A DNA stretch of 44,365 bases from an uncultured Bacteroidota bacterium (GTDB lineage: Bacteria; Bacteroidota; Bacteroidia; JABEUT01), in assembly GCA_903863935.1 (NCBI GenBank), contig CAIPDV010000039.1, forward strand, positions 1 to 44,365. Reading direction: 5' to 3'. This document shows positions 1 through 44,365 of the stretch, in pieces. Position numbers and translations under genes: made by a program. Positions within the stretch are counted from its first letter, which is position 1. Every line of letters begins with the position of its first letter. Below the pieces are notes generated by a model, which saw only the letters and a program-made list of their open reading frames with translations, had not been told where the DNA came from and did no database searches.

Positions 1-26
1 AATAAAAAATTTAACCTACATTTGAA

Positions 27-1319
27 TTAACAAGAAACACTATCTAAGCATAAGTACAATTTAGTTTGAAGACATACAGTTCCTGGTTTAAAGTTAATAA
101 CCGGCAAGGTTGTCGTAGTTAAACCAGTTAGTGAATAAGATATACTATTAGTCGTTCCACTTCCCGGGTAAACGTACCCCCAAGTACCGTATGTTCCGTC
201 TAGATTTACCTCTTGTACGTACACATCAGTTAGTTCAACATTTGAGGTACCATGCCAGACAGCGTTATGAGCATAATTAAGTGCATAATTGCTAGGAGTT
301 TGTTCCCAACCAGTGAAAATAATATTGGTTTTCGTACCATCCCAGTAAGGAATTACATTTCGTGCGTATGAAAGGTCACCACCATTCAAATTAAAACTAT
401 TTGCATAAAGCCCGTAACCACAATCATGGTTACTATTACCTTGATCTCTCAAATAGGGTGTAATGGTCCATCCTGAACTAAGGTTATTTAGTAATGTCAT
501 GGTACTATCAATCCTTATCAATAAGGCAAGCCTAGATGGAATGGTAGGAAATGCAACATCATCCATTATAGCCCCTGTACAAAAAACATATCCACAATTA
601 TTTCCCGCTTGGTCAATTATTTCATTAAGTCCGCCATAGTCTCCTCCAGTACCAATTATGGGTTCAGTGAGGGGAGAACCTATATTTTTATAATTAAAAT
701 AGAAATTACCTCCGGTAGTAGGATAAAAAACGTGACGAATTTGAAATCCCGAAGGTCCTTCATCTGCTATATCGATTGCCATTGAACCATTATTATTCGA
801 TGCAACGTAATGATAACCGTTATCACTAGCAGGTCCTTGCATATCTTTGAACTCGTGAATTTCACTAAGTGTTCCGGGACCATTTACGGGGTAGCTGGGG
901 GCAGTTATTGTAGGAAAATTCGTTTCCCACCACAAAACTCCCAAGGGAGAAAATCGCAACACTACCCCTTTATAACAAGCGCAAGTGCCTGGACAGGAGC
1001 AAGCAGCATCCTCTGAATAACCAGATGCAATATAACCGCCATACTGGTCATGAACCTCTGTAATACTATATATCCAATCTTCGCCTTGGGTATTGTCCGC
1101 ACAAGTGTTACTGCAACTGAAGTGATTATTTAATGTGGTCGGGGCTGTATATATCCAATGCAAAACCGGAGGAGGTTGTAATATTGACGTTGCTGCTATT
1201 GCGCCACCATCACCAGAGCCATTGCTTGCTTGTGAATAAACTTTGCCATTCACAATAATAAAAATTAAAAGAAATAAACATTTTACAATCAATCCAGTTC
1301 TGAAATTAAGTGTTTTCAT
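27..1319 (-). CDS. secreted protein of unknown function, cysteine-rich N-terminus
   Basis: I do not recognise a family. The ATG at 1319 is chosen because it opens a clear signal peptide: MKTLNFRTG, a hydrophobic core LIVKCLFLLIFIIVNG, then cleavage near YSQA. The reading frame stays open 15 codons further, to 1364, but that extension has no signal character. The mature protein (430 aa in total) is rich in Gly, Asn, Tyr and Trp. It has two cysteine clusters near the N-terminus (CSNTCADN and CSCPGTCACYKG). Phrases such as GGYIASGYS and GVVLRFSPLGVLWW recall the strands of Bacteroidota secreted beta-propeller proteins. It ends at the window edge without the C-terminal T9SS sorting domain that such proteins usually carry, so it may be truncated or frameshifted. 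It is divergent from the LytTR regulator gene and shares a repeat-bearing intergenic region with it. Export is likely; function is unknown. Confidence 0.7.
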   Translation of the reverse strand: MKTLNFRTGLIVKCLFLLIFIIVNGKVYSQASNGSGDGGAIAATSILQPPPVLHWIYTAPTTLNNHFSCSNTCADNTQGEDWIYSITEVHDQYGGYIASGYSEDAACSCPGTCACYKGVVLRFSPLGVLWWETNFPTITAPSYPVNGPGTLSEIHEFKDMQGPASDNGYHYVASNNNGSMAIDIADEGPSGFQIRHVFYPTTGGNFYFNYKNIGSPLTEPIIGTGGDYGGLNEIIDQAGNNCGYVFCTGAIMDDVAFPTIPSRLALLIRIDSTMTLLNNLSSGWTITPYLRDQGNSNHDCGYGLYANSFNLNGGDLSYARNVIPYWDGTKTNIIFTGWEQTPSNYALNYAHNAVWHGTSNVELTDVYVQEVNLDGTYGTWGYVYPGSGTTNSISYSLTGLTTTTLPVINFKPGTVCLQTKLYLCLDSVSC

Positions 1320-1380
1320 GGGGTATGAAGTATTAAGGTTAAAAAATAAAAATAACTTTAACAATAATACATTACAATTT

Positions 1381-1396
1381 TGTGATTTGTATCACA
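1381..1396. promoter_or_regulatory. CRP/FNR-like palindrome
   Basis: The sequence is TGTGA, six bases, TCACA, a perfect match to the classical CRP-type inverted repeat. It lies 62 bp upstream of the secreted-protein start at 1319 and about 120 bp before the LytTR -7 box. The palindrome is seen directly. Binding by a CRP/FNR-family protein is inferred, and no such regulator is encoded in this window. Confidence 0.45.
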
Positions 1397-1451
1397 TAGG
1401 GAATGAGTCTGTAAAATAGGGTAATGAAATGAGAATTTAGGGTAATGAAAT
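1396..1451. promoter_or_regulatory. three phased direct repeats, candidate LytTR operator
   Basis: Three copies of AGGG(T)AATGA(A/G) begin at 1398, 1418 and 1439. The second and third copies match at 14 of 15 bases (1416-1430 and 1437-1451) with a period of exactly 21 bp. LytTR-family regulators typically bind pairs of about 9-bp direct repeats separated by 12-13 bp, the same period. The repeats lie between the LytTR regulator gene and the divergent secreted-protein gene, so they are the natural target candidate. This assignment is inference. Confidence 0.5.
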
Positions 1452-1514
1452 ATGATTTTTTTTCGGTTTTTCCCTAATTACTTGATAATTAATACTGTAT
1501 TGCAAATTATTTTA

Positions 1515-1522
1515 TATTTTTG
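1515..1522 (+). promoter_or_regulatory. -7 box for the LytTR regulator gene
   Basis: TATTTTTG fits the Bacteroidota -7 consensus TAnnTTTG and lies 39 bp before the ATG at 1562. No convincing -33 element was found at the usual spacing, so confidence is moderate. Confidence 0.4.
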
Positions 1523-1561
1523 TGTTGAGATGTTTAGTTCCAAATTAAAGTTAAAAGAAGT

Positions 1562-2296
1562 ATGGAAAGAAAACTCAGTTGTGCTATTGTGGATGATGAT
1601 TCAGCGATTCATGCACTAATAAAGGGATTCCTAAGAGGGAGTACTAAAGCAGAAGTAAATTATTGTTTTGAAAAGTGTTCAGAATTTTTAGAACAAATGG
1701 ACAATTTTTCTTTTGACCTTGTTTTACTTGATTGTTTATTTCCTAATGATAGAAAGGATGGTGTTGATGTTGCTATTAAACTTAAGGAAATTGGTAAGCA
1801 CTTCATATTTATTTCTGCAAAACATCGTTCATTTGTGGAAGCTTGTAGGACTGTCGGCGCTTTGGATGCTATGCCAAAGCCATTAACTAAGAAAAGATTT
1901 GTGGAAGGTATTGAGACTGCCTTTAATGTTGTAATTGGAACTAAAGCAAAGCATAAAGTACATGCATTATTTCATGTTAAAGAATTTAAGAATGAAATAA
2001 GCATAAATATTCAGGATATATTATATGTCAGGACAGATTATTCCGACCCGAGAAATAAACTCGTCAGAATGAAAAATAATATCGGTTATACTTTTATACA
2101 TTGCAGTTTTGATGAGTTGCTTGAACTTTCTACTGAATTTGCTATGGCTAATAAATCCGAGATGGTATCTTATGATATTGTTGAAGGCATGAATGGTGAA
2201 TGTGTATTTTTAAAGCAAAGCGAAAATAATAAAATCCCGAAATCAATCCCTCTCAGCCCTATTTACAAAAGCAATTTTAAATATGAATTTCATTAA
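1562..2296 (+). CDS. LytTR-family response regulator (orphan)
   Basis: This is a two-component response regulator of 244 aa. The N-terminal receiver domain (about 1-120) shows the acidic cluster D11-D13, the phosphoacceptor D57 in LVLLDCLF, S85 in FIFISAKH, and K106 in the MPKPL loop, so all the residues of a working receiver are present. The C-terminal part (about 130-230) has the LytTR DNA-binding pattern, with ISINIQDILYVRTD followed by a KLVRMKNN-type strand and a FIHCSFDELLEL stretch. LytTR regulators usually bind paired direct repeats upstream of their targets, and such repeats lie just upstream at 1396-1451. No histidine kinase is encoded nearby, so the signal source is unknown. The gene faces away from the secreted protein at 27-1319 and converges on the small beta-rich protein at 2362-2748. 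Family assignment is firm; targets are inferred. Confidence 0.88.
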   Translation: MERKLSCAIVDDDSAIHALIKGFLRGSTKAEVNYCFEKCSEFLEQMDNFSFDLVLLDCLFPNDRKDGVDVAIKLKEIGKHFIFISAKHRSFVEACRTVGALDAMPKPLTKKRFVEGIETAFNVVIGTKAKHKVHALFHVKEFKNEISINIQDILYVRTDYSDPRNKLVRMKNNIGYTFIHCSFDELLELSTEFAMANKSEMVSYDIVEGMNGECVFLKQSENNKIPKSIPLSPIYKSNFKYEFH

Positions 2297-2361
2297 TCAT
2301 TGCAAAATACCGCAATCAAAATTAATATATTGAATATCGCAATAGATTTAAGTATTGATAA

Positions 2362-2748
2362 TCAATTACCAAAAGGAGCAGATACTTGCCACCCCTTGTT
2401 ATCACCTGGTGTATTATTGTACCTGAGAAAATACCCAGGAGGCAAAATACATTGGAATATTACAAACCCTGCGACTGGCGGTTGGACTAATATTGAAATA
2501 GTGTTGTCAATCGAATCATTGTTCCAAATTGTAATTTCCTTTATTACAAATGCAGTTGCTGGAGGAAGCGGGCCAGTAATAACTGTTGGGCCTCCAAGGC
2601 TGGTTCCATTAAGATAATCTACACTTGGACCAGCACCAGCAGGTATTGGATTAATGTCCCAACTGCAATACCAGTCAATACTACCTGTTGCAACTGGGGA
2701 GGATGTATTAAATAAAACCGCATTCGGAGCATTAGCAACAACTATCAT
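2362..2748 (-). CDS. small beta-rich protein, paralogue A, phage-particle-like
   Basis: The 128-aa protein has no signal peptide and is rich in Pro, Gly, Ile, Val and Asn. It is a clear paralogue of the protein at 4588-5034: both have a YC(S/T)W motif near residue 30, an I(K/R)EITI(W/S)N motif in the middle, and a 23-residue C-terminal block (98-120 here) identical at 14 of 23 positions, with FQC, L.PG, L.Y, TPG and a closing W. The order, a start like MI-hydrophobic, strand repeats, then L.PG..L.Y....GW, resembles small virion-associated proteins common in tailed phages. That likeness is from memory of the family and was not searched. It has its own -7 box at 2778-2785 and the same 46-bp upstream block as its paralogue. 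It converges on the LytTR regulator gene, with a 65-bp gap. Confidence 0.72.
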   Translation of the reverse strand: MIVVANAPNAVLFNTSSPVATGSIDWYCSWDINPIPAGAGPSVDYLNGTSLGGPTVITGPLPPATAFVIKEITIWNNDSIDNTISILVQPPVAGFVIFQCILPPGYFLRYNNTPGDNKGWQVSAPFGN

Positions 2749-2777
2749 AATTCAAAGTTTTATAGGTTAATAATGTT

Positions 2778-2842
2778 CAAATATAAAAATTAATTCGAAC
2801 CAATAACATTTTGTTGAAAAATATTGTATGTATATTTTGAAT
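2778..2842 (-). promoter_or_regulatory. promoter and conserved upstream block of paralogue A
   Basis: On the minus strand TATATTTG (2785 to 2778) fits the TAnnTTTG -7 box, 29 bp before the ATG at 2748. A 46-bp block at 2797-2842 lies 12 bp upstream of it and matches 5091-5136 at 39 of 46 positions without gaps. The distance from box to block is identical in both copies. The block contains the imperfect palindrome AACAAAATGTT and a TTGG at about the -33 position. Such conservation outside coding sequence points to a shared activator or recent duplication. Confidence 0.6.
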
Positions 2843-2852
2843 AAGAAGTTTC

Positions 2853-2893
2853 TGCATTAAGTTAATGCAAAAGCCCTCACTTTTGAGAGGCTT
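2853..2893 (-). terminator. palindrome plus hairpin terminator after the T9SS propeller gene
   Basis: Two structures lie side by side. The first, at 2853-2869, is a perfect palindrome of TGCATTAA and TTAATGCA around one G. The second, at 2871-2893, is a hairpin with AAGCC paired to GGCTT and CTC paired to GAG; on the minus strand it is followed by TTTTGC. This suits termination of the minus-strand gene ending at 2948. The T tract is short, so strength is uncertain. Confidence 0.45.
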
Positions 2894-2947
2894 ATACTTT
2901 GGAAAGGTTTAATCATTACATCTAATATTCCGATGGGCGTATGAATT

Positions 2948-4591
2948 CTAATTCTCCTTAATTAATTTTCCATTTTCTATTAATTCTCCATTTTCTTTTA
3001 GAATTCGGTAAAAATATATCCCTTGCAGTTGGGCATTCAGGTCAATTTCTGTATTAGTTGAATTTATTTTTGATTTATAAATATTCTCTCCTATAATATT
3101 GTAAACATTAAAAATACATTTTTCATTAATATTTGATAATGATAAAGTAAAAGAGCCTTTATTGGGGTTAGGGAAAACTTTAACATTGCTTTTGTTAGAA
3201 ATTGGAGCTAGAGAGGTTTCTATCCTATTGCATGGCTGCCAACTTGCGAGGAAAAATGTAGTGTCAGAACCTGATATTGAATCATTCCCAAATACACCTT
3301 TGGGATATATATCTCCAGCGGCATAAACATATTTTCCGGATGGGCTAACATTCATACCATCCCCGTCATCTTCGCCGCCTTCTGTGAAGATACTACCACA
3401 TTTTTCATTCCCAGATGAATCAAGTTCCAAAATAACGTCTGCTGTTTGGTATCGATTTATTTTAAATGTATCTGTACCCACCGTTAATTTATAATTAGTG
3501 TATCCTTGTCCATTAAGAAGTAAAAATATATCGTAAAGACTATCAGTAACGATTGAAGAAGCCACCCAACTGCAACTGTTTAAATCTATGGCTTGTTTAA
3601 CCCATCCAACATTACTGTTTGCTTTTATTTTTAAAAAGTAAGGATTATAAACACCCGGTATTGGATTAAGAGTAACCGAGCCTGTAGTAAAAGTTCCTGA
3701 ATTGAATTCGCCACAAATAAATGCATTCCCTATATTATCTGCGGCAATGCAGAATGCATCACTATTACAAGTGCCAATATTAGGTGTCCAAAGCCATTTT
3801 AAATTTCCATTAACATCATATTTGATTGCAAATGCTGTAGAATAAGTTGGAGTTGAAGGCAAAGTGTCAGTTCCAAAAACTAAGTCGCCTCTATAATAGC
3901 CGCAAATAAACACATCTCCTAAAATATCTGAAACAATAGCATAAACTCCATTAGGATATCCATTATTTTGACCTATACCTACCTTACACCATTTATAATT
4001 TCCGTTTTTGTCATACTTGACTAAAAATACACTTTCATAGGATGAAACAAATGTATCTTTTCCAAAGATTAACGGACCTGTAAAATTGCCTCCCACATAA
4101 GCATTCCCGACACTATCAGTTGCAACAGACTCACCCCTTGTACTTCCTGTTCCTCCCGATTCCCTTGCCCATAATACATTTCCACTTGTGTCATATTTTG
4201 AGAGAAACATTTCAGGTGTCCCAGTTGTCATTAAAGTATCATTTCCAAATGCTAAGTTTCCTCTGAATTCACCTGTTATATACTCATATCCAAAATTTTG
4301 AGCAACTGAATGAGAAAAATTACTGGTATTTGTTAAAGAAGGATATTTATCCCACAATAAATTCCCGTTATGGTCATATTTGACAAGTGAGATTCCAGCA
4401 TAATTTCCAGTAAAATAAACATTGCCGGAATCGTCCACAGCTATAATATGTTCCTGATAATTAGGATACGGGTCATTCCATGCAGGTTCTACCTTTACCC
4501 AATTCCAAGATTGTGCATTAATAAGTGCAGGTTGAAGTATCAGAGGAAGTAAAAGAAAGCCTATATTATATAAGCCCCCTTTAGTTATCAT
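2948..4591 (-). CDS. secreted beta-propeller protein with T9SS type A sorting domain
   Basis: The 547-aa protein is exported. It has an N-terminal signal peptide (hydrophobic IGFLLLPLILQPALINAQS) and a C-terminal type A T9SS domain (about 470-547) with VFPNPNKGSF, a FNVYNIIGE strand and a closing LKENGE.IENGKLIKEN. Between them are at least six SBBP-type propeller repeats of the form GN.Y..G.F.G...FG.D......(F)LVKYD.NGN..W. Proteins of this design are carried across the outer membrane by T9SS and either released or anchored through A-LPS. The ATG at 4591 overlaps the stop of the upstream gene as ATGA, so the two are translationally coupled. A hairpin terminator follows at 2853-2893. The ligand of the propeller cannot be told from sequence. 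Secretion route is firm; role is unknown. Confidence 0.88.
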   Translation of the reverse strand: MITKGGLYNIGFLLLPLILQPALINAQSWNWVKVEPAWNDPYPNYQEHIIAVDDSGNVYFTGNYAGISLVKYDHNGNLLWDKYPSLTNTSNFSHSVAQNFGYEYITGEFRGNLAFGNDTLMTTGTPEMFLSKYDTSGNVLWARESGGTGSTRGESVATDSVGNAYVGGNFTGPLIFGKDTFVSSYESVFLVKYDKNGNYKWCKVGIGQNNGYPNGVYAIVSDILGDVFICGYYRGDLVFGTDTLPSTPTYSTAFAIKYDVNGNLKWLWTPNIGTCNSDAFCIAADNIGNAFICGEFNSGTFTTGSVTLNPIPGVYNPYFLKIKANSNVGWVKQAIDLNSCSWVASSIVTDSLYDIFLLLNGQGYTNYKLTVGTDTFKINRYQTADVILELDSSGNEKCGSIFTEGGEDDGDGMNVSPSGKYVYAAGDIYPKGVFGNDSISGSDTTFFLASWQPCNRIETSLAPISNKSNVKVFPNPNKGSFTLSLSNINEKCIFNVYNIIGENIYKSKINSTNTEIDLNAQLQGIYFYRILKENGELIENGKLIKEN

Positions 4592-5034
4592 GATGCTTTT
4601 TGCCCCCTTGCATCAAAAATTGACCATGTGCCATTTATACCGGGTGTAGCATTGTAGCTAAGCGAATCCCCGGGCTGTAACACACATTGAAATAATTGAT
4701 GATATATTCCGGTTGAGGGAACATGAAAATAAATAATAACATTTGCTGTCAAAAGATTTGCAATGGCTCCAACTGGCGGTGGGGCGGGAACTGCTACAGT
4801 ATTAGATATGGTAATCTCTCTAATCTCTATTTCAGTAACACCAGGGGGTATAGTAGCAATAACAATAATAGGACTGGCTGGAGCCCCAGGAATTATTCCC
4901 ACATTTCTAGCAAATGGAACTGGTCCTCCTGTATTATTCCAAGTGCAATAAAATGGCAATGCGGCGGCGGCATAACTAAGTACACTTGTTACTTGAACTA
5001 CAAGTTGATCTGTAGGGGCTGTAAGGGCAATCAT
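4588..5034 (-). CDS. small beta-rich protein, paralogue B, phage-particle-like
   Basis: The 148-aa protein lacks a signal peptide and opens MIALTAPTDQLVV, reminiscent of small phage particle proteins that start MI.LTA.TD.L and end with L.PG..L.Y....W. It is paralogous to the protein at 2362-2748: shared YCTW (29-32), IREITISN, and a C-terminal block (115-137) identical at 14 of 23 positions. It is about 20 residues longer, mainly through an extra Pro/Ala-rich linker in the middle. Its stop overlaps the start of the T9SS propeller gene as ATGA, so a cytosolic-looking protein and an exported one are made from one message. The promoter lies at 5072-5136. Reality of the gene is supported by paralogy and coupling; the phage likeness is from pattern memory and needs a profile search. 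Confidence 0.75.
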   Translation of the reverse strand: MIALTAPTDQLVVQVTSVLSYAAAALPFYCTWNNTGGPVPFARNVGIIPGAPASPIIVIATIPPGVTEIEIREITISNTVAVPAPPPVGAIANLLTANVIIYFHVPSTGIYHQLFQCVLQPGDSLSYNATPGINGTWSIFDARGQKAS

Positions 5035-5071
5035 ACTATTATTGTTTTAAAGGTTATTAATAATAACTGTA

Positions 5072-5136
5072 CAAACATAAGAAAAAACTTGAACCAAAAA
5101 CATTTTGTTGGAAAATATCGTGTGCATTGTTTGAAT
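5072..5136 (-). promoter_or_regulatory. promoter and conserved upstream block of paralogue B operon
   Basis: TATGTTTG on the minus strand (5079 to 5072) fits the TAnnTTTG -7 box, 37 bp before the ATG at 5034. The block 5091-5136 is the counterpart of 2797-2842 (39 of 46 identical), at the same 12-bp distance from the box. It should drive both the small protein and the coupled T9SS propeller gene. Confidence 0.6.
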
Positions 5137-5216
5137 CTAAAAATGCAAAAACTTGTAAGATACAGCGGAACTTGTTTCTTTTTTTCTGCCCAACCATATT
5201 TTACCTTCATTTAATA

Positions 5217-6665
5217 TTATATCACATTCCTTAATTCCGAAAACCCATCCTTTTTGCGGTTTCCGCTATCTTTTGGAAATACCTCAAAATATTTATCAGC
5301 AATAGAATTAAACCTGTTCTTTGACAGGGTTGCTGTTCCATTGTGTACCGCTATTATTGTATCGGCATCATGCAATATTTCATTATCGCCTTTCATTTTT
5401 CCATCCTTTCTTGATTGAGAGATGGTAATAAACGCAGAATTTGGGTAATGTTTTCTAAGTTCCCTAAGTTTTATGGCATCTATCCTGAGTGTATCAAGAC
5501 TATCTATAAATATAAAATGGTATTGATTTGCCGGAACATTCTCCCGTATATCCTCTAAATTTTTTGCATCATGGAAATACAGGTTATTACTGTCGGCTTT
5601 GACAAGTATTACTTTATCCTTTAAGGTTTTGGAATACCCTTCTTCCCCGCTAACATACATTACCCTGCCAAAGTTATCTGCAAGGTAATCGGCTAACTGA
5701 AGGCAAAAGGTAGACTTGCCTCCACCGGGCAAACCATGTACCGCAAAATGAAAAATAACTGCGGGCTGTCCTAAAAAATCTTTCCACCTGTTTTGAAAAT
5801 TCAGGCTCTTATAATCAAGCTTCATTAATTCCTTGCTGCTTATTATCCTACTATTAGTTTCTATTTTACCCTCTGTTTCTCCAAGTATATCTTCATTTTC
5901 TTTTATTTCAAGTTGGGGTTTTTCAATATCTTTTAAAGTTCGGAGATTATCCTTTTCCAATGTTTTTTTCCATTTGGGAAAGGGAAAGGTTGGTTTTAAC
6001 ATTGCTTTATAACGGGATGTTTTACCAAGAACTTCCAAAACTTGTTTCAGGCTTGCTCGATTATGCTCAAGCGCATTTTGGCAGCCTTCCTTAAGCTTCT
6101 TTAGCTCTTTAATCTTGTTTTGCTTTTTGTTTTCAAAATCATCGTTTGATTCAGGTTCATTTTCTTCAAAAAAATCTTTTAACAAGTGCATATCGCTGTT
6201 AGGTTTAAAGTGTGTACTTGCCCGAAAATCCTTCGCATAATTTTTAGTGGATTCCACATTCCTTATTCTTTTATCAATATCAAGAAGGATATACTCTTCT
6301 CGTTTAATTTCGGTCTCTAATGATACCCTGCTATCATTCAATTTTTTATATTCGGGGTTCTCTATCTTAACATCCGTTGGAAGGCAGTCGCTGACTGGCT
6401 TCAACGGATAATTTACTAACGATAATACGGGCGGTTTTACCTCGGCTTTGGCTGTATTATCTATTACCCCTCTCAACCCTTCAAGAGGTGAGCCCTTTTC
6501 AATTTTAGTTTCCTGTTTTGGTTCTTCTTTGGGCTTGCTAATGGCTTTGCTCTCTTTGTGCTTTTCCCAATACCAAGCTTTGCAGGAATTGCTGCAAAAT
6601 TTACTGTCGGCTCGTTTATTTTCGGGTATAGGGTTATTGCAATACAGGCATTTTCTTCTTTCCAT
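5217..6665 (-). CDS. zinc-ribbon plus RadA/RecA-like P-loop ATPase of a mobile element
   Basis: The 482-aa protein has an N-terminal zinc ribbon (C6, C9, C24, C28; CX2C-X14-CX3C), a charged, largely coiled-coil middle (about 100-290), and a C-terminal RecA-fold ATPase. The ATPase has Walker A GLPGGGKST at 311-319, a YVSGEEG stretch (337-343) as in RadA, Walker B FIFIDS ending at D388, and ISQSRKDG followed by HDAD and KNRF (449-452), the order seen in RadA/KaiC-type ATPases. Plasmid and phage relatives act as replicative helicases or replication initiators, so a role in replication of the element is likely but inferred. Short tandem repeats at 6689-6728 lie just upstream. It is separated from the upstream small genes by a terminator at 6744-6770. 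The fusion of a zinc ribbon to this ATPase is unlike chromosomal RadA, which has its own C4 motif and a Lon-like C-terminus that is absent here. Confidence 0.75.
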   Translation of the reverse strand: MERRKCLYCNNPIPENKRADSKFCSNSCKAWYWEKHKESKAISKPKEEPKQETKIEKGSPLEGLRGVIDNTAKAEVKPPVLSLVNYPLKPVSDCLPTDVKIENPEYKKLNDSRVSLETEIKREEYILLDIDKRIRNVESTKNYAKDFRASTHFKPNSDMHLLKDFFEENEPESNDDFENKKQNKIKELKKLKEGCQNALEHNRASLKQVLEVLGKTSRYKAMLKPTFPFPKWKKTLEKDNLRTLKDIEKPQLEIKENEDILGETEGKIETNSRIISSKELMKLDYKSLNFQNRWKDFLGQPAVIFHFAVHGLPGGGKSTFCLQLADYLADNFGRVMYVSGEEGYSKTLKDKVILVKADSNNLYFHDAKNLEDIRENVPANQYHFIFIDSLDTLRIDAIKLRELRKHYPNSAFITISQSRKDGKMKGDNEILHDADTIIAVHNGTATLSKNRFNSIADKYFEVFPKDSGNRKKDGFSELRNVI

Positions 6666-6688
6666 AGTTATAATTTCGTTTACTGGGC

Positions 6689-6728
6689 TATCTGACGTCT
6701 ATCTGACATCTGTATCGTCTCTGACGTC
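6689..6728. repeat. iteron-like 11-bp repeats upstream of the ATPase gene
   Basis: Three near-identical 11-mers, TATCTGACGTC (6689), TATCTGACATC (6700) and TCTCTGACGTC (6718), lie 24-76 bp before the ATPase start. The first two are in perfect tandem, and the last contains the palindrome TGACGTCA at 6722-6729. Repeats in front of a replication-type ATPase suggest an origin or an autoregulatory operator. Which one cannot be decided here. Confidence 0.5.
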
Positions 6729-6743
6729 AAGTTTGTTTGTGCT

Positions 6744-6770
6744 AAAAAAACCTGCCATAAAAATGGCAGG
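6744..6770 (-). terminator. Rho-independent terminator of the small-protein operon
   Basis: On the minus strand CCTGCCAT pairs with ATGGCAGG across a TTTT loop, followed by seven T residues. The stem is 8 bp and perfect. It lies 54 bp past the stop of the acidic small protein and before the ATPase promoter region, so it separates the two transcription units. Confidence 0.8.
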
Positions 6771-6823
6771 TAAAAAAGCGGAGCAGAGTTTTACCCCTGT
6801 CCGCTCATTCATGTTACTTTGCT

Positions 6824-7057
6824 TTAGTCTTCGCTTTCCTCCTCTTCTTCTTCACTTTCCAATCCTTCGCAAAGTTTTTCTAAATGCGCTTCCAACGCAT
6901 CAATTGTTTTACTCTCCTCTTTGTCATAGCTGACCTCCACGACAAGCTCGTTGTCATCAGTCGTTCCTACAATCTCATTGGTGAAACTGTGGTCGGTCAG
7001 CTCATCGCAAAATTCTACCGCCACATCCTGCGGCACCCTGAACTCGGCTTTTCTCAT
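6824..7057 (-). CDS. small acidic protein of the mobile element
   Basis: I do not recognise this 77-aa protein. It opens MRKAEFRVPQDVAVEFCDEL, has a central ELVVEVSYDKEES strand region, and ends in a run of Glu/Asp (EEEEEESED). The strong acidity resembles small DNA-mimic or anti-repressor proteins, but also many unrelated small proteins. It follows the HTH gene by 51 bp on the same strand and precedes a strong terminator, so it is probably co-transcribed with that gene. Confidence 0.55.
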   Translation of the reverse strand: MRKAEFRVPQDVAVEFCDELTDHSFTNEIVGTTDDNELVVEVSYDKEESKTIDALEAHLEKLCEGLESEEEEEESED

Positions 7058-7108
7058 TTTTGTTTGTGGTTTTTGTTTTTACTTGTTAATACTTGCCCTG
7101 CCTTTTCA

Positions 7109-7453
7109 TTAAGCTACTTTTGAAAGTATGGGACGGGCTTCCCGGTTGGGGTCTTTTTTCATATTCCTATCTATGAGCAGTTTTATATCGCTCTTTAAAT
7201 AGAATATTTTTTTACCCACTTTGGCAAATGGGAGTTCACCGCTGGTTCTTAAATTCCAGAACCATGTGGCTTTTCGCCCTAATTGCCTTTTGGCTTCTTC
7301 CTCGCTGACATAATCGCCTATGCAATCCTCAGTATTTGCATGGTGACCGTTTTCCAGCAAGGATAGAATCCTGTCCTGTTTTTGTGAAATGGCTTGCAGC
7401 CATTCTTTGGGGATGATAATAAAACCATCCTCCCTTTTTTCATTTGCATCCAT
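7109..7453 (-). CDS. excisionase-like helix-turn-helix protein
   Basis: The 114-aa protein has a C-terminal winged-helix/MerR-like HTH of the excisionase type (about 50-100). The pattern is YVSEEEAKRQLGRKATWFWNLR, then LPFAKVGKKIFYLKSDIKLLI, that is, a recognition helix followed by a G(K/R)(K/R)I.Y...DI wing. Such proteins are common next to integrases in Bacteroidota mobile elements, where they control excision or transfer genes. It is encoded on the same strand as the integrase, with the unknown gene at 7562-8353 in between. The start MDANEKREDGF is the first in-frame ATG. Domain assignment is good; excisionase activity is inferred. Confidence 0.75.
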   Translation of the reverse strand: MDANEKREDGFIIIPKEWLQAISQKQDRILSLLENGHHANTEDCIGDYVSEEEAKRQLGRKATWFWNLRTSGELPFAKVGKKIFYLKSDIKLLIDRNMKKDPNREARPILSKVA

Positions 7454-7561
7454 AATAATTCATTTTGGGCGCAAATAAAAAGCATCATAAATAAACGGGT
7501 GAGCGTATTTTCCAACTATGTTTACGGTAGCGTAAATCACTCCTTCAATTTACGCCAGCCC

Positions 7562-8353
7562 CTACATCTTTTTTGCAAGGTGGTGGCTTCTTAGAATATT
7601 ATATACCGCATCTCTTAAATACTTGCGGTAAGGCTGTATTCTGTCCGTTTCATCCGATAATTCCAACGTATCCAATAATCCCATGCGGGAGGCAATATAA
7701 CCTGTAATGGTGGTTGATACATGGACAGTAAGGTTGGGGTAGTGGGAAGTCAGGCATTTATAGAGGTCAATAATTACCTCATCCCTAACCCCCGTTTGCT
7801 CTCTCTTTCCTTTTGGAAGCCTTAAAAAACGCTTGAACTCGGTAACGACTTCCTGATATTGCTCAATATCATACTTGGTAGTGTGCGGGTCAAAATATTC
7901 TTGCCCAGGATTCCTCAAAAATTCAATCAACATAGTCATTTGAATGACATACAAAGCTATATATACTTGTACTTCCATGCTATCGGCCTTGCCTGTCCAT
8001 TGCCGGCTCAATTCCAGTAGATAAAATCGGTTCTCAATATCCTTGCCAAATGCAGAGGCTTTAAATTCTTCAATACTCTCTTTGCTCACCTCTAAATAAC
8101 CTGCCGAATCCCGCTTGGAATTATATAGGAAGGCATGAATTTGCAACATGCATTTTTCGTAGTGCTTTTTCTTTTCTTCGCTTAACTGGAGCTTTAGCAA
8201 GAGAGCTTTATGGTCTAAGTGTATGGCTTCCGCCATTTTTATCAGTGCTTCTATATCTCCCACCGGGTTTGCCTTATGAAGGGCTAATGAAATGTAAAAC
8301 TCCGGCAGTTTGTCCGTTTCTATATCAAGAGAAATGGTTGTAATCTTGCTCAT
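7562..8353 (-). CDS. unknown protein of the mobile element, mainly alpha-helical
   Basis: I do not recognise a family in this 263-aa protein. It appears almost wholly helical, with amphipathic stretches (for example KALLLKLQLSEEKKKHYEKC and VYIALYVIQMTMLIEFL), no signal peptide, and a basic C-terminus ending RSHHLAKKM. No catalytic motif is evident. It lies between the integrase and the HTH gene on the same strand. A -7 box at 8361-8368 sits seven bases before the ATG, which predicts a leaderless message and confirms the start at 8353. Position suggests a role in transfer, regulation or maintenance of the element. RteC was considered, but its typical motifs are not seen. Confidence 0.65.
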   Translation of the reverse strand: MSKITTISLDIETDKLPEFYISLALHKANPVGDIEALIKMAEAIHLDHKALLLKLQLSEEKKKHYEKCMLQIHAFLYNSKRDSAGYLEVSKESIEEFKASAFGKDIENRFYLLELSRQWTGKADSMEVQVYIALYVIQMTMLIEFLRNPGQEYFDPHTTKYDIEQYQEVVTEFKRFLRLPKGKREQTGVRDEVIIDLYKCLTSHYPNLTVHVSTTITGYIASRMGLLDTLELSDETDRIQPYRKYLRDAVYNILRSHHLAKKM

Positions 8354-8360
8354 AGCAGGG

Positions 8361-8368
8361 CAAAGATA
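8361..8368 (-). promoter_or_regulatory. -7 box, leaderless promoter of the unknown element gene
   Basis: TATCTTTG on the minus strand ends seven bases before the ATG at 8353, so transcription should start at or next to the start codon. Confidence 0.5.
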
Positions 8369-8400
8369 CTATGAGCAGGGGAATAATGAAACTATCTTTA

Positions 8401-9651
8401 TCAGGCGGCATTTCCTTTAATAGAAATCTTATCCTCTATTTTCTCTGCCATCTTCTGCATATAGCTGTTGGTGATTTTGGCGTATATCTGAGTGGTCTTA
8501 ATATTCGTATGCCCAAGCCATTTGCTGACTACTTCCATAGGAATCTCATTACTTAACAGGATAGTAGTGGCGCAGGTGTGCCTCGCTACGTGGTGTGTAA
8601 GGTTTTTCTTAGTGCCTGTGAGGTCTGCAATCACTTTCAGGTAAGCATTCAGCTTTTGATTGGTAATTCTTGGCAATACCCTGTGTTGAGCCTTTCTTTC
8701 ATCTGAATCCTCATATTTATGGATTATATCTACAGCAGGTTTGAATATAGGAATTGATAAGGGTTCGCTGGTCTTTTCCTGTGCTATGGTCAGGGAATAG
8801 TTTCCGTTCTTATCTTGCGCTATTTTGTCAATGGTGAGTTGCTGTGCATCTTCAAACCGAAGCCCGGTATAAACCGAGAAAATAAATATATCCCGTACCC
8901 TTTTTAAACTCTCGTTTTCACCCAAAGGGTGGTTAATTATTACCTTTAATTCATCCTCTGTAAGAAAGGTTCTGTTTGAAGGGGTGTTCTTTAATTTAAA
9001 GTCTATGTAAGGGTTTTTAATGATATGCCCTTCTCTTATTGCACGGATAAGTATCGTCCTTACCCTGCTATGGTGCTTGTTGGCTGTATTTCTCCCCATC
9101 TTTTTTGTATCGTGATTTACCAGTTGGTTTAACAGGTACAAATCCAAATCGCTTAAAAATTTGTAATCAATATGGGCAAGTAAAATATCTTTTAGCTTTC
9201 TCTCCAGTAAAAAACCGATAAGGTGGGTTTTAGTTTCCTTGTACCTTGTAACAGTAACCTTTTCCACTTCCCCAGCTTTTTCTAGGCGTTCCATGTGCCT
9301 GTCGTAAGATTCAAGCAGGTAAGCATCCACTTTATCTTTTCCTGTCAGAAAGGTTTTAATAGCGTGGGCTGTAACGGGCTTATTTGCCTTTTCCAAGCTA
9401 TTGGCAATGTCATGGACTTGCTGCTCGGTGGAGGAGAGGTCTTCGTTTATTTGCCGGTTTTTCTTGGTGCGTTGCAGGGATTCATCCCACTCTTTAGGCT
9501 GTAAAAAGTAATTGGTTGCTATCTCTGCCTTTTTGCGGTCAACGGTAATGCGGAGGTAAATAGGGTACTTTTTGGCTTTTTCCTTCTCTTCTGGCGTACC
9601 CTTTGCCTTGTATTCATTGAGGTAGTAGCGAATTGTTAATGAGTTCAACAT
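8401..9651 (-). CDS. tyrosine recombinase/integrase with Arm DNA-binding domain
   Basis: The 416-aa integrase has the three-part layout usual in Bacteroidota. An N-terminal Arm-type domain (about 1-70, with YPIYLRITVDRKKAEI and LQPKEWD) is followed by a SAM-like core-binding domain (about 105-215) and the catalytic domain (about 230-400). The catalytic residues are visible: R in YTGLRFEDAQQL, H354-x-x-R357, H381 in WLGHT, and the nucleophile Y390 in TTQIYAKI. It cuts and rejoins DNA at att sites and should integrate or excise the element. It is the gene nearest to the 3' end of tRNA-Ser(CGA), a classic integration target. Its promoter (TATCTTTG, 9698 to 9691) is embedded in three GGTGAAAC repeats at 9653-9723, which suggests autoregulation. 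All motifs are intact, so the enzyme is probably active. Confidence 0.93.
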   Translation of the reverse strand: MLNSLTIRYYLNEYKAKGTPEEKEKAKKYPIYLRITVDRKKAEIATNYFLQPKEWDESLQRTKKNRQINEDLSSTEQQVHDIANSLEKANKPVTAHAIKTFLTGKDKVDAYLLESYDRHMERLEKAGEVEKVTVTRYKETKTHLIGFLLERKLKDILLAHIDYKFLSDLDLYLLNQLVNHDTKKMGRNTANKHHSRVRTILIRAIREGHIIKNPYIDFKLKNTPSNRTFLTEDELKVIINHPLGENESLKRVRDIFIFSVYTGLRFEDAQQLTIDKIAQDKNGNYSLTIAQEKTSEPLSIPIFKPAVDIIHKYEDSDERKAQHRVLPRITNQKLNAYLKVIADLTGTKKNLTHHVARHTCATTILLSNEIPMEVVSKWLGHTNIKTTQIYAKITNSYMQKMAEKIEDKISIKGNAA

Positions 9652-9652
9652 A

Positions 9653-9723
9653 GGTGAAACAATTTAGGTTATGGTGATACCTTGGTGAAACAAAGATAGT
9701 AATATTATGTGATATGGTGAAAC
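9653..9723. promoter_or_regulatory. integrase promoter with three phased GGTGAAAC repeats
   Basis: GGTGAAAC occurs at 9653-9660, 9684-9691 and 9716-9723, spaced 31 and 32 bp, about three helical turns. The -7 box TATCTTTG on the minus strand (9698 to 9691) abuts the middle copy. The outer copies fall near -33 and in the 5' leader. The repeats could be arm-type integrase sites or operators for the element regulator; the sequence alone does not decide. Confidence 0.55.
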
Positions 9724-9742
9724 ATTTTGTAAAAGACGCTTC

Positions 9743-9769
9743 GCAAAGCCTCAATTAATAAGGCTTTGC
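9743..9769 (-). terminator. hairpin downstream of tRNA-Ser, probable terminator
   Basis: GCAAAGCCT pairs perfectly with AGGCTTTGC across a 9-base loop. It lies 21 bp past the tRNA 3' end on the tRNA strand, with a weak T tract (TCTTTT) about eight bases further on. It may terminate the tRNA transcript and would lie inside the element if integration is at the tRNA end. Confidence 0.45.
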
Positions 9770-9789
9770 TGCATCATGTTTCAATGTTG

Positions 9790-9876
9790 CGGAGAGAGAG
9801 GGATTCGAACCCTCGGTACCCGTGAAGGTACAGCAGTTTTCGAGACTGTCGCATTCGACCACTCTGCCATCTCTCC
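9790..9876 (-). tRNA. tRNA-Ser (anticodon CGA)
   Basis: The 87-nt cloverleaf is read on the minus strand. The acceptor is GGAGAGA/TCTCTCC with discriminator G. The anticodon loop CTCGAAA gives anticodon CGA (codon UCG), the variable arm is long as expected for a class II tRNA, and the T loop is GGTTCGAATCC. CCA is not encoded. The integrase gene lies 139 bp from its 3' end, so this tRNA is the likely attachment site of the element to the left. Confidence 0.95.
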
Positions 9877-9943
9877 GTTCAATCGGGCTGCAAAAGTAGA
9901 ATTTCAAACCGTATAGCAAGAGACAGACCCTATAAATTTTGTC

Positions 9944-9951
9944 TATTTTTG
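9944..9951 (+). promoter_or_regulatory. -7 box, leaderless promoter of uvrC
   Basis: TATTTTTG fits TAnnTTTG and ends six bases before the ATG at 9958. This argues for a leaderless message and against the TTG at 9949, which overlaps the box. Confidence 0.5.
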
Positions 9952-9957
9952 TATATA

Positions 9958-11775
9958 ATGGAAATCAAAGAAAGCCTCAGGGCTGCTTATAACTCACTCC
10001 CTGATTCTCCCGGTGTTTATCAATATTACGATAAAGACGGAGAAATTCTATATGTTGGTAAGGCTAAAAACCTGAAGAAGAGGGTAAGTTCTTATTTCCA
10101 AAAGAACCACGAGTATGGCAAGATTCACATGCTGGTTAAAAGGATTGAGAAGATTAATTTCATAGTTGTACAAACGGAATGGGATGCACTGTTGCTGGAG
10201 AATAGCCTAATTAAAAAGCACCAACCGCATTATAATGTAATGCTGAAAGATGATAAAACCTATCCATGGATATGCATTAAAAAGGAACCTTATCCAAGAA
10301 TATTCTCAACTCGTAAAGTTATCAAAGATGGCTCCGAATATTTCGGGCCTTATGCCTCCGGCCGAATGATGCATGCCATGCTGGAGTTTGTGAGCAAGCT
10401 TTATCCGCTGCGTAATTGCAACCTGAATCTCACCGAAGAAAACATTCAAAAGAAAAAATTTAAAAAGTGTCTGGAATATCATTTGGGGAATTGCAAAGGG
10501 CCATGTGAAGCTTTACAAACCAAGGCGGATTATGATGAATCAATAGCACAAATAAGACTGATTATAAAAGGAAATATTCAAGGGGCAATACGTTACCTGA
10601 AAGGCGAGATTGAGGCACACGCTTCAAAACTTGAATTTGAAAAAGCCCATGAATTGAAGGAAAAGCTAGATATGATGGAACGCTACCAGAGCAAATCGAT
10701 GGTAGTAAGCCCAACTATTGATAATGTGGATGTGTTTAGTATTATTATAGACGAAAAGTGTGGTTATGTAAACTACCTGAAAGTGATGAATGGAGCCATA
10801 GTTCAATCGCACACAATTGAGTTAAGCAAGAAGTTAGATGAAACTCCTGAAGATTTGCTTTTATTAGGTATTGCTGAGTTAAGGCAGCGGTTTGAAAGCC
10901 AGTCTCCGGAAATAATTATTCCATTTGATACCGAAGCAGAAGTTCCTAATGCTAAGTTCTTTGTTCCGCAAATTGGGGATAAAAAAAGGCTGTTGGAATT
11001 ATCTGAAAACAATCTGCGTTATTACATTAAGGAAAAGGAAATGCAGGAAAGCCTGAAATCTCCTAAAACCAAAACAGAAGCCCTGATGGAGCAAATGAAA
11101 AAGGATTTGCGAATGAAGGAAGCTCCAACCCATATTGAATGTTTTGATAACTCAAACATTCAGGGGGCATATCCTGTGGCAGCAATGACGGTTTTTAAAG
11201 ATGGAAAACCAAGTAAGCGGGATTACCGACATTTTAATATCCGCACGGTAGAAGGACCCGACGATTTTGCTTCAATGGAGGAGGTAATATATCGTCGCTA
11301 TAAACATGTTTTGGAACATAATGAATCGATGCCTCAGCTTATTGTTATTGATGGAGGCAAAGGTCAATTAAGCTCCGCAATGGAAAGCCTTGCGAAATTG
11401 GGATTAACCGATAAAGTCGCTGTAATTGGTATAGCTAAAAGATTGGAAGAGATCTTTTTTCCGGATGACCCAATACCAATCTACCTTGATAAACGTTCGC
11501 AAACATTGAAAATCATTCAACAAATAAGAGATGAAGCTCACCGTTTCGGAATAACGCATCACCGTAAACGGCGGAGTAAAGGTGCGCTAAAATCTGCACT
11601 AACAGAAATAAAAGGGGTAGGAGAGAAGACCACTGAAAAACTAATAAGTAAGTTTGGTTCTACTGAAAGAATAAAAAATGCATCGTTGGAAGAAATAACT
11701 AAAGTGGTCGGAGCAAAAAATGCCCAACTTGTTAAAAATTTTCTAACTAAAAGCGAGGAACAGCCTATTTCTTAG
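9958..11775 (+). CDS. uvrC: excinuclease ABC subunit C
   Basis: UvrC is the dual-incision nuclease of nucleotide excision repair, recruited by UvrB-DNA. The 605-aa protein is of normal family length. It has an N-terminal GIY-YIG nuclease (about 12-95, PGVYQYYD, ILYVGKAKNLKKRVSSYF), a UVR UvrB-binding motif (about 200-235), a central RNase-H-like nuclease (IECFDNSNIQG, IVIDGGKGQLSSA), and C-terminal helix-hairpin-helix motifs (LTEIKGVGEKTTEKLISKFGS). The frame opens at a TTG at 9949, but the ATG at 9958 fits the family start (MEIKESLRAAYN) and the promoter position. The 3' end overlaps the convergent zinc-ribbon gene by 11 bp. It is a core chromosomal gene and marks the right side of the tRNA-Ser insertion locus. 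Confidence 0.97.
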   Translation: MEIKESLRAAYNSLPDSPGVYQYYDKDGEILYVGKAKNLKKRVSSYFQKNHEYGKIHMLVKRIEKINFIVVQTEWDALLLENSLIKKHQPHYNVMLKDDKTYPWICIKKEPYPRIFSTRKVIKDGSEYFGPYASGRMMHAMLEFVSKLYPLRNCNLNLTEENIQKKKFKKCLEYHLGNCKGPCEALQTKADYDESIAQIRLIIKGNIQGAIRYLKGEIEAHASKLEFEKAHELKEKLDMMERYQSKSMVVSPTIDNVDVFSIIIDEKCGYVNYLKVMNGAIVQSHTIELSKKLDETPEDLLLLGIAELRQRFESQSPEIIIPFDTEAEVPNAKFFVPQIGDKKRLLELSENNLRYYIKEKEMQESLKSPKTKTEALMEQMKKDLRMKEAPTHIECFDNSNIQGAYPVAAMTVFKDGKPSKRDYRHFNIRTVEGPDDFASMEEVIYRRYKHVLEHNESMPQLIVIDGGKGQLSSAMESLAKLGLTDKVAVIGIAKRLEEIFFPDDPIPIYLDKRSQTLKIIQQIRDEAHRFGITHHRKRRSKGALKSALTEIKGVGEKTTEKLISKFGSTERIKNASLEEITKVVGAKNAQLVKNFLTKSEEQPIS

Positions 11776-12082
11776 TCCCGGAAGGGGCGGCAGCTTCCAT
11801 TTTCTTCATGTCAACACCGCACATGGTACATTTACCTGCTTTAGCATTGGTCATATAACACTCAGGGCAGTAGTAATCGCCAACCTTAACCAATCCGATT
11901 TTATCTTTTGGGCAATCGCCGGTTTTTAATCCGGTATAGCCACAAATTGGGCAACGGTAACTATCAGCAACTTTTTTAGCCGGGGCTGTAGTTGGGGTAG
12001 ATGCTTTAGCAGTTGGTTTACTTTGTGCAAATACTCCAAGACTAAGGGATGTAAATAATATAGCTGCGATTAATGATTTCAT
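11765..12082 (-). CDS. exported zinc-ribbon/heavy-metal-binding domain protein
   Basis: The 105-aa protein has a signal peptide (MKSLIAAILFTSLSLGVFAQ), a Thr/Ala/Pro/Lys linker, and a C-terminal double CxxC region: CPICGYTG, a CPKDK, then CPEC and CTMC with a GVDM tail. This is the pattern of small rubredoxin-like or heavy-metal-binding domains in Bacteroidota periplasmic proteins, often linked to metal efflux or sensing. Which metal is bound is not evident. It converges on uvrC with an 11-bp overlap of the two reading frames (11765-11775). No efflux genes lie nearby. Confidence 0.8.
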   Translation of the reverse strand: MKSLIAAILFTSLSLGVFAQSKPTAKASTPTTAPAKKVADSYRCPICGYTGLKTGDCPKDKIGLVKVGDYYCPECYMTNAKAGKCTMCGVDMKKMEAAAPSGTKK

Positions 12083-12140
12083 TGTGTTTATTTTAGAATG
12101 CGAAGTTAATAAATTATTCGATTATTGACTGTTATATCCA

Positions 12141-12773
12141 TCACGTAGGTTTCACTTCCAGTATTTTTTTGTTTATTAAAATATCAGCAATTGAAGGATA
12201 CATATTTTTATGAAGTTTGGTAATACCTTTTTTATGCACCCAAACGGCTTTTTCAATACCTTCTTCTTTTTGGGGTTTAGTAGTTTTGCCTCCGGAATAA
12301 TTCATTTCGAACCAGCGGGTAAGCTTAAGGTTTAATTTACCCTGTAAAGAATAAATATGGTAAGTTTCCTGCAATGGTGAAACAATTTTCAACCCCTTTA
12401 TCCCACATTCTTCTTCCACTTCTCTTTTTGCAGCTACCCTAACAGTTTCTTTTTTTTCCAGTTTCCCTTTTGGCAGATCCCATTTTTTATTCCTGTATAT
12501 TAAAAGGTACTCGCCTTTTGCATTTTTAACCAATCCTCCTGCAGCTTTTACAAGATTAAACAGATTAATAAGTTCTTTTAATATTTTTTTCTCATTCCCA
12601 AGTATATAGGCTTTCTTTATTTTGCCATTCTTGCGGAACCTTTTCCATATAGTGTTAATGCTCACTTCCGGATAGGAATAAGTCTTGATTCCTTTTCCTT
12701 TCAGGGGCTCTTTTTTTATATTTCCAAATAGAATTACTCTATCGTTAAAATAAACTTTATACATTTGTACCAT
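12141..12773 (-). CDS. NUDIX hydrolase
   Basis: The 210-aa protein carries a canonical NUDIX box at 103-125 (G, five residues, E, seven residues, REVEEECGI), preceded by WDLPKGKLE. NUDIX enzymes hydrolyse nucleoside diphosphate-linked compounds; the substrate cannot be told here. About 75 N-terminal residues (VYFNDRVILFGN, TIWKRFRKNGKIKKAYILG) form an extra domain typical of a Bacteroidota NUDIX subgroup. The ATG at 12773 overlaps the pyrE ATG on the other strand in a shared CATG. A second in-frame ATG at 12764 lies inside the pyrE -7 box. Divergence from pyrE suggests a shared control region for nucleotide metabolism, by inference. Confidence 0.88.
   Translation of the reverse strand: MVQMYKVYFNDRVILFGNIKKEPLKGKGIKTYSYPEVSINTIWKRFRKNGKIKKAYILGNEKKILKELINLFNLVKAAGGLVKNAKGEYLLIYRNKKWDLPKGKLEKKETVRVAAKREVEEECGIKGLKIVSPLQETYHIYSLQGKLNLKLTRWFEMNYSGGKTTKPQKEEGIEKAVWVHKKGITKLHKNMYPSIADILINKKILEVKPT
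12760..12767 (+). promoter_or_regulatory. -7 box, leaderless promoter of pyrE
   Basis: TACATTTG matches TAnnTTTG and ends four bases before the pyrE ATG at 12772. It lies inside the first codons of the divergent NUDIX gene. Confidence 0.5.
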
Positions 12774-13413
12774 GATTCATAACAGGGATTCAGCCCGCAA
12801 AGTTGCCGATTTTTTACTACAAATCAAAGCAGTAATGCTTCAACCCGATAAACCCTTCACCTGGGCATCGGGCATTAAGTCACCTATATATTGCGATAAC
12901 CGTAAAACTTTATCCAACCCTAAAATACGTACCTATCTGCGCCAGCAGTTTGTTGCAGCAATAACAGAGCAATTCGGTAAGCAGGATGTTATTGCAGGTG
13001 TTGCAACCGGTGGTATTCCACACGGAGTTTTGGTTGCTCAGGATCTGGGGTTGCCATTTGTTTATGTACGTAGCGAAGCTAAAAAGCACGGAGCAGGAAA
13101 CCTTATTGAGGGTGAAATTACTGCCGGTCAGTCTGTTGTTGTTGTAGAAGATCTAATATCAACAGGTGGTAGTACTATTAAGGCTGTTGAAGCTCTTAGA
13201 AAAGAAAAATGTACTGTAAAAGGTGTCGCTTCCATATTCAGTTATAACTTAAAGGTTTCGGAAGAAAATTTTAAAAAAGCAAAACTGACTTGTGTTTCGC
13301 TTTGTGATTTTCCTACTCTTATTGTAAGAGCAGTTGAAAACAACTATATTGTAGAAAAAGACCTGAAAACTCTTGAAGACTGGATGAAGAATCCGGAAGG
13401 CTGGAAGAAGTAA
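12772..13413 (+). CDS. pyrE: orotate phosphoribosyltransferase
   Basis: PyrE makes orotidine 5'-monophosphate from orotate and PRPP in de novo pyrimidine synthesis. The 213-aa length is normal. Visible marks are FTWASGIKSPIYCDNR (orotate-side loop), the flexible KKHGAGN loop, and the PRPP-binding motif VVVVEDLISTGGS at 122-134. The ATG is part of the CATG shared with the NUDIX start, and its -7 box is only four bases upstream. A repeat (13412-13429) abuts the stop codon, marking the edge of the four-helix-bundle cassette. Confidence 0.96.
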   Translation: MIHNRDSARKVADFLLQIKAVMLQPDKPFTWASGIKSPIYCDNRKTLSNPKIRTYLRQQFVAAITEQFGKQDVIAGVATGGIPHGVLVAQDLGLPFVYVRSEAKKHGAGNLIEGEITAGQSVVVVEDLISTGGSTIKAVEALRKEKCTVKGVASIFSYNLKVSEENFKKAKLTCVSLCDFPTLIVRAVENNYIVEKDLKTLEDWMKNPEGWKK

Positions 13414-13429
13414 ATGAAGAATTAAGAAT
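13412..13429. repeat. left inverted repeat of four-helix-bundle cassette
   Basis: AAATGAAGAATTAAGAAT is the inverted copy of 13841-13858, with 17 of 18 bases matching. It starts within the pyrE stop codon. A related ATAATGAAGAAT follows at 13433-13444. Confidence 0.55.
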
Positions 13430-13457
13430 GAATAATGAAGAATATGATACGTATTTT

Positions 13458-13817
13458 TTAGGAATTCGATTTTTTCTTCGAGGTTTTTACGGTAGAAACA
13501 AGTAGTGAAATTAATTCATTGAGGTCAATGTATAAACTCTTGAACATTTTTTCATCCAAATAATCCCCTTCTTTTAATAACCTTAACCAATAATCTGTTT
13601 CATTGGCTTCTTTTAGGGCAATGCTCATTTTAGAAACAAAATCCGCTTTACTCTGACCAAATTTAGCTTCACTTACTAAAGCACCGATGGCGGTACCGCT
13701 TCTAAGAATTTGTTTGCTAAGTATATATTCTTTCTGCTCTTTCCTTAAGTATTTGCATAGTTTTACAATTCTAAGTGCAAAAGCAAAGCTTTTAACCTTT
13801 AGTGCATCCTCTTTCAT
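13458..13817 (-). CDS. four-helix-bundle protein (23S rRNA intervening-sequence family)
   Basis: The 119-aa protein matches the four-helix-bundle family first seen in 23S rRNA intervening sequences: DALKVKSFAFALRIVKLCKYL, ILRSGTAIGALVSEAKFGQSKADFVSKMSIALKEANETDYWLRLL, and a final helix LNELISLLVSTVKTSKKK. Members form pentamers; their role is unproven, and they often occur as solitary cassettes with flanking repeats. Here the gene sits between pyrE and bshA inside 18-bp inverted repeats (13412-13429 and 13841-13858), a unit of 447 bp. The right repeat forms the last codons of bshA. The family call is strong; mobility of the cassette is inference. Confidence 0.9.
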   Translation of the reverse strand: MKEDALKVKSFAFALRIVKLCKYLRKEQKEYILSKQILRSGTAIGALVSEAKFGQSKADFVSKMSIALKEANETDYWLRLLKEGDYLDEKMFKSLYIDLNELISLLVSTVKTSKKKSNS

Positions 13818-13838
13818 TAGTCATTATTTTGAGTGCTA

Positions 13839-14975
13839 CTATTCTTCATTCTTCATTTGTACTTTATCATACAATGCTTCATATATTGGCAATATCCTAT
13901 TGATATTAAATTTTTCTGCTTGAACCAGTGCGTTCTTCTTATACTGGGTAAGAATATTCTCATCTCCCAAAATATGAATTGCATTCTTTGCCATATCTTC
14001 CACATCGCCAACATTACTTAACATTCCCGAAAAATCTTGCTCATTTATTTCCGGTAATCCACCAGTGTTGGTTGAAATAACAGGAACTCCCGCAGCCATG
14101 GCTTCCAAAGCTGCAAGTCCGAAGCTTTCGGTTTCAGACGGAAGTAAAAATAAGTCTGCAATACTTAGGAAACTTCCCGGTTCGCTTACTTTTCCGAGTG
14201 AAGTTATTTGAGAGCATGTATCCAGTTCACGGCAAAGTTTTTCTATGTTGCTTCGTTCCGGGCCATCACCAATAAGGATAAGACGTGAAGGTATTTTTTT
14301 ACGAACAATATCAAAAGTTCTTAAAACATCTTCAACTCTTTTTACCTTGCGGAAGTTAGAAACATGCATTAATATCTTTTCATCCGCACCAGCGTAATTT
14401 TTACGAATCTCTTTCGAGTTTGGAAAAACATAATCCTCAGGGCAGATAAAGTTTGGAATAACCTGGATTTCTCTTTTCACATTTCGAAAATACTTATACG
14501 TATCCTGCTTCAGGCTTTCAGAAACAGAAGTAACAGCATCCGATCGGTTTATTACAAACGAAATTGCTGATTCAAAAGAAGCATCTTTTCCAACCAGGGT
14601 TATATCGGTTCCGTGAAGAGTTGTTATAAACGGAAGATGAATATTTTCATCGGCCAATATTTGTTGGGCTAAATAAGCGGCGGCCGCATGCGGAACGGCA
14701 TAGTGTACATGCAGTACGTCCAATAACTCATACCTCGCTACTTCTACAATTTTATTAGCTAAGGCTAATTCATATGGCGGATAATCAAAAAGTGGATAAT
14801 CGGAGACGCTTACTTCGTGATAGAATAAATTACTTGTAAAAACATTCAATCGCACCGGTTGATCATAGCTTATAAAATGAACCTTGTGGCCTTCGCTGGC
14901 AAGAGCCTTGCCAAGTTCAGTGGCTACGACGCCGCTTCCGCCAAATGTAGGGTAACATACTATTCCAATATTCAT
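13839..14975 (-). CDS. bshA: N-acetyl-alpha-D-glucosaminyl L-malate synthase BshA
   Basis: BshA is the GT4 glycosyltransferase that starts bacillithiol synthesis by joining GlcNAc to L-malate. The 378-aa length matches the family. Visible marks are the N-terminal MNIGIVCYPTFGGSGVVA, LHVHYAVPHA, TLHGTDITLVG, and the C-terminal nucleotide-sugar site SETESFGLAALEAMAAGVPV with STNTGGLPE. A -7 box four bases before the ATG predicts a leaderless message. The last codons (MKNEE and stop) lie inside the inverted repeat of the neighbouring cassette, so the natural C-terminus may have been altered by insertion. Other bsh genes are not in this window. Confidence 0.93.
   Translation of the reverse strand: MNIGIVCYPTFGGSGVVATELGKALASEGHKVHFISYDQPVRLNVFTSNLFYHEVSVSDYPLFDYPPYELALANKIVEVARYELLDVLHVHYAVPHAAAAYLAQQILADENIHLPFITTLHGTDITLVGKDASFESAISFVINRSDAVTSVSESLKQDTYKYFRNVKREIQVIPNFICPEDYVFPNSKEIRKNYAGADEKILMHVSNFRKVKRVEDVLRTFDIVRKKIPSRLILIGDGPERSNIEKLCRELDTCSQITSLGKVSEPGSFLSIADLFLLPSETESFGLAALEAMAAGVPVISTNTGGLPEINEQDFSGMLSNVGDVEDMAKNAIHILGDENILTQYKKNALVQAEKFNINRILPIYEALYDKVQMKNEE
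13841..13858. repeat. right inverted repeat of four-helix-bundle cassette
   Basis: ATTCTTCATTCTTCATTT is the inverted partner of 13412-13429. Read on the minus strand it encodes the final M-K-N-E-E residues of bshA. Confidence 0.55.
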
Positions 14976-14979
14976 GTAT

Positions 14980-14987
14980 CAAAGTTA
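14980..14987 (-). promoter_or_regulatory. -7 box, leaderless promoter of bshA
   Basis: TAACTTTG on the minus strand ends four bases before the ATG at 14975. Confidence 0.5.
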
Positions 14988-15062
14988 GGGTATTGGTAAA
15001 TGAAAGACGTGATTAAATTAAAATAACTTTATTCTTCATTAGCGATCTTCATTTTTTATTCA

Positions 15063-15827
15063 CTAAATATAGCCCGAAATTTTATAGGTGAGCATACCAA
15101 GCCATTCATGCAGAATTACATTCCATTCGTCAAGCGCACCGGTGGAGGGAATAAATACATGATCGAAGACAAACTTCCGTGGACCCGAATACCGGTCGGA
15201 ACTATATGGGGTAACTTCCATTCCCACTTTTTTAAAGCAACGTATAGAGCGTGGCATATGAAACCCGGATGTAATGAGCAGGCACCTTCCGGTTATATGA
15301 AGGCTATCTAATACCTTTTTTGAATAGACTGCGTTTTCGTGTGTGTTTTTGGAATATTTCTCAACAATAATAATGGAATCAGGTATGCCTAGCTTTATCA
15401 TATAGTTTTTCAGAATAACCGCTTCGAGCATATTTTTTTCAAGGATACTTCCCGAGCCTCCGCTAATCAATATTCTTTTAATTTTCCCGTCTTTATATAA
15501 ATTAATAGCCTGCATAAGCCTGTCTACAGCTCGGTTAAACTGGGGACGAACAAAAGTAGGATCGTATTCTATCATACCCCCGAGTACTATACCAACATCA
15601 TAGGTTCCTTTAATGTCACTTTCTTGTATGGCAGGAGTTTCATAGGGCCTCATGCATTCATCCACAATAAAACTGTTGGAGAAAAAATAGAAAACCACAA
15701 AAGTGATAATAACGAGTTTTCGTTTTTTCTTTGGGTCTTTCGCCAGCAAAGCCCATATTAGTAGGGCTGTAACCCAAACCACTGGGGCAATTATGAAAGC
15801 TAATAATTTCGAAATTATAAAAAACAT
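15063..15827 (-). CDS. YdcF/SanA-like DUF218 membrane protein
   Basis: The 254-aa protein has two N-terminal membrane segments (LLAFIIAPVVWVTALLIWALLA and LVIITFVVFYFFSNS) and an extracytoplasmic DUF218 domain (about 75-254). The domain shows VGIVLGGMI, IKRILISGGSGS, the acidic YSKNTHENAVYSKK motif, and LLITSGFHMPRSIRCFKK. These are the hallmarks of the YdcF/SanA/ElyC family, linked in other bacteria to cell-envelope precursor metabolism and barrier function. It ends before bshA by a short gap on the same strand. The biochemical role is not established for this member. Confidence 0.87.
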   Translation of the reverse strand: MFFIISKLLAFIIAPVVWVTALLIWALLAKDPKKKRKLVIITFVVFYFFSNSFIVDECMRPYETPAIQESDIKGTYDVGIVLGGMIEYDPTFVRPQFNRAVDRLMQAINLYKDGKIKRILISGGSGSILEKNMLEAVILKNYMIKLGIPDSIIIVEKYSKNTHENAVYSKKVLDSLHITGRCLLITSGFHMPRSIRCFKKVGMEVTPYSSDRYSGPRKFVFDHVFIPSTGALDEWNVILHEWLGMLTYKISGYI

Positions 15828-15845
15828 ACGTTATTAAAATATTGT

Positions 15846-15978
15846 CACAGATTTCACAGATTAAAACAAGTAGCGTGTTTTTTTACAAATAGTAATTTAA
15901 TCTGTGAAATCTGTGGCATGTTGTTTTGTTTATTAAGTTTATTGAAATAGGTGATATTAATCTGTGAAATCTGTGGCA
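15846..15978. repeat. three copies of a 20-22-bp intergenic repeat
   Basis: CACAGATTTCACAGATTAAA at 15846-15865 is the exact inverted copy of 15896-15915. A 22-bp extended form of the second copy (15897-15918) recurs directly at 15957-15978 with a 60-bp period. They fill the gap between the GT2 gene and the YdcF-like gene. They are too few and too short for a CRISPR array. The first two could form a hairpin with a 30-base loop, perhaps as a transcript end. Confidence 0.7.
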
Positions 15979-15986
15979 ATGGTATT

Positions 15987-16895
15987 TTAAATCAGTTTAT
16001 AGTTTTTGTATTCTCCGGGCCTCCAGCCGGTATTTGTTTCAATAAAACGCACAAGGCTTTCCCTGGGACTCAAATTCTTTTTATTGGTATCAAAGTTAAA
16101 ATTCCAGTTTTGTTTATTAATCCTATCAAGCATTACAGCGGGATGTGTGCCTTCAAATTTTTTAAGGGCACAGACAACAGAATAATCATATTCAGCTGAG
16201 GCAGTAAGGTTTTTCTCGACTGAATCTTTCTCATGCCAGAGTTTGTAAAATGTACTTCGTTTATTTTGCTGAATTACCGGGTTCTTCACCCATCCATAAT
16301 GGTATATACTCGCACCCGAATGTTTCACCCGTAGTTTCCGGCCTCCATTCAGCAATTCATCATCCGAAGGAATTAAAGTATCATATATCCGAAACCCTTG
16401 CGCATCGCGGTAAGAGCGTATATGTTTGTTGTTTCTTATAATGCGGATTTCGCGCCTGTACCAAAGCCTTGAATCCTCCAAAAATGTATAAGAACCATAG
16501 AAGTGTTTGTATTCGAAAAGCAGGCCTTCTACTTTTTTATCTTCCTTATTTTTCTCCATCGAATCCTTAATGGTCGCAATATCGCCCTCATGAATAACTT
16601 CATCGGCTTGTATGTATATCACCCAATCAGAATTTTTGGAAACCGCATCAAAAACTTTGTTTGTCTCTTTAGCCAGCAGCAAACCGCCCTTGCGGATAGA
16701 GTCATCCCAGGTGGTTTCAATAATTTTAATTTTAGGGGACTCAATACTCTTAATAAGCTCCAGTGTTCCATCTTCCGAATTTCCAACTCCAACTATCACT
16801 TCATCGCAAAGTGGAAGAATAGAGCGTATGGATTCCACTACAGGAAAATCATACTTAAGGGCATTCCTGATTATGGTAAAACCCGATACCTTCAT
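15987..16895 (-). CDS. glycosyltransferase family 2
   Basis: The 302-aa GT-A-fold transferase starts MKVSGFTIIRNALKYDFPV, with the nucleotide-sugar site DEVIVGVGNSEDGT and the metal-binding acidic motif in YIQADEVIHEGD. It has no membrane segments and probably works on the cytosolic face in glycan or lipid glycosylation. Its start is only three bases after the purB stop on the same strand, so the two are co-transcribed. A functional link to purB is not implied. The acceptor is unknown. Confidence 0.88.
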   Translation of the reverse strand: MKVSGFTIIRNALKYDFPVVESIRSILPLCDEVIVGVGNSEDGTLELIKSIESPKIKIIETTWDDSIRKGGLLLAKETNKVFDAVSKNSDWVIYIQADEVIHEGDIATIKDSMEKNKEDKKVEGLLFEYKHFYGSYTFLEDSRLWYRREIRIIRNNKHIRSYRDAQGFRIYDTLIPSDDELLNGGRKLRVKHSGASIYHYGWVKNPVIQQNKRSTFYKLWHEKDSVEKNLTASAEYDYSVVCALKKFEGTHPAVMLDRINKQNWNFNFDTNKKNLSPRESLVRFIETNTGWRPGEYKNYKLI

Positions 16896-16898
16896 ATG

Positions 16899-18257
16899 TT
16901 AAATGCCGGTATAATTAAATGGGGTTATCTTTTTTAGTTCTGCTTTCAATTCATCACTCACTTTTAATGTGTCGATAAATTCCTCCATGCTCTTTTGTGT
17001 TATAACATCATGGGTGCGGGTCAGGTTTTTCAATGCTTCATAAGGTGCAGGATAGTTTTCCCTTCGAAGAATTGTTTGAATTCCTTCCGCTACAACAGCC
17101 CAATTATTCTCAAGGTCTTGCCTGATGGCAGTTTCATTCAGAATAAGCTTTCCAAAACCTTTCATCAAAGATTTGTACGCTATGATTGAATGTGCAAATG
17201 GTACTCCCAGATTACGAATTACGGTAGAATCGGTAAGGTCTCGTTGTAAACGGGATATTGGGAGTTTGGCTGCGAGGTGTTCAAATAATGCATTAGCGAT
17301 GCCTAGATTACCTTCGGCATTTTCAAAGTCTATAGGGTTTACCTTATGCGGCATGGCCGATGAACCCACTTCTCCCGCCTTTATTTTTTGTTTGAAATAG
17401 TCAAATGAAATATAGGTCCACAGATCTTTGCTAAGGTCGAGCATAATGGTATTGACGCGCTTCATAGCATCGCAAAGTGCAGCCAGTCCATCATAATGTT
17501 CAATCTGGGTAGTATATTGTTGACGGAAAAGCCCCAGTTCATCGTGCAAAAAGCGGTTTGCAAACTCAACCCAGTTAATAGTAGGATAAGCAACATGGTG
17601 TGCATTAAAATTACCAGTTGCACCACCAAACTTCGCTGAAATTGGTATCCTTTTAACCACATCAATTTGGGATTCCAAACGTTCTATAAAGACCTTTATT
17701 TCCTTGCCGAGTCGGGTAGGGGAGGCGGCCTGCCCGTGCGTATGGGCAAGCATAGGAACGTCTTTCCAATCATCTGCCAGTTTAATAAGAATGGTTAAAA
17801 CATTATCCAGTTCTGGAAGAAGTACATCCCTTTTAAATTCTTTCAGCGCAAGGGGAACCGCACTGTTATTAATATCTTGTGAGGTAAGCCCAAAGTGAAT
17901 GAATTCCTTCAATTCGCCCATATTAAGGGCATCCAGTTTACCTTTCAGGAAATACTCCACCGCTTTTACATCATGGTTAGTAATTGCTTCCAGTTCCTTA
18001 ATGTGTTTGGCCTCTTCCGGAGTAAAGTTATTGTAAATGTTTCTGAGGCTTGCTGCTATTGTGGGTTCATCCACTTCTTCCAGTTGGGGCAGGGGAAGTC
18101 GGCATAGGGCAAGGTAGTATTCCACTTCCACCCTTAAACGGTAACGTATAAGCGCATATTCCGAGAAGTAATCCGATAGAACTTCGGTCGATTTACGGTA
18201 TCTTCCGTCTACGGGAGAAATGGCTGTGAGTGCAGTTAAATCAAGTGTATTTGTCAT
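16899..18257 (-). CDS. purB: adenylosuccinate lyase
   Basis: PurB catalyses two fumarate-releasing steps in purine synthesis (SAICAR to AICAR, adenylosuccinate to AMP). The 452-aa protein has TSQDINNSA, the catalytic HTHGQ (H174), and the fumarase-superfamily signature GSSAMPHKVNP at 298-308. Length is typical of the PurB subfamily that starts LTALTAISPVDGRY. It heads a two-gene unit with the GT2 gene and is divergent from the GT39-like gene at 18365. Confidence 0.97.
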   Translation of the reverse strand: MTNTLDLTALTAISPVDGRYRKSTEVLSDYFSEYALIRYRLRVEVEYYLALCRLPLPQLEEVDEPTIAASLRNIYNNFTPEEAKHIKELEAITNHDVKAVEYFLKGKLDALNMGELKEFIHFGLTSQDINNSAVPLALKEFKRDVLLPELDNVLTILIKLADDWKDVPMLAHTHGQAASPTRLGKEIKVFIERLESQIDVVKRIPISAKFGGATGNFNAHHVAYPTINWVEFANRFLHDELGLFRQQYTTQIEHYDGLAALCDAMKRVNTIMLDLSKDLWTYISFDYFKQKIKAGEVGSSAMPHKVNPIDFENAEGNLGIANALFEHLAAKLPISRLQRDLTDSTVIRNLGVPFAHSIIAYKSLMKGFGKLILNETAIRQDLENNWAVVAEGIQTILRRENYPAPYEALKNLTRTHDVITQKSMEEFIDTLKVSDELKAELKKITPFNYTGI

Positions 18258-18335
18258 GAATCTCTTTAAAAGATTCGCCTAAATTACTAAAAAGGAGGGG
18301 AACGAACATTAGAAAGGTGAAGCGAAGAATATTTT

Positions 18336-18343
18336 TACATTTG
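18336..18343 (+). promoter_or_regulatory. -7 box of GT39-like gene 1
   Basis: TACATTTG matches TAnnTTTG and lies 21 bases before the GTG start at 18365. Confidence 0.45.
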
Positions 18344-18364
18344 CAAGCATATCTATAAAGTTAC

Positions 18365-20032
18365 GTGAGTAAAAAACCTCCTGTTAAGCAGGCACCTAAA
18401 AAAGCCAGTGGCAATCCGCCAAAAGCAAATAACCCCGCAAAGCGAGACTACCATGTTTATTTTCTTTGGGCTATAATCATCTTTATAAGTATCATCCGTT
18501 TCAGGCTTGTTGCAGTACCTTTTGAGCGTGATGAAGGCGAGTATGGCTACATCGGAAACCTCTTCCTGCATGGTGTTGCCCCATATAAAGACGCATTTTC
18601 CATGAAATTGCCGGGAACATCGTTCATGTATTCTATTTTCATGTTGATTTTCGGACATACAAATACAGGGGTTCACACTGGTTTACTCTTCATGAATGCT
18701 GCTACTATGTTTCTGCTTTTTACTTCTTTAAAGAAAATAATAAACCCGTTTGTGGGCCTTGCCACCGCTACCGTTTATGGATTAATGGCTATCGGGCTGC
18801 CATTCGATGCATTTGCAGCGCATGCAACACATTTTATTTGTTTTTATAGTTCACTAGCCTTGCTTTTCCTTTCCCAGTATATGAATTCAGGAAAGGTGTT
18901 GAAGGTGTTCCTTGTTGGCTTAATGTTCGGAATGGCTTTCCTGATGAAGCAGCAAGCTGTTTTCCTTATACTTTTTGGCGGTATTTTCCTTATTGTATAC
19001 TTTATTACAGAGAAGAAACTTGGTATTAAAGAAATGATAAAACCATTGGTTATATATGGAGCCGGGGTTTTCATCCCGTATATAATTGTAGTCTTGATAA
19101 CCCTTGTTACCGGGCAGTTTCATGTCTTCTGGCTATGGACTGTTCAATACGCATCAACCTACGAAGCTGTGAAAAAGTTGCATGATATTATGCTTATGTT
19201 TAACGTGTCATTCAACCCGGCATGGGATGCTTTCTATCCATTGTGGATGTTAGCTTTGGGAGGTGCATGTCTGCTATATTTTAGTAATTATACCCGTATA
19301 CAAAAGATATTTTTAGTGCTTTATATCCTGGCATCAGCAGGGGTTGTGAGTTCAGGGTTTTATTTCAGGCAGCATTATTTTATTGCATTTTTACCGTCAC
19401 TGGGGCTTCTTACAGGTGTATTTATTGAATTTGTACTTTCAAAATTACAGGCTTTTAAATTTAATAGTATCACATTCGGTACTTTAGCTGCCGTAGTTAT
19501 TATTGTAACCTATGTCAATAGGGAATACTATTTCAAGCTATCGCCTGAAACCGTTTGTAAAATGGCTTATTGGGGCAATCCATTTATAGAAGCCCAGGAA
19601 ATATCGAAGTATATTAAGTCAAATACTAGTGATACCGATAAGGTGGCTGTGCTTGGCTCTGAGCCGGAAATATACTTTTATACCAACCGCATTTCGGCAA
19701 CAGGTTATTTATATACCTATCCACTGGTGGAAAAGCAGCCCTATAATACAGAGATGCAAAAACAAATGATAGATGAGATCGGGAAAAGTAAACCTGCTTT
19801 TATCGTTTTTTGTAATATTTCTTATTCCTGGTTAGTGCAGGCCGATTCACCCAAAGATATTTTCCTGTGGAGTAACGATTATACCCACAATAACTATACT
19901 CCTGTCGGGTTTGCTGATTTTTATACCAACCAGGGCTGGCGTTTTTATTGGGGTAATGATATTGCAAACAGAACCGGAACCCCGGATTCATTTATAATTA
20001 TTTTTAAGAGGAATCCTGAAAAGAAGGCTTAA
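18365..20032 (+). CDS. GT39-like membrane glycosyltransferase 1
   Basis: The 555-aa polytopic protein resembles ArnT/PMT-type (GT-C fold) transferases that use lipid-linked sugars. After a short basic N-terminus rich in Lys and Pro, the first membrane helix ends in a luminal loop with the acidic catalytic motif ERDEGEYGY. About ten further membrane segments follow, with DAFSMKLPGTSF and a C-terminal soluble domain (about 410-555). The start is a GTG at 18365; no in-frame ATG fits, and the -7 box at 18336-18343 supports it. It is divergent from purB and converges on dus with a 12-bp gap. Sugar and acceptor are unknown. Confidence 0.85.
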   Translation: MSKKPPVKQAPKKASGNPPKANNPAKRDYHVYFLWAIIIFISIIRFRLVAVPFERDEGEYGYIGNLFLHGVAPYKDAFSMKLPGTSFMYSIFMLIFGHTNTGVHTGLLFMNAATMFLLFTSLKKIINPFVGLATATVYGLMAIGLPFDAFAAHATHFICFYSSLALLFLSQYMNSGKVLKVFLVGLMFGMAFLMKQQAVFLILFGGIFLIVYFITEKKLGIKEMIKPLVIYGAGVFIPYIIVVLITLVTGQFHVFWLWTVQYASTYEAVKKLHDIMLMFNVSFNPAWDAFYPLWMLALGGACLLYFSNYTRIQKIFLVLYILASAGVVSSGFYFRQHYFIAFLPSLGLLTGVFIEFVLSKLQAFKFNSITFGTLAAVVIIVTYVNREYYFKLSPETVCKMAYWGNPFIEAQEISKYIKSNTSDTDKVAVLGSEPEIYFYTNRISATGYLYTYPLVEKQPYNTEMQKQMIDEIGKSKPAFIVFCNISYSWLVQADSPKDIFLWSNDYTHNNYTPVGFADFYTNQGWRFYWGNDIANRTGTPDSFIIIFKRNPEKKA

Positions 20033-20044
20033 TTCCTAAATGCT

Positions 20045-21031
20045 TTACGCCACTTTTGCATAAACTTTCCCAATTAACTCAAGGGTTTCAAGTATTTCGG
20101 AATAGTTGTTGGTAGTTACAAGTTTCATCCGGAAGTCTTTAAAGTTATCCATGCCTTTAAAGTAACTGGCATAATGTCTGCGCATTTCAAGTATGCCCAA
20201 TATTTCGCCTTTCCATTCAATTGACTTTTCTAAGTGGGTTCTGCATACTTGTATGCGTTCTTCAATAGTAGGAGGGGCAAGTTCTTCTCCGGTTGCCAGG
20301 TAATGTTTTATCTCCCTGAAAATCCACGGATAGCCTATTGCAGCACGGCCAAGCATTACGCCATCTACATTGTAGCGTTGTTTCATTTGTATTGCAACCT
20401 CAGGAGATGTTACATCACCATTACCAAAGATAGGGATATGAATTCTAGGATTGTTCTTTATTTCACCAACAAGAGTCCAGTCTGCGGGACCTTTGTACAG
20501 CTGTTTACGAGTACGGGCATGTATAGTGAGGGCTTTTATACCTATATCCTGCAAGCGTTCGGCTACCTCGGCTATGTTCTTTGTATTATCATCCCAACCA
20601 AGGCGGGTTTTAACGGTAACAGGCAACTTAACGGCTTTCACGATTTCCGAGGTCATCTGAACCATTTTCGGAATGTCCTGTAACAGTGCAGCACCGGCAC
20701 CTCTGCAGGCTACCTTTTTAACCGGGCAACCATAGTTAATATCGATTATTTCGGGGTTGGCGCGTTCCGCGATCAGGGCTGCTTCCCGCATTGATTCAAT
20801 ATCGCTGCCGAAGAGTTGAATACCTACAGGTCGTTCGTTTTCAAATATATCAAGCTTTTTGCGGCTTTTAACGGCATCACGAATTAATCCCTCTGAAGAA
20901 ATGAATTCCGTATAAAGCATATCCGCACCTTGTTGTTTGCAAACATGCCTGAACGGCGGATCGCTCACATCCTCCATAGGAGCCAGTAACAAAGGGAAGT
21001 CTGGTAGTTCAAGTGTGCCTATCTTAACCAT
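20045..21031 (-). CDS. dusB: tRNA-dihydrouridine synthase
   Basis: This flavoenzyme reduces specific uridines in the tRNA D-loop. The 328-aa protein has PLLLAPMEDVSDPPFR, DINYGCPVKKVACRGAGAALL with the catalytic Cys, KTRLGWDD, ALTIHARTR, and FGNGDVTSPE, all diagnostic for the DusB-type TIM barrel. The DusB subgroup call rests on overall pattern. It is divergent from the CPBP protease gene with only about 20-80 bp between starts. Confidence 0.94.
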   Translation of the reverse strand: MVKIGTLELPDFPLLLAPMEDVSDPPFRHVCKQQGADMLYTEFISSEGLIRDAVKSRKKLDIFENERPVGIQLFGSDIESMREAALIAERANPEIIDINYGCPVKKVACRGAGAALLQDIPKMVQMTSEIVKAVKLPVTVKTRLGWDDNTKNIAEVAERLQDIGIKALTIHARTRKQLYKGPADWTLVGEIKNNPRIHIPIFGNGDVTSPEVAIQMKQRYNVDGVMLGRAAIGYPWIFREIKHYLATGEELAPPTIEERIQVCRTHLEKSIEWKGEILGILEMRRHYASYFKGMDNFKDFRMKLVTTNNYSEILETLELIGKVYAKVA

Positions 21032-21045
21032 TAAAAAGAAATAAT

Positions 21046-21053
21046 TACTTTTG
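21046..21053 (+). promoter_or_regulatory. -7 box of the CPBP protease gene
   Basis: TACTTTTG matches TAnnTTTG. It overlaps the first possible TTG start at 21051, so translation should start further downstream. Confidence 0.4.
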
Positions 21054-22043
21054 CCATCCGTTTTGAGATACCCCTCTCAGGGCACGCAAATATACGCCAA
21101 ACAAAATTATCACTTGAACACACAAACTCCGGCTCCTTTTGAAGGGAGTAAAGCTTACGCACAATTACTCATCTTTTTTGGGATGTTTGGTATTGCGTTC
21201 TTCTTTTTGGGCATTGTTACACTGCTACTCCAGCAGACAGGGCTTTTTAACCTGGTGCTCATCCAAAATCCCGCCAGTTATGTAGACGAGCAGGTAGTTA
21301 TGGATGCCCGCAACTATCAGCTTATTTGTGATTTTATTTTATTTGTTCTGCCTGTTCTGGTTTTCAGTTTTCTTGTTTCTAAAAAAGTAGCGGCTTACTT
21401 ACAGATGGACAGTTTAGGCAAATTTTCATTGCTTATTTTAGGTGGGTTAACAATTATTGCTTCAACTCCGCTGATTAATTATTTTGCAGAACTGAATAGC
21501 CGGGTTCCGCTTCCTGACATGTTACAAAACCTTGAGCAAACAGGAGATGAATTGGAAAAAGCTTTGTTGTCGCACCATAATTTGAAGGATCTGATATTTA
21601 ACCTTTTTGTGATGGCTTTTATGGCTGGTCTGTGTGAAGAGCTATTCTTTAGGGCAGGGCTGCAAAAAATATTAATTAAAATGACAAAAAACACCCACGT
21701 AGGGGTATGGATAGCGGCCATTGTATTCAGCGCAATACATCTACAGTTCTCAGGTTTCGTTCCACGTATGTTATTGGGTGTTTTCCTCGGTTATCTTTTT
21801 GTGTGGTCAGGCTCAATTTGGGTGAATATTTTTGCACATTTTATGTTTAATGGCACCCAGATATTTGTTTTATACCTACAGGATTCGAAAAAGCCGTTGA
21901 AAATAGTAGATGATATTTATTCCCAAACACCTGAAATGGCTTATGTAATTGCCAGTGCTGTACTGGTAGCAATATTAATAGTGGTTATTTATAAACTATC
22001 CGATAAAAAACCGGAAGAGGCTCTTCAGCAAAATATAGAATAG
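21051..22043 (+). CDS. CPBP-family intramembrane glutamic protease
   Basis: The polytopic protein of up to 330 aa carries the CPBP/Abi (Rce1-like) motifs: EELFFRAGLQ in one helix, then FSAIHLQFSGF, and NIFAHFMFNGT in the last third. These supply the Glu/Glu, His and His/Asn catalytic residues. Bacterial members are implicated in peptide or signal processing and bacteriocin immunity. The start is unsettled: no early in-frame ATG exists. TTG codons occur at 21051, 21063 and 21114, and the -7 box at 21046-21053 argues against the first. A start at 21114 gives MNTQTPAPFEG before the first membrane helix. The given start is the outer limit. Confidence 0.88.
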   Translation: MPSVLRYPSQGTQIYAKQNYHLNTQTPAPFEGSKAYAQLLIFFGMFGIAFFFLGIVTLLLQQTGLFNLVLIQNPASYVDEQVVMDARNYQLICDFILFVLPVLVFSFLVSKKVAAYLQMDSLGKFSLLILGGLTIIASTPLINYFAELNSRVPLPDMLQNLEQTGDELEKALLSHHNLKDLIFNLFVMAFMAGLCEELFFRAGLQKILIKMTKNTHVGVWIAAIVFSAIHLQFSGFVPRMLLGVFLGYLFVWSGSIWVNIFAHFMFNGTQIFVLYLQDSKKPLKIVDDIYSQTPEMAYVIASAVLVAILIVVIYKLSDKKPEEALQQNIE

Positions 22044-22048
22044 CACTA

Positions 22049-22549
22049 TTATTCCATCTCAATCAAAGGCTGGTTTTTCTCCACTTTTGCACCTTTCTCA
22101 ACATGTATTTTTTTAACTTTTCCGTCAGATTGCGCTTTAATCAGGTTTTCCATTTTCATGGCTTCCAGAATGAGAAGTCCGTCGCCTTTGGCAACAGTAT
22201 CGCCTTCCTTCACCAATAGGCTCAATACCAGTCCCGGCATAGGGGCTTTAATATTCTGTACTTTGTTCGATTTATTGCTTATACCTAACTGTTCCAGAAG
22301 TAAATCGGTATCATCTTTCAGTTTTATCTCGTAACGGTTATTGTTTAGCTTAATTACTGCAACTTTATCGTTCGCATTATAGCTAATCAGTTCAGCCTGG
22401 TATGACTTATTATTATACAAAAAGCAGAGCATGCCATGGTCGTTAAAATAAGCATCTAACGCCACTTGTTTGCCATTCACATCGTAGTTGAAAGGTTGGC
22501 TTGCATGTTCTTTTATTAAGAATTCTTTGTTATTTACGGTAGCTTTCAT
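22049..22549 (-). CDS. biotin carboxyl carrier protein (biotinyl-domain protein)
   Basis: The 166-aa protein ends in a biotinyl domain (about 95-166) with APMPGLVLSLLVKEGDTV and the biotinylation site EAMKMEN (K132). The N-terminal 90 residues form the strand-rich domain seen in Bacteroidota carrier subunits of acyl-CoA carboxylases. It should carry carboxybiotin between a biotin carboxylase and a carboxyltransferase, neither of which is encoded in this window. It converges on the CPBP gene with a 5-bp gap. A -7 box four bases before its ATG predicts a leaderless message. Confidence 0.9.
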   Translation of the reverse strand: MKATVNNKEFLIKEHASQPFNYDVNGKQVALDAYFNDHGMLCFLYNNKSYQAELISYNANDKVAVIKLNNNRYEIKLKDDTDLLLEQLGISNKSNKVQNIKAPMPGLVLSLLVKEGDTVAKGDGLLILEAMKMENLIKAQSDGKVKKIHVEKGAKVEKNQPLIEME

Positions 22550-22553
22550 AAGG

Positions 22554-22561
22554 CAAAAGTA
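22554..22561 (-). promoter_or_regulatory. -7 box, leaderless promoter of the biotin carrier gene
   Basis: TACTTTTG on the minus strand ends four bases before the ATG at 22549. Confidence 0.5.
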
Positions 22562-22656
22562 GAAGAAAAGTTGGAAGTTGAAAATGAAATAACCGCATAA
22601 AAACGACTTTAATGTTAAAGACTCTATAACAACTATTCGTTTTTGTCAAACTTAAG

Positions 22657-22664
22657 TATCTTTG
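22657..22664 (+). promoter_or_regulatory. -7 box of the M1 aminopeptidase gene
   Basis: TATCTTTG matches TAnnTTTG, 23 bases before the ATG at 22688. It excludes the upstream in-frame codon at 22643 as the start. Confidence 0.5.
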
Positions 22665-22687
22665 ATTCCTTAAAAAAATCAGGTGTT

Positions 22688-25387
22688 ATGATATATAATA
22701 AGATTCTGAATTGCTCCTTGATCATGGGTGTAATTGCTATTGCCGCATCCTGTGGTTCGTCAAAAAAAGCAACCACAAAATCAAATGCTGAAACGGCAAA
22801 GTCCGATTCACTGGCAGCTACAAGGCTAATAGATTCATTAATTGCTATGGCAAAAATGGATTCAACGGAACAAGCGGTTAAAATGCCTATGGTGGATACA
22901 ACGCCAAAAGTTGCATTCGAAAATTACCGGGCCACTGCTACCACAACCACTCAACTTATACATACAGAACTGCATGTTAGTTTTGATTGGGAAAAGTGCT
23001 ATTTGTATGGTAAAGCAACCATTACTGCCAAACCTTATTACTATCCGAGTGATTCCCTCATTCTGGATGCAAAGGGTATGGATATTCACGAAGTGAGCCT
23101 TTTAAAAGGCAAAGAAAAAAAGCCTTTAAAATATACCTATGTAGATAAGCAATTGCACATAGGACTTGACAAAGTGTATACCTCAGGTGAAAGATACTCT
23201 GTTTTTATTGACTATACGTCGAAACCCAATGAACTGAAGGAAGAGCAGGGGGGAAGCAGTGCTATTACTTCACACAAAGGTCTATTCTTTATAAACCCTG
23301 ACGGAAAAGATAAACACAAACCAAGACAAGTATGGACACAAGGAGAAACCGAGGACAACTCCTGTTGGTTTCCTACTATTGACAAGCCTAACCAGCGCAT
23401 GACAGAGGAGATTTACATAACCACAGAAAAGGAAAACAAAACCTTATCGAATGGTGAACTGGTTTCAACGGTTGAGAATAAAGATAAAACCCATACCGAT
23501 CATTGGGTAATGAGTCCATATGGAATCCCTCCTTACCTTGTAATGATGGCTGTTGGACCATTTTCAATCATTCATGATAAATGGAGAGGCAAGTCGGTGG
23601 ACTATTACATTGACGCTAAATATGCCCCCTATGCTAAAGACATTTTTGGTAAAACCCCTCAAATGATAGAGTTCTTCTCGAATGTGCTGCACTTCCCTTA
23701 TAAATGGAATAAGTATGACCAGGTAATAGTTCACGATTATGTTTCGGGGGCGATGGAAAATACTACCGCAACACTTCATGGAGAATTCCTGAACAAAACA
23801 AGAAGAGAGCTAATTGATGACCCGCTTACCACAAGTGAAGATATTATTGCTCACGAACTATTCCACCATTGGTTTGGTGATCTGGTTACCTGCGAATCCT
23901 GGTCGAATCTTACGCTGAATGAATCCTTTGCCGATTATTCCGAGTATTTATGGAGACAACATGAATACGGAGAAGACTGTGCTGACCAGTATTTGCACCA
24001 AAGTGTAGGCGAATATATGGGAAGGGGCTCAAAACAGCATGATCTTGTTGACTTTTATTACAACGATAAGGAAGATGTATTTGACGGTACTTCCTATAAC
24101 AAAGGCGGAGGTATTCTGCACATGCTTCGGGTTGTGGTTGGGGATGAAGCCTTCTTTGATGCTTTGGGTCTCTATCTTCAAACAAATCAGTTAACCTCGG
24201 CCGAAGTTCCGCAGTTAAGGCTGGCTTTTGAGAAAGTTACCGGGCGCGATCTGAACTGGTTCTTTAACGAATGGTATTATAACAAAGGCTATCCTATGTT
24301 GAATATAAACCATTCGTATAACGAAAGTACGCATCAGGAAACTGTTACCATTGAACAAACACAGGACCTTACAAGCAATCCGGTTTTTTATATGCCGCTA
24401 CAGATAGATATCTATGTAAATGGTAAAAAGGAAAGCCATTCTGTTTTAATGGATAAAACCAAAAACACGTATGTGTTTGATGTATCGAATACACCTGACT
24501 TAGTTATTGCCGATGGGAAGAAGATACTGGTGGTATGCTCAAAAAATGAAAATATGTCCTTGGCGGAAAGGGAATACCAGTATGAACATTTACCATTGTA
24601 TGCTGACAGAACTGAAGCCCTTGCTGATATATCAACCCACCTGGATGATGCGGGAGCCAAGGCTGCAATGATGAAAGCATTGCACGACCGGTTCTGGATG
24701 ATCAGGAGAACGGCTGTTCAGAAATTAGCAAGCGATAGTACACCTGAACTTAAAAACACTTTATTGGATTTGGCTGAGCATGACAGTTCATCCAATGTTC
24801 GTGCCGAAGCTCTCACTGTTTTATCTGCACATTACACTAGCGGAAATCTGTTGCAGTTATACCGGAATGCTTTAAAAGATAGTTCATACAGGGTTGAAGG
24901 CGTAGGCCTTGCTGCTATTGCAAAAACCAACAAGCAAGAGGCCTTGAATGATGCCCGGAAACTGGAGGATGCCGATGGAATGGAATTGCTTTTTGGAATC
25001 GCTTCATTTTACGTGGAATATGGAAATGATTCGTGTAATAATTTCTTCATTAAAATGGCTGATAAGCTAGGAGGATATGAACAAAAAATACCCTTCTTAC
25101 TTATGTATGGTCGGTTTATTCAGCAATGTGGCGATACAGCGGTTATGAGGGGAATCCCGGTTATAGGCAGTATGAGATCGGACGAAAGCAGATATGTAAA
25201 GTTTTATGCGAAAGGTGCCCTGCAAAATATTCAAACTATATACCAGGACCGTGAAACCGACCTTACCGGAAAAATAAATGATATGAAAGCGAAAAATGTG
25301 ACAGGAAAAGAACTGATAGATTTGCAGAATAAGCTTGATTCAACAATGCAAATTGAGAAATTGCTGAATTCTTATCTGGGAGATTAA
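22688..25387 (+). CDS. M1-family aminopeptidase, lipoprotein
   Basis: The 899-aa zinc aminopeptidase begins with a lipoprotein signal (MIYNKILNCSLIMGVIAIAASC, with a lipobox before Cys), so it is probably anchored in the periplasm or outer membrane. The N-terminal beta-domain is followed by the exopeptidase motif GAMEN and the zinc site H389-E-L-F-H with the third ligand E412, eighteen residues on (NESF). The C-terminal part (about 640-790) is a HEAT-like helical repeat (ALADISTHLDDAGAKAAMMKAL, RRTAVQKLASDSTPELKNTLL). The ATG at 22688 fits both the signal and the -7 box; the frame is open from 22643. The role is peptide turnover, inferred from the family. Confidence 0.95.
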   Translation: MIYNKILNCSLIMGVIAIAASCGSSKKATTKSNAETAKSDSLAATRLIDSLIAMAKMDSTEQAVKMPMVDTTPKVAFENYRATATTTTQLIHTELHVSFDWEKCYLYGKATITAKPYYYPSDSLILDAKGMDIHEVSLLKGKEKKPLKYTYVDKQLHIGLDKVYTSGERYSVFIDYTSKPNELKEEQGGSSAITSHKGLFFINPDGKDKHKPRQVWTQGETEDNSCWFPTIDKPNQRMTEEIYITTEKENKTLSNGELVSTVENKDKTHTDHWVMSPYGIPPYLVMMAVGPFSIIHDKWRGKSVDYYIDAKYAPYAKDIFGKTPQMIEFFSNVLHFPYKWNKYDQVIVHDYVSGAMENTTATLHGEFLNKTRRELIDDPLTTSEDIIAHELFHHWFGDLVTCESWSNLTLNESFADYSEYLWRQHEYGEDCADQYLHQSVGEYMGRGSKQHDLVDFYYNDKEDVFDGTSYNKGGGILHMLRVVVGDEAFFDALGLYLQTNQLTSAEVPQLRLAFEKVTGRDLNWFFNEWYYNKGYPMLNINHSYNESTHQETVTIEQTQDLTSNPVFYMPLQIDIYVNGKKESHSVLMDKTKNTYVFDVSNTPDLVIADGKKILVVCSKNENMSLAEREYQYEHLPLYADRTEALADISTHLDDAGAKAAMMKALHDRFWMIRRTAVQKLASDSTPELKNTLLDLAEHDSSSNVRAEALTVLSAHYTSGNLLQLYRNALKDSSYRVEGVGLAAIAKTNKQEALNDARKLEDADGMELLFGIASFYVEYGNDSCNNFFIKMADKLGGYEQKIPFLLMYGRFIQQCGDTAVMRGIPVIGSMRSDESRYVKFYAKGALQNIQTIYQDRETDLTGKINDMKAKNVTGKELIDLQNKLDSTMQIEKLLNSYLGD

Positions 25388-25473
25388 TTAATAAGTTCAT
25401 GTTTTTATAGTTGACATACTATTTGTGTATTCGTCAATATATGCAACTTTAGTATAATTTATTTGTACATAAA

Positions 25474-26865
25474 ATGATCAATTTTTTTCAACGGATCACA
25501 ATCAGGCATTTGGTGCTGTTAAGCCTGGTGCTTAACTTATCCATGTATTGTTTGGTTAGGTCCTGGGATAGCAATGTTGAGAAAAACGTAATTGTAACCA
25601 GTGATGCAATCGGCTATCAGCAACTGGCAGAAAATATATTACACTACCATACATTTGCGGGAACTACCGACACTGCAAGTATCCCGTTGAATTCTCACGC
25701 GTTGGAACCGGGCTTGCTAATTGCAAATTACGATACCTATCGGGAACCGGGATATCCGGCCTTTCTTGCATTCGTTTATTTAATTGCCGGAGTAAAACCA
25801 TTTATAGCAATTCTTATTCAACTTATTTTAAATGCTATTTGTGTTGTCTTAATTTACAGGATTGCGTTTTTATTGTTCAATAATAAGATTGTTGCAACAA
25901 TAGCTGCGCTCTTGTTTACATTGGATATACATTCCATTTATGTGGCAAATGTTTTGTATAGCGATACCTTATTTATTTTCCTGTTTTTATTGTCTTTGTA
26001 TTATTTCTTTTCAGGATTGAAGATCCTAAGCTTTATAAGGTTTGTACTCAGTGCTCTGTTTTTGGGGCTTGCCTGTATAACCCGACCAGTTTCATTATTA
26101 TATCCGTTTGTATTGTTTTTTGTTGTTTTTGTTTTCAATAAAGGAATGGAGCGGAGATGGCTCGTTAAAATCATCATTCCATACATGTTGATAATATATG
26201 CCATTGTTGGCGGATGGGTGTTGCGGAATCATACCTCTTACAATCGATGGCAGTTAACCACCATGGATGGCTATAACTTGCTCGATTTTAATGTAGCATT
26301 TACCGAATCCCGAAAAACAAATCTGCCTATTGAAACAGTGCGTGGATCCTTGCTGAACAAAGCTGATTCATTAGGTTGCCTGAGAATGAGAAACCCATTC
26401 GACCGCTCCAAAATATGTGGTAAAGTAGCCTGGGAATACATCCGTAATAATAAAGTGGCTTATACGGAAACACAGTTATGGGGAGCCATACATATGTTTT
26501 TATCGCTTGGAAATATTGATATTGCCCAAACCCTTGGTTGGCGCAGCAGTGATGTAGAAGGTCAGCTTGTAATGGACTCCAATCGTATTAAGCAAAACTT
26601 TGCCCATAAAGGGCAGGCAATTCTGGGTGTTTTAATAATTCTTGTTTTATTGTTACAGTATATTGGGGCATTCATAGGGTTTGTTTTCCTAATAAAAAAT
26701 AAAAACTGGTTTGTTTTGGTGTTTGGCATTTTAACCATTTTCTATTTTAGTGCAATTACAGGTGCCATAGGTAAATACCGGTATAAGTTACCCATGCAAT
26801 TTACCATTTGTGCTATTTCAGGGTATGGCTATTATTCGCTTATAAAGCGAAAAAGCATTACGTAA
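25474..26865 (+). CDS. GT39-like membrane glycosyltransferase 2
   Basis: The 463-aa polytopic protein has about ten to eleven membrane helices and a first periplasmic loop with TSDAIGYQQLAENILHYHTF and YDTYREPGYPAFLAFVYLI. This is the arrangement of ArnT-like GT-C transferases in Bacteroidota, where an Asp in the first loop is catalytic and an EPGYP motif precedes the third helix. It should move sugar from a polyprenyl carrier to an extracytoplasmic acceptor; both are unidentified. It lies 86 bp after the aminopeptidase on the same strand and converges on the membrane protein at 26899. Confidence 0.82.
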   Translation: MINFFQRITIRHLVLLSLVLNLSMYCLVRSWDSNVEKNVIVTSDAIGYQQLAENILHYHTFAGTTDTASIPLNSHALEPGLLIANYDTYREPGYPAFLAFVYLIAGVKPFIAILIQLILNAICVVLIYRIAFLLFNNKIVATIAALLFTLDIHSIYVANVLYSDTLFIFLFLLSLYYFFSGLKILSFIRFVLSALFLGLACITRPVSLLYPFVLFFVVFVFNKGMERRWLVKIIIPYMLIIYAIVGGWVLRNHTSYNRWQLTTMDGYNLLDFNVAFTESRKTNLPIETVRGSLLNKADSLGCLRMRNPFDRSKICGKVAWEYIRNNKVAYTETQLWGAIHMFLSLGNIDIAQTLGWRSSDVEGQLVMDSNRIKQNFAHKGQAILGVLIILVLLLQYIGAFIGFVFLIKNKNWFVLVFGILTIFYFSAITGAIGKYRYKLPMQFTICAISGYGYYSLIKRKSIT

Positions 26866-26898
26866 TTTTTTTATTACTTAATAAAGTAAAGCAAAAAG

Positions 26899-28290
26899 TT
26901 AGTCTGCCCTGCTTTCATGCGCCAGATTAACATTACCTAATTCCAGATTCTCATCATTCCGCTTGATGAGGATAAAGAGTGCACAAAGGAAAAAAGGAAG
27001 ATAAGCTATCTTAAATCGTACCAAAGCCCCGAAATTAGCTGTGGAAAGCCCCACGCTAAAGGCGAAGAAAATAGAAAAAGAAAGGGCAAAGAACAATAAT
27101 GGTTCACGAAAAATTTTCCGGAATAAGGCAATAACATTCATCCGGAAAATGGAACTTATCGTTAGCAGCAATAATAATGTATTCTCCAGCCCGGATATTA
27201 ACATTACCACATTACCACTTTCCCAAATGAATGGCCTGTAAACACCTGCCACAAATGCAGCAGGGAATTTTGAGATCAATCCAATTGGTGAGGCATCTGT
27301 AATTCCAATATCAAAGGAGTGGCCATGGTAATAGTCTTTCTTTAAGTCATTTTGGGTTACTACCAGGGTTGTTGCAATGTTTTCGAGTGCAAATTTGCCC
27401 ATATATTGACCAAGGAATGAAAGCAGGTAAAATCCGCCACCAACACTAATTACGAGGATTAATGGAACAATAATTAAACGGAAAGCAGAGTTCCTGATGA
27501 CAGAAATTTGGTTAGAAAAGATCCAGAGCAATGAACCGGGTAAAAGCGCAAAAATTACATAGGGTTTAATAAAAAATATGATGAACAGGTTCAGCAAAAG
27601 TGGAATATATAATCCCCACTTTCTTTGCTTTTGAACAAAAACCCTGTGAATACAATACACCACCCACCCTGTGCAGGATAGTGTTATCGTATCTTTTAGT
27701 ATTCCTGATCCCCAAAAGATTACCGAAGGAAAAAATAATATAGCCAATGCAAAAAGGTTTTTCCGGTTTGGGTAGTGGTCGGTAAAAACCAGAAATAATC
27801 TCCAGATACCAGCATAGGCAATCCAGTCGAGGATAATGGTAGTCAGTAGATAACTACTGAAAGTAAGCAGGAGCAAAGGATTAACAAGCCGGATAACCAT
27901 ATCCGTCTGCGGGTTGAAATACATATAGGGCAATGGGTATCCTGTATCGTACGAAAACAATGAAAGGTGTTCGTGGTTTGCACTGCCGAATTCATTTATC
28001 AGCCATGATGAGGGGTCGACTAATAAGAGGTTCTTCATAGCCATGGAAGATTCAAAGTAAGAAGTGGTGTCTCCGCCATTCCAATAGAATAAATATACAA
28101 GCACGAAAGCTATTCCACCAGCCATTTTTGCAAATAAACCCCAAACGTAAAATTTGTAAAAAGGGTTTTTATCAATGTTCTTTCGCTTTATCCGGTTTGC
28201 AATAATGTAAATGATCAACAGGTAAAAGGGCAATGCAAGCATTTCCCAAAAGTGAATATAGATATATCCAAAAAAGACTGTTTGAGCCAT
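26899..28290 (-). CDS. polytopic membrane protein, unknown, GT-C-like topology
   Basis: The 463-aa protein has about eleven membrane segments. Its loops include YWNGGDTTSYFESSMAM and FGSANHEHLSLFSYDTGYPLPYM, then FPSVIFWGSGILKDTITLS. Similar proteins in Bacteroidota are usually left as hypothetical and lie near glycosyltransferases. The acid-containing first loop and FWGSGILKD motif resemble GT39/GT83-like or wzy-like proteins, but no family motif is decisive. A possible -7 box (TAGTTTTG, 28327 to 28320) lies 29 bp before the ATG. It converges on GT39-like gene 2. Confidence 0.75.
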   Translation of the reverse strand: MAQTVFFGYIYIHFWEMLALPFYLLIIYIIANRIKRKNIDKNPFYKFYVWGLFAKMAGGIAFVLVYLFYWNGGDTTSYFESSMAMKNLLLVDPSSWLINEFGSANHEHLSLFSYDTGYPLPYMYFNPQTDMVIRLVNPLLLLTFSSYLLTTIILDWIAYAGIWRLFLVFTDHYPNRKNLFALAILFFPSVIFWGSGILKDTITLSCTGWVVYCIHRVFVQKQRKWGLYIPLLLNLFIIFFIKPYVIFALLPGSLLWIFSNQISVIRNSAFRLIIVPLILVISVGGGFYLLSFLGQYMGKFALENIATTLVVTQNDLKKDYYHGHSFDIGITDASPIGLISKFPAAFVAGVYRPFIWESGNVVMLISGLENTLLLLLTISSIFRMNVIALFRKIFREPLLFFALSFSIFFAFSVGLSTANFGALVRFKIAYLPFFLCALFILIKRNDENLELGNVNLAHESRAD

Positions 28291-28383
28291 TTACAACGGT
28301 TAAATAAAATCAGCTTTTACAAAACTACTAATTTGCCCGACAACTGCCTTATTATTGGAACAGGATTGTTCCGGACTATTGAA

Positions 28384-28953
28384 TCAGGCAGGAATTTCTT
28401 TGCATAAAGAATTGAAAATATCATCAATCTCTCCTATCCCGTTTATGGAAACGAGAACGCCTTTTTTCTTGTAGTAATCTTTTAATGGAGATGTTTCCGT
28501 AGTATACACTTGCATACGTTTCAGGAACGTATTTTTGTCCTGGTCATCTGCACGTCCTGACATTTTACCACGTAAGGAAATGCGTTTGTATAATTCCTCT
28601 TCATCTACTTCGAGAGAAAGTGTAACTGTTATTGAGAGTCCGCGGTTGGATAATAAATTATCAAGGGCTTCCGCCTGAGGAAGGGTACGTGGAAAACCGT
28701 CAAAAATAAACCCGTTTGCTGAAGGGTTGTTGCTGATCTTTGCATCTATCATTCCAACAACTATATCATCACTCACCAATATACCATTATCCATGAGGTT
28801 TTTCGCAGCTTTTCCAAGTTCCGTTCCGGCAGCTACTTCGGCACGCAACAGGTCTCCTGTGGAAATATGAATAAGCTTGAATTTTTCTGCAATTTTTAAG
28901 GCTTGAGTGCCTTTGCCTGCGCCGGGAGGGCCGAATATAAGGAGGTTGAGCAT
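28384..28953 (-). CDS. adk: adenylate kinase
   Basis: Adk balances ATP, ADP and AMP. The 189-aa protein has the P-loop GPPGAGKGTQ near the N-terminus, the AMP-binding STGDLLRAEVAAGTELGK, FDGFPRTLPQAEAL, and RADDQDK in a short lid without the zinc cysteines, as in short-form adenylate kinases. It is divergent from the GH3-family gene. A GGAACA/TGTTCC hairpin at 28357-28372 follows its stop but lacks a T tract. Confidence 0.96.
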   Translation of the reverse strand: MLNLLIFGPPGAGKGTQALKIAEKFKLIHISTGDLLRAEVAAGTELGKAAKNLMDNGILVSDDIVVGMIDAKISNNPSANGFIFDGFPRTLPQAEALDNLLSNRGLSITVTLSLEVDEEELYKRISLRGKMSGRADDQDKNTFLKRMQVYTTETSPLKDYYKKKGVLVSINGIGEIDDIFNSLCKEIPA

Positions 28954-29084
28954 TGAGTGGCATTAATTAGGGGTGCAAGTATAGGTTATTTTGGGCTAAT
29001 TTATTATGACAAATGATATTTTCCGGCTTAACTTGATGGATTGGAATAATTTTTACAACTTTGTGATTCTAATAAATCATCTGA

Positions 29085-30611
29085 ATGCCGCTCATTAATT
29101 CCATCGTATCTTGGCTCATGAAAAAGCGCATGCATCAGATAGAGTTGTTTATGCAATACCCGGAAGAGGTGCAGCACGAGTGGTTTGTACGCTTGCTGGA
29201 TACAGCAAAAGATACAGAATTCGGAAAGAAATATGGCTTTGCATATATTACCTCCGAGGCAGAATATAAAATGCGTGTTCCCATACAGGAGTATGATGAA
29301 TTTATGCCTTATATTGAAAGACTTAGGAAAGGAGAACGTGATTTACTTTGGCCGGGAGAAATACGTTGGTTTGCAAAGTCATCGGGTACAAGTGGTGGTA
29401 AAAGTAAATTTATTCCGGTAAGCCAGGATTCGATGAATGATTGTCATTTTAAAGGCGGGAAGGATATGTTAAGCCTATACTGCAATGCATACCCCCAAAC
29501 GCATTTATTCGACGGGAAAACGTTATCACTTTCAGGTTCGTATAAAGAAGACGAGCACAATATCTATGCCCGTAACGGCGATCTTTCAGCTATTTTACTG
29601 GAGAACCTGCCTACCTGGGCCGAGTTTTTTCGTGCTCCTGAAGCCTCTATTGCGCTGATGAGTGAATGGGAGGAAAAGATGGATAAGATAGCTCAGGCCA
29701 TTATGCGCGAAAATATTACTTGTGTAAGCGGTGTACCATCCTGGATGATGGTTCTGCTGAGACATACCTTAAAAATAAGCGGTAAAAAACGGGTGGCTGA
29801 TATTTGGCCCGACCTGGAAGTTTTCATTCACGGCGGTGTTAATTTTGATCCGTACGAAGAACAGTTCAAATCCTTGTTCAAGCCATTGGATGTTAACTTG
29901 TGGGAGGTTTATAATGCATCGGAAGGTTTCTTTGGAATTCAAGACAGCCTTAATCGTAATGATCTTTTGCTGATGTTGGATTATGGCATCTATTATGAGT
30001 TTTTACCTGTTAAAAATCTGGCCGACCGCTCTCCAACCTTATCTCTTTCCGAAGTGAAGGAAGGGGAAGATTACGCCCTTATTATCTCAACCAGTGGCGG
30101 TTTATGGCGTTATATGATTGGTGATACTATTCGGTTTACTTCGTTAAGTCCGCACCGGTTTATTATTACCGGCCGTATCCGGAATTTTATAAATGCGTTT
30201 GGCGAAGAATTGATAATGGATAATGCTGAAAAAGCTTTGCTTACAGCTTGTGAAAGAACAGGTGCGTTGGTATCGGAATACACTGTTGCTCCTGTGTATA
30301 TGAATGATGATTCGCAAGGGGCCCATGAATGGCTGATTGAGTTTGAGGCTGCCCCCAGCAACATGAGTTATTTTGCTGAAGTGCTTGATAATGCTCTTAA
30401 ATCACTCAATTCGGATTATGAAGCCAAGCGGTATAAGGACTTTACTCTTAAACTACCGATAATAACTTCTTTACCCAAGGGTACCTTTTACGAATGGATG
30501 AAAATCCGTGGAAAACTTGGAGGACAAAACAAAGTGCCAAGATTATATAACAACCGCAAGCATGCCGATGAGATCCTTCGTATTATCAATAAGGAAGCAT
30601 ATGTTAAATAA
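29085..30611 (+). CDS. GH3-family acyl-adenylate-forming protein
   Basis: The 508-aa protein belongs to the GH3 family (plant auxin/jasmonate-amido synthetases and bacterial relatives) of adenylate-forming enzymes. Marks are the ATP-binding KSSGTSGGKSKFIPVS, the WEVYNASEGFFGIQ motif, ALIISTSGGLWRYMIGDTIRFT, and C-terminal LPKGTFYEWMKIRGKLGGQNKVPRL. It should activate a carboxylic acid with ATP and join it to an amine; the bacterial substrates are unknown. The ATG of the next gene lies 11 bases inside its 3' end, so the two are translationally coupled. Confidence 0.93.
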   Translation: MPLINSIVSWLMKKRMHQIELFMQYPEEVQHEWFVRLLDTAKDTEFGKKYGFAYITSEAEYKMRVPIQEYDEFMPYIERLRKGERDLLWPGEIRWFAKSSGTSGGKSKFIPVSQDSMNDCHFKGGKDMLSLYCNAYPQTHLFDGKTLSLSGSYKEDEHNIYARNGDLSAILLENLPTWAEFFRAPEASIALMSEWEEKMDKIAQAIMRENITCVSGVPSWMMVLLRHTLKISGKKRVADIWPDLEVFIHGGVNFDPYEEQFKSLFKPLDVNLWEVYNASEGFFGIQDSLNRNDLLLMLDYGIYYEFLPVKNLADRSPTLSLSEVKEGEDYALIISTSGGLWRYMIGDTIRFTSLSPHRFIITGRIRNFINAFGEELIMDNAEKALLTACERTGALVSEYTVAPVYMNDDSQGAHEWLIEFEAAPSNMSYFAEVLDNALKSLNSDYEAKRYKDFTLKLPIITSLPKGTFYEWMKIRGKLGGQNKVPRLYNNRKHADEILRIINKEAYVK

Positions 30612-31422
30612 ATGGAGCCTGCTTCTGATTATTCCTGTTTTATCGGTAGTTGCATATGCATTTAAAAGTGAAAGACCTGCGGGATATTCGCTTATTAGTA
30701 AAATACCATTGGATGGGGGAAGGTTTACAACCGACAATTTACAGAATGTATATATCATTCGTGGTAGCTCACTCCGCAAATACAACTCACAAGGCAAAGA
30801 GCTATATAATTTCAGTGATAAATCATATGGGAGAATAACCTCCGTAGATGTGAACGACCCTATGAAGGTGCTCGTTTTTCACCGTGATTTCCCGGAGGTT
30901 ATTTTGCTTGATAACACCCTTAGCCAAAACGGAAGCCCTTTCAGCCCGACCGATGTAGGGTATTCCCTTGCTACACTGGCCTGCACATCGCACGACAATG
31001 GAATATGGCTTTATGATGCACAGAATTTCCAATTGGTAAGGCTTAATGTAAACATGGGTGTTGCTCAACAAACGGGCAACATTGCCCAAAATCAGGGTAT
31101 ATCGCTCAATCCGGATATGTTGATGGAGTATAATAATCTACTATACCTGAATGATTCAATTCAGGGGGTACTGGTATTTGATTCCTTCGGGTCCTACTAT
31201 AAAACTATTCCTGTTACCGGATTAAATACCTTCCAAATAAGGGGCGATGATCTATTTTATGTCTCGAAAAACCGGATTCATACTTTCCATTTAAAAACCA
31301 TTATGGAGGATGTTACTATGGCTCCCGATACACTTGCAACCGAAGTAAGGATTGAAAAGAATTTGCTTTTTGAGAAATATAATGATACGGTGCGGGTTTT
31401 TGAAGTGAAGAGCGAAAAGTAA
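30601..31422 (+). CDS. exported propeller-like protein coupled to GH3 gene
   Basis: The frame is open from 30508, but the ATG at 30601 opens a signal/anchor sequence (MLNKWSLLLIIPVLSVVAYAF), giving 273 aa. The rest is a series of short strand repeats such as TTDNLQNVYIIRGSSLRKYNSQGKELYNF and DNGIWLYDAQNFQLVRLNV, the rhythm of a beta-propeller. This gene accompanies GH3-family genes in Bacteroidota, from memory. Function is unknown. It overlaps the GH3 stop by 11 bp. It is probably periplasmic or outer-membrane associated. Confidence 0.82.
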   Translation: MLNKWSLLLIIPVLSVVAYAFKSERPAGYSLISKIPLDGGRFTTDNLQNVYIIRGSSLRKYNSQGKELYNFSDKSYGRITSVDVNDPMKVLVFHRDFPEVILLDNTLSQNGSPFSPTDVGYSLATLACTSHDNGIWLYDAQNFQLVRLNVNMGVAQQTGNIAQNQGISLNPDMLMEYNNLLYLNDSIQGVLVFDSFGSYYKTIPVTGLNTFQIRGDDLFYVSKNRIHTFHLKTIMEDVTMAPDTLATEVRIEKNLLFEKYNDTVRVFEVKSEK

Positions 31423-31531
31423 AAAATGTTCCTCATAGCGAGGCATCCGTAGCTTAAAGCACTCACCACTAATACACTAAGATTCACGAAGGTTTTATTG
31501 TGAAAAATAACTCCATCTGGAGAAATTGACT

Positions 31532-31741
31532 CTATTTCTTAGCTGTATCAGGAAAGATTACACGTTTTTTAGTATGCAACATGGTAGAATCTTTCTGGGT
31601 GTGAGAATGCGAAGGCGGAACAGGAGCAAACGTTGGATTGTGAACACCGTTATGTTTTCGCCTGATTGTATCCTTTTGTGCTGAAACTCCGCAGGCCATA
31701 ATACAAATTGCAAGTAGCAGAAACGCCTTTTCAATATTCAT
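31532..31741 (-). CDS. small exported or lipoprotein-like protein
   Basis: The 69-aa protein has a hydrophobic N-terminus (MNIEKAFLLLAICIMACGVSAQ). It could be a lipobox (IMAC) or a normal cleavage site at SAQ. The mature part is short, basic and rich in Thr, His and Pro (KHNGVHNPTFAPVPPSHSH). It matches no family I know. The signal sequence and clean reading frame favour a real gene, though small size leaves doubt. Confidence 0.5.
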   Translation of the reverse strand: MNIEKAFLLLAICIMACGVSAQKDTIRRKHNGVHNPTFAPVPPSHSHTQKDSTMLHTKKRVIFPDTAKK

Positions 31742-31950
31742 AAACTTTCATTTATTGTAATTACCAAACAAAGGTCTCGCTTATAATCTGCTTTGGCATT
31801 ACATTTTGCTGTAAGATTATTGTAAAATTCACAGATTCTTTCCTCTTGTAAAGCCCTTTTTAGTATTAGTGACAGATTGCAAAAATAATGGCTAATAAAA
31901 GCATATGTAAGTAAAGCTTAAAGGCTATTATTCGACAAGGATAAAGGAGA

Positions 31951-32095
31951 GTTGCCACGACCTTTAGGTCGTGGATAGAATTGCGCCCTTGCGTTGGCTT
32001 TAGCTTAACAATTTCAACCTGGTAGAGTAGAATTTTAATTAGGCTAAAGCCAATACTTGTTGTTTAATAATCCACGACCTAAAGGTCGTGGCAAC
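31951..32095. repeat. 145-bp nested inverted repeat (REP/MITE-like)
   Basis: The outer arms 31951-31976 and 32070-32095 are perfect 26-bp inverted copies. Each contains the near-palindrome CCACGACCT..AGGTCGTGG. Inner arms TTGGCTTTAGC (31994-32004) and GCTAAAGCCAA (32043-32053) are also perfect. The unit could form a large cruciform or RNA hairpin. It resembles REP-type elements mobilised by Y1 (TnpA-REP) transposases; no such gene is in this window. Confidence 0.75.
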
Positions 32096-32145
32096 TACAA
32101 AAATAACGCCTGCCAGTGCCGGTTGGTATGGGCGTATTACGGTTT

Positions 32146-32164
32146 ATTTTAAGCAAAGCTTAAA
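32146..32164. repeat. 19-bp palindrome, left of barrel gene
   Basis: TTTTAAGCAAAGCTTAAAA is a palindrome with a 3-base centre. A copy lies in the opposite orientation at 33242-33260 (18 of 19 bases), so the two bracket the barrel gene. Confidence 0.55.
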
Positions 32165-32186
32165 AGGTTTATATGCCACTAAGACT

Positions 32187-33008
32187 TTATTTCTTTCTAG
32201 GGTTAAATAGAATTTCTAAAGACAGATTATAAAAATTATACCCATTCGATAAACAGGGAGTAAAATAGAAAGCCGGCTCCAGGCTTATTCTGTTAATATG
32301 AATAATTCCGCCTATTCCGACTTCAAATGGCACATTAATAAAATGCATATTTGTACTATTATAACTCACATTGTTTGAAGTATCGGTAGTTGTTTTACCA
32401 GTATTTTCATTGTACGATGAGCCAATAATTCGCTCTTTCTTATATTCATTGACTTTTACAAGGTTAAACGAGCAATGCACCCCAAAAGATAAAAACATAA
32501 ATTTGTATGTTGGTTGAAATTTATACCCAATAGATAAAATTTGTTGTTTATATCTGAACTGAAAAGTATCGCTGATATCATGCCTTGTAATTTGATAATC
32601 AGATACCTCTGCATAATTAATTAAATAAGAGAAGTTGTTTGAAACTTGCACGTAACTTATTTCAAGTTTATGATTCCAAAAGAGGTTTTTGAACCTGCCA
32701 GTATTTACAATTAACCCTGTGTTTAAAACCGGGCCGTTTATTAAGTTGGTGTAAGTTATTTGGTTCGGAATAACACTACCACTTACAACAGAATAATAAT
32801 TAGCTATAGGGAATGCTAGGTTTTCAGTACCCATGTTATTTGTTAAATAACTAAAAAAAGCATTCGAATTATATTGTGTTACATTTAGGCCAGCAGAAAT
32901 AAAAATACCGGTTAGCTTAATTTTTGGTGTTTGGGAAGAATCGCTTTTTTGAGAGAACCCAATTTGAAATAATGAAATGAAAAATAGAAATAAAAATATT
33001 TTTTTCAT
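32187..33008 (-). CDS. outer-membrane beta-barrel-like protein, unknown
   Basis: The 273-aa protein starts at the ATG at 33008 with a signal peptide (MKKIFLFLFFISLFQIGFSQ); the frame is open eight codons further. The mature part alternates polar and hydrophobic residues with aromatic girdles (KLTGIFISAGLNVTQYNSN, LFWNHKLEISYVQVSNNFSYLINYAEV, FMFLSFGVHCSFNLVKV) and ends in a strand with YNLSLEILFNPRKK. This suits an 8-12-stranded outer-membrane barrel, as in Bacteroidota PorT/OMP_b-brl-like proteins. A -7 box (TAATTTTG, 33037 to 33030) lies 21 bp upstream. It sits in a repeat-rich accessory stretch between inverted palindromes. Confidence 0.72.
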   Translation of the reverse strand: MKKIFLFLFFISLFQIGFSQKSDSSQTPKIKLTGIFISAGLNVTQYNSNAFFSYLTNNMGTENLAFPIANYYSVVSGSVIPNQITYTNLINGPVLNTGLIVNTGRFKNLFWNHKLEISYVQVSNNFSYLINYAEVSDYQITRHDISDTFQFRYKQQILSIGYKFQPTYKFMFLSFGVHCSFNLVKVNEYKKERIIGSSYNENTGKTTTDTSNNVSYNSTNMHFINVPFEVGIGGIIHINRISLEPAFYFTPCLSNGYNFYNLSLEILFNPRKK

Positions 33009-33029
33009 TTTTTGAAATCTAAGAAAACT

Positions 33030-33037
33030 CAAAATTA
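33030..33037 (-). promoter_or_regulatory. -7 box of the barrel gene
   Basis: TAATTTTG on the minus strand lies 21 bases before the ATG at 33008 and supports that start over the upstream codon at 33032. Confidence 0.35.
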
Positions 33038-33129
33038 GCTATTATTGTTTATATTAACAAAAGATGACGAAGGTAAGGATAAGACATATATTGGTTAATT
33101 GCCTATAGAGGCTGCCAACTTGTTGCAGT

Positions 33130-33191
33130 CTTGGGACAGTAGCGACATTGGGGACATTTACTCAAGTCGCAAATGTCGAAAAAGTCCCAAG
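33130..33191. repeat. 62-bp two-stem hairpin
   Basis: CTTGGGAC (33130-33137) pairs with GTCCCAAG (33184-33191), and inside it CGACATT (33143-33149) pairs with AATGTCG (33172-33178). It lies in the roughly 400-bp stretch without a gene after 33008. It could be a REP relic or a structured RNA; nothing decides. Confidence 0.45.
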
Positions 33192-33241
33192 AGGGTTACA
33201 AAAGCTTCGCATCTGCAATGTTATACTTCGTAAGTTCCTAA

Positions 33242-33260
33242 TTTTAAGCTTTGCTTAAAT
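33242..33260. repeat. 19-bp palindrome, right of barrel gene
   Basis: TTTTAAGCTTTGCTTAAAT is the inverted counterpart of 32146-32164 (18 of 19). The rest of 33261-33416 holds only a hairpin (TTGCCCTCC at 33369 with GGAGGGCAA at 33394) and no gene. Confidence 0.5.
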
Positions 33261-33416
33261 CCCTGCCTTTCACCAATCCCGCAAACCATATTTCACTGGT
33301 TTTCATTTTAAACCGAATTCAAGTCAATGACTTTTTCAGAAAGCACTTTTTGCCGCAGTAATTTTGTATTGCCCTCCAAAGCATAAAAGCTAAGGAGGGC
33401 AACACAGGAGCATAAA

Positions 33417-33611
33417 ATGAAAGCAAATAACACGGTTTTAGGATTAAAAAATGAGATCTTGGAATACCCATTTCTATTGCTTTATTGCATAATCATTGCA
33501 AAGAGCAATAACTCTTTTTGGTATTCAATGAGTTATAAAACACAAAAAGCCGGAAATCATTGCTTTTTCATTGCTCTTTTATTGCTTTTATCATTGCTAA
33601 AAACAAACTAA
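33417..33611 (+). CDS. doubtful small membrane-like frame
   Basis: The 64-residue frame has an AGGAG six bases before its ATG and stops one base before the ATG of the DUF5681-type gene. Its second half is encoded by phased ATTGC repeats, which produce a Leu-rich tail (CFFIALLLLLSLL). It may be a leader or chance translation of a regulatory repeat rather than a real protein. Confidence 0.25.
   Translation: MKANNTVLGLKNEILEYPFLLLYCIIIAKSNNSFWYSMSYKTQKAGNHCFFIALLLLLSLLKTN
33476..33597. repeat. phased ATTGC repeats (11-bp period) before DUF5681 gene
   Basis: ATTGC occurs at 33476, 33484, 33495, 33559, 33570, 33581 and 33593, with one inverted copy at 33505. The last four are spaced 11, 11 and 12 bp within a T(C/T)ATTGCT.TT unit, about one helical turn. 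They end 16 bp before the ATG at 33613, so they resemble iterons or operator arrays. Confidence 0.5.
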
Positions 33612-33612
33612 A

Positions 33613-33987
33613 ATGCCATTTAAAAAAGGACAAAGTGGTAATCCCGTCGGAAGAGTAAAAGGAAATAATTACAAAATTAATGCCGAGCAGCGTGATTTTT
33701 TAAGAGATCAATTGCGCAAGCATAAACGGAAATTTGAACTTTTATTGGGAAAAATGGAGTGCAATGATTTCATGAATCATTACTTTACACTTATGCAATA
33801 TGTGCTTCCGAAACCGGCTACAGCAGTGTTAAAAGAAGTTCCCAAACTGGAGGAGTTTATTGCCATGACAGGAGAAGAACGTCAAGCTGTTGTTGATGAA
33901 GTGCAAGAATCGTTGAATAAAGAACAGAGTGAAGAGATCATTAAGAATGATAATGAAGAGAGGAAGTGGAATCGCTATTGTGGATAG
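33613..33987 (+). CDS. DUF5681-type protein
   Basis: The 124-aa protein opens MPFKKGQSGNPVGRVKGN, the DUF5681 signature seen in many phage- and mobile-element-linked small proteins. A basic helical middle follows (QRDFLRDQLRKHKRKFELLLGKM), then a Glu-rich C-terminus (EERQAVVDEVQESLNKEQSEEI). The function is not known; a DNA-binding or terminase-small-subunit-like role is often guessed. It stands alone here, with no phage genes beside it, and is preceded by phased ATTGC repeats. Confidence 0.82.
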   Translation: MPFKKGQSGNPVGRVKGNNYKINAEQRDFLRDQLRKHKRKFELLLGKMECNDFMNHYFTLMQYVLPKPATAVLKEVPKLEEFIAMTGEERQAVVDEVQESLNKEQSEEIIKNDNEERKWNRYCG

Positions 33988-34021
33988 AGTATTATTTACT
34001 GAATTGACTCGAAAGTGTTAA

Positions 34022-34044
34022 CGGTCATAACTCATAACTTATAA
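34022..34044. repeat. 23-bp repeat abutting the ppx stop
   Basis: The 23 bases are identical to 37103-37125 and begin CGGTCATAACTCATAAC. This copy ends exactly at the ppx stop codon. The two copies bracket the ppk-ppx operon. Confidence 0.6.
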
Positions 34045-34929
34045 CTACTTTCTTTTCTTGTAATCCGCATACAGCCCTCTCACAATACCATCAGAAAGGC
34101 CTATTTCTGGCACTATTATACGTTGAATACGTGCGCTCTTCATGATAGCCAAAAGTATTTTGGCTGCGGGTACAATTACATCGGCCCGGTCAGGGTTAAG
34201 CCCAAGTATCGATACCCTGTCCTTCGGAGAATACGATTCTATTTTAGCCGTAATGAGTTTAAGTTTTTTGTAGGGCAGGGGTTTGCTTCCTTTCCTGTCC
34301 GACATTTTATAAAGCTTATTGATGTTGCCACCTGAGCCAATGGCACTAATTGGGCCTCTTCCCTCCGAAATGTCTTTCACCCATTGCCGGAATTCGAGCC
34401 AGTACTTTTTTTCGACTTTGTTATAAAGCAATAAAATAGTACCAATGTTAAACGAACGTGAAGCCACACATTTCCCTTTGCTCATAAGGGTTATCTCGGT
34501 ACTTCCGCCGCCAATATCAACATACATGTATGATGCGTCGTGGTCCAAATTTTCTTCGGCGTGGTTGGCATAAATTATACTTGCTTCGGTTTTACCATCA
34601 ATAATTGTAACAGGTAAACCGGCTTCTTTTTTTATGCGCTTAATAATTTCATCACTATTGGTAGCCGTGCGGAGTGCAGCCGTAGCACAGGCACGGTAAT
34701 CAACCACGTCGTGCACGCTAATGAGGTGTTTGAACGCCTTCATGGTAGTAACTAATCGGTCGGCTTTTTGTTTTGTTATCTTCTTTCGTAGAAATGCATC
34801 TTCACCTAACCTTAAAGGGATACGGATGAGCTCGGCTTTCTTAAATACCGTTTTGCCTTTGTCTTCTATTACATTACAAAACAGGAGGCGTACTGCATTC
34901 GAACCAATATCTATGGAAGCGAATTTCAT
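34045..34929 (-). CDS. ppx: Ppx/GppA-family exopolyphosphatase
   Basis: This ASKHA-fold phosphatase releases phosphate from polyphosphate or hydrolyses pppGpp. The 294-aa short form has the phosphate-1 motif IDIGSNAVRLLF at the N-terminus, the phosphate-2 motif YVDIGGGSTEITL at about 137-149, and ISAIGSGGNINKL. The C-terminal HD domain of long Ppx proteins is missing, as is usual for this subgroup. Its ATG overlaps the ppk1 stop by one base (TAATG), so synthesis and breakdown of polyphosphate are encoded together. The repeat at 34022-34044 abuts its stop. Confidence 0.93.
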   Translation of the reverse strand: MKFASIDIGSNAVRLLFCNVIEDKGKTVFKKAELIRIPLRLGEDAFLRKKITKQKADRLVTTMKAFKHLISVHDVVDYRACATAALRTATNSDEIIKRIKKEAGLPVTIIDGKTEASIIYANHAEENLDHDASYMYVDIGGGSTEITLMSKGKCVASRSFNIGTILLLYNKVEKKYWLEFRQWVKDISEGRGPISAIGSGGNINKLYKMSDRKGSKPLPYKKLKLITAKIESYSPKDRVSILGLNPDRADVIVPAAKILLAIMKSARIQRIIVPEIGLSDGIVRGLYADYKKRK

Positions 34930-37001
34930 TATTTCGGTTTGTGTGCAATTAATCTGCCTTTAAAATAATTGTAGATGTCATCCTGTGCCCTCACTTTCTT
35001 AACTCCCGGTAAGGCTAGTTTGTAGTGATTATCCTGGGTTTCATTAAGGAGGCGGGCTTTGGTGTTGTCGTGCAACTGAATATCCAATATTTTTTTCAAC
35101 TTTTCGCGTATTTTCTTATCGTAAATAGGTACCGCTATTTCATTACGGAGGTCGAGGTTGCGGTACATCCAGTCAGCCGAAGTCAGATAAATGCGTTCAT
35201 CGCCACCGTTACAGAAAACAAGTATCCGTGAATGCTCAAGGTATTTATCGACGATGCTAATAGCTTCAATGTTCTCACTAAGGCCCTTTATGCCGGGAAT
35301 TACCGAGCAGCTGGAGCGTACAATAAGTTTTATCTTTACACCTGCCTGGCTGGCTTGGTAAAGCTTTTTCACCAGTTCGGTATCAACAATCGAGTTTAAC
35401 TTGAGTATAATATAGGCTTCTTTTCCTGCTTCTGCATGTTTGATTTCCTTGTTTATAAATTTGATAAACTTCTTTCGCATGAAGAAAGGCGATACAAGCA
35501 GGTGTTCGTAATGCCCAATCTTAAAGTTGTTACTATAGAAGTTAAACACTTTTGAGATCTCTCCCGTAATTCTTTTATCAGAAGTCAGTAATGTACAATC
35601 GCTGTAAAGCCTTGCTGTGTCTTCATTAAAGTTACCGGTGCCTACGTGACCATAGGTTACAATTTCGCCGTTTTCTTCCCGGTTTATAAGCAATAGTTTT
35701 GAATGGACTTTCAATCCTGAAATGCCATAAATAACTTCTGCACCTTCTTCTTTCAATTGGTTAGCCCAGAAAATATTGGCTTCCTCATCAAACCGGGCTT
35801 GTAATTCCACTACTACAGTTACTGATTTACCATTCTTTAAAGCATTTGCCAAAATATACGCAATGCTCGATTTTTTTGCAAGCCTGTATAAGGTCATCTT
35901 GATAGAGGTAACTTTAGGGTCAATACTGGCCTCACGCAGCAAGTCAATAATATGGTTGAAGGACTGGTATGGATAACAAAGCAAAATGTCTTTTTTCTTT
36001 ATCACACTGAAAAGGCTACGGGCCTTGCTAAGCTCCGGATGTGGGAGTGGGGCAGGGTAGTGGTAAAGTAGTTCACGGTTACCTACACTCGGGAAGTTAA
36101 TAAAGTCGCGGAAGTTATGGTAACGCCCGCCTGGGATAAGGGTGATAGCGCGTTTCATCTTTATCTTCTTCATAATAAACTGAAGAAGGTCTTTTGGGAT
36201 ATCACGATCATAGACCATCCTCACAGGATCACCCTTTTTGCGGTCTTTTACACTTTTCTCAATCTTTTCAACGATGCTTTTGGATAAATCCTGATCAATA
36301 TCCAGTTCTGCATCACGGGTTAGTTTAATAGTATAGGCTTCGGCTTTATCAACCTCCAGAACGGCAAATACTTCATTAAGGCAAAAACGGATTACATTAT
36401 CAAGAAGTATGATATACCTGGTTTCACCTTGCTTAGGAAGTACGACAAATCTTGGCAAAACATCTGTTGGAATGTGGATAAGGGCATATTTCATGCCTTT
36501 TTTTACTTCGCCTTTTCTCCACAGTTTTACTGCAAAGTATATTGCTTTGTCATTCAGGTAAGGGAAGTTGGGGGCAGTCTCAATCATTACAGGTGCAAGC
36601 GTTGGCAGCACACTTTCATGAAAATATTTGAGTACAAACGCGCTTTGTTCTTTGTTCAGGTTTTTTTCATCAACAAGGAAGATCTTATGCGTAGCGAGTT
36701 CATCTACAATTGCCTTATACACGTTCTCCAACTCCTCCTGCTGCCCCAAAACCTTCTTATGTATCAGCTTTAAAAGTTTGGCAGGGTCTTCACCGATAAA
36801 TTCACTAACACCTTTCTTAACTTCAGCCAGGCGGCTTAATGTTGCTACGCGTACCCTAAAGAACTCATCGAGGTTACTGGAAAATATGCCAAGAAACTTC
36901 ATCCGCTCGATGAGCGGCACGGTTTTATCTGTGGCTTCCTGGAATACTCTCTCGTTAAAAGAAAGCCAGCTAATGTCTCTTGGTATGTATTTATACTTCA
37001 T
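34929..37001 (-). CDS. ppk1: polyphosphate kinase 1
   Basis: PPK1 reversibly makes polyphosphate from ATP. The 690-aa protein is of full length, with the N-domain RDISWLSFNERVFQEA, SSNLDEFFRVRV, and the core PLD-like halves. The autophosphorylated His is H433 in LKVHSKLLL, and GHVGTGNFNEDTARLYSD (451-468) follows. VVELQARFDEEANI precedes it. A -7 box (TATATTTG, 37020 to 37013) lies 11 bases before the ATG. It is the first gene of a two-gene operon with ppx. Confidence 0.97.
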   Translation of the reverse strand: MKYKYIPRDISWLSFNERVFQEATDKTVPLIERMKFLGIFSSNLDEFFRVRVATLSRLAEVKKGVSEFIGEDPAKLLKLIHKKVLGQQEELENVYKAIVDELATHKIFLVDEKNLNKEQSAFVLKYFHESVLPTLAPVMIETAPNFPYLNDKAIYFAVKLWRKGEVKKGMKYALIHIPTDVLPRFVVLPKQGETRYIILLDNVIRFCLNEVFAVLEVDKAEAYTIKLTRDAELDIDQDLSKSIVEKIEKSVKDRKKGDPVRMVYDRDIPKDLLQFIMKKIKMKRAITLIPGGRYHNFRDFINFPSVGNRELLYHYPAPLPHPELSKARSLFSVIKKKDILLCYPYQSFNHIIDLLREASIDPKVTSIKMTLYRLAKKSSIAYILANALKNGKSVTVVVELQARFDEEANIFWANQLKEEGAEVIYGISGLKVHSKLLLINREENGEIVTYGHVGTGNFNEDTARLYSDCTLLTSDKRITGEISKVFNFYSNNFKIGHYEHLLVSPFFMRKKFIKFINKEIKHAEAGKEAYIILKLNSIVDTELVKKLYQASQAGVKIKLIVRSSCSVIPGIKGLSENIEAISIVDKYLEHSRILVFCNGGDERIYLTSADWMYRNLDLRNEIAVPIYDKKIREKLKKILDIQLHDNTKARLLNETQDNHYKLALPGVKKVRAQDDIYNYFKGRLIAHKPK

Positions 37002-37012
37002 AAATCAATGTT

Positions 37013-37020
37013 CAAATATA
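37013..37020 (-). promoter_or_regulatory. -7 box of the ppk1-ppx operon
   Basis: TATATTTG on the minus strand lies 11 bases before the ppk1 ATG, giving a very short leader. Confidence 0.45.
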
Positions 37021-37041
37021 CAGATATAAGTTATTATTTCT

Positions 37042-37125
37042 GGTTATGAGTTATGAGTTATAAGTTATAACCCATATGGGATAAGCGTTACAACCTAACA
37101 ATCGGTCATAACTCATAACTTATAA
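37042..37125. repeat. TTATGAG/CTCATAA repeat cluster before ppk1
   Basis: The gap between ppk1 and the SixA-like gene holds tandem TTATGAG/TTATAAG units (37042-37070) and, in the other orientation, the 23-bp unit at 37103-37125 that recurs exactly at 34022-34044. The two parts could pair as an imperfect hairpin. Such degenerate intergenic repeats are common in Bacteroidota genomes. Confidence 0.55.
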
Positions 37126-37144
37126 TTCATAACTATTGTTGAGG

Positions 37145-37630
37145 TTATTTCCCTTGTTCGGTAAAAAGGACTTTACCCTTCGCTTTTTCAAGATCACTCC
37201 ATTTTTCAGTCGCAAAGCGGATAGCAATAACTGCTGAGGTTGGCAGATCTTCTCCCTTTTTGCCTGTTAACAGGTTACTAAGGTTGCTTATACTGGGATT
37301 ATGGCCGAAAATCATAATGGATGAAACTGAATCATCCTGTTTTTTTAACATATCCAATATCTCGGAGGCTTTTTTCTCGTACAAACTTGAATTTATTTCG
37401 AGTGCTGACACAGGATAGCGCATATTTATGGCAAATATCAAGGCTGTGTTTAATGCCCTGAATGCATGGCTTGAAACCATTCTGCCCGCCTCAATCTTTT
37501 TACGATACAGTTTTTGGGCAATGTCCTGGGCTTTCTTTATTCCGGCAACGGTTAAAGGACGCTCCCAGTCATTTATGCCTTTTTCATCTTTGGGAGATTT
37601 AGCATGTCGGACAAGGTATATTGTTTTCAT
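37145..37630 (-). CDS. SixA-like histidine phosphatase
   Basis: The 161-aa phosphoglycerate-mutase-fold protein begins MKTIYLVRHAKS with the catalytic RH (R8, H9). It has DWERPLTVAGIKKAQ, SSHAFRALNTA and the second catalytic His in MIFGHNPSI. It is the short SixA type, which in E. coli dephosphorylates phosphohistidine on signalling proteins; the target here is unknown. The frame is open from a TTG at 37639, but a -7 box at 37637-37644 covers that codon and leaves the ATG at 37630 as the start of a leaderless message. Confidence 0.9.
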   Translation of the reverse strand: MKTIYLVRHAKSPKDEKGINDWERPLTVAGIKKAQDIAQKLYRKKIEAGRMVSSHAFRALNTALIFAINMRYPVSALEINSSLYEKKASEILDMLKKQDDSVSSIMIFGHNPSISNLSNLLTGKKGEDLPTSAVIAIRFATEKWSDLEKAKGKVLFTEQGK

Positions 37631-37636
37631 AGATTT

Positions 37637-37644
37637 CAAAGATA
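37637..37644 (-). promoter_or_regulatory. -7 box, leaderless promoter of the SixA-like gene
   Basis: TATCTTTG on the minus strand ends six bases before the ATG at 37630. Confidence 0.5.
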
Positions 37645-37692
37645 AAATGTGTCAACAAAATAGATATTAATTCAATGTTAAGGAATTGTTAA

Positions 37693-37707
37693 GGACGGAG
37701 CCCGTCC
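37693..37707. repeat. small REP-like palindrome
   Basis: GGACGG-AGC-CCGTCC forms a 6-bp stem with a 3-base loop. Two palindromes of like build, AGTCGG-3-CCGACT, occur at 41407-41421 and 42114-42128. Confidence 0.4.
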
Positions 37708-37761
37708 GTAAGTTGGAATTATTATATAAAATAAGACTGTCACACTCTTGAAGAGATTTGA

Positions 37762-37769
37762 TATATTTG
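37762..37769 (+). promoter_or_regulatory. -7 box of the T9SS adhesin-like gene
   Basis: TATATTTG matches TAnnTTTG, 32 bases before the ATG at 37802. It places the upstream in-frame codon at 37748 before the transcript. Confidence 0.5.
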
Positions 37770-37801
37770 TAATACGGTTCTCTCCTAATTTTTCCTTGCG
37801 G

Positions 37802-40800
37802 ATGACAAAATTTACCTTTGCTTTTTTTATCTCTTTTTTGCTGCTCACCGGGGTAAGTCATTCACAAAGCATTAACACCAATTCGGGCAAGGATTTTTGG
37901 TTTGGCTTCACTGAAACAGAAGATATAACCTCCGCCGATTATGTGGTTTATATTAACACACTTAAGACCACCAATGGAACGGTTTCAGTTCCGGGTTATG
38001 CCTGGTCGGTAAACTTTACAGCAGTCCCCGGAGTTACAACCCGCATTGTGGTACCTTCAACGGATGTTGTAGTGACCTCTTTTAGTGGTCCGGTTAACCA
38101 GGCTGTGCATGTTATAGCCGATAGTACAATTTCGGTTTTTGCCGCTATTGAATATTCTGAACGGTCCGACAATTCTTGCATATTTCCGGTAGCCTCCTTA
38201 GGTAACGATTATTACATCATGGATTTGAGTTTATGCCAGAGTTTTTCTGAGTTTATGGTGGTGGCCCAGGATTGTAAAGACAGCGTAGAAATTACCCCTT
38301 CCCAAAACATTACGGTCGGCGGAAGCCACCTGGCGGGAATCCCATATACGGAAGTTATTCAACCAGGTCAGGTATTGCTGGTTCAATGTGATCAGGACTT
38401 GACTGGAAGCAGGATACGGTCCCTCAATCATAGCGAGACTGGTGTTATTGCCGCCTCCAATTGGAATTGCGTGTATTGTAGCGGTACAGCCAATCCTTTT
38501 TATGAAGAACTTATACCTCAAACCAACTGGGGTAAGAATTTTGTATTCCTGCCAACTGCACAGGCACAGGACCAATGCCGGGTTCTGTCAGAAACAAACG
38601 GTACCATTGTTACATTTTATACTGCCTCCGGAAACAATGTACAGACTTTAAATGCCGGCCAGTATTACGATACTACAGTTTACTATGCTACGCCAGTGTT
38701 TATTAGTGCAACTAACCCTATTTCGGTGGGCAGGTTTCTGCGCACAGGCTCTTGTAACAATTACTACGTAACAAACCCTTCCGGTAAAGGCGATCCGTCG
38801 GAGGTTATTGTAGATGCTAATGAGCAAATGTTTTTAGACACGATAGCATTTTATGTAAGCCGCACTCCCGATATTGACAGCACGTATATTCAGGTTGTAA
38901 CCCGCACCGCTGATAAGAATTCAGTGTTTTTAGATAATGTAAACATAGGGGCATTTTTCAGTACCCTTGTACCCAATCCAACCTATTCCTACTGTTCATT
39001 GACCATTCTTCCGGGCTCTCATACGCTCAAAACCACCGGACAGGGTTTTGTAGCCTACACCTGTGGATTGGGTTTTGAAGATGCTATGGCCGCTGCTGCC
39101 GGGGTCTACCTCAATGAAATGATCATTAATACCTCGGTTGTAAATCCAAGCACCTGTTCTGCTACTGATGGCTCGGCTACTGCCAATGTTACCGGCATAT
39201 CTCCTTTTATTTATAATTGGAGCAACGGACAAACCACACAAACCGCCACCGGGCTTAGTGCAGGGGTTTATACCATCACTGTGTCCGATTCGGAATGCGT
39301 TCCGCACAGAGCTACGGCAATCGTTACTATCAGCGGGCACAATGGTTTTACCTCAACAGTTACAGATACTAATCCGGCATGTAAAAATCCGTTAGGTAAC
39401 AGCACTGTTTATCCGACCGGGGGAACCGCTCCATACACCTACAACTGGAACAACGGGCAAACCTCGCAAACAGCTACAGGCCTTAGCGCAGGGACTTATA
39501 CCTGTACCGTTACCGACAATAATGGATGTAAAGATTTTGTAATAACTACCATTCGTAATTATTCCGCGCCGGGAATTGGGGTTGCACCCTACAATGACAG
39601 CGTTTGCGGGGTGACGGTTCAAACGCTTCATGCCTACGGATTGAATACTGGCATTTATAACTGGGCACCGAATAGCGGACTTAGTTGTAATATTTGCCCG
39701 GCACCCGATGCCAGCCCTACGGTTACTACTACGTATACTATAACCGGCCTTGATTCCAGTGGGTGTAGTGCTTCCGCTACAGTAACTATCGCAGTTCTTA
39801 CAAGTCCAATACCTGGTATTCGGGGTAAGGACTCTGTTTGCGCGGGTTACCAGGATACCCTTATCGCCTCCGGCGGAATAACATACTATTGGAGCACTGG
39901 CGCAACAACAGATACCATTATTGGAACTATAAACACAACCAAAACCATTACGCTCACTGCCTATAATGGGTATTGCCCCTCACATGATACAACATTTACC
40001 ATCCATGTAATTGCCACGCCTACAGCCGTCATAACCTCAGTGACGGATTCCGTCTGTGCGGGTGATAGCATTAAGTTAACAGGAGGTGGTGGTGTAAATT
40101 ATATTTGGAGTACCGGAAAAACCACCAGCAGTATCTGGGTGAAGCCCATTACCAATACTACGTACACGCTCTATGCCTATGCCGGAGCTTGTTATGATAC
40201 TACCACTGCAAAAGTCTATGTGAAACCAGCCATAACTGCTACCATTGCAGCCCTGCATGATACCGTTTGCCCGAATGGGGTTTCGACGCTTACGGCTACA
40301 GCTATTGGTGGAAATGCTACCTACCGATGGAGCACAGGGGCAACCACATCATCTATAAATGTGACTGATACGGTTAATACCACCTATACAGCCACTGTAT
40401 ACGGGGTCTGCGATAGCGTTAAAAAAATGATAACGGTCTATGTTTCTCCGCTACAAAAGCCAATAGTGACGGGGACCTTACAAAAATGCCGTGGATTAAA
40501 AGATACTCTTTTTGTGAGTGGAAGTGCAAACTACATTTGGAGCAATGGCAGTACCAAAACAACCTACTTTACAGACCCAATTAATGCAGATTCGGTTATT
40601 TATGTGGTAGGCTACAATTCCTTTGGATGCCCCGATACCACCCGCTTTACGGTTAATTTGCAAAGTACGCCAACCGTTACTATTAATCCACCAACGGTGG
40701 CTTGTTCAGGTAGTGATGTGCTTCTTACTGCCAAAACCTCGGGAATAGGGCCCTTTACTTATCTGTGGTCTACCGGACAAACAACCGATACCATTACTGT

Positions 40801-41407
40801 AAACCCCGATTCGGTTGCAACCTATACGGTGACGGTCTCCAATGGCTGCAAGGTGAGTAAAACTACGGTCGTTACGCCTGATGCTCCTGCGCTGATTGCC
40901 TGTTGCGATAAAACTATTCTTTCCGGAGATGATACCCTACTTATAGCCGCAGGAAATTCCACCAATCCTTTTGTCTGGAGTCCAACTGTTACTTGTTTAA
41001 ACCCTCCAAAGTGTGATTCGGTAACAGTTTCACCGACAGTAACAACAACCTACTCAGTTACCATGACTGACGCACTCGATTGCCAGGTTGAAAAAGTGAT
41101 AACCATTGTAGTGGAAACACCTTGTTTCAATTTAAGTGTGCCAAATGTATTTACACCCAATGTTCCCGGCCCATCCGGATTGAATAATGAGTTTTACATT
41201 AAAACAGAAAACATCACCAATTGGTCAATCTATATTTATGACCGCTGGGGTAAGGAAATGTTCAAGTCAACCAACCCAACCCAATACTGGACAGGCCTTA
41301 CAGAAGGCGGCTCCAAAGCCCCCGATGGGGTTTACTATTATATTCTCTCCGGTGTTTGTGAGAATAAAACGTATAAAAAGCAAGGGTTTTTGCAGTTGAT
41401 AAGGTAA
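37802..41407 (+). CDS. large secreted adhesin-like protein, IgGFc-binding and SprB-type repeats, T9SS type B
   Basis: The 1201-aa exported protein starts at the ATG at 37802 with a signal peptide (MTKFTFAFFISFLLLTGVSHSQS). Residues about 25-440 resemble the IgGFc-binding N-terminal domain (GKDFWFGFTE, VPSTDVV, SVFAAIEYS, PQTNWGKNFVFLPT). Two SprB-type repeats follow (about 465-600), with NWSNGQTTQTATGLSAGVYT and YNWNNGQTSQTATGLSAGTYT, then five or more Ig/PKD-like repeats with Y.WSTG.TT.(S/T)I. The C-terminal 90 residues are the gliding-motility-associated type B sorting domain (PNVFTPN, IYIYDRWGKEMFKS, APDGVYYYIL, KKQGFLQLI). It should be exported by T9SS and act at the surface in adhesion or gliding. 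Cysteine pairs in each repeat suggest disulfides. A palindrome starts at its stop. Confidence 0.93.
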   Translation: MTKFTFAFFISFLLLTGVSHSQSINTNSGKDFWFGFTETEDITSADYVVYINTLKTTNGTVSVPGYAWSVNFTAVPGVTTRIVVPSTDVVVTSFSGPVNQAVHVIADSTISVFAAIEYSERSDNSCIFPVASLGNDYYIMDLSLCQSFSEFMVVAQDCKDSVEITPSQNITVGGSHLAGIPYTEVIQPGQVLLVQCDQDLTGSRIRSLNHSETGVIAASNWNCVYCSGTANPFYEELIPQTNWGKNFVFLPTAQAQDQCRVLSETNGTIVTFYTASGNNVQTLNAGQYYDTTVYYATPVFISATNPISVGRFLRTGSCNNYYVTNPSGKGDPSEVIVDANEQMFLDTIAFYVSRTPDIDSTYIQVVTRTADKNSVFLDNVNIGAFFSTLVPNPTYSYCSLTILPGSHTLKTTGQGFVAYTCGLGFEDAMAAAAGVYLNEMIINTSVVNPSTCSATDGSATANVTGISPFIYNWSNGQTTQTATGLSAGVYTITVSDSECVPHRATAIVTISGHNGFTSTVTDTNPACKNPLGNSTVYPTGGTAPYTYNWNNGQTSQTATGLSAGTYTCTVTDNNGCKDFVITTIRNYSAPGIGVAPYNDSVCGVTVQTLHAYGLNTGIYNWAPNSGLSCNICPAPDASPTVTTTYTITGLDSSGCSASATVTIAVLTSPIPGIRGKDSVCAGYQDTLIASGGITYYWSTGATTDTIIGTINTTKTITLTAYNGYCPSHDTTFTIHVIATPTAVITSVTDSVCAGDSIKLTGGGGVNYIWSTGKTTSSIWVKPITNTTYTLYAYAGACYDTTTAKVYVKPAITATIAALHDTVCPNGVSTLTATAIGGNATYRWSTGATTSSINVTDTVNTTYTATVYGVCDSVKKMITVYVSPLQKPIVTGTLQKCRGLKDTLFVSGSANYIWSNGSTKTTYFTDPINADSVIYVVGYNSFGCPDTTRFTVNLQSTPTVTINPPTVACSGSDVLLTAKTSGIGPFTYLWSTGQTTDTITVNPDSVATYTVTVSNGCKVSKTTVVTPDAPALIACCDKTILSGDDTLLIAAGNSTNPFVWSPTVTCLNPPKCDSVTVSPTVTTTYSVTMTDALDCQVEKVITIVVETPCFNLSVPNVFTPNVPGPSGLNNEFYIKTENITNWSIYIYDRWGKEMFKSTNPTQYWTGLTEGGSKAPDGVYYYILSGVCENKTYKKQGFLQLIR

Positions 41408-41421
41408 GTCGGAGCCCGACT
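41407..41421. repeat. REP-like palindrome at the end of the adhesin gene
   Basis: AGTCGG-AGC-CCGACT is a perfect 6-bp stem with a 3-base loop that starts on the last base of the stop codon. No T tract follows, so it is not a standard terminator. Confidence 0.45.
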
Positions 41422-41473
41422 GGCAATTATAATAACGGCATAAAACGGCTTATTATAGAAAGTTGCGGATAGC

Positions 41474-41743
41474 TTAATACACCTCGTCATGGGTGCCAAC
41501 ATCTACAAACACGGCTTTTTGTGGTTTGTCTTTGGTGAAGTAAAAAACCACTCGTAAATCATATCCAATTGAAAAACTCCAGAGGCCCTTTAAATTGCCG
41601 GATAGTTTGTGGGTTTTTAATGGAGGATGAAAAGGATTCAAAATAAATAATTCTACTGCCTTCCAAAAAAAATCTTCTGATGCAGAGCCCTTAATCTTTT
41701 TACGAAATCCTTTTTTGAAGGAAGTGCTGAATGAAATTTCCAC
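41474..41743 (-). CDS. RelE/YafQ-type toxin
   Basis: The 89-aa protein has the RelE-superfamily mRNA-interferase fold: basic N-terminus (FSTSFKKGFRKKIKG), LKTHKLSGNLKGLWSFSIGYDLRVVFYF, and the closing VDVGTHDEVY. It should cleave ribosome-bound mRNA unless held by its antitoxin. The start is a GTG whose G is the last base of the antitoxin TAG stop, so the pair is coupled. No in-frame ATG fits. Family call is good; activity is inferred. Confidence 0.85.
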   Translation of the reverse strand: MEISFSTSFKKGFRKKIKGSASEDFFWKAVELFILNPFHPPLKTHKLSGNLKGLWSFSIGYDLRVVFYFTKDKPQKAVFVDVGTHDEVY

Positions 41744-41958
41744 TAAAGCATTTTTTTGAGTTCCGAAATAGAAGAAGAAAATTTAAGTTTGTGGGAGGTC
41801 TGCTCCTTCAAGGCAGCTTTAAAATTATCCGCAATTTCTTTTCTCCGAATATCAGATATGTTATGTTCCAAAAGAGTTTTCAACTCTTCCTTAAACTCCA
41901 ATGGTAAATTGTAGATGCTTTCTACTATATTGTTAAAGCTATTCTGCTTCGCTTTCAT
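41743..41958 (-). CDS. antitoxin of the RelE/YafQ-type pair
   Basis: The 71-aa partner gene lies immediately upstream of the toxin. It is highly helical (IVESIYNLPLEFKEELKTLLEHNISDIRRKEIADNFKAAL) with a C-terminal tail (KLKFSSSISELKKML) likely to wrap the toxin. It lacks a clear DNA-binding motif of the RHH or HTH kind. The -7 box at 41973-41980 lies 14 bases before the ATG. The antitoxin call rests on position, size and coupling. Confidence 0.8.
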   Translation of the reverse strand: MKAKQNSFNNIVESIYNLPLEFKEELKTLLEHNISDIRRKEIADNFKAALKEQTSHKLKFSSSISELKKML

Positions 41959-41972
41959 GGTAAATCTTTACG

Positions 41973-41980
41973 CAAAGATA
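41973..41980 (-). promoter_or_regulatory. -7 box of the toxin-antitoxin operon
   Basis: TATCTTTG on the minus strand, 14 bases before the antitoxin ATG. Confidence 0.45.
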
Positions 41981-42076
41981 CTTATAATCCTTAAAATATG
42001 CCTTTATAAGCCGTTTTTTGTTTAATCGGTAGAGATCCTTCACTTTGTTCTGGATGACAAAGGCACCGGATGTGCA

Positions 42077-42102
42077 ATAAAAAAGCCCCAAAATGGGGCT
42101 TT
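42077..42102 (-). terminator. Rho-independent terminator after the zinc-ribbon gene
   Basis: AAAGCCCCA pairs with TGGGGCTTT across three bases. On the minus strand six T residues end and follow the stem. It lies 25 bp past the stop at 42127, and a REP-like palindrome (AGTCGG-CCT-CCGACT, 42114-42128) overlaps that stop codon. Confidence 0.75.
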
Positions 42103-42126
42103 AAATATTTGGCAGTCGGCCTCCGA

Positions 42127-42966
42127 CTAGGCGTGATTTTCCAATACCTTTGAGGTAGGAGCTTTCTTGGTATCTTCCAAAAGAGCTTTATCTACGATGA
42201 TACGGCCACAATGTTCGCACACAACTAATTTCTTATGAGCTGTAATTTCAGTTTGTCTTTGTGGTGGTATCTTAACGAAACAACCGCTGCAAGCACCTCT
42301 TTCAATGGTAACAACAGCCAGTCCGTTTTTAAAGTTCGGGCGGATACGGTTATAAGCATTCAAAAGGGTTTGGTCAATATTCGATTTGGCGTCAACAGAC
42401 TTTTTGAGGAGGTCCTTTTCTTCTTTTTCAGTTTCCGAAACGATCTTCTCCAGTTCGTCTTTCTTAGCTTTCAGGTCTTTGTTTTTTTCATCCAACAATT
42501 CTTCCGATTGTTTCATCATTTCCTGCTTCACAATGATAGATGATTTGTATTCTTTTACTCTCTTGTCAGAAAGTTGAATTTCCAGCTTTTGGAATTCCAG
42601 TTCTTTGGTCAATGATTCAAACTCACGGTTATTACGAACCTTGTTCTGTTGTGATTCGTATTTCTTGATGAGAGTTTGGGAGTCCTTTGCGTTGTTCTTC
42701 TTTTCAGCGATCATTTTGTCGAGGCTTTCAATTTCCTCTTGTTGCTTTGCAATACGGAGTTTCAAAGCGTTGATGGTCTCTTCCAGGTCCTGAACTTCCA
42801 CAGGCAATTCACCTCTCAGAATACGTATTTCATCAACCAGCGAATCGATATCCTGTAATTGGTATAATGCAATAAGTTCCTGTTCAAGGTGTTCCTGGGT
42901 CATGCCCTGTAATCCTTGGAGATATGATTTTCTTGGAGTGCTCTTTCCTGTTTTGGTTGCTGACAT
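42127..42966 (-). CDS. coiled-coil protein with C-terminal C4 zinc ribbon
   Basis: The 279-aa cytosolic protein has a long coiled-coil hairpin (about 25-200; QDIDSLVDEIRILRGELPVEVQDL, KIEIQLSDKRVKEYKS-like heptads) and a C-terminal C4 zinc ribbon (RGACSGCFVKIPPQ, VVCEHCGRIIV). This is the conserved zf-RING_7/CdsZ-like family, found in most Bacteroidota and in other phyla, with no settled function; links to division and nucleic-acid metabolism have been proposed. It follows the Nif3-like gene by 2 bp on the same strand, a pairing seen often in Bacteroidota. A possible -7 box (TACCTTTG, 43023 to 43016) lies inside that gene. Confidence 0.87.
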   Translation of the reverse strand: MSATKTGKSTPRKSYLQGLQGMTQEHLEQELIALYQLQDIDSLVDEIRILRGELPVEVQDLEETINALKLRIAKQQEEIESLDKMIAEKKNNAKDSQTLIKKYESQQNKVRNNREFESLTKELEFQKLEIQLSDKRVKEYKSSIIVKQEMMKQSEELLDEKNKDLKAKKDELEKIVSETEKEEKDLLKKSVDAKSNIDQTLLNAYNRIRPNFKNGLAVVTIERGACSGCFVKIPPQRQTEITAHKKLVVCEHCGRIIVDKALLEDTKKAPTSKVLENHA

Positions 42967-42968
42967 CG

Positions 42969-44111
42969 TTATAAATAATTTACCGGGTTAGTATTCGTTT
43001 TTGAAATTCGGGCTGCAAAGGTAGTAAATTTTTCCTTTAGTAGGGAATAGACTATTTCGGGGGTAAATTGTTCACTTTCATAATGCCCGATGTCGGCTAT
43101 TACTATTTTGCCGTCCGCATCAAAAAACTGGTGGTATTTATAGTCCCCAGTAACAAACATATCGGCCCCTGCGCTTATTGCATTTGGCAGGAGGAAAGAG
43201 CCTGCTCCTCCGCATATTGCCACTTTTTTTACCTTTTTACCCCTGAGCGGGGTATACCGGATCCCCGGAGCCTTCATATTCTTCTTTAAAAGTTGCAGAA
43301 AATCCATTTCGCTCAGGGGTTTTTCAAGCTCTCCTACCATTCCGGCACCTACTTGCGGGTGAGACAGGTGAAGTGGGTATATATCGTATGCTACCTCCTC
43401 ATAAGGGTGAGCCTTGATAAGTGCATTTATTACCCTGTTTTCAATATGGATAGGGTAGAGGGTCTCTATCCGCTCCTCCTTTTCGTGATGCCGTTTATGC
43501 TTTGTTCCAACATGAGGATTGGAGTTTTCCCCTGCCCTGAAAGTACCAACGCCTTCCGCATTAAAGCTGCATTCATCATAATCTCCTATCTTTCCTGCAC
43601 CTGCTTCAAATAATGCTGTTCGCACGGCCTCTGCCTTATTAGTCGGGCAAAAAGTCACCAGTTTGCGCAATAGGCCCTCTTTCGGTTCAAGTATAGAAAG
43701 GTTTTTAATCCCGATTTTCTCAGCTATCTTATTGTTAACCCCCATGCGGATATTATCCAGATTGGTGTGCATGGCATAGATTGCAAGGTCATTCTTAATA
43801 GCGTAGATGAGGGTTCTTTCATAATAGGTTTTACCTGTAAGCTTTTTAATCGGGAAAAAGAGAATAGGGTGATGGGCAATGATCATATTGCATTTAAGCT
43901 TTACAGCTTCCTTTAGCACCTCTTCCGTGCTATCAAGACAGAGTAAAACCCCCGTTATTTCCTTTTCCTTATCTCCGGCTATTAATCCGCAGTTATCATA
44001 CGATTCCTGGTAATTCGGAGGGCATATCTCTTCCAGTTGAGATATCAGTTCTTTTATTTTCAAAATGATAGATTTTAAGATGCTAAAAATACGAAATCCC
44101 TGATTAAGCAT
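42969..44111 (-). CDS. Nif3-like dinuclear metal centre protein
   Basis: The 380-aa long-form Nif3/YqfO-type protein has PPNYQESYDNCGLIAGD, LLCLDSTEEVLKEAV, MIIAHHPILFFP (metal-binding His pair), YAMHTNLDN, a YqfO/CutA-like insert in the middle (about 130-240), and a C-terminal VTGDYKYHQFFDA and DIGHYESE. It may act as a GTP cyclohydrolase-1 type 2-like or regulatory hydrolase; activity is unclear in the family. The ATG at 44111 gives a 16-residue extension not usual in relatives; a TTG at 44063 (LKIKELISQLEEI) would match the family start better. It forms a two-gene unit with the zinc-ribbon gene. Confidence 0.92.
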   Translation of the reverse strand: MLNQGFRIFSILKSIILKIKELISQLEEICPPNYQESYDNCGLIAGDKEKEITGVLLCLDSTEEVLKEAVKLKCNMIIAHHPILFFPIKKLTGKTYYERTLIYAIKNDLAIYAMHTNLDNIRMGVNNKIAEKIGIKNLSILEPKEGLLRKLVTFCPTNKAEAVRTALFEAGAGKIGDYDECSFNAEGVGTFRAGENSNPHVGTKHKRHHEKEERIETLYPIHIENRVINALIKAHPYEEVAYDIYPLHLSHPQVGAGMVGELEKPLSEMDFLQLLKKNMKAPGIRYTPLRGKKVKKVAICGGAGSFLLPNAISAGADMFVTGDYKYHQFFDADGKIVIADIGHYESEQFTPEIVYSLLKEKFTTFAARISKTNTNPVNYL

Positions 44112-44120
44112 TGGGTTTTC

Positions 44121-44128
44121 TATCTTTG
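44121..44128 (+). promoter_or_regulatory. -7 box of the Alg9-like gene
   Basis: TATCTTTG matches TAnnTTTG, 24 bases before the GTG at 44153. Confidence 0.45.
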
Positions 44129-44152
44129 TCCCATAAACCTGATTAACATAGG

Positions 44153-44365
44153 GTGAAAGAGATACTCAATTCAAAGTATAGCCGTTTTTTTCTTGTTGCC
44201 TTGCTGGTCAACCTCCTGTGTTCATGGTTCAGCATTGGGTTTAATCAGGTAGATGAGCATTACCAGGTATTGGAGTTTTGCAATTGCAAGATGGGGCATT
44301 CCCCGGCATCGGCCCTGCCATGGGAGTTTCACGATAAGATCAGATCGTCTTTACTGCCGACAATA
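44153..44365 (+). CDS. Alg9-like mannosyltransferase, N-terminal part (runs off the window)
   Basis: The frame starts with a GTG at 44153; an in-frame stop lies at 44144. It stays open to the right edge, giving 71 residues. A first membrane helix (YSRFFLVALLVNLLCSWFSIGF) is followed by NQVDEHYQVLEFCNCKMG and LPWEFHDKIRSSLLP. This order, a DE(H)..Q.LE motif and then WEF....RS...P, is the luminal-loop signature of GT22 Alg9/PIG-B-like mannosyltransferases, which take mannose from a polyprenyl phosphate. The rest of the gene lies outside the window, so only the family is claimed. It is divergent from the Nif3-like gene. Confidence 0.78.
   Translation, partial: MKEILNSKYSRFFLVALLVNLLCSWFSIGFNQVDEHYQVLEFCNCKMGHSPASALPWEFHDKIRSSLLPTI

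Follow-up and report, generated by a model that had tools for sequence, protein, structure and literature searches.

The DNA analyzed here, referred to as the window, is a stretch of 44,365 nucleotides from an uncultured Bacteroidota bacterium (genome G000; contig CAIPDV010000039.1, positions 1 to 44,365). It carries two genes for small proteins on the reverse strand, P1 (2362..2748, 128 aa) and P2 (4588..5034, 148 aa), and a third genomic copy, P3, lies on contig C36 (L010:8387-8782). The initial annotation of the window had described the open reading frames at 2362-2748 and 4588-5034 as paralogs, and BLASTP bears this out (28% identity over 125 columns, E 2e-11); P3 is 50-56% identical to P1. 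As had also been proposed, P1 and P2 lack signal peptides, with no Lys or Arg among their first residues and low hydropathy. The reading frames of P1-P3 are intact, and dN/dS between the paralogs is ~0.2-0.5, a rough estimate owing to saturation, which argues that all three are kept under purifying selection. The start of a gene for a 547-aa secreted beta-propeller (SBBP) protein (2948..4591, reverse strand) overlaps the stop of P2 in an ATGA at 4591-4588; this protein combines a signal-peptide-like N-terminus with a T9SS sorting domain (PF18962, Por_Secre_tail, E 1.3e-9), as expected of T9SS cargo. Similarly, another T9SS protein gene lies 24 bp downstream of P3.

Both window genes are preceded by a 46-bp promoter block on the reverse strand, at 2797..2842 for P1 (core CAACAAAATGTTATTGG on that strand) and at 5091..5136 for P2. 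Recomputed, the two blocks agree at 39 of 46 positions, the value first reported, and the upstream similarity of P1 and P2 reaches beyond them (72% over 102 bp, ungapped). The blocks lie upstream of -7 boxes TATATTTG (2785-2778) and TATGTTTG (5079-5072) at the same distance in both copies, as had been noticed, although this distance is 11 bp and not the 12 bp originally given. A 29-mer from the block, searched with up to three mismatches, has three matches in the genome of 3.76 Mb (none for a reversed-pattern control), the third of which is in front of P3. Because all three genomic sites precede genes of the P1-P3 family, and are not the random sites that would have spoken against the original proposal, the block is specific to this family within G000 and no chance repeat; it was not found in IMG/VR. 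A common activator plausibly holds the block. A TTATTAA-type 5′ leader (2749-2800 and 5035-5080 in the window) is common to P1-P3 and to four of six fibre operons of sister species described below, and is found in only 3 of 34 window genes.

Neither P1 nor P2 matches a family in Pfam, PHROGs or NCBIfam, and initial searches of phages, plasmids, IMG/VR and GTDB contigs with one small protein or with the first alignment returned no match. These empty searches had led to a reading of P1-P3 as an orphan family, which was overturned by a distant profile route through sister species. A profile of the three sequences recovers relatives in two sister species of the genus, one (G010) with a collagen-like tail and situated among phage-like genes, the other (G008) forming the N-terminal part of a tail-fibre-like protein of 425 aa, encoded in a prophage along with connector and endolysin genes. 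The same domain occurs in IMG/VR at 35 environmental phage loci, nearly always as the N-terminus of long fibre-like proteins, and in some of these it is followed by a glycine-rich domain within one protein. Among 395 genomes of the class the domain is found in only four members of this genus, and a sample of the phylum adds a single further prophage with it, an apparently Mu-like one in another member of the phylum (G436). Against PDB sequences, a phage-rich profile found nothing at E 0.1; the PDB profile matches were antibody chains only, with weak E-values, and were judged compositional, and weak matches in two further genomes (G231 and G004) were dropped as they are located in unrelated genes.

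An HMM built exclusively from 30 phage domains of the tail-fibre N-terminal type, run against 2476 targets including shuffled sequences, recovers P3 (E 3e-8), P1 (E 2.6e-5) and P2 (E 2.3e-4, the weakest and, at 18 bits, a modest match), while shuffled P1-P3 start at E 2.1. On this profile evidence, P1-P3 are therefore stand-alone relatives of the tail-fibre N-terminal domain. The phage members run on past the domain, most of them for 100-850 aa, whereas P1-P3 stop after it. The original impression that P1 and P2 resemble small virion-associated proteins thus stands with respect to phage kinship, but they are not decoration proteins as such, their relatives being fibre N-terminal domains. It had also been pointed out that head, tail and terminase genes are absent around P1 and P2, and indeed no head, tail, terminase or lysis genes were recognized among the open reading frames near P1-P3, in the window or on C36.

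The surroundings of P1 and P2 have features of a mobile island. Upstream of P2, and likewise on the reverse strand, lie an AAA+ ATPase gene (5217..6665; phrog_6891, RadA-like P-loop), which is probably an island gene, a gene for an HTH_17 excisionase-like protein (7109..7453), and a tyrosine integrase gene (8401..9651; Arm-DNA-bind_5, SAM_5, Phage_integrase). The integrase adjoins a tRNA-Ser(CGA) gene (9789..9876, reverse strand), the probable integration site, and no duplicated tRNA-Ser 3′ end was found within the window, whose contig starts at base 1. P3 is also near an integrase gene, so that P1-P3 are all on or beside integrase-bearing islands. A large serine recombinase gene near P3 (L010:3045-4709) adjoins a gene for an SprB and glycine-rich protein (5127-6941). 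Elsewhere in the window, an orphan 124-aa open reading frame (33613-33987, start MPFKKGQSGNPVGR) gives the impression, from its sequence, of coding for a phage- or mobile-element-associated protein.

Convergent with P1, and 65 bp from it, is a forward-strand gene for a response regulator with a LytTR-like C-terminal domain (1562..2296). Its receiver domain is recognized at E 9e-12; the LytTR domain is not called by Pfam, and two relatives of the protein match PF04397 (LytTR) with E-values of 7e-4 and 1.6e-3 that fall short of the curated cut-off. The protein is homologous (E 7.8e-11) to the regulator found upstream of fibre-domain genes in the sister species G007, and no other G000 protein is. 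Divergent from the regulator is a gene for a secreted protein of 430-445 aa (27..1364, reverse strand), and within the divergent promoter of the two are three TAGGG(T)AATGA direct repeats (1397..1448, forward strand; starts at 1397, 1417, and 1438) with a spacing of 20/21 bp and LytTR-type site geometry, the nearest of them ~78 bp before the likely ATG of the secreted gene at 1319. In the literature, most LytTR sites consist of 9-bp repeats separated by 11-13 bp (PMC6193735, PMC4847170). The double-repeat pattern has no other site in the genome at up to three mismatches, and from this arrangement the regulator may control both itself and the secreted gene. Adjoining the triple repeat in this promoter is a perfect CRP/FNR-type palindrome (TGTGA-N6-TCACA) at 1381-1396, TGTGATACAAATCACA. 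Direct repeats of 21 bp were looked for in the blocks of P1-P3 and in the P1 and P2 promoters and are absent there, for which reason a LytTR-type reading of the block was rejected; as the repeats of the window's regulator sit at another promoter and none lies in the block, a link between this candidate activator and the block is unsupported. No regulator is adjacent to P3.

The comparison of sister-species operons beside the same regulator family draws on draft genomes with broken contigs and on a single genus. At two loci in G007, the domain is present in tandem directly downstream of a LytTR-like regulator, in three copies at one locus and two at the other; next comes a secreted glycine-rich protein, in which SprB repeats are seen wherever the contig extends far enough. 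The two loci share 93% identity across the regulator and its promoter DNA, compared with 38-54% identity among the small proteins; this pattern of a conserved control part (L017:2090-2700 and L026:800-1415) and strongly diverged small proteins downstream suggests that the control part has undergone a recent duplication or gene conversion. In G008 (contig C1, L082:2250-10536), a run of genes in one direction comprises a LytTR-like regulator, two virion-like proteins of a family that we call B, a fibre-tip homolog, a cysteine-rich precursor-like protein, LanC, and LanB. Compared with their prophage counterparts, the family-B proteins of this operon are 39% identical and the fibre-tip homolog 33%. 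Family B was not found in IMG/VR or in the phage records searched, so the evidence for its being a phage family comes from the two prophages of this genus.

In three further cases (G002, G005, and contig C74 of G007), the regulator family precedes large secreted S74-type fibres. Peptidase_S74 domains are known from phage tailspikes. At L087:9441-12773, L088:5971-9767, and L089:413-7974, LytTR-like regulators and three 21-bp repeats are followed by very large secreted proteins of the repeat-head/Peptidase_S74 type. In each of the six sister-species operons, the first gene is preceded by three direct repeats with a 21-bp lag (shuffle P 0 to 0.018). Regulator orthologs in G006, G010, G003, G001, G009, and contig C50 of G002 have no fibre-like genes beside them; the link between the regulator family and fibre genes is thus frequent, not universal.

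Collectively, these data suggest that a regulated bacterial system has taken up parts of viral origin. That P1-P3 are relatives of the phage fibre domain and have been recruited is, in our judgment, highly probable. The N-terminal domain of phage fibres, by its position the virion-attached end, would have given rise to stand-alone bacterial proteins behind a dedicated promoter block, and across the wider genus set phage-fibre-like operons, often beside one LytTR-type regulator family, would be coupled to T9SS surface proteins, with one fibre-like operon of the genus coupled to a lanthipeptide cluster. Given their lack of signal peptides, P1-P3 would stay and act in the cytosol. There, fibre-base domains on their own could take up the fibre attachment sites of infecting or induced phages, and the resulting particles would not be infectious. 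A set of diversified tandem copies would be suited to more than one phage, and the co-expressed secreted proteins would act outside, at the cell surface. We lean toward this account as a whole, in which recruited fibre domains are regulated and serve as cytosolic decoys, while the decoy mechanism taken alone is a tentative proposal that is rather unlikely to be correct. The missing ASTQRQ sequence in P1-P3, the block that is not of LytTR type, the copy P3 with no adjacent regulator, and the several regulator orthologs that lack neighboring fibre-like genes all speak against the account.

The decoy idea also leaves unexplained why phage-like and secreted proteins share operons. This coupling is explained better if the small proteins serve as the base, or in the assembly, of cell-surface fibres made from the co-expressed T9SS, S74, and glycine-rich/SprB proteins, a host apparatus for adhesion or gliding derived from phage fibre modules and placed under LytTR control. 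The fusion of the phage version to a glycine-rich domain is consistent with such fibres, as are the secreted glycine-rich protein that follows the G007 copies and the S74 fibres beside the same regulators. With no signal peptide or sorting domain, however, the small proteins have no known route to the surface, and we regard a role in surface fibres as possible but on present evidence unlikely. We consider doubtful a genus-level LytTR-linked system that joins diversified, stand-alone cytosolic fibre-base proteins to T9SS surface fibres, acting either as an anti-phage decoy and shield or as a new host-built fibre apparatus.

Other explanations look to mobile elements, to antagonism, or to decay. 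P1 and P2 may be cargo of a phage satellite or island, namely fibre-base parts supplied to, or redirecting, the particles of a helper phage: tRNA-Ser, integrase, excisionase-like, and ATPase genes adjoin them, and an integrase adjoins P3, but packaging and capsid genes are absent, a search of the window found no duplicated att site, and the modules of G007 and G008 showed no neighboring integrase, which makes such cargo improbable. It is similarly quite improbable that the phage-like proteins belong to a killing complex induced by density or stress, in the manner of a bacteriocin. LytTR regulators do control bacteriocin genes elsewhere (PMC6193735), and in G008 a single run of genes unites LanB, LanC, and the cysteine-rich precursor-like gene with a LytTR regulator and fibre-like genes; yet lanthipeptide genes occur in one module only, and the lack of an export route for the small proteins weighs against this role as well. 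Lastly, the true phage homologs in prophages of the same genus favor a reading of P1-P3 as functionless remnants of decayed prophages, but the intact frames of P1-P3, dN/dS below 1, and private promoter block at three copies, together with the lack of other structural phage genes and the repeated association with one regulator family, render decay very unlikely.

If recruitment is correct, phage fibre parts have entered bacterial operons more than once in a single genus, where fibre base, family B, fibre tip, and S74 fibres, which are separate virion families, occur beside the same regulator family. It would then become testable whether bacteria spoil phage assembly with isolated virion-attachment domains or assemble surface fibres out of phage modules. 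The regulator and its candidate target sites offer material to start from, as does the minimal operon of two genes formed by P2 and its secreted partner.

No published description of such a system was found in open-licence papers, and several known systems share part of its features. The nearest in sequence is the phage tail-fibre N-terminal domain itself (APAASTQRQ motif; IMG/VR L033-L067), which P1-P3 resemble in length (~110-125 aa), in the MI-L start, and in conserved positions up to the L..G..L.Y....GW.V end. They differ in having a TAFVIKEI-type sequence where ASTQRQ is conserved in phages, in being whole proteins that lack the C-terminal fibre part, and in lying outside phage structural gene clusters. 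Tailocins and extracellular contractile injection systems are likewise cases in which a host keeps phage tail parts, whereas here only fibre-related parts are kept, and genes for sheath, tube, baseplate, or other components of a particle are missing from their surroundings. SprB-type and other T9SS adhesins match the coupled secreted proteins, which have SprB repeats and CHU_C or Por_Secre_tail sorting domains; what sets the present operons apart is the inclusion of phage-like small proteins that lack a signal peptide, an arrangement for which we found no published account. With the LytTR Regulatory Systems (PMC6193735), finally, these loci share the regulator domain family, as judged from the sub-cut-off PF04397 matches of two relatives, and direct repeats with a 21-bp period upstream of the promoter, but the repeats number two in those systems and three here, and the neighbors of the regulators here are phage-fibre-like and T9SS genes.
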